A stretch of DNA of 23,545 nt, taken from positions 1 through 23,545 of the IMG/VR virus record IMGVR_UViG_3300026456_000004, one strand, 5' to 3'. Position numbers and translations under genes: made by a program. This document shows, in pieces, positions 1 through 23,545 of this stretch; positions within the stretch are counted from its first letter, which is position 1, and every line of letters begins with the position of its first letter. Origin of the DNA: a virus. The notes under the pieces were generated by a model that saw nothing but the letters and a program-made list of their open reading frames with translations, did no database searches and was not told the origin of the DNA.

Positions 1-2126
1 TGGCCATTGACGGTCGTTGATGTACCTACCGCGCCCAGGTTGGCAAGTGCACCCGCCGCCGTGGTTGCGCCCGTGCCACCCTGCCCGACGGTCAGAGGCG
101 TGGTGAGGCCCGATAGTGATGTGATGCTGGAGTTGTTCCCGGATGTGACGAGCGTAGAAGATGCCGGGATTGGCGTACCGTTGACGCTCGTGCTACTCGA
201 CAACGCCAACGGCAGATAGTTGGCCGGAATAGGTGTTGAAGAGTTGTACGCACCGCCCCAACTCGTGCCACTTGTCCAGTAGGCAATACCAGCCGTGCTG
301 GGCCAAACCATCGATCCACCCGTGATGCAAGTTCCGCCGGCGTCATTCAGCGTAATCGTGGTCCCTGAAACAGCGAAGTTTACGCAATCACCATTCGTGA
401 TTCCTGTCTTCGGCAGAAAAGCTGCGTAAAGGTCCGAGCCGTTGACCCACCCGTGCCAGTTAAGGCTGGTCGTGTCGTACCCGATCTCGCCGTTGGCCGC
501 GCTCGCGTAGCCTGCTCCAACCGGAAGTTTGATCTGCGCAAGAGCCGAAAAATCCTGCAATCCGGTGGTGTAGGTATTAGCCTGTCCGGTGCCTACTATA
601 TTTCCTGTCGGAGCGGTGAACGAAGTTCCCCACGCGCTCCCGGTTGATAGTGGAACCCCCGCGCCGGGGTAGATCATCGATCCGCTGCCGGGTGCAATCC
701 AACTCCTGACCCCAGAAGTCGTTGATGATAGAACGTATCCATTCGTGCCGGGATTGCCAAGTGACGCCTCCGCTCCAAACGAATGGTAGTCGAATGCAAC
801 CACTGCGCTGCCATTGAACGTGCTCCCTGGAGCCGCACCGCCAGTCGTCGCCGCAATAAGCACATTCGCGGTTGTCTGCGCTACACAATTCACTCCCTGT
901 GGAGTATAAACATACCCCGGAGTAGAGCAACCTGCCAGTCCACCGACGTAGGAATTGAAAAGTGTTCCGAGTTGTGCAGCCGTCGCCACTGTATGAGGAC
1001 TGCTCCCGTTTCCGTAGAGTATCCCTGTCAGCGTTCCCGCCTCACCTGTCCCTCCCTGAAGAGCCGAGAGGGGAGTCGTTAGACCCGTCAATGATGTAAT
1101 GTCGGCATTGGCACCACTGTCCGCCGGAGTATACCCAAGAGCCGCCTGCTTGCCGTTAAACGTGGTCCAATCGGTACTCGATAGCCATCCATTCACAGAC
1201 CCCGAAGATTGCGTCATCGCTATGTTCGGAGTCGTCCCCAAGGTAGATGTAACCGGAGCCGTTGCTGTGACAGAGGTGACCGCCCCTCCCGCCGCACACA
1301 ATCCGTTTCCCGACGTACAGACTTCACTCCCGTTGTACTGATGCTTCCCACCCCCACTCGTTACCACGTTGAGGTTCGTGGCCGCCGGCTGTGTGACCGT
1401 CTGCGTTCCTGAAGGATTGAGAGCCACACCACCAAGGTTCGCCAACCCCTGTGCCGCCGTTCCTCCGCCGGTCCCGCCGCCGCTGATCTGAATGATCGAA
1501 GTCGTCCCAGAAATCACCCACGCCGTCCCGTTGTAGGTCAGCACCAAAGGGTTCCCCGCAGCAATCTGGCTGGCTCCTACGTTGTTCCCGCCCTGTGTCA
1601 GAATACTGGCCGCAGCCGCCCCGTTCACCGCCAAAGTCGGGGCAGACCCCGACACCGTTCCTGCCCGGAAGAGAATCGTCATGTTGCTGGTCGGCGCCGT
1701 GGAGGGGGTCGTAGAACATACATAGGCCGTCCCACTCCCTGAAGAGTCTACGCAAGCCAACAAGGAGTTTCCAGTGCTGGCCCCGGACCCTCCATTCACC
1801 ACATACGACCATATCGTTCCTGCTATCGGAGTCACTTGCACCACGTAAAAACTCGGCGATGACAACGTTGGTGCATAGAACGTGTAGTTCCCGTACTGGT
1901 CTGCTGCCGTTGGGTTTGGAGCCGCATGAGATAGAGCGTAGTCGTAGTAGATCGCCGCAGTCGGAGTGCAAGGAGTCCCGGTCGAGGTCACCGCACAGAC
2001 TTGGATAGGGGCAAAGGGAGTCGAGTTCCCCTGATAGTTCACCTGTCCACTGATGACGACCTGACCTGCTGCCGACAGGGAGGAGCCGATAATCATTGCC
2101 ACACAGAACTTCGCCAACCTGCTCAT
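1..2126 (-). CDS. Tail-fibre-like repetitive protein with N-terminal signal-like segment (partial, 3' end outside window)
   Basis: This frame stays open from an ATG at 2126 to the window edge (708 codons). A stop at 2162-2160 bounds it upstream. The N-terminus (MSRLAKFCVAMIIGSSLSAA, then GQ) has a basic start and a hydrophobic stretch like a secretion signal. The rest is rich in Gly, Ser, Thr and Asn, with phrases typical of phage tail-fibre and collar proteins: GGGTAAQGLANLGG near 1450, STDWTTFNGKQ near 1150, ITSLTGLTTPL near 1090 and again near 110, and GQGGTGATTAAGALANLGA near 50. These repeats suggest trimeric fibre modules. No Shine-Dalgarno is seen before the ATG. The gene follows a strong terminator, so it probably has its own promoter. 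A secreted adhesin-like protein is the alternative. The large overlapping ORFs in other frames are composition shadows. Confidence 0.72.
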   Translation of the reverse strand, partial: MSRLAKFCVAMIIGSSLSAAGQVVISGQVNYQGNSTPFAPIQVCAVTSTGTPCTPTAAIYYDYALSHAAPNPTAADQYGNYTFYAPTLSSPSFYVVQVTPIAGTIWSYVVNGGSGASTGNSLLACVDSSGSGTAYVCSTTPSTAPTSNMTILFRAGTVSGSAPTLAVNGAAAASILTQGGNNVGASQIAAGNPLVLTYNGTAWVISGTTSIIQISGGGTGGGTAAQGLANLGGVALNPSGTQTVTQPAATNLNVVTSGGGKHQYNGSEVCTSGNGLCAAGGAVTSVTATAPVTSTLGTTPNIAMTQSSGSVNGWLSSTDWTTFNGKQAALGYTPADSGANADITSLTGLTTPLSALQGGTGEAGTLTGILYGNGSSPHTVATAAQLGTLFNSYVGGLAGCSTPGYVYTPQGVNCVAQTTANVLIAATTGGAAPGSTFNGSAVVAFDYHSFGAEASLGNPGTNGYVLSSTTSGVRSWIAPGSGSMIYPGAGVPLSTGSAWGTSFTAPTGNIVGTGQANTYTTGLQDFSALAQIKLPVGAGYASAANGEIGYDTTSLNWHGWVNGSDLYAAFLPKTGITNGDCVNFAVSGTTITLNDAGGTCITGGSMVWPSTAGIAYWTSGTSWGGAYNSSTPIPANYLPLALSSSTSVNGTPIPASSTLVTSGNNSSITSLSGLTTPLTVGQGGTGATTAAGALANLGAVGTSTTVNG

Positions 2127-2181
2127 AAAAGGAATCGTAGCAAGGTTTGACGTTTTCTTCTACCTGTTTTTCAAATCCACC

Positions 2182-2194
2182 CCAAAATTTGGAC
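2182..2194 (-). promoter_or_regulatory. Near-palindromic 13-mer site, copy 1 (upstream of tail-fibre-like gene)
   Basis: Plus-strand CCAAAATTTGGAC, a copy of a motif found at six places in the window. Here it lies between the terminator at 2196-2231 and the tail-fibre-like gene, where a promoter or operator is expected. The arms CCAAA/TTTGG are complementary, as for a dimeric DNA-binding protein. The function is inferred. Confidence 0.45.
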
Positions 2195-2195
2195 T

Positions 2196-2231
2196 CTAAA
2201 AACAAGAAGCCCAGTCCGAAGACTGAGCTTC
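2196..2231 (-). terminator. Rho-independent terminator after the Ig-like gene
   Basis: On the minus strand an 11-bp stem (GAAGCTCAGTC pairing with GACTGGGCTTC, one G-U) closes a TTCG tetraloop and is followed by TTGTTTTTAG. This is a textbook intrinsic terminator. It separates the Ig-like gene and everything upstream of it from the tail-fibre-like gene. Confidence 0.88.
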
Positions 2232-2250
2232 CCTTCCTGCCGGCGAATGT

Positions 2251-2775
2251 CTAAGCGAATGCGATCTTGATGCTCGAGAGAACCGGAACCGGAGGCGGAA
2301 CAACCGGGATGTTGACCGTGACGGCCTCGACATCGGTCAGCGCAATTCCCTCGGCCGTGGTGAGCGAGGCAGTCAGGTTTGCCACGCCGTTTGCAACCGC
2401 GGTCACGGTGTCGGTGATGCCATCGGCGTTGGGTACACTGGTCGCAAATGCCGAATTGTCGATGGTGAAGGTGACGGGCGGGATGGTCCCCGTCCAAGCG
2501 TTGCCGAACTGGTCAAAGCCGTTGATGGAGGCAATGGTGACTTGGCCGGCGCTGGTGAGAGTGACTGGTCCTTGAACTGACATGAGGTTTTCTCCTTTGG
2601 TTGATGGTGCGGTGAATGCGATTTGGACGAAAGAGAGGCGTGGTTTGAGATGAACAATCTCATCCTCAATACGCCACTGGATGCGTTCCACTTCTTCGAG
2701 ACGGTGGAGAGCTTCACGCTGGAGGCGGAGAGACTCTCTGAGCATCTCCTTTTCTTTGCGAAAAAATCCAAACAT
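2251..2775 (-). CDS. Small protein with N-terminal coiled coil and C-terminal bacterial Ig-like domain
   Basis: 174 aa. The start at 2775 is chosen because GGGAGGAACAGT precedes it; an ATG ten codons earlier has no ribosome site. Residues 1-45 (FFRKEKEMLRESL...) are charged and helical, likely a coiled coil. From about residue 65 the sequence (SAGQVTIASINGFDQFG..., TVTAVANGVANLTAS) resembles a Big_2-type immunoglobulin-like fold, common in phage tail and head decoration proteins. A second in-frame ATG at 2583 follows AAGGAGAAAACCTC, an excellent site, so a 110-aa Ig-only product is likely too. The residues before the second start (SFVQIAFTAP) echo the extreme C-terminus (SSIKIAFA), suggesting fusion of two formerly separate genes. 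A virion surface role is inferred from the fold and the tail-fibre-like neighbour. Confidence 0.7.
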   Translation of the reverse strand: MFGFFRKEKEMLRESLRLQREALHRLEEVERIQWRIEDEIVHLKPRLSFVQIAFTAPSTKGENLMSVQGPVTLTSAGQVTIASINGFDQFGNAWTGTIPPVTFTIDNSAFATSVPNADGITDTVTAVANGVANLTASLTTAEGIALTDVEAVTVNIPVVPPPVPVLSSIKIAFA

Positions 2776-2840
2776 ACTGTTCCTCCCGGCGTAATGATTA
2801 AACACTACACTGAAATTTTAAGATGTTCAATTCAGACCTC

Positions 2841-2873
2841 GTTTCAATCCACACCCCCCACATGGGGAGCGAC
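2841..2873 (-). CRISPR. Solitary type I-C-like CRISPR repeat (single unit, no array)
   Basis: Read on the minus strand, the 33 bp begin GTCGCTCCCCATGT and end GGTGTGGATTGAAAC. The GTCGC start, C-run/G-run stem and GTGGATTGAAAC end are hallmarks of type I-C repeats (known family pattern). The stem CGCTCCCC/GGGGGGTG pairs over 8 bp with two G-U wobbles around an ATGT loop, so the hairpin recognised by Cas5d-type processing is kept. No second copy was found in the window. It sits in a 116-bp gap between the RuvC-like and Ig-like genes, in the sense direction of both, followed by an A/T-rich stretch that could act as a spacer-like 3' part. This matches the layout of phage solitary repeat units that act as RNA anti-CRISPRs; the activity itself is inferred. 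Confidence 0.85.
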
Positions 2874-2891
2874 TCTACAGTAACGGAGCTA

Positions 2892-3437
2892 CTATTCCTC
2901 GAAGAGATTATTTCCCTTCGGCTTCTCCTGCTGGCCGCCGTAGGTCAACCAGCCCCAACGGGCAATAAGCGCACTATCGGACCTCCCGTTGTCTTTCTTC
3001 CTCGTCAGGTACTTGGCTGAGTGCGGATAGTGCTGCATCGCAACCGCTCTGCTGGCATCCTTCTCTTTGGAGCAGCCGGCCATGCAGCGGGCCTTCCACG
3101 TCGCCGGATGAACCGTCTGGTACGGGATAGCCAGAGCAGCCAATATCCCAAGCCAAAGTCCGTAGCCCATTCCGAAGTTGAAAGCTGAGGTGGCGCCCAT
3201 CGTCCGCTCCCCACCTCCCGGCATGGCCTGGACCTTCTCGATCGTCACCATCACCTGCCTACCTGCCGCAGCGTCTTTGAGTACCTGTACCATCCGGTAG
3301 GCATCCAAAACGTGCTTTGTCTTCTTGTTGACCACCACTTCCAAAACGGGAGCATCAAAAAACTGCACTTCGTTCGCCTCTGGATCAAGCGCACAAACGC
3401 AGCCCGTCAATCCCGGATCTATCCCCAAAAATACCAT
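2892..3437 (-). CDS. RuvC-like Holliday junction resolvase
   Basis: 181 aa, RNase H-fold nuclease expected to cut branched DNA intermediates of phage recombination and packaging. The acidic catalytic set is visible: D7 in LGIDPGLTG, E67 in VTIEKVQ, and D149/D154 in KKDNGRSDSALIA, the order seen in RuvC and phage resolvases. The length fits RuvC (about 170 aa). The start ATG follows GGAGGAGGGGAAG. It is preceded by an HNH nuclease gene 12 bp upstream and followed by the solitary CRISPR repeat. The Bet annealase and PD-(D/E)XK nuclease elsewhere in the window supply the earlier recombination steps. Confidence 0.88.
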   Translation of the reverse strand: MVFLGIDPGLTGCVCALDPEANEVQFFDAPVLEVVVNKKTKHVLDAYRMVQVLKDAAAGRQVMVTIEKVQAMPGGGERTMGATSAFNFGMGYGLWLGILAALAIPYQTVHPATWKARCMAGCSKEKDASRAVAMQHYPHSAKYLTRKKDNGRSDSALIARWGWLTYGGQQEKPKGNNLFEE

Positions 3438-3449
3438 CTTCCCCTCCTC

Positions 3450-3779
3450 CTACGGAACGTCGTAGAACCCGCTCCGTCTTGAACCTCGTTGACTGTTGCA
3501 AATCGCGTGAGCCGCAGCTATGTTGAACTGCCGATCGTCTCTCTCTGACCCTCCCGATTTTCTTGGTTTGATGTGGTCCACTGTAGAGTCGGCCCACCTG
3601 AGCGGCAGCTTGCAGATCCCACAGAGCCTTCCCTGCGCCTCCCACGCCACCCGCTTCCGTCTCTGGTACTCGTCTGACCCGGCCTTGCAAAGCAGGTTAC
3701 ACGCCTCGCGGCCGTCCTTGAACACCCGCACTGCAACGGGAGCCTTCTTGATGTCTTTAGGCTTCGGAAACATCGTCAT
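3450..3779 (-). CDS. HNH endonuclease
   Basis: 109 aa. The zinc-binding pair C53-x2-C56 (LCGICKLPL) precedes the nuclease core: STVDHIKPRKSGG (D68, H69) and then FNIAAAHAICNSQRGS (N86, H91, C94), the His-Asn-His arrangement of phage HNH nucleases. Length is normal for a free-standing HNH protein. The ATG overlaps the stop of the upstream gene (ATGA), implying translational coupling; a second ATG two codons in is possible. HNH proteins of this size often assist packaging next to terminase genes, but no terminase is in the window, so the role here may be replication-linked cleavage or homing. Confidence 0.85.
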   Translation of the reverse strand: MTMFPKPKDIKKAPVAVRVFKDGREACNLLCKAGSDEYQRRKRVAWEAQGRLCGICKLPLRWADSTVDHIKPRKSGGSERDDRQFNIAAAHAICNSQRGSRRSGFYDVP

Positions 3780-3970
3780 CCCCTCACCACCTTTCCCTCC
3801 GGCGTGTGCCGCTCAATAATGTGCCATGAAGTTCCCTGTGATTGAACAACACACATATCCCCGGTCATGCGCTCCAGGATCGAGGCGGTGGAACGTGCAT
3901 CGTCCTCCTTCGTGAACGGACGACGCACCGAGTCCTGAGCTACACGACCGTATGGGTACTTTCTCGTCAT
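3776..3970 (-). CDS. Small protein of unknown function
   Basis: 64 aa (MTRKYPYGRVAQDSVRRPF...), basic N-terminal half, no family recognised. Its ATG overlaps the stop of the upstream gene and its own stop overlaps the HNH start, so the three genes form a coupled translation unit. It may be a partner of one of its neighbours; nothing in the sequence says which. Confidence 0.6.
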   Translation of the reverse strand: MTRKYPYGRVAQDSVRRPFTKEDDARSTASILERMTGDMCVVQSQGTSWHIIERHTPEGKVVRG

Positions 3971-4803
3971 GCCGCCTCACTCTGCCGCTGGGAAGCCTGC
4001 TCGAGAGCGCCAGCGAAGTCCAGCACCAACTCGTCCAGCGTGGCCTCCAGTTTCTCCACAACCTCCTCCAGACTCGCCCCGGAGTGGATCATAGCCTTGG
4101 CCGACTTCACCTTCTGGACCGCGGTCGTTAGGGTCTCTATTAAACCCACGCTTCCAGTGTGCTCGGCCACCATCGTTTCCAAAACCTTGCCGGTGTTCGC
4201 CGGATCTATCCCAACAGCAACTGCGTAGTGCTTGATCCCCGCCTCCACCGTCCGCATCTGACTCTCAGGCATCGTTGTTTTGAACGTCCTGATGGTCTCC
4301 TTCGTGTCCGAGTCCTTCGCCTTCCCGTGCATCTCCAAGTCCACCTTCGCCTGGAAGTCCTTCAGGGAATCGTCCGACGCCGCCTTCAACCACTCCCGAT
4401 CCTGCCGCTTCTCTTCTGAGAGGTCCGACAGAGCCTTCGCATTGGTCAGCCGCATCGCAGTGAACAACTCTTCAGGAACCCCACGGTAAGCCTCGGCAAG
4501 ACGTATCGTGCTGAACCAGGTACTTTCGCCTACGCCGGCCGCCTCACGCGCCTCCTGCTCGTCCCTGAAGCCCAGCATCCCCCACAAAGACTTCTCCTTG
4601 AGGGCGAAGGCGTGGTAGCCAATCCGAAGGCTGTTCCTCGACTGCAAGACCGACGCCTGCTTGATCTGCTTGTAGTGGAAAGTGGCCTCTTCCTTCCGAG
4701 CCTTGATCTCCTGCTCTTCCCGTTCACGTTGAGCCGGATCAATCTCTGCCGGCTGACCTGTCTTTGTAGCTTTCGGCATTTGTAGAACTTCCGCTATTGC
4801 CAT
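3967..4803 (-). CDS. Phage protein of unknown function, helical, regulator-like
   Basis: 278 aa. The start ATG follows AAGGAGATGAAGT and lies inside the end of the DnaB gene (65-bp overlap). An N-terminal charged helix (residues 20-50, REREEQEIKARKEE) is followed by a segment (LRIGYHAFALKEKSLWGMLGFRDEQEAREAAGVGESTWF) that has the cadence of a helix-turn-helix, as in ParB-like or plasmid/phage regulators. The C-terminal third is helical and acidic (LEEVVEKLEATLDELVLDFAGALEQA). I do not recognise the family with confidence. Overlap with the DnaB gene ties its expression to replication. Confidence 0.7.
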   Translation of the reverse strand: MAIAEVLQMPKATKTGQPAEIDPAQREREEQEIKARKEEATFHYKQIKQASVLQSRNSLRIGYHAFALKEKSLWGMLGFRDEQEAREAAGVGESTWFSTIRLAEAYRGVPEELFTAMRLTNAKALSDLSEEKRQDREWLKAASDDSLKDFQAKVDLEMHGKAKDSDTKETIRTFKTTMPESQMRTVEAGIKHYAVAVGIDPANTGKVLETMVAEHTGSVGLIETLTTAVQKVKSAKAMIHSGASLEEVVEKLEATLDELVLDFAGALEQASQRQSEAA

Positions 4804-6166
4804 ACTTCATCTCCTTCTGAATTGCGTTCTCAAACTTCAACTTCTTCCTGTTGTAAACGCAGGTTACTCGTCCCCGCGTTCCCTCTCTGCTCTTGTCAAC
4901 CATGATCTCAACATCGAGGTCGTCACCCGGATCTCGCTTCTCCGAATCCTCCATCGTGATGATGACGATGTTTTGAGCAGCATGATGGATTGCCGACCCA
5001 CCGTAAAGATCTCCCTTCGTCCGGTGCCTCTTTTTAACGAACCCCTGCTCTTTCGAGAACTGACTGAGCGCAATCACAGCACAGTTCGGTTCACCTTTCG
5101 CCAGATCTCGCAGTCCAAATACCACCCCTCGCGTCTCCTCCGGCCCAACCTTCCCCGGATTTTCCAATAATTGAAGGTAATCCACTGCAATGATTCTAAC
5201 CCCGTGCCGGCGCCGCATCATCTTAGCCCTGGCCCTCAACTTCTGAATTGACAGTGGAGAAGTATCGTCAATCCAGATTGGCAACTTCGCAATCTCCGCC
5301 GAGATGCGTTTCAACTCAGGAACGTGTGTGTGAATGTTCATCAACCGCGGATCTCTCATGTGGTCCGCCGTCAGAATGTCTGACATCAACGGGTAGAGCC
5401 TCTGGAGCAATTTCTCTTTCGGCATCTCGCATGAGAATATCCCGACCGGAATTCCCTCCAATGCGTTCGCTAAAACCATCTGCATCATTGCTTGAGTTTT
5501 CCCGCTGCCGCTGTCGGCCGCAAGTATCGTCAGTTCCCCACCGTAAATCCCCTTCGTCTTCTTGTCGAGGTCTTCAATCCCCCAGGTCATGTCCAGCGCC
5601 GTCTTCTCAAGATTCTGGTTCCGCTTGGAAAGAATGGCCGCTTCAATCGCCCCTACCACCTCCGCTGCACTTATCGCATCCGACTTCTCATCGGCCACCG
5701 ACCGAATCAGCCTCTCCTGAACTCCCTCAATCAGAATGCTGGAATTGATACCCTGCGCCTCGGCTGACTGGTACAGACCCTTACCCACCTCCATCAACAA
5801 CCGGAGCTTCGCCTTCTCTCGAACGATCTTAACGTGCTCCTCGATATTCAACCTGCGAGGGATTCCCTCTGTCAGCCCCGCAAGATACGCTTGGCCTCCT
5901 ACGCTTCCCAACTCTCCGCGCTTGCGGAGAACGTGAGAAAGGGTCACAATGTCCGCGTGATGAACCCCCTCCTCCAGCCCATCCATAATTGAAGCGATGG
6001 CGCCAAAGATGATCCTGTGCGAGTCGAGGCTGAAGTCTTCCGTTGAAAGGTCGCCGATCGCGTCAAAATAGGTATCGTTCTCTATAAGCAACGTCCCCAA
6101 TATAGCGAGTTCTGCCTGCGCGTCCGCCGGCACTCCGCTCCCCAACTGCTTGACTGGCTTCCCCAT
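4739..6166 (-). CDS. dnaB: DnaB-like replicative DNA helicase
   Basis: 475 aa, the expected size for a DnaB hexameric helicase that unwinds DNA at the phage fork. The N-terminal DnaB domain (AQAELAILGTLLIENDTYFDAI) is at residues 16-110. The RecA-like core has Walker A ADSGSGKT at 217-224, Walker B RIIAVDYLQLL at 324-334, the conserved FSCEMPKEKLLQRL at 244-257, and ALSQFSKE later. The start is set at 6166, two bases after the radical SAM stop, with GGAGGG ten bases upstream; the ORF extends 38 codons further but would then overlap the upstream gene. The likely helicase loader is encoded at 7485-7198. Confidence 0.95.
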   Translation of the reverse strand: MGKPVKQLGSGVPADAQAELAILGTLLIENDTYFDAIGDLSTEDFSLDSHRIIFGAIASIMDGLEEGVHHADIVTLSHVLRKRGELGSVGGQAYLAGLTEGIPRRLNIEEHVKIVREKAKLRLLMEVGKGLYQSAEAQGINSSILIEGVQERLIRSVADEKSDAISAAEVVGAIEAAILSKRNQNLEKTALDMTWGIEDLDKKTKGIYGGELTILAADSGSGKTQAMMQMVLANALEGIPVGIFSCEMPKEKLLQRLYPLMSDILTADHMRDPRLMNIHTHVPELKRISAEIAKLPIWIDDTSPLSIQKLRARAKMMRRRHGVRIIAVDYLQLLENPGKVGPEETRGVVFGLRDLAKGEPNCAVIALSQFSKEQGFVKKRHRTKGDLYGGSAIHHAAQNIVIITMEDSEKRDPGDDLDVEIMVDKSREGTRGRVTCVYNRKKLKFENAIQKEMKYGNSGSSTNAESYKDRSAGRD

Positions 6167-6167
6167 T

Positions 6168-6338
6168 TTAGTGGCACCCTCCGCCGCTCGGTGAATGGCA
6201 ACTTCCACCTGAATACTCAACACGATGGCTGGGCTTCTCGCGGAGCTTATTGATGGGCTTCTTGGAGTCGTCTTCCTCAAGCAAACGCTTCGCTAGTTCG
6301 ATAAGTTCTTCCGCCAACTCCCGTTTCGACTTTGCCAT
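6168..6338 (-). CDS. Nested in-frame ORF: candidate 56-aa leader-core peptide
   Basis: Begins at codon 284 of the radical SAM gene, same frame and same stop. The ATG at 6338 is preceded by AAGGAGGAGTT, as strong a site as any in the window, which is unexpected inside a gene. The product would have a charged helical leader (MAKSKRELAEELIELAKRLL) and a Gly/Ser/Cys/His tail (GGSCHSPSGGGCH), the shape of a ribosomally made, modified peptide precursor placed beside its radical SAM enzyme. It may instead be just the enzyme's C-terminal domain. The start signal is seen; the peptide role is inferred. Confidence 0.4.
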   Translation of the reverse strand: MAKSKRELAEELIELAKRLLEEDDSKKPINKLREKPSHRVEYSGGSCHSPSGGGCH

Positions 6339-7187
6339 AACTCCTCCTTGAATCTCCTCCGGTTTTACTTCCAACAATCCAGCCCAATCCGCCGTCAACC
6401 GTCCGTCCGGCTGAACTACCAACTCATAGATCCCATCCCAGTGCTGCGTCGGCTCCATGACGGAATACTTCCAGTTGACCTGCATCTCGCCAACCTGCAT
6501 TCGCGCCACCTTACAGACCGGGCAGGTACTCACATCCCTGAATCCCCAGTCGCGCCCAAACATCTCCATCGCCGGACAATCTTCCATCGAATCGTGGTAG
6601 ATACGGAAGTTGACAGCCGCCAGATTCTTGAAGTTCTTGGAGTAGTCAATGAACTCCCGGCAGAAATTCACAGAAACATCTGGAGGCACCACGCAGTTGA
6701 AACAGATGTCGGCCCATTGAATGTCATCAATCAGGCCGCGAAGTTCTCTGGTTGATGGAACACTCTTCGTCTTGAATATATTCTCGTTGAGAGTATCGGA
6801 GGCGTGGTGACGGCTGATGTTAATATGTTTCACAACTCCAGAGAGGATTACCTCTTGCTTCCGAAGACGAACACCGTTTGTCGTCAGAACAACTTTCGGG
6901 AAACGCTTCTTTCTTTTCCTCAGAACCTCCATCACATCTTCAAGAACCGGAGAGATGGTAGGCTCCCCTCCAGTCACGCTAACGTGCGAAAACTCTTTCG
7001 GTAGAGCATCGAGAATTGCAGCCAGCCGCTCACCAAACTTCATCATCGGAAACTTGTTCGCATCTTGGTCACGGTTCCAAAAGCAGAACTCGCACTTAGC
7101 GTTACATGCCCCTGGTAGCATCACCGAAAGATTAGGAGTCGAAACCAGTAGCTTCGTCGTCCTCTTTGCAATTTTTACCAACCCCAT
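6168..7187 (-). CDS. Radical SAM enzyme, substrate unknown, with Cys/His-rich tail
   Basis: 339 aa. The [4Fe-4S]-binding motif C28-x3-C32-x2-C35 (CNAKCEFC), the SAM-binding GGEP at 73-76 and a TTNG strand at 102-105 define a MoaA-like radical SAM protein. Further Cys pairs at 162/165 and 222/225, plus C176 and C204, could hold an auxiliary cluster. After about residue 280 the sequence changes: a charged helix, then a tail ending YSGGSCHSPSGGGCH. That part carries its own ribosome site (see nested ORF). GGAGGGTTAC precedes the start. The motif spacing is not that of QueE. Neighbours are the helicase loader and DnaB, so peptide maturation, nucleotide modification and protein modification all remain open. 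Confidence 0.88.
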   Translation of the reverse strand: MGLVKIAKRTTKLLVSTPNLSVMLPGACNAKCEFCFWNRDQDANKFPMMKFGERLAAILDALPKEFSHVSVTGGEPTISPVLEDVMEVLRKRKKRFPKVVLTTNGVRLRKQEVILSGVVKHINISRHHASDTLNENIFKTKSVPSTRELRGLIDDIQWADICFNCVVPPDVSVNFCREFIDYSKNFKNLAAVNFRIYHDSMEDCPAMEMFGRDWGFRDVSTCPVCKVARMQVGEMQVNWKYSVMEPTQHWDGIYELVVQPDGRLTADWAGLLEVKPEEIQGGVMAKSKRELAEELIELAKRLLEEDDSKKPINKLREKPSHRVEYSGGSCHSPSGGGCH

Positions 7188-7197
7188 GTAACCCTCC

Positions 7198-7485
7198 TCA
7201 CAACTCGCTTGCTTCGCGCACCGTGCTGGGCCACGGCCAACCTGTAACCGTCCTCAAGCACTCTTCAAACCCCGCCGTAAGCCGTCGCTCGTCAATGTCC
7301 GCCAACGCTTCCACGTAGACCGCTATCAACTGTGGCGTGATCGCCTTCCCTGCTATCGACCCAAACTTCTCCAGCCATGAGCCTATCAGGTCAACCCGGA
7401 TCTGCTTAGGATTGAACTCCTGCGGCTGCAACTGCTGATTGCCTTGCAGCGTAATTGCCTTGCTCCCGCCCAAGCGCTTCACCAT
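7198..7485 (-). CDS. Probable replicative helicase loader
   Basis: 95 aa. GGAGGGAAGC directly precedes the ATG at 7485, so the longer ORF upstream is not used; the gene overlaps the previous one by 80 bp. The C-terminal half (YVEALADIDERRLTAGFEECLRT...WPWPSTVREASEL) resembles the C-terminal segment of phage helicase loaders and DnaB-interacting proteins of the lambda P/G39P type: a short helical repeat followed by a Pro-containing turn and an acidic end. Position just upstream of the DnaB gene supports a loader role. Sequence similarity in such proteins is low, so this is a context-supported guess. Confidence 0.5.
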   Translation of the reverse strand: MVKRLGGSKAITLQGNQQLQPQEFNPKQIRVDLIGSWLEKFGSIAGKAITPQLIAVYVEALADIDERRLTAGFEECLRTVTGWPWPSTVREASEL

Positions 7486-8044
7486 GCTTCCCTCCAATCC
7501 CGTTCGGCATCGTCTTCCCATAGCGGTCCAGCGGCGCTTCCAGATACTCCAGAAGCCTCCCAATCCACAGATACAAAGCCTGAGTCTTCACCACACCCTC
7601 TGACTTGTAACGGTTGCCCAGGGCGCGTCTCCACTCCTCCCGCGTCACTTCCTTGTTCTGCTTGAGCCAACGCTTCACCGCCGCCCCGTCCGCGGAACCC
7701 ATCGTGAATGGCAATCCCTTGTTGACGAATTCATAAGCCTTCTTCACGTCATCCAAGAAGTCCTGCCTACAGGTCGAATCCGATTCCAAAATTTGGACTT
7801 TCTCCGTAGATGCCACTCCCGTCCCCAGAGGCCACTTGTTTTTCGTCTGCTTCCCAATGAACTCCGGACATAGCGTATGCAACTCCCCCATGCCTTCCAA
7901 CATGAGGGATGAGTTGCACGACACCGCCTGACTCAACTGTGCGGTTGTCCAAGACCCGTCGCCGAGCGCGTTCACCGCCACAAGAGCCAACACGCCTCTG
8001 TACGTCAAACCTTCGAGAAAATCACTGTCAATGATTATCTTCAT
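7406..8044 (-). CDS. Probable phage replication protein (replisome organiser-like)
   Basis: 212 aa, start chosen at 8044 after AGGGGTGAGT. Residues 13-75 (LTYRGVLALVAVNALGDGSWTTAQLSQAVSCNSSLM) look like a winged-helix DNA-binding domain. The middle (DVKKAYEFVNKGLPFTMGSADGAAVKRWLKQNKEVTREEWRRALGNRYKSE) resembles a DnaD-like or primosomal helical domain. The tail is rich in Gly/Ala/Gln and likely disordered. A DNA-binding N-terminus followed by helical domains, just upstream of a putative loader and DnaB, fits an origin-binding replisome organiser. One copy of the repeated 13-mer falls inside this gene (7786-7798), where it encodes VQIL. Confidence 0.5.
   Translation of the reverse strand: MKIIIDSDFLEGLTYRGVLALVAVNALGDGSWTTAQLSQAVSCNSSLMLEGMGELHTLCPEFIGKQTKNKWPLGTGVASTEKVQILESDSTCRQDFLDDVKKAYEFVNKGLPFTMGSADGAAVKRWLKQNKEVTREEWRRALGNRYKSEGVVKTQALYLWIGRLLEYLEAPLDRYGKTMPNGIGGKHGEALGREQGNYAARQSAVAAAGVQS
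7786..7798 (-). promoter_or_regulatory. Near-palindromic 13-mer site, copy 2 (inside replication gene)
   Basis: Exact CCAAAATTTGGAC on the plus strand, within the putative replication protein gene. Phage replication origins often lie inside the initiator gene, so an origin-related site is possible; chance retention as VQIL codons is the alternative. Confidence 0.35.
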
Positions 8045-8052
8045 ACTCACCC

Positions 8053-8562
8053 CTATTCAAACCTCGCAAATTCTCCGAAATGCTTCACCGCAGCTTTACA
8101 ATATGCCACATGAGCATCTTGTGGAGTAACAAATCCTCCTAACCCATAACGTCTTCCTTTCACCCTTATCAACGCGACCCATCGCTTCCTCTTTTTATTC
8201 CAATACACACCCTTGAATCCAGATGTATTATCAACCCTTCTGACGGCATTCGCTTGGTTCTGAGATGTTGTCCCTACACGAAGATTTGAATGTCGATTAT
8301 CGAGAGTGTTCTTGTTGTCGATATGGTCAACCTCTCGCAGATCGAACATATCGAGTCCAAGGATTACACGCGCAAGCGGAATCTTGTGTCCGCACTTACC
8401 TCCTCGAAACCATGCAGTAGCGTAAAAACATTTCTTTTTACTGTCTCACTTGGAACCAAGTTTTAGATTGGAACACTTCTCGTAGTCTCCACTGTCAACA
8501 ATGGTAACAAGACCTCTCCCTATCGGCAATTCGTAACACTTCTCATCATCCTTCATGTTCAT
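8053..8562 (-). pseudogene. HNH-AP2 homing-type endonuclease interrupted by in-frame TGA
   Basis: One frame runs from ATG 8562 (or 8556, preceded by CGGAGATGAAC) to a stop at 8053, broken only by TGA at 8448-8446. The first 38 residues (LPIGRGLVTIVDSGDYEKC...) match the usual N-terminus of phage/bacterial HNH-AP2 proteins. After the TGA come FYATAWFRGGKCGHKIPLAR, VDHIDNKNTLDNRHSNLR (HNH core) and an AP2-like DNA-binding region (NTSGFKGVYWNKKRKRWVA...). Homologues commonly carry Trp near the break, and TGG to TGA is a single change. TGA is used as a normal stop elsewhere here, so this is a nonsense mutation or a readthrough site. No ribosome site precedes the first ATG after the TGA (8349). 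Confidence 0.8.
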
Positions 8563-8567
8563 CTCCG

Positions 8568-8665
8568 TTTACGGTCGGAGGAGGCCAGGGAGGATGCCGT
8601 AACACCCTCCCTGGGAGGAGGCGTCCGACTGGGGAGCCGGACTAACCGACATGGGGTGTCGGCTA
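8568..8665 (-). ncRNA. Highly structured leader upstream of the HNH gene
   Basis: About 100 bp without a gene but full of hairpins. On the minus strand, in order: CCGACA-CCCCA-TGTCGG; GTCCG...CGGAC with a 10-nt loop; CCAGGGAGG...CCTCCCTGG, a perfect 9-bp stem with a 12-nt loop; then CCGT-AA-ACGG ending at the HNH ribosome site. No T-tract follows the strong stem, so it is not a simple terminator. It could be a cis-regulatory or self-contained RNA; no known class is recognised. Confidence 0.4.
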
Positions 8666-8671
8666 CAGAGA

Positions 8672-9067
8672 CTATAACAACTCCCCTTCGTCTCCGCAAC
8701 CCGATTCTTTCCCCACTGCCAACTCGATTGAACCCACCCTGTTTTTCCCCACCAACTTCATAACCTGACCCGTCTCCTGGTCGATCACCAGCAACGGTCT
8801 CCGCTTCCCATCATCGTCAATCCGCCATCCAAACAATTCCTCAACCGTACACTCGAAGTACCGCGCAATCTGTACCGCCAACTCTAGTTTCGGGAGGGTT
8901 TGGTGATTCAAAATCTCCCCCGCCAGACTCTTTCCGATACCGAAGATCGCTGCGAAGTCCCGCAAGGTGATTCCGTGCGCGGTGCATATCCTCTGGAGAA
9001 GCGGGGAGTCCCCATAGAACTCCCTCGCCTTCTCGTTGCAGTGTTGGATGTTTGAGCTTCCGGCCAT
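8672..9067 (-). CDS. XRE-family helix-turn-helix regulator
   Basis: 131 aa. Residues 34-80 (ITLRDFAAIFGIGKSLAGEILNHQTLPKLELAVQIARYFECTVEELFG) form a Cro/CI-type HTH: scaffold helix, recognition helix GKSLAGEIL, and the closing ECTVEELFG phrase. The remainder is short and acidic and could mediate dimerisation. The ATG starts one base after the stop of the coiled-coil gene, so the two are co-transcribed. It is one of three XRE-type proteins in the window and a candidate binder of the repeated 13-mer; which protein binds which site cannot be told from sequence. Confidence 0.82.
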   Translation of the reverse strand: MAGSSNIQHCNEKAREFYGDSPLLQRICTAHGITLRDFAAIFGIGKSLAGEILNHQTLPKLELAVQIARYFECTVEELFGWRIDDDGKRRPLLVIDQETGQVMKLVGKNRVGSIELAVGKESGCGDEGELL

Positions 9068-9068
9068 G

Positions 9069-9809
9069 CTACGCCCGGAACGAGGTGGACTCGGTAACGA
9101 TGAGCTTCACGCCAGGATAAGAGAAACTTTCCTTCATGCTCTTCGCCATCTGCCCCAAAAAGCTCTCGTTCGCAACAACCGCCATCAACGGCACTTGTCC
9201 TGCTACTACCGCCGTGACAAGCGCCTTCAGGTCCGTAACCTCGATCTGATAGTTCTTCCGCGCCACGCTTCCTGTCGGCTTGGGCGCCGCGGCCTGAATC
9301 ACCACCGGAGCCGCGATGACCTCCTCCTCCAGCACTGCATCCGCCGCCTCAGATTCCCCCGCTGCTGCGAGTTCAAGCGCCCGTTGGAGTGCATCCTCCT
9401 CCGCCTGCTTCTGAGCCACCTCACGGGCAAGACGCTCTTCCTCTTCCCGCTTCCGGCGCTCCACAGCCTGATACGCCGTTAGCAATCCGCCCAGACGAGT
9501 CTTCTCCGTGTTGTACGGTCCTGTGTCGTCCTTCTCGGCTTGCAAAACCGGCTTCTTGATGTCGTCGATCTGAGACTTCACGCCCTTGAAAAAAGTCTCC
9601 GTCTCCTTCGCCGCCGTCTGAAGCAACCGGCCGTACTGCGTGGCCGTCTCTGCCTGTTCCGTCGTCTCGACGACCGTCAACTTCTTCGACGCCAAAACAA
9701 TCGTCCCGTACTCGTTACGCAAGGCGATACGCTTGGTCTCGTACTCGCCACTCGGTCCAAGGATCTCGATGATCCTCGGCAATGCCAATGCTGTTGCTGC
9801 TGTCCCCAT
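9069..9809 (-). CDS. Coiled-coil phage recombination-block protein (DUF1351-like?)
   Basis: 246 aa with GAGGAGGAGTAATC before the ATG. Residues 48-165 are a long charged helix (ETTEQAETATQYGRLLQ..., ERRKREEEERLAREVAQKQAEEDA), an extended coiled coil. An Ala/Val/Pro linker follows, then a compact C-terminal domain (NYQIEVTDLKALVTAVVAGQVPL...ANESFLGQMAKSMKESF). Proteins of this design lie next to Bet/RecT and exonuclease genes in many phages (DUF1351 and relatives), which matches the position here; the exact family is uncertain. A scaffold or DNA-end-protection role in recombination is only inferred from context. Confidence 0.6.
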   Translation of the reverse strand: MGTAATALALPRIIEILGPSGEYETKRIALRNEYGTIVLASKKLTVVETTEQAETATQYGRLLQTAAKETETFFKGVKSQIDDIKKPVLQAEKDDTGPYNTEKTRLGGLLTAYQAVERRKREEEERLAREVAQKQAEEDALQRALELAAAGESEAADAVLEEEVIAAPVVIQAAAPKPTGSVARKNYQIEVTDLKALVTAVVAGQVPLMAVVANESFLGQMAKSMKESFSYPGVKLIVTESTSFRA

Positions 9810-9811
9810 GA

Positions 9812-10477
9812 TTACTCCTCCTCTTGATTTCTGAACTTCGCCAATTTTGCGTTGACTGCCAGATTCGCCGCCGCCAACAGGATAATGAAGTTACTCTTCG
9901 CCTTCAGAGTGTCTACCCAGAATGGAGTAACTCGCCCATCTTTGTCAACCTGAAGAGCGCATCCAACGTAAACATCGCCCTCCAGCTTCGGTGCCCCTCC
10001 CGTGTAAGCCCCCGTCTGCCATGCCCAAGTCTCTGAAGCCTTACTGCCGGTCTTCAGATCGAGGATGCAGGGCCGACGCTTTCCTTTGTAGATCAAACTC
10101 CCACGATGGTCGAGAGTTCCACCAACCCGCATTCCGTTGAGGACGATGATCTTCTTCTCCTCCACGGCTAAAGGTTGATACTCGACCAACTTCAACCAAC
10201 TTTCAATGCCGACAACCGCTGGGATGATTTCATCAGGGCAGGATTCCCAATCCAACTTCCCGAAGACGAGATACTCGACAGCCTTGTGAACGGCGTTTCC
10301 AAAACCGCGCTTCCACTCCAAAACGTCGGGGGCAATCATCGAGAAGTCGCTCAGGCCAAGAGCCCCGAAGACGCCCGTAACCGAAGGAATCACTACCCCT
10401 GACGAATCACGATAACAATGGTTCGATTCCTGATAGAATCCTCCCTCGATTGCTTGTCCCCACGCCTCACTCCCCAT
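9812..10477 (-). CDS. PD-(D/E)XK nuclease, RecB/Cas4-like recombination exonuclease
   Basis: 221 aa. Motifs of the RecB-type nuclease fold appear in order: H64 in GNAVHKAVE, D123 in VGGTLDHRG, D140-x-K142 in CILDLKTG, and Q154 in WQTGAY. It should resect DNA ends to give single strands for the Bet annealase encoded upstream, like the lambda Exo/Bet pair. Start at 10477 is preferred because GGAGG lies eight bases upstream; ATG 10483 is possible. The ribosome site itself overlaps the repeated 13-mer at 10489-10501, so a protein bound there could influence expression of this gene. Confidence 0.87.
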   Translation of the reverse strand: MGSEAWGQAIEGGFYQESNHCYRDSSGVVIPSVTGVFGALGLSDFSMIAPDVLEWKRGFGNAVHKAVEYLVFGKLDWESCPDEIIPAVVGIESWLKLVEYQPLAVEEKKIIVLNGMRVGGTLDHRGSLIYKGKRRPCILDLKTGSKASETWAWQTGAYTGGAPKLEGDVYVGCALQVDKDGRVTPFWVDTLKAKSNFIILLAAANLAVNAKLAKFRNQEEE

Positions 10478-10488
10478 CCCCATCCCCT

Positions 10489-10501
10489 CCAAAATTTGGA
10501 C
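10489..10501 (-). promoter_or_regulatory. Near-palindromic 13-mer site, copy 3 (before the nuclease gene)
   Basis: Exact CCAAAATTTGGAC in the gap between two genes. On the transcribed strand it reads GTCCAAATTTTGG and runs directly into AGGGG, so the last bases form part of the nuclease gene's ribosome site. Placement at a gene boundary supports a regulatory role. Confidence 0.45.
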
Positions 10502-10705
10502 TTAATCGCCGTCAACGCTGAAACCACAATTCTTCAGGAATATCTTCAACTCCTCACAGCGTAGAAGATGATAATGATACTCCCGAAGCACAGCAGCTTC
10601 TGCATCGTCAGACCGCTCCGTTGCGGTCCACTCGGAATCGAACGCCTTTTGCAGATTAGGCGACATTCCACTTGCGATCACTTTCGACTTCTTTGTAAGT
10701 GCCAT
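10502..10705 (-). CDS. Small helical protein of unknown function
   Basis: 67 aa, ATG at 10705 after GGGAGGTGGAG. Basic N-terminus (MALTKKSKVIASGMSP), then an acidic helix and a helix-rich end with two Cys (LLRCEELKIFLKNCGF). No family recognised. It is followed after one base by the 13-mer site and then the nuclease gene, and lies in the recombination block. Confidence 0.6.
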   Translation of the reverse strand: MALTKKSKVIASGMSPNLQKAFDSEWTATERSDDAEAAVLREYHYHLLRCEELKIFLKNCGFSVDGD

Positions 10706-10720
10706 CTCCACCTCCCGTGG

Positions 10721-10954
10721 TTAGATTTTTCGGTAATTGAATCCGAACTTCAGAGTGGCTCCAAATTGCCGGCCGGCGCTGTCCGCATTGATGATGTCCG
10801 TCACCACCTGCTCTGGGCAGTTGCTGTATTCATAGGTACTCTGAACGTCGCCCGTCTTGCGATCCTTGAACGCGACATACGCCTTCAGCGTCTCCGCGTC
10901 GTAACCCACCCTAACGATTTGCGTGCTATCCACATCTGTCCAGTTGATTGCCAT
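10721..10954 (-). CDS. KTSC-domain protein
   Basis: 77 aa with GGAGGAGGAGAATAAC before the ATG at 10954. The pattern DSTQIVRVGYDAET...YVAFK...YEYSNCPEQVVTDIINADSAGRQF...YRKI is that of the KTSC domain, a small domain frequent in phage and bacterial proteins and related to a C-terminal region of some lysyl-tRNA synthetases. Biochemical role is unknown. It is immediately downstream of the abnormal tRNA-like gene; given the family's link to a tRNA synthetase this adjacency is suggestive but may be coincidental. Confidence 0.75.
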   Translation of the reverse strand: MAINWTDVDSTQIVRVGYDAETLKAYVAFKDRKTGDVQSTYEYSNCPEQVVTDIINADSAGRQFGATLKFGFNYRKI

Positions 10955-10986
10955 GTTATTCTCCTCCTCCGGTTGATTGTTGATGT

Positions 10987-11083
10987 TGGAGCGGGGAAAA
11001 GGACTCGAACCATTCACCTGCGGATTAGGTATCCGGTTTCGATGCCGGACTTTTCCGCTGCTCTACCCCTGAGCTATCCCCGC
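10987..11083 (-). tRNA. tRNA-like gene with abnormal anticodon region (identity unresolved)
   Basis: Canonical parts: a 7-bp acceptor (GCGGGGA/TCCCCGC), a D-arm GCTC-AGGGGTA-GAGC, a T-loop TTCGAGT on a 5-bp stem with one T-T mismatch, discriminator T and an encoded CCA at 10989-10987. The segment between the D and T arms is about 22 nt too long. Reading 1: stem GCGGA/TCCGC with a 29-nt loop containing an inner hairpin TCCGG/CCGGA and ending CCTAA (anticodon CCT, Arg-like). Reading 2: class II form with an anticodon arm TCCGG-CATCGAAA-CCGGA (8-nt loop) and a variable arm ACCT/AGGT, leaving nine extra bases before the anticodon arm. It may be a working but unusual tRNA, a tRNA mimic or a decaying gene. 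Confidence 0.65.
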
Positions 11084-11100
11084 TTTTGGTTTGAATGTGC

Positions 11101-11180
11101 TGTCTAAACCCGTCCTAGAAGAATGTCCCGCTGCTAGAGCGTCGTTTGACGTTAGCCTAGCGGAGCGGACGGGTTTAGGC
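11101..11180. repeat. Large imperfect hairpin (80 bp) beside the tRNA-like gene
   Basis: CTAAACCCGTCC at 11104-11115 pairs perfectly with GGACGGGTTTAG at 11167-11178, extendable to about 15 pairs with a G-U. Inside are CCGCT/AGCGG (11128-11132/11159-11163), GCTA/TAGC and CGTC-GTTT-GACG. The whole gap between the 46-aa gene and the tRNA is taken up by this structure. It lacks a T-tract. It could be a processing signal for the tRNA, a structured RNA or a recombination site. Confidence 0.55.
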
Positions 11181-11199
11181 AGGACACCCTGCCATGCTT

Positions 11200-11340
11200 C
11201 TACTTCGCAGCCTTCTCGGCCGCCTTCTTTTCCTTGCGGAACTTCTTCCACCGCTTCGTTTGAGCGGCTGCGATACGTGCCCTTCCCTCTTCGGTCAAGA
11301 CCCGCGTGGACGTTTGCGATACTGCCTTCTCTTTTGCCAT
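11200..11340 (-). CDS. Small basic protein
   Basis: 46 aa (MAKEKAVSQTSTRVLTEEGR...), about one third Lys/Arg. The middle phrase EGRARIAAAQTKRWKKFRK is a recurring short motif in small basic bacterial and phage proteins and is likely to bind nucleic acid. ATG at 11340; the GGAG upstream is rather far (12 bases). A perfect palindrome (11349-11363) overlaps that ribosome site, so expression may be repressed by a dimeric regulator. It lies between the Bet gene and the hairpin/tRNA pair. Confidence 0.6.
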   Translation of the reverse strand: MAKEKAVSQTSTRVLTEEGRARIAAAQTKRWKKFRKEKKAAEKAAK

Positions 11341-11348
11341 GTTTTTAT

Positions 11349-11363
11349 GTTACTCCAAGTAAC
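11349..11363. promoter_or_regulatory. 15-bp perfect palindrome before the small basic protein
   Basis: GTTACT-CCA-AGTAAC: two 6-bp arms around a 3-bp centre, overlapping the ribosome site of the 46-aa gene. Looks like an operator half-site pair or a small RNA hairpin hiding the ribosome site. Confidence 0.4.
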
Positions 11364-11629
11364 TCGTAATTGCAAGTGGTCCCCATTGTGCGTTCTGGTC
11401 CCCCGCCCCGCACCCCACGGTTCGTATCAGGCCAACTTGAACCTGTGCCAAAAACTTAATACGGAGAGTGGCCCATGACGACCAGCACCTCAGTCGGGAA
11501 TAAATTACCCTCCAGATGACTCTCCGCATCTCCCACCCGGCCCCTTGCGATCGGCTGCTGCCAAGTCTTGCGACTCCCCTTTCGGGTTCAAGGCGCTCGT
11601 CATCGTTGTGAACCTTACCGGGTGGAAAC
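11364..11629. other. Gene-poor gap after the Bet gene
   Basis: No convincing gene. It holds an 8-bp inverted repeat CGGAGAGT (11462-11469)/ACTCTCCG (11519-11526) enclosing 49 bases, and GGTTCA/TGAACC arms near 11586-11615. A 32-codon ORF on the minus strand (11603-11505) has only a weak ribosome site. Such a gap is unusual in this compact region and may carry regulatory RNA or a promoter for the basic protein and tRNA. Confidence 0.4.
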
Positions 11630-13093
11630 TTAATCGTCCACGTAGTTCTTCCAGTCATCCTCGCCCGTGCAGATCTTCTCCATCGTTTCGTACATCCCGA
11701 TCTCAAGATCACTCAGGTGCTCAACAGGGATTGGCAACGACAGAAGGATCTTCTTGAAGATAGCCTCAGTCAGCCCGGTATTCTTCCAGTTCTGGCCGCG
11801 GATAGCATAGAGTCTCTGGGCGCGTTTTGGACCGATCTTCCCCGGCTTTGTCGCTGTCGTCGGAGTCGGTTCTGGAGTACCAACGTTCTCTTCCACCTTC
11901 GCCTTCGGCGGCGCATCATCAAAGATACCACCCAACCCGGCCGCCCGATACTCTTCCAAAATAGGGTCTGGTTGACCAGGTTCTCGCTTCTCCTCTGTCG
12001 GCTTCACGTCCTCGTACTCGGCGTCGATTACCTCACCTTCCTGAACCGGCGCCACCAACATCTCCACCGTGGAGGTCATGTACTGGTCCGTCTTGCCGAC
12101 CGTGCGCTTCGTGGCGGTGATGAGTACCTTCGCGCCCACCACCATCTCGGCGTCAATCAGGTGCTTCGGAACGCTCACCACCTTGCCATCAACGACCAGA
12201 AATAAAATCTCCTCCGCAGTCCCCGTTCCGAGTTTGGCGTTGGTGATCTCACCGCTGATCTCTGTCACTCCCTTAACATCCTGCTTCCCCTGGGAGGCCA
12301 CCTGCTGCGTCTGCTGGCCCTTCGTGGACTCTTTGCTGGGGTCATAAGACGGGCCACGAGCGTTGGCACCTTCCGGTGGGCCGAATTGCTGCGTTGTTTC
12401 CGCCTTCCCCGTCTGCACTGGAGGCTTCTTCTCGTCCGTGCTCTTCGGCATCTGCACCTGCGGCTTTCCCATCACGGAATTGGGAGTCACGCCCGGAGTC
12501 TCGTTGTCAGCTTGCCCCATCTCCTCGTTCGTGTACATGCCACTCAACTCATCCGGGAATGCCTTGCGGAGAGCTAAACTTTCCGCGACTTTCCCTAACA
12601 TTAGATAGGGCATACGTTTCCACATTGGATTCGGCTTCAGTTCGCCGGTCTGCTTGTCCTTGTAGGTCTGAACGTACTCTCCCCAACGCGCCGTCGCCCG
12701 GTAGGGAACCTTTTCATCGCCGCGGCCGTAGCGGTAGACGGTGATCTTCGACCAGTTCGGATGTTCCTCAACTTCAGAGTCATACTCAGGATCGTCAATG
12801 CCGGCCAAGTCTCCTGTTCGGCTTGCGATCGCGCGGTAGCCGTCCACGCCTGTTTGGATGCTGATCTTCTCTTTCCCTAGCGAACTATCCCACCGCTTCA
12901 CCACATGAATCTGCCCAGTGAACGGGTCCAGCCGCTTGAGCTTCGCCACCTGCAAGAAAAACGCCAATTCGTTTTGGTCGCAGCCCTTTGCGACCGTCTC
13001 AGCTAAGAGCTTGATTTGCTCTGTGGAATACTCCGGCGCCGGCATCGCCAGCCGGTTTTCCCTTTGCGTTGTTACCAATGATGCTGTTCCCAT
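11630..13093 (-). CDS. bet: Bet/RecT-family single-strand annealing recombinase with long C-terminal extension
   Basis: 487 aa, GGAGGGGTT before the ATG. Residues 20-195 are a clear phage recombination protein Bet domain: ELAFFLQVAKLKRLDPF (41-57), ISIQTGVDGYRAIASRTGDLAGIDD (77-101), RATARWGEY (132-140) and LGKVAESLALRKAFPDELSGMYTNEEM (166-192). It anneals complementary single strands. Lambda Bet has about 260 residues; here about 290 more follow: a low-complexity Pro/Gln/Lys linker, a small beta-rich segment (EEILFLVVDGKVVSVPKHLI...VGAKVLITATKRT) and a helical C-terminus (RLYAIRGQNWKNTGL...). The extension could bind SSB or other partners. The nuclease at 10477-9812 is its likely exonuclease partner. 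Confidence 0.92.
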   Translation of the reverse strand: MGTASLVTTQRENRLAMPAPEYSTEQIKLLAETVAKGCDQNELAFFLQVAKLKRLDPFTGQIHVVKRWDSSLGKEKISIQTGVDGYRAIASRTGDLAGIDDPEYDSEVEEHPNWSKITVYRYGRGDEKVPYRATARWGEYVQTYKDKQTGELKPNPMWKRMPYLMLGKVAESLALRKAFPDELSGMYTNEEMGQADNETPGVTPNSVMGKPQVQMPKSTDEKKPPVQTGKAETTQQFGPPEGANARGPSYDPSKESTKGQQTQQVASQGKQDVKGVTEISGEITNAKLGTGTAEEILFLVVDGKVVSVPKHLIDAEMVVGAKVLITATKRTVGKTDQYMTSTVEMLVAPVQEGEVIDAEYEDVKPTEEKREPGQPDPILEEYRAAGLGGIFDDAPPKAKVEENVGTPEPTPTTATKPGKIGPKRAQRLYAIRGQNWKNTGLTEAIFKKILLSLPIPVEHLSDLEIGMYETMEKICTGEDDWKNYVDD

Positions 13094-13103
13094 AACCCCT
13101 CCT

Positions 13104-13310
13104 CTACCTCTCCTTGATGAAATCTGCCCTGTTGAGTAACACTGCGAGTTTCAATATAGCACGTTCCGTGGGATGCACAATACCCCTCTCCCAGCGGCTC
13201 AGGCTGCTCTTATTCCCTCCGATATTGGCCGCCACGTCTTCCATGCTCATCCCCGCCTCGATCCTCGCGGTCGTCAACTTCGCTCCGTCTACTGTGAACT
13301 GTGTCTTCAT
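13104..13310 (-). CDS. XRE-family helix-turn-helix protein
   Basis: 68 aa, almost nothing but a Cro/CI-type HTH: KLTTARIEAGMSMEDVAANIGGNKSSLSRWERGIVHPTERAILKLAVLL, with SMEDVAANIG and NKSSLSRWERG as the two HTH helices. The start at 13310 (TGGAGTAGGG before it) lies two bases after the DnaQ-like gene's stop. It sits just upstream of the Bet gene and could regulate the recombination block or act as a small Cro-like repressor. Confidence 0.82.
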   Translation of the reverse strand: MKTQFTVDGAKLTTARIEAGMSMEDVAANIGGNKSSLSRWERGIVHPTERAILKLAVLLNRADFIKER

Positions 13311-13312
13311 CC

Positions 13313-14029
13313 CTACTCCAGAGGCCCAGACAGCATCCGCGATGTGAATTGCCAAAGGCTCTTCTCTGCCTCAAAATCAGAACTCTTGAGCGCCTTCCAC
13401 CATGCCTTCGACGCTGGGTTCCACCTGAAAGAGAAATCCTTCGCCTTCTGGTTGTTGTTGAAGTCAACCATCGCCTGAACGTAAACCGTAGGCTCCTGCG
13501 CTCGTGCAATGATGCTGTCTAGGTCGTAGTTCTTCGCAATCTTGAACATCGTCATAACATCAAATAAAGATCTGTGACGGAAGGGATTGCAAAATCCAAA
13601 CTCACTCGCCAGATGATTCAGGTTGCGAGTCGTAATCTCCGGCGGGTACTTCACATCCGAACTCAAGTCAAGCCAGAATATACCCGAAGGCTCCACTTTC
13701 AACCTCGCGCAAGCCGCCAAATAAAACGGTTGGTCGAACCTGGAACCGTTGAACGCGGCCGCATAGTCCGCGTAGCTCATCAGGTCATGCAGTTCCGCGA
13801 ACGCCACCTTCTCCGACTTCCCGTACAGGTCCACCATCTCGTCGGTGATATCAGTGAGCTTCGTTATCTCCTCCGGTATCGGGCGCCCTGGGTTGACCAA
13901 TGTGGACATAACCTTCAACGGGGTCTGAGTATCCCAATCAACAAGCGCCCCGCCAATTTCCGTGATCCGATCATCCGTGGCCGACAATCCTGTGGTCTCC
14001 AGATCGATCCCAACGACTAACTTCCCCAT
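13313..14029 (-). CDS. DnaQ-like 3'-5' exonuclease (DEDD family)
   Basis: 238 aa. Exo motifs are intact: D9/E11 in GIDLETTGLS, D99 in FNGSRFDQPF, and H152-x4-D157 in RHRSLFDVMT, giving the DEDDh set of polymerase III epsilon. Function: removal of 3' nucleotides, either proofreading or end trimming. A C-terminal part after about residue 185 (FRWNPASKAWWKALKSSDF) is an extra small aromatic-rich module seen in some phage exonucleases. GGAGAGTGCG precedes the ATG. The repeated 13-mer (diverged copy) lies between this gene and the one upstream. Confidence 0.9.
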   Translation of the reverse strand: MGKLVVGIDLETTGLSATDDRITEIGGALVDWDTQTPLKVMSTLVNPGRPIPEEITKLTDITDEMVDLYGKSEKVAFAELHDLMSYADYAAAFNGSRFDQPFYLAACARLKVEPSGIFWLDLSSDVKYPPEITTRNLNHLASEFGFCNPFRHRSLFDVMTMFKIAKNYDLDSIIARAQEPTVYVQAMVDFNNNQKAKDFSFRWNPASKAWWKALKSSDFEAEKSLWQFTSRMLSGPLE

Positions 14030-14046
14030 CGCACTCTCCTCTTACT

Positions 14047-14059
14047 CCGAATTTTGGAC
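14047..14059 (-). promoter_or_regulatory. Near-palindromic 13-mer site, copy 4 (diverged, before DnaQ-like gene)
   Basis: CCGAATTTTGGAC, 11 of 13 matching the consensus, immediately after the stop of the coiled-coil gene and before the ribosome site of the exonuclease gene. It has the same gene-boundary placement as copy 3. Confidence 0.4.
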
Positions 14060-14290
14060 TTACTTCACAGGCGGTAATGTGAAGTGTATCAACTTCGTGT
14101 TGCCTTGAAAGTCTGCCGCGTATGCGTGAGCGTGCCCCAGGAACTTCACCACCAACTCGTCCACGATCTCCCGCGTCCGCCCGTAGTCCGTGCGAAGCTG
14201 CTTCAACTCGGCCCGGAGTTCCTTGATAGACTCCTCCAAAACAAGTATCTTCTTCGTCTGCTCGATGTCCGTCAACCATATCTCAGGCAT
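14060..14290 (-). CDS. Small coiled-coil protein
   Basis: 76 aa. Start ATG at 14290 after GAGGAGGGTGAAG; it overlaps the stop of the gene before. Residues 8-50 (IEQTKKILVLEESIKELRAELKQLRTDYGRTREIVDELV) form a heptad-rich coiled coil, followed by a short C-terminal part (GHAHAYAADFQGNTKLIHF). No family recognised; probably a dimeric accessory protein. Confidence 0.6.
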   Translation of the reverse strand: MPEIWLTDIEQTKKILVLEESIKELRAELKQLRTDYGRTREIVDELVVKFLGHAHAYAADFQGNTKLIHFTLPPVK

Positions 14291-14480
14291 CTTCACCCTC
14301 CTCTTCGCCGTCCATCTCGATTGTCGCGCCAGCAAGTACATCCACGTAACGCGATCCGCCTTGGCAATGACGTGGACTCTGCTCTCTTGTAACAGCCCAA
14401 TCCACCACCTCCACGTCCGCCTTGTCCTTCAGCAGTGCAGCAAGTTCAGGAGCACTCAGAAATTTGCGAATCTTACTCAT
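14283..14480 (-). CDS. Small protein of unknown function
   Basis: 65 aa (MSKIRKFLSAPELAALLKDK...), start at 14480 overlapping the previous stop with GAGGAAGACG before it. Basic helical N-terminus and an acidic end (EMDGEEEGEDA). It overlaps the coiled-coil gene's start. No family recognised. Confidence 0.58.
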   Translation of the reverse strand: MSKIRKFLSAPELAALLKDKADVEVVDWAVTREQSPRHCQGGSRYVDVLAGATIEMDGEEEGEDA

Positions 14481-14700
14481 CGTCTTCCTCCCCCTCCACG
14501 AATCTCTCCCCACAATCATTGCAGAGATACTCGTCCCCATCTTCCGTTGAATCGAGGTACTCCAGATCGTCGCTACCGCACTCAGGACAGGCTGCGTAAA
14601 GCTGATCTATGTCCAGGTCGTCGTCGTCCTCTTCAAGATCATCTTCAAACTCGTCCTCGTCGCTGTCTTCTTCAGGTTCGTATGCTTCCCAAAGCCCCAT
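14473..14700 (-). CDS. Acidic zinc-ribbon protein
   Basis: 75 aa. The first 35 residues are almost all Asp/Glu (EPEEDSDEDEFEDDLEEDDDD), then a zinc ribbon with CPEC (38-41) and CNDC (60-63). The acid stretch may mimic DNA or bind a basic partner; the ribbon is the type found in small transcription-linked proteins. AAGGAGTCGTTAT precedes the ATG, and the gene overlaps its predecessor by 29 bp. Confidence 0.7.
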   Translation of the reverse strand: MGLWEAYEPEEDSDEDEFEDDLEEDDDDLDIDQLYAACPECGSDDLEYLDSTEDGDEYLCNDCGERFVEGEEDDE

Positions 14701-15052
14701 ATAACGACTCCTTCCCGATCCCCGTCAACCGCCAGTACATACCGCAAGTGTTCATTTCCTGCAACCTGTTCCCAAATTTTTCGGTCGTCACCATCCTCGG
14801 CTCCGGCCACTCAAACCTCCACACCTGAATCAGAACTCCCCGCGGTGGAATATGATACCGCCAGCACGTCCATCCTTCGATGCAACGGCGCAATGCCCAG
14901 GCCGTCTCGAAGCCGTCGTCATCTGGAGGGTTCCTCTTCTCCTGCTCACGAGCCGCCCACTGCGCCCTACGAAGGTGCTGCTCCTCCGTAGCAAAGGGAT
15001 GGAAGAGTCCCCACAGAACAGCCCTCCAATACCAGTAAAGCTCTGTCCACAT
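14672..15052 (-). CDS. Trp-rich small protein of unknown function
   Basis: 126 aa. It begins MWTELYWYWRAVLWGLFHPF, unusually rich in Trp and aromatic residues, and could sit against a membrane, though charged residues follow at once. The centre (DGFETAWALRRCIEGWTCWRYHIPPRGVLIQVWRFEWPEPRMVTTEKFG) looks like a compact beta domain. The ribosome site AAGGAG is embedded in the end of the upstream gene. No family recognised. Confidence 0.6.
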   Translation of the reverse strand: MWTELYWYWRAVLWGLFHPFATEEQHLRRAQWAAREQEKRNPPDDDGFETAWALRRCIEGWTCWRYHIPPRGVLIQVWRFEWPEPRMVTTEKFGNRLQEMNTCGMYWRLTGIGKESLYGALGSIRT

Positions 15053-15055
15053 GGG

Positions 15056-15379
15056 TTACTCCTTCGGGTCGTTGATCGTGTACGGTTTGTCGTCCGTACT
15101 TCCAATGGTGGAAAGTAGGGTCACGTTCGGGTTCTTGGGAATGGGTTGCTTGAACCCCGTGAACTGCGCCTGCACTGGAGCGGTTGCCCTCACCAAAGCA
15201 TCGAAGTTCCGAGCGACCATGACCGACAAAATTTCCGTCGCCCCGCCCTGGCGCATATCCGCCGCCGCCAGTTCGTCCAACACCTTCGCCCGCTCCTCAG
15301 TCAATGTCACCATCACACGCCTGTAGCCTGCTCGTTTTCTCACGATCCGCTTCGCCGGTACTGCCTTCACTTCTGCCAT
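15056..15379 (-). CDS. Small basic protein, possible ribbon-helix-helix type
   Basis: 107 aa, AGGGAAAG before the ATG. Residues 12-52 (RIVRKRAGYRRVMVTLTEERAKVLDELAAADMRQGGATEILSVMV) fit a strand followed by two helices as in ribbon-helix-helix DNA-binding proteins: a basic start, VMVTLTEER strand, and an ALDEL-like helix. The C-terminus is Pro/Thr-rich and probably disordered. A regulator role is tentative. Confidence 0.55.
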   Translation of the reverse strand: MAEVKAVPAKRIVRKRAGYRRVMVTLTEERAKVLDELAAADMRQGGATEILSVMVARNFDALVRATAPVQAQFTGFKQPIPKNPNVTLLSTIGSTDDKPYTINDPKE

Positions 15380-15412
15380 CTTTCCCTGCTCTCTTGCCTC
15401 TGCGGAGGCCGG

Positions 15413-15634
15413 TTATGCGTTTTTGTGGGCGTCCCATCCCCCACCCTCGTAATCAATATCCTCTCCACCAGACCCACCAGCCAGGACTCGCGCAAACTGC
15501 CCCGTCCTCGCCTCCTGCGCCGTCGCCTTGCAAGACTTCGAGCAGAACCGCGCCCAACCCCTCTTCACATCAGCAGAACGAGCCTTGAAAGGCATCCCGC
15601 ACTTCTTGTTCTCGCACTTGCGGTCTACCTGCAT
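15413..15634 (-). CDS. Small zinc-binding protein
   Basis: 73 aa. Cys residues pair as C7/C12 (CENKKCGMPF) and C31/C35 (FCSKSCKATAQ), a treble-clef or MYM/FCS-like zinc site often seen in small phage proteins. A Gly/Asp-rich tail follows. AGGAGGGCGGG precedes the ATG. Located directly downstream of the small XRE regulator, with which it is probably co-transcribed. Confidence 0.7.
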   Translation of the reverse strand: MQVDRKCENKKCGMPFKARSADVKRGWARFCSKSCKATAQEARTGQFARVLAGGSGGEDIDYEGGGWDAHKNA

Positions 15635-15643
15635 CCCGCCCTC

Positions 15644-15859
15644 CTATTTCCTCTGGAACTTAACTTCGGTCGTAACCAACTTGTCAAACCCAAACAGGCC
15701 AGCCACGCGCTCGCTCACGTCCCTTTGATCCGCAAGAATGTCCGAAAGGTAAGCCGCACTCAAGCCATACTCCTTGGCTGTCCGACGCAAGGAACTGGCC
15801 TTCGTCTTCTCGCGGATTTCTTCCCGAACTTCGTTTTCTGTCAGGTACGTTTTTCCCAT
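15644..15859 (-). CDS. Small XRE-type helix-turn-helix regulator, first gene of leftward operon
   Basis: 71 aa. Residues 18-60 (TKASSLRRTAKEYGLSAAYLSDILADQRDVSERVAGLFGF) form an HTH with recognition helix SAAYLSDIL. The ATG at 15859 has no ribosome site and lies at the expected transcription start of the promoter at 15867-15896, so the mRNA is probably leaderless; a TTG two codons earlier is less likely. It diverges from the rightward genes and is the obvious candidate to control the shared promoter region. Confidence 0.75.
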   Translation of the reverse strand: MGKTYLTENEVREEIREKTKASSLRRTAKEYGLSAAYLSDILADQRDVSERVAGLFGFDKLVTTEVKFQRK

Positions 15860-15866
15860 GAACAAA

Positions 15867-15896
15867 ACTGTAAGCTAAGTTGCGAACGTTTGTCAA
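15867..15896 (-). promoter_or_regulatory. Leftward promoter of the divergent region
   Basis: Minus strand: -35 TTGACA (15896-15891, perfect), 18-bp spacer, -10 TACAGT (15872-15867). Predicted start near 15860, at the ATG of the XRE gene. Confidence 0.65.
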
Positions 15897-15909
15897 CCCC
15901 CATCTGAGA

Positions 15910-15915
15910 TATTAT
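15910..15915 (+). promoter_or_regulatory. Rightward promoter -10 box of the divergent region
   Basis: TATTAT lies seven bases before the ATG at 15922, predicting transcription starting at or next to the start codon. The -35 is weak (GTTTGT, 16 bp upstream), consistent with an activated or regulated promoter. Confidence 0.5.
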
Positions 15916-15921
15916 TTTCAC

Positions 15922-16125
15922 ATGAAGCGCATCCGAGTTCTAACCCCACCCCCGCTCGTCAAAGAAGCCCCTTCCAAACCAAAGGTGAAGCTGACCAAGG
16001 CCGACCCTAACTTCTTTCGCAAGCTCGGCGAGGTGTCCGCCGCCAAGCGCAACCTGCCTTCGGATACCTTCAGCGCAATGGCTTCAGCTTCCCATCCTCG
16101 GAGGAACCTCCATGTCAAACCATGA
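15922..16125 (+). CDS. Small basic protein, first rightward gene
   Basis: 67 aa. Start ATG 15922 is used rather than the TTG at 15880, since the -10 box lies between. Lys/Pro-rich N-terminus (TPPPLVKEAPSKPKVKLTK), then DPNFFRKLGEVSAAKRNLPSDTFSAMASA, a short pattern resembling small basic KGG-like phage proteins. It overlaps the next gene by 14 bp. As first gene opposite an XRE regulator it occupies the place of an antirepressor, Cro or excision factor; the sequence does not decide. Confidence 0.6.
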   Translation: MKRIRVLTPPPLVKEAPSKPKVKLTKADPNFFRKLGEVSAAKRNLPSDTFSAMASASHPRRNLHVKP

Positions 16126-16780
16126 ACCCCAGCAATGGCTCTCCCTCTCTGGTATCTGCGATAAGCTCCGGCTCTCCCCGTATCAAGTCAAAACTCTTGC
16201 CAAGAAGGGGTGCCTCGCCATCATCAAAGGGAAGATGCGGGTTGCTGATCGGTTCTTGGACCCTACTCCCGAATATGCCGAACAGCTTCGCCTGGGCGCC
16301 ATCATCCACCAAAGACACTTTCCCATCCCCGCCGGCCTCTCCGAGAAAGCCCTCCTCACCCGCGCTGAGTGCGCTGAACTCCTCAACATGAAATTGAAGA
16401 CGTTGGACGACTACGTGAAGAAGAACTTCTTCCCTCCCGCTATCCGAGTAGATAGGAGTCATTTCCTGTACTCCCCCGTGATGGTCAGAAAGATTATGCT
16501 GCAACGGCGATCCGGTGAACGGTATTGGAAGGATAAAGAACCGCTCAGTTCCAAACTCGCTCCGTTCCTGATTCCTGAACTCGTGGAGTTATTCCGGTCC
16601 CGCCTGTCGGAAGAGGTCTCCAGCATCCCCACAGATAAAGAGTTCCTCGCAGACGAATCCCTCCAGAAGCGGCTTTCAAAGATCGTCACTCAATCACAGA
16701 AATCCGACTTCGCTCAGAAGGTAAAACTAGCACAGCAAATAGTCCAAATTTTGGGGCGAGGAAAAGGCCCACTGAACTAG
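16112..16780 (+). CDS. DNA-binding protein with two excisionase/MerR-like HTH segments
   Basis: 222 aa, GGAGG-AA-CCTCC directly before the ATG. Two similar segments: residues 9-50 (WLSLSGICDKLRLSPYQVKTLAKKGCLAIIKGKMRV) and 80-125 (LLTRAECAELLNMKLKTLDDYVKKNFFPPAIRVDRSHFLYSP), each with the helix-turn-helix-wing rhythm of excisionase/MerR-type proteins. The C-terminal half is helical and charged. Together with the small gene before it, this is the only rightward unit in the window and faces an XRE gene, so it probably acts in regulation. One copy of the 13-mer lies in its last codons. Confidence 0.65.
   Translation: MSNHEPQQWLSLSGICDKLRLSPYQVKTLAKKGCLAIIKGKMRVADRFLDPTPEYAEQLRLGAIIHQRHFPIPAGLSEKALLTRAECAELLNMKLKTLDDYVKKNFFPPAIRVDRSHFLYSPVMVRKIMLQRRSGERYWKDKEPLSSKLAPFLIPELVELFRSRLSEEVSSIPTDKEFLADESLQKRLSKIVTQSQKSDFAQKVKLAQQIVQILGRGKGPLN
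16742..16754 (+). promoter_or_regulatory. Near-palindromic 13-mer site, copy 5 (3' end of rightward gene)
   Basis: Exact GTCCAAATTTTGG on the plus strand, opposite orientation on the map but same orientation relative to its gene. It encodes VQIL nine codons before the stop. Confidence 0.35.
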
Positions 16781-16789
16781 CTGGGCCTT
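16764..16789. terminator. Bidirectional terminator between convergent genes
   Basis: AAGGCCCA...TGGGCCTT, a perfect 8-bp stem with a 10-base loop that contains the stop codon of the rightward gene. On the minus strand it is followed by TTCC (TTTT with the stem), on the plus strand by a weaker T-poor tract. It separates the rightward unit from the leftward genes ending at 16813. Confidence 0.65.
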
Positions 16790-16812
16790 GCCTTCATCTC
16801 GCAGGTGTCAGG

Positions 16813-17115
16813 TTAGAAGATCTCATCATTCTTCGGTCCATCAACAGGGTTATCTGGTGAATCCAAGGACGGTGGGGCAACAACCTCTTCAAAACTCCGC
16901 ACATCGTTGACGCTGGCCGTGTGGACAAGACGACCGTTCTCAGCAATCAAAAGGTCGATTTGGTTATCAGATTGAACCAGATAGTGATGACCCTGCCGGT
17001 AAATCACACCACAATTACTATCCTTCTCGATACGCAGCCAAATGGCTCGAACCCACCCATCGCCGAGCGGAGCACCTGATTGTTCGCTGTTGGTTCTTGA
17101 CATTACTTCTCTCAT
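16813..17115 (-). CDS. Small protein of unknown function
   Basis: 100 aa, GAGGAGGATGT before the ATG, which overlaps the stop of a 31-aa ORF (ATGA). The middle (VRAIWLRIEKDSNCGVIYRQGHHYLVQSDNQIDLLIAENGRLVHTAS) reads as a small beta-sheet domain; the C-terminus is acidic and Pro-rich. No family recognised. It is the last gene of the leftward unit that ends at the convergent terminator. Confidence 0.6.
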   Translation of the reverse strand: MREVMSRTNSEQSGAPLGDGWVRAIWLRIEKDSNCGVIYRQGHHYLVQSDNQIDLLIAENGRLVHTASVNDVRSFEEVVAPPSLDSPDNPVDGPKNDEIF

Positions 17116-17207
17116 ACATCCTCCTCGTTTGAATTAAGTGAGCGGACCACTGCAACGGCTAACCTTTCGGCGAGTTCTGCACGTCTGGGTAGTCTTAGCT
17201 TTCCCAT
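17112..17207 (-). CDS. Possible 31-aa translationally coupled peptide
   Basis: MGKLRLPRRAELAERLAVAV followed by VRSLNSNEEDV. The stop overlaps the next start as ATGA, the arrangement used throughout this window, and the sequence is a plausible amphipathic helix. The ribosome site is weak (CTGGCGGT). It may serve mainly to couple translation of the downstream gene. Confidence 0.4.
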   Translation of the reverse strand: MGKLRLPRRAELAERLAVAVVRSLNSNEEDV

Positions 17208-17248
17208 ACCGCCAGTGAATTATGCGCCTCCGCTCACGTACATCATAC

Positions 17249-17285
17249 TACGGAACCTGCCACTTCCCGGTCTTCTTCTTAGGAG
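17249..17285 (-). repeat. 37-bp intergenic repeat B, copy 1
   Basis: Matches 18183-18219 at 36 of 37 positions. On the minus strand it contains CCTAAGAAGAAGACCGGGAAG and would read PKKKTGK in one frame, but no start codon serves that frame here. It lies just after a small gene, as copy 2 does. Probably a duplicated gene end or a regulatory segment. Confidence 0.6.
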
Positions 17286-17323
17286 TAGCCCCTACACCCT
17301 CCGGTTGCGGAACGAGGAGATCG

Positions 17324-17575
17324 TTATGCCTTCTCCGTCAACTTAGCTACTTGAAAAATGTCGCCCACATTTGTCCCGTCGTACTCGTCTTTGGAGATGT
17401 GGAGTTTGTTGCCGACTCGATTGTGGTCAACCTCAACATAATACTCAGAAACAACTTCCCCTTTGTTTTTCTGGATCTCGCTTCTCCATATCCCAACAAC
17501 CTTGTGCTCGGAAATAATTCTCATACCTACCGGCAGTCCACGTTTGATCGTTCTTTCTGTTTGTTCCATGTTCAT
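17324..17575 (-). CDS. Small protein of unknown function
   Basis: 83 aa (MNMEQTERTIKRGLPVGMRI...). AAGAAGGGAGT precedes the first ATG; the second ATG at 17569 is better spaced from GGGAG and may be the real start. Alternating hydrophobic residues (MRIISEHKVVGIWRSEIQ..., EYYVEVDHNRVGNKLHIS) suggest a beta-barrel. The C-terminal DEYDGTNVGDIFQVAKLTEKA is acidic. No family recognised. Confidence 0.6.
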   Translation of the reverse strand: MNMEQTERTIKRGLPVGMRIISEHKVVGIWRSEIQKNKGEVVSEYYVEVDHNRVGNKLHISKDEYDGTNVGDIFQVAKLTEKA

Positions 17576-17595
17576 ACTCCCTTCTTGTTACACGG

Positions 17596-17781
17596 TTAGT
17601 CGTACTCTCCCATTCTCCACTTCATCTTAAACCCGTAGACGATTCGCCTCTGAGCGGCAAGAGTCTTGCAGAACTTCACCGCAGATGATGTCCCTCCACG
17701 TGAGTTGTCCCAAGTCGCCATAATCCTCCAGATCTTCCCGCCCCCGTGATCCACTTTCTCTTTGGTTATCCTGATTCCCAT
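17596..17781 (-). CDS. Small basic protein of unknown function
   Basis: 61 aa with a perfect ribosome site (GAGGAGGAAGC). Basic, with Trp and Lys clusters (KIWRIMATWDNSRGG, RRIVYGFKMKWRMG). No family recognised; may bind nucleic acid. It lies in a run of leftward small genes typical of phage early regions. Confidence 0.58.
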   Translation of the reverse strand: MGIRITKEKVDHGGGKIWRIMATWDNSRGGTSSAVKFCKTLAAQRRIVYGFKMKWRMGEYD

Positions 17782-17806
17782 GCTTCCTCCTCACTCCAGG
17801 TTTTGA

Positions 17807-18130
17807 CTATCGGCCCATTCTTCCTTCTTCGAATCCCTTTTGAATGATACCCAAGACTTCCCTCTTGGCGGCTGCCATGTCATCCCCGGCCTTTAGGAGA
17901 GATTCCGTCATCACGGTGAAGTGGTCCCCAAACATCGACTGCTCCCATGTCTCCTTGTGTTGATGCTTGTCGAAAAAGGCGTCGAGGCTTCCCTTCACAT
18001 CATCCCGCGTCGTGTACCATCCGGTCGGTGGCGGATAATACTTTGCGACATATTCCCGACAGTCGTCCAAAGGAATCTCGGCGTCCCACATACAATGCAG
18101 ACACACCATGTACATCCGACTGTTTGCCAT
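17807..18130 (-). CDS. Small protein with CxxC motif
   Basis: 107 aa. ATG 18130 is chosen because GGAGG lies eight bases upstream; an ATG two codons earlier overlaps that site too closely. C10-x2-C13 (VCLHCMWDAEIPLDD) and C24 could hold a metal. The C-terminal half is helical (TWEQSMFGDHFTVMTESLLKAGDDMAAAKREVLGIIQKGF). It follows the strong promoter and operator-like palindrome at 18161-18197, so it is the first gene of its transcript. No family recognised. Confidence 0.62.
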   Translation of the reverse strand: MANSRMYMVCLHCMWDAEIPLDDCREYVAKYYPPPTGWYTTRDDVKGSLDAFFDKHQHKETWEQSMFGDHFTVMTESLLKAGDDMAAAKREVLGIIQKGFEEGRMGR

Positions 18131-18138
18131 CCCCATTA

Positions 18139-18178
18139 CCTCCTCGTCTCCTGTTTGGAGATACTCGCAGTATACACC
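18139..18178 (-). promoter_or_regulatory. 40-bp intergenic module A, copy 2 (operator plus ribosome site)
   Basis: 38 of 40 bases match 18760-18799. It contains a 13-bp palindrome ATACT-CGC-AGTAT (18161-18173) overlapping the -10 box, a CTCC/GGAG hairpin (18148-18160) and the GAGGAGG ribosome site of the downstream gene. Built like an operator-controlled promoter and leader. Confidence 0.6.
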
Positions 18179-18197
18179 CTCTTACGGAACCTGTCAC
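18169..18197 (-). promoter_or_regulatory. Leftward sigma-70-like promoter
   Basis: Minus strand: -35 GTGACA (18197-18192, five of six), exactly 17 bp, -10 TATACT (18174-18169, five of six). The -35 lies inside repeat B and the -10 inside module A. Transcription would begin near 18162 within the palindrome and serve the gene at 18130. Confidence 0.65.
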
Positions 18198-18219
18198 TTC
18201 CCGGTCTTCTTCTTAGGAG
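18183..18219 (-). repeat. 37-bp intergenic repeat B, copy 2
   Basis: One mismatch to 17249-17285. The differing base creates GTGACA, the -35 box used by the promoter at 18169-18197, which copy 1 lacks. In frame it reads PKKKTGK then stop, possibly from a GTG after GAGGAG. Confidence 0.6.
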
Positions 18220-18241
18220 ACACCAACTCCTCAATATAAGG

Positions 18242-18499
18242 CTAGGGCTCCATACACGTATCCACAAAGAACTTCCAGACCTTAATGAACTTCCGTTCGT
18301 TGTCCTGTAATTCCTTGAGACATGACGCACATGGTCTAATGGATTTTACCCCCACATCTGGGACAGGAACGGCATTGAATAAAACTTGCCCAAACTCCCC
18401 GTTCGGGTATGTTGCAAGCCCTTTGCTGGTGAAGGTTCCTCCACACTCTCCGTGACACACTACGTTACCGAAATTCATTTGAATTTTTCTATCTTTCAT
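18242..18499 (-). CDS. Small protein with Cys pairs, probable zinc site
   Basis: 85 aa. C15-x3-C19 (VCHGECGGTF) and C57-x2-C60 (RPCASCLKEL) could make one zinc ribbon of the kind common in phage early proteins. The ATG overlaps the stop of the upstream gene (ATGA), so it is translated as a coupled pair with it. No named family recognised. Confidence 0.65.
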   Translation of the reverse strand: MKDRKIQMNFGNVVCHGECGGTFTSKGLATYPNGEFGQVLFNAVPVPDVGVKSIRPCASCLKELQDNERKFIKVWKFFVDTCMEP

Positions 18500-18750
18500 A
18501 CGCCTTCTCCTCTTGTAGCGCGTTGACCCTCCAGGATTAAAACTCTCCCAAGCTCACGTTCAACCTCCTCGCTCCACTGATCTTCTGGCATCAAATAGTC
18601 CCACCACACCAGAAGGTTCCCGACGGGGTAGACATTGAACCCAGCCTTCGCTCGGGCGCTCTCCTCGCCATAAAACCTCAAATGAGGCGGCAGCGCGTTC
18701 CACGTTTCGTTCCACTGTTTCTGCGTTAGTGCGATATGCTTCAAAGCCAT
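18496..18750 (-). CDS. Small protein of unknown function
   Basis: 84 aa (MALKHIALTQKQWNETWNAL...). The start at 18750 is nine bases after GAGGAGG; the ORF continues upstream into the polyvalent gene but without a ribosome site. Trp-rich centre (NLLVWWDYLMPEDQW) and helical C-terminus. It is the first gene behind module A copy 1. No family recognised. Confidence 0.6.
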   Translation of the reverse strand: MALKHIALTQKQWNETWNALPPHLRFYGEESARAKAGFNVYPVGNLLVWWDYLMPEDQWSEEVERELGRVLILEGQRATRGEGV

Positions 18751-18759
18751 ACGCTTCAT

Positions 18760-18799
18760 CCTCCTCATCTCCTGTTTGGAGATACTCGAAGTATACACC
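18760..18799 (-). promoter_or_regulatory. 40-bp intergenic module A, copy 1
   Basis: Near-identical to 18139-18178: the palindrome ATACT-CGA-AGTAT, the CTCC/GGAG hairpin and the GAGGAGG ribosome site. A -10-like TATACT is at 18795-18790, but no good -35 is seen, so here it may work only as an operator or leader element. Confidence 0.55.
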
Positions 18800-18802
18800 A
18801 AC

Positions 18803-21800
18803 TTACTTATACCAACGCTCCGGCGCAGCTTGCATACCTTTTTTCTTTTTCGGCGCAAGTTCCTCTTCCGTAAGCGGCTCCTGGCGCAACAGCGACAACG
18901 TGTCCCTGGTCATGCGTAACACATTCTTCCCGGTTCTCGGCCAGAACGATCCCGGCTTGCCCTTCAACTGCCGCTCTCGACTGATGGCTAACGCATAGAT
19001 TTCCTCCGCAGTGAGCTTCATCGGATGCAGCACCGTGTCTGTCCACATCGGCCCGATAGTCCCCTCTGCTTCATCCTCAAGGAGATACGTTCCCATGTCC
19101 TTCGCTTTATCTAGGCTCGGCTTGTCGTCGATCGCTAGATTTAGGAAAGCGTCTGCATACCGCTTCGTTCTTTCCAAAGCCCACTGAGCGCAAATGCCGT
19201 CAATGTAGATCTTCAGGAACGTCGCCGCAGGATGCTCCTCCATCCCGTCAAATTGCGATAGGTATTTGTCCCACGAATCCTCTGTGTGCTGCTTGCCCAT
19301 CCCCCACTGTGCGACACGGTGAACCCCGCCCTTCGCCGCGGCTGAAGTTCCCTGCAATATCTGCCCCATAATCGGAGAAACAAGCGCCACGTATGCCAAA
19401 GGTCTAAGGTTTCCGTAAACCATCACCTCGTCCCACAGATGCTCTCGAAGCACGTTGTACGCCTTCGTGGAGAATGACCCAAGAGACCACGCTGCCCTGG
19501 CCGCTATCGCAAAATTCTTGTCAAGTGTTGTCAGTCCCTCTCCAGATACCCTCTTTCTTGACAGTGCAGGCATCTGCATAGGGTTCTCAGAGAACATCGA
19601 CTCATCTGTGAACGCAACCTGGGCTAGTTTGTAATCCTCCTCATTCCACTTCCCGGTCCTAACAGCCTCATCAATCGCGTGATCTCCAATGAGGAAGCTG
19701 TTCTTGATAAGACGCCGCGCTCTCTCCGCGGTATTGCCACCTTTCTTCAGGTCTCCCATAGCGTACAGGTCAAGATAAGACTTCGCCGCCCTGCCGGAAA
19801 TCATCCTTCCCATGTTGTACATATACTCAAATCCGGTCCACTTAAAAAGCGCGTGTTGACTGCGAGTTTCCGGCATTGCCATAACAGCCGGATCAATCCC
19901 GTGCATCACTATGCCGTTGAAGTAACTGTACTCCTTCACGTTTTTCCAGTTTGCCGCCAAATCCACTATCGCCCTTGCATACGGCATATAGTGGCCGGTC
20001 TTCGCCATAATCGCCGCCCCGTTGGCTATATGGAACGGCAACTTCGTAACCGAAAATGGGAACATCTTCGTCGCAGTCTCAGCAGCCGCCAAACGATTGT
20101 ACGTCTTGCTCATGGGGCTATCCCAATTCTGCGGTGTGAACATATAGCCGAACATGCCCTCTACATCCGTCCGGGCCTGCTTGTTCGGGATCTTTGCAAT
20201 CTCCTTCTTCAACTTCCCAAGGTCCGCTCCAAACTCTTTTTCGGTCGCCATCGACTTTGCGAACTGCCTGAAGTAACTGTCAAGCGCCTCATAGTCCTTC
20301 TTGATGAACGGGAAGTTGACTTCGTTCGTCCACTGGGTGTTGCCCTGCATAGGTGCCCTCAAACGATCACGTTTGATAAGGTCGTATGCTTTGTCATCCG
20401 TAATATCGGTCCTGCCCTCCTCTTTGAGTTTCTTGGCAATAAGTTCCTTGGCCTTCAGTTCGCTGAACGTCCCTCCCATAAGCTCCCTGAGAGTGTAGGT
20501 CTTATCTCCATCGGTGAACTTCAAGTCCCAGTCTGCAATACGCGGCATATAACTCGGATCGTCCATGAAGTCCTTCCACGACACAACCCGACCATCTGGG
20601 GTTATCACCGCAAGATTTCCCTCGGCTCCCATTTGGTGAATCTTCGCCATGAACTCTCTGAGTTTCCCTGCCGCCTTGTTGATCGCAGGGTCAGACACCG
20701 CTCTCTTGTTCATCACTACATCGAAGAGGTCACGCATCACCCGCTTGTCTGTGTGGTCAAGTTTTGCCTCCTGCATAATCTTTGTGAAGTCCGTTCGCAG
20801 GCCGGCAAGATGAACTTTTTGTCCCGCATACCACGCCCGCGTCTTTGTGACGAGAATCCTTCCGACAGGCTCAATGTGGTTCTTCTTGTAATGTGAAGCG
20901 AACTGTCTGTCCTGAGATTGCAGGTTGTTCTCTTGAGAACTGAGCAGACCCAGGGCGCCAGTGTACTTCTCGTCCTTCACTGGCTCTGGAGCAGGCTTGA
21001 ATTTGTCATTCTTAGCCCGTTCCTCGTCCGTCATCCCAGATTCTTTTTCAAGCTCCTTCTCGCTCTTCATCCGGGTGTAACCGCCTGTAGCGTTGTCCTG
21101 CTCGAACCCCATGCCCTTCAGGTGCATCTGTACGGTGTCTCGCGCTACAGCTTCCTTGTCCACTCCCTCCGGCGCGGCCTTCGCCACTTCCTCGGCCCTC
21201 ACAGCCGTCATGGTGATCTCTTCGTGGGGGATCTGAGGGTTCGCCGCCGCCTTGTCCGCCGCCGCGTTCACCGCCCGCCGGATGCGAATGTCCTCAATCG
21301 TCAAAGGTCTGTTCGGTGGCTCCCACCGCTTCGGCTTCTCCTGATAGAGCGTAGCCCAGTCACTTCCCTTCCCGCCGCCGGACATCTCTACCTGCATCCC
21401 CTTGTTCTTTGCCTCTTCCGCGTTCGGGAAGGTGATCGAACTCCAGTTGTCGAAGTTGACCTTGCGCTTGCTGCGGACTTGGAATCCTTGAGCATCGACT
21501 TTTATTTCGTTGCCTTGGTCGAACGCCATCATGTCCTGATGTTCGCGCATCTTCTCTTCGTCGGAGTAGTTCGACATGACCGAAGCCAATGAATCTCTAT
21601 CTCCTAGAACCGCCGCGCTTAACGCCCTCATGCGAGGCCCAATCTTGGTTGACATAAGGCGAATATCCGGCTCTGAGTCTGTCGCAAGGAATACCGCCCT
21701 CGCGTTCGACTTCACGCCAAGCCGCCACGTCCTCGCCAATGATTGCTCAAGCAAGATACCAGAATACGGTGGTCCAAGGAATATCGACAACCGCGGTTTA

Positions 21801-23545
21801 TCTCCGTCTTTGTCCTGCAAGTTTATCCCTATTCCTCCTGCGGCATAGGACGTGTACAGTATCTTCTTTTCTCCCTTCAAGAAAGCCTGTTTTGCCTCTT
21901 CGCGCTGTGCGTCGGTGTTTCCTACTCCACTGTAGTCGCCCATCTCGTCGCCAAACTCTGCGCGAAGTTGATCTGCAATGTTTACGAACTCCGGCATGAT
22001 GCGCCCTATCTGCCCACCAGTCTCTTCATCAAGCAACCGATACGTTCCCGGCTCTTCTTTTGGTCCAACCGGCCGACGGAACAAGTCCTCCGATGTGGTC
22101 TCTGAGAATACCGCGACTTGCCAACCCTGCGCTCTCGCTCTCTTGATAAGTTGGATTGCTTCTGGCAGTCTCGACCTCTCAAGGTAGGCTTTCGTGTATG
22201 TCGCCTCAAAAGCAGATACTCTCTCGGAGAGTCCCTTCTTTCCTTGCTTCAATAACTCCCTCTTCATCACCGCTACACCTTGATGAATGCGGTCCAACTT
22301 CCGTTCCACCACGTCGGTTACAGGGACCACTCCAAAGTGAACAGAAAATCCATCATAGGAGATTTGCTGCGAGATGAACTGTCCACGCTCAACCATCTGC
22401 TCACGTAGTTTTGCCTGCTTCGCCGGGTCGAGCTTCGCAACGATCTTGTCGCCCACCTTCTCGTGAGCAAAGTTTTCTTTTATCCATCCCTCAAAACCGC
22501 CCTTCGGCCACAGGTTCAACTTCTCCGCATAGCCGTACTCGTTGGGAGAATGGAATGGAGTAGCTGAAACGTAAACTCCCTTTTTGGAGTTTTCCATCAC
22601 AACCTTCAAAAGTTTGCCTTGCTGGTTTTCGTCTCTGTACCAGTTGCGTGCTGCTCCGGCTTCGTCAGCAATCACCAAGTCCCATGGAGTTTTCGAGTAG
22701 ATGGAGTTGTTAAGCAACCGCTGATATGTTGCCCCGTAGACTCCCGGCTCTGGAGGCTTGTCGATGATGTCGGTTTCTACCTTCAGATCATAGCCGTTCT
22801 TCGCAACCTGCCTAACGGCATCGTCGCCATCTTCGAGTAGTCCCCGATTCATCGTAACGACAAGAATCTTCGCATCGGGGTTCCGAAGGATCGTCTCCTT
22901 CACCACACCCATCTCGGTCCAAGTCTTGCCTGAACCCGCCACGGAAGCGATCACAGCCCCGTCGCCCTGCTCCAATGCGGAGAGAACCGTCTGGACAATT
23001 TGCTTCTGACCTGCATACTTTAACGTCCGGGCAACTTCTGGAGAGAGCGTCACTGTCGGCGCAGGCATATTCTCCGGGAGTCCAGCCCTCTTCAGTCCGT
23101 CCCTCCATGCCTTCTCGTCGAACGCTTCACCCGCCATGATCCCTACCGGCGCCCCGCGCTCCGGTAATGGATTCAGCTTGACCGGCGCTACGTTTGCGAG
23201 GTTAACTGGTTGAGCATTTCCTCTTCCGGGTCCAGTTCGATCGGTGGCACCTCTGGCACCTGCATATCCAGGCATCCCCACGACGGGCGGTTTAGAAAGG
23301 CGTCCAACTCCGCTTTGCTTTCCATCCCCAAGAGGTCCATCAGGTACTCCTCGTAAGTCGGATACCCTCTCTCTTCCTGCGTCTGACGTTCTCCCTGCTG
23401 TGCCACGCTTCACCTCCGCTATTGCTTTTCTCGCTGCCTCCGGGTCGAGTCCAATTTTTGGGCTCTCTACCCCGTACTTGGCGCGAATCTCTGACTCTAA
23501 CTTCTTAATCTGCGTTCTCACGAATTGCTGCATGAAAGGGGCTGA
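18803..23545 (-). CDS. Giant polyvalent protein with SF2 helicase (5' end outside window)
   Basis: The frame has no stop to the window edge, so the first ATG seen (23533) need not be the start. Numbering from it, 1576 aa. SF2/SNF2-like helicase core: Walker A SVAGSGKTW (197-205), LVIADEAG (286-293), VSATPF (322-327), TSYAAGGIGINLQD (561-574) and arginine-finger motif QSLARTWRLG (597-606). About 950 residues follow, helical and charged, with a hydrophobic stretch near residue 1420 (YVALVSPIMGQILQGTSAAAKGG). Such helicase-plus-large-unknown architectures are known as phage polyvalent proteins, thought to be injected with the genome and to act early. Which associated domains are present needs profile searches. 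Residues 43-115 are low-complexity and overlap another gene. Confidence 0.82.
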   Translation of the reverse strand, partial: SAPFMQQFVRTQIKKLESEIRAKYGVESPKIGLDPEAARKAIAEVKRGTAGRTSDAGRERVSDLRGVPDGPLGDGKQSGVGRLSKPPVVGMPGYAGARGATDRTGPGRGNAQPVNLANVAPVKLNPLPERGAPVGIMAGEAFDEKAWRDGLKRAGLPENMPAPTVTLSPEVARTLKYAGQKQIVQTVLSALEQGDGAVIASVAGSGKTWTEMGVVKETILRNPDAKILVVTMNRGLLEDGDDAVRQVAKNGYDLKVETDIIDKPPEPGVYGATYQRLLNNSIYSKTPWDLVIADEAGAARNWYRDENQQGKLLKVVMENSKKGVYVSATPFHSPNEYGYAEKLNLWPKGGFEGWIKENFAHEKVGDKIVAKLDPAKQAKLREQMVERGQFISQQISYDGFSVHFGVVPVTDVVERKLDRIHQGVAVMKRELLKQGKKGLSERVSAFEATYTKAYLERSRLPEAIQLIKRARAQGWQVAVFSETTSEDLFRRPVGPKEEPGTYRLLDEETGGQIGRIMPEFVNIADQLRAEFGDEMGDYSGVGNTDAQREEAKQAFLKGEKKILYTSYAAGGIGINLQDKDGDKPRLSIFLGPPYSGILLEQSLARTWRLGVKSNARAVFLATDSEPDIRLMSTKIGPRMRALSAAVLGDRDSLASVMSNYSDEEKMREHQDMMAFDQGNEIKVDAQGFQVRSKRKVNFDNWSSITFPNAEEAKNKGMQVEMSGGGKGSDWATLYQEKPKRWEPPNRPLTIEDIRIRRAVNAAADKAAANPQIPHEEITMTAVRAEEVAKAAPEGVDKEAVARDTVQMHLKGMGFEQDNATGGYTRMKSEKELEKESGMTDEERAKNDKFKPAPEPVKDEKYTGALGLLSSQENNLQSQDRQFASHYKKNHIEPVGRILVTKTRAWYAGQKVHLAGLRTDFTKIMQEAKLDHTDKRVMRDLFDVVMNKRAVSDPAINKAAGKLREFMAKIHQMGAEGNLAVITPDGRVVSWKDFMDDPSYMPRIADWDLKFTDGDKTYTLRELMGGTFSELKAKELIAKKLKEEGRTDITDDKAYDLIKRDRLRAPMQGNTQWTNEVNFPFIKKDYEALDSYFRQFAKSMATEKEFGADLGKLKKEIAKIPNKQARTDVEGMFGYMFTPQNWDSPMSKTYNRLAAAETATKMFPFSVTKLPFHIANGAAIMAKTGHYMPYARAIVDLAANWKNVKEYSYFNGIVMHGIDPAVMAMPETRSQHALFKWTGFEYMYNMGRMISGRAAKSYLDLYAMGDLKKGGNTAERARRLIKNSFLIGDHAIDEAVRTGKWNEEDYKLAQVAFTDESMFSENPMQMPALSRKRVSGEGLTTLDKNFAIAARAAWSLGSFSTKAYNVLREHLWDEVMVYGNLRPLAYVALVSPIMGQILQGTSAAAKGGVHRVAQWGMGKQHTEDSWDKYLSQFDGMEEHPAATFLKIYIDGICAQWALERTKRYADAFLNLAIDDKPSLDKAKDMGTYLLEDEAEGTIGPMWTDTVLHPMKLTAEEIYALAISRERQLKGKPGSFWPRTGKNVLRMTRDTLSLLRQEPLTEEELAPKKKKGMQAAPERWYK
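23188..23406 (-). CDS. 72-aa acidic protein overprinted on the polyvalent gene
   Basis: GTG start preceded by GGAGGTGAAGC, a strong site, and a complete ORF out of frame with the giant gene. The product (TYEEYLMDLLGMESKAELDAF...) is a well-mixed acidic helical protein with Trp, Tyr and Leu. Over this stretch its third codon positions are mostly G/C, while the giant gene's frame is rich in A/T there and reads as Gly/Arg/Pro linker; on either side the giant frame regains G/C thirds. So this frame appears to be the one under selection locally. No family recognised. Confidence 0.55.
   Translation of the reverse strand: MAQQGERQTQEERGYPTYEEYLMDLLGMESKAELDAFLNRPSWGCLDMQVPEVPPIELDPEEEMLNQLTSQT
23449..23461 (+). 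promoter_or_regulatory. Near-palindromic 13-mer site, copy 6 (one mismatch)
   Basis: GTCCAATTTTTGG on the plus strand, 12 of 13 matching the motif, within the N-terminal part of the polyvalent gene. It may be coincidental; kept because of the close match. Confidence 0.25.

What the first reader, a model, noticed from the sequence alone, without database searches (positions are those of the whole stretch)
2841..2873. Solitary type I-C-like CRISPR repeat in a phage intergenic gap: candidate RNA anti-CRISPR
Seen: one 33-bp element, sense to the flanking phage genes, starting GTCGCTCCCC and ending GTGGATTGAAAC, with an 8-bp stem kept through two G-U pairs, and no second repeat or cas gene. Known: type I-C repeats share this start, stem and end, and phages carry solitary repeat units transcribed as Racr RNAs that capture Cas proteins and block interference. 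Inferred: this RNA could load Cas5/Cas7 of a host type I-C system and make an inactive complex, or guide host Cas against a rival through the following bases (GAGGTCTGAATTGAACATC...). Retaining the stem while the sequence drifts suggests selection on RNA structure.
Basis: partly seen in the sequence, partly recalled or inferred. Interest (0 to 1): 0.92.

Follow-up and report, generated by a model that had tools for sequence, protein, structure and literature searches.

The report
Lone CRISPR repeat in soil phage
A virus of an unidentified bacterium carries one copy of a bacterial CRISPR repeat right behind a gene; it is almost certainly real and may be an RNA decoy that jams the host's type I-C CRISPR defence, but it belongs to an already described class of such decoys.

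Summary
Window 2841-2873 (minus strand) is one 33-nt type I-C CRISPR repeat. It is 31/33 identical (50.1 bits) to the repeat of a 165-copy array and 30/33 to acidobacterial arrays; Cas5c, the type I-C repeat nuclease, was found in five of six such host genomes. Shuffles of the window never give such a match. There is no second repeat, cas gene, predicted promoter or terminator. It starts 18 nt after the stop codon of a RuvC-like gene, in sense, and meets the published criteria I could test for a solitary repeat unit (SRU), the source class of RNA anti-CRISPRs (Racrs).

A guide role has no support. A syntenic relative (RuvC 81% identical) has a shorter gap without the repeat, so the element is accessory.

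Among 73 independent solitary I-C repeats in viral contigs, those in operons lie in sense more often than antisense (30 to 10), often just after a stop codon, which favours function as part of an mRNA.

Most likely an operon-borne I-C Racr candidate: a new member of a known kind. Expression, host and activity are untested.

The parts
2841..2873 (-). Solitary type I-C CRISPR repeat unit (33 nt), candidate RNA anti-CRISPR
   Evidence: 31/33 to a true array repeat, 50.1 bits, E 4.8e-10; no other copy
2864..2871 (-). 5' arm of the 8-bp stem (CGCUCCCC)
   Evidence: RNA fold
2852..2859 (-). 3' arm of the stem (GGGGGGUG), with U6-G19 and G4-U21 wobbles; predicted Cas5c cut just after it
   Evidence: RNA fold; cut position inferred from the 11-nt handle of Cas5d products (PMC5965380)
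2841..2851 (-). Predicted 11-nt 5' handle (UGGAUUGAAAC), identical to I-C array repeats
   Evidence: sequence
2776..2891 (-). 116-bp intergenic gap holding the repeat; no promoter or terminator found; identical in three other contigs
2892..3437 (-). RuvC-like Holliday junction resolvase (181 aa), upstream gene, stop codon 18 nt before the repeat
   Evidence: PHROG 1770, E 1.6e-33
2251..2775 (-). Downstream ORF (174 aa, ATG at 2773-2775 after GGAGGAAC), no known family

Best explanation
This is a phage-borne solitary type I-C repeat made as part of the RuvC-resolvase operon mRNA. In a host with a matching type I-C system, Cas5c would bind the hairpin and cut after it. The RuvC mRNA would keep a Cas5c-bound 3' hairpin without a 5' handle, and the downstream RNA would begin with the 11-nt handle but have no 3' hairpin. 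Both are incomplete guides that could tie up Cas5c and Cas7c, so the element acts as an RNA anti-CRISPR (Racr) by competition. Shown here: repeat identity, predicted fold, solitude, sense position 18 nt after a stop codon, and absence from a syntenic relative. Inferred: transcription, processing, Cas binding, inhibition, and a host with type I-C.
For: 31/33 identity to a 165-copy array repeat and 30/33 to acidobacterial arrays; Cas5c (TIGR01876) in five of six genomes with such repeats, on the array contig in at least four. The hairpin and 11-nt handle that Cas5c products carry are intact. It passes the SRU cut-offs of 90% identity and 41.1 bits. The layout resembles RacrIC1, which lies 11 nt after acrIC5 and is co-transcribed with it. 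As a class, solitary I-C repeats in viral contigs with co-directional flanking genes lie in sense 30:10 (p 0.002), and 17 of 41 with an upstream sense gene lie within 30 nt of its stop.
Against: No promoter-like or terminator-like site was found in the 1,400 bases scanned around it, whereas native RacrIF1 is strongly expressed from its own promoter. No acr or other anti-defence gene was recognised next to it. The host is unknown, and no spacer against this phage was found among 1,350 I-C spacers. The syntenic relative L248 lacks it, so it is dispensable in that lineage. No selection could be tested.
Confidence: 0.6

Rival explanations
1. Passive relic: a repeat picked up by recombination with a host array or by off-target acquisition, intact because it is young, without function.
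For: Accessory: absent from the syntenic relative L248, which has a 62-bp gap. No promoter or terminator. Two of 83 distinct solitary repeats elsewhere show perfect 33-34 bp flanking duplications, so non-functional origins (or assembly loops) exist.
Against: Sense bias (30:10) and clustering after stop codons across independent loci are not expected of random insertions. No flanking duplication or leader here. The same sequence is found in four contigs.
Confidence: 0.22
2. Cas5c-dependent processing site in the phage mRNA: host Cas5c cuts between RuvC and the next gene and so changes its expression or signals type I-C presence.
For: Position between two co-directional genes, 65 nt before the next start codon; intact hairpin and handle; many solitary I-C repeats share such positions.
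Against: No such example is known to me; the downstream ORF has no recognised role; the relative has the same gene order without the repeat.
Confidence: 0.08
3. One-repeat mini-array: the bases after the repeat act as a spacer that guides host Cascade against a rival phage.
For: The handle is intact, so a crRNA-like 5' end could form; viral mini-arrays of this use exist (PMC11656645).
Against: No second repeat for a 3' end; the following bases have no meaningful match in phage records, the window or the spacers collected.
Confidence: 0.05
4. Site for integration of the phage into a host CRISPR array.
For: [quoted passage not shown]
Against: No integrase was recognised beside it and the repeat sits inside an operon, so integration would split it. 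No integrated copy was seen.
Confidence: 0.03

Closest known systems
RacrIC1 (Bifidobacterium prophage type I-C RNA anti-CRISPR, PMC10651486)
   Same: Solitary I-C repeat on a phage, directly behind a gene (11 nt there, 18 nt here) in sense, so plausibly co-transcribed.
   Different: There the gene in front is acrIC5 and activity was shown; here it is a RuvC-like resolvase and nothing was tested at the bench.
SRUs in general, including RacrIF1 (PMC10651486)
   Same: Solitary, intergenic, at least 90% identical to true repeats, above 41.1 bits.
   Different: RacrIF1 has its own strong promoter; none was found here. Type I-C uses Cas5c instead of Cas6 and leaves an 11-nt handle on the downstream product.
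Viral CRISPR mini-arrays (PMC11656645)
   Same: CRISPR repeat of host type in a virus without cas genes.
   Different: Mini-arrays hold one or two spacers between repeats, usually with a viral target; here there is one repeat and no target.
Type I-C array repeats of Chloroflexota JPNG_maxbin.019 and Acidobacteriaceae
   Same: 31/33 and 30/33 identity, same stem register, same 3' end.
   Different: Part of arrays in genomes that encode cas genes; the phage copy differs by C14T and C21T from the closest.

Membership tests
Type I-C CRISPR repeat | Sequence match to repeats of arrays in genomes with type I-C cas genes | tested here: met
   31/33 and 30/33; Cas5c in five of six such genomes
Type I-C CRISPR repeat | Hairpin followed by an 11-nt 3' end ending in ATTGAAAC | tested here: met
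   8-bp stem, handle TGGATTGAAAC
Solitary repeat unit (SRU, PMC10651486) | At least 90% identity and coverage to a known repeat and at least 41.1 bits | tested here: met
   94% over 33/33, 50.1 bits; 91%, 42.1 bits to acidobacterial variants; their own repeat database was not used
Solitary repeat unit (SRU, PMC10651486) | Intergenic | tested here: met
   Between the RuvC stop (2892) and the next ATG (2775), same strand; no prodigal run
Solitary repeat unit (SRU, PMC10651486) | No full or partial repeat within 100 bp | tested here: met
   No direct repeat and no 3'-end motif within 250 bp at 2 mismatches; SRUFinder's own local-alignment filter was not reproduced
RNA anti-CRISPR (Racr) | Expressed as RNA | not testable with these tools
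   No expression data; sense and operonic, no predicted promoter
RNA anti-CRISPR (Racr) | Binds Cas proteins and inhibits interference | not testable with these tools
   Bench assay needed
RNA anti-CRISPR (Racr) | Host carries the matching CRISPR-Cas subtype | tested here: inconclusive
   Host unknown; 4-mer composition leans weakly to Acidobacteriaceae with I-C arrays, no spacer match
Viral CRISPR mini-array | At least two repeats flanking a spacer | tested here: not met
   Single repeat
Viral CRISPR mini-array | Spacer matches a related virus | tested here: not met
   No meaningful match for the following bases

The most novel reading that the evidence does not exclude
Solitary I-C repeats in phages are mostly built into the 3' ends of phage mRNAs rather than made as separate small RNAs, so that host Cas5c turns ordinary phage messages (here that of a Holliday junction resolvase) into Cas-capturing decoys and, at the same time, cuts the operon. 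Anti-CRISPR dose would then be tied to early-gene expression, and the downstream gene would respond to the presence of type I-C.
Probability: 0.2. Interest if true: 0.5.

Novelty: new member of a known kind. Interest (0 to 1): 0.3.

Why it matters
It adds a type I-C Racr candidate from an uncultivated phage lineage and corrects two arguments used to promote it: the wobble pairs are not phage-specific, and there is no target for a guide. More useful may be the survey: solitary I-C repeats in viral contigs lie in sense and close behind stop codons, which points to operon-borne decoys without their own promoter. That suggests testing them in their native message context rather than as isolated small RNAs.

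Tried and rejected
Rfam: only sub-threshold CRISPR-DR9. Flank-gene searches (RuvC, downstream ORF) found only the same phage; the DnaB search found the divergent relative L248. Spacers from 1,350 I-C units against the window and relatives: nothing beyond short chance matches. Host assignment by RuvC, RecT, terminase and composition: no close hit; weak lean to Acidobacteriaceae. Origin by Cas1-Cas2 insertion with target duplication: seen in 2 of 83 other solitary repeats, but not at this site, and an assembly loop between an array and its protospacer explains those equally well. Leader similarity to host arrays: none seen by eye. Repeat against isolated phage records: only a chance 17-nt match. 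Three papers on Cas5d cleavage rules were not held. A search with 'of' set to a locus id failed.

Full report
WHAT IS THERE. The element is real and placed as described: GTCGCTCCCCATGTGGGGGGTGTGGATTGAAAC, 2841-2873, minus strand, between a RuvC-like resolvase (2892-3437, PHROG 1770, E 1.6e-33) and a 174-aa ORF of no known family (2251-2775), all three on the same strand. The window is an IMG/VR virus record of 23,545 b. Its genes include a DnaB-like helicase, RecT-like annealing protein, exonucleases, HNH nucleases and part of a very large helicase-like protein. The repeat starts 18 nt after the RuvC stop codon. It is the only copy, and no cas or known anti-CRISPR gene was recognised among the proteins scanned.

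NOT CHANCE. A scan of one genome per species (GTDB) with a relaxed form of the repeat found 85 stretches. The closest true array repeat is GTCGCTCCCCATGCGGGGGGCGTGGATTGAAAC of a Chloroflexota MAG, 165 copies, 31/33 identical to the phage element, 50.1 bits, E 4.8e-10. Acidobacterial arrays match 30/33. Cas5c (TIGR01876) was found in five of six of these genomes, on the same contig as the array in at least four. None of 100 shuffles of the window contains the closest repeat within 3 mismatches.

THE DRIFT ARGUMENT FAILS. The phage repeat has two G-U pairs, but U6-G19 is already part of the closest host repeat, and U21 occurs in a genuine Oscillospiraceae array, L057. Against the closest repeat only C14 (loop) and C21 (stem) differ. 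All host repeats folded take the same register. Three other contigs carry the exact element but are the same phage (99.6-100% identical over 3.9 kb) and have no difference in the gap, so selection cannot be tested.

IT IS ACCESSORY. A 79-kb contig (L248) is a syntenic relative: DnaB 78%, RuvC 81%, one exonuclease 80% identical, with the same order RuvC, small ORF, tail-like protein. There the gap after RuvC is 62 bp and has no repeat, and the whole contig has none.

THE CLASS. Grouping related flanks leaves 73 independent loci, 56 of them outside any called ORF of at least 80 aa. With co-directional flanking genes the repeat is in sense 30 times and antisense 10 times (p 0.002), and of 41 with a sense gene upstream, 17 lie within 30 nt of its stop codon. 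Some carry their own promoter or terminator (9 of 80 with a promoter-like site against 4.7 expected from shuffles; 5 of 80 with a terminator against 0 in one shuffle); the window's has neither. Gene calls were crude (longest ORFs). The bias argues that these units work as RNA, many as part of an mRNA; it does not prove it for this one.

MECHANISM (inferred). In type I-C, Cas5d (Cas5c) cuts repeat RNA, leaving an 11-nt 5' handle and keeping the hairpin as a 3' handle (PMC5965380). Here that would give a RuvC message ending in a Cas5c-bound hairpin, comparable to the RacrIF1 product that lacks a 5' handle and gathers Cas7 (PMC10651486), and a downstream RNA with a handle but no hairpin. Both could compete with true guides. 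A tested precedent is RacrIC1, 11 nt behind acrIC5 on one transcript.

GUIDE IDEA. The 65 nt after the repeat have no meaningful match in 50,697 phage records (weak, partial matches only) or elsewhere in the window; the first 38 nt match no collected spacer. There is no second repeat.

HOST. Unresolved. No spacer among 1,350 matches the phage or its relatives beyond short chance hits. Composition leans weakly towards Acidobacteriaceae; RecT and terminase searches gave only distant hits. The word 'soil' in the title rests on my memory of the IMG sample numbers and was not checked.

VERDICT. A genuine solitary type I-C repeat that meets the SRU criteria I could test, and a plausible operon-borne Racr candidate. 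The kind is known: 2,103 viral SRUs were catalogued, including from IMG/VR3, and nine candidates across CRISPR classes were tested (PMC10651486). This one may already be in that list, which I could not open.

Noticed in passing
L031 4825-4923; L197 8729-8829 (minus): Solitary I-C repeats flanked on both sides by the same 33-bp (L031) or 34-bp (L197) sequence, as if a repeat had been inserted with a target duplication of spacer length; in L197 it lies in a transposase-like reading frame (IS3 type by eye) and the upstream copy is preceded by TTC, a type I-C PAM from memory. Off-target Cas1-Cas2 integration or an assembly-graph loop.
   Followed up: partly
L016 and L029: Two related phages share a sigma-70-like promoter and the repeat, but differ by a 79-nt stretch with a terminator that begins exactly at the repeat's end.
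   Followed up: partly
L012 and L025 (IMGVR_UViG_3300032156_001598): One 20.8-kb viral contig carries two identical solitary I-C repeats about 13.6 kb apart on opposite strands.
   Followed up: no
L020 and L066: The 60 nt upstream of a solitary repeat in a viral contig are identical to the 60 nt upstream of a repeat near the end of a Desulfobacteraceae contig: a captured leader, or a mislabelled host fragment.
   Followed up: no
L090 3523-3555 (minus): Blautia contig with a solitary I-C repeat after a TTGACA box and before a 16-bp inverted repeat: looks like a prophage Racr unit.
   Followed up: no
window 18803-23545 (minus); L138 67-9873: The sister contig has a 3,268-aa helicase-like ORF; the window holds roughly its C-terminal half, cut by the contig end. 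The first 2.4 kb held are 99.8% identical and the rest diverged, as in a recombinant.
   Followed up: partly
window 6168-7187 (minus): Radical SAM protein (PF04055) with similarity to prokaryotic viperins (PADLOC pVip, E 4.6e-12) in the replication operon.
   Followed up: no
L028 and L143: Short I-C arrays in viral contigs with a spacer that matches the same contig elsewhere (35 of 35 nt in L028; 30 of 31 in L143).
   Followed up: no
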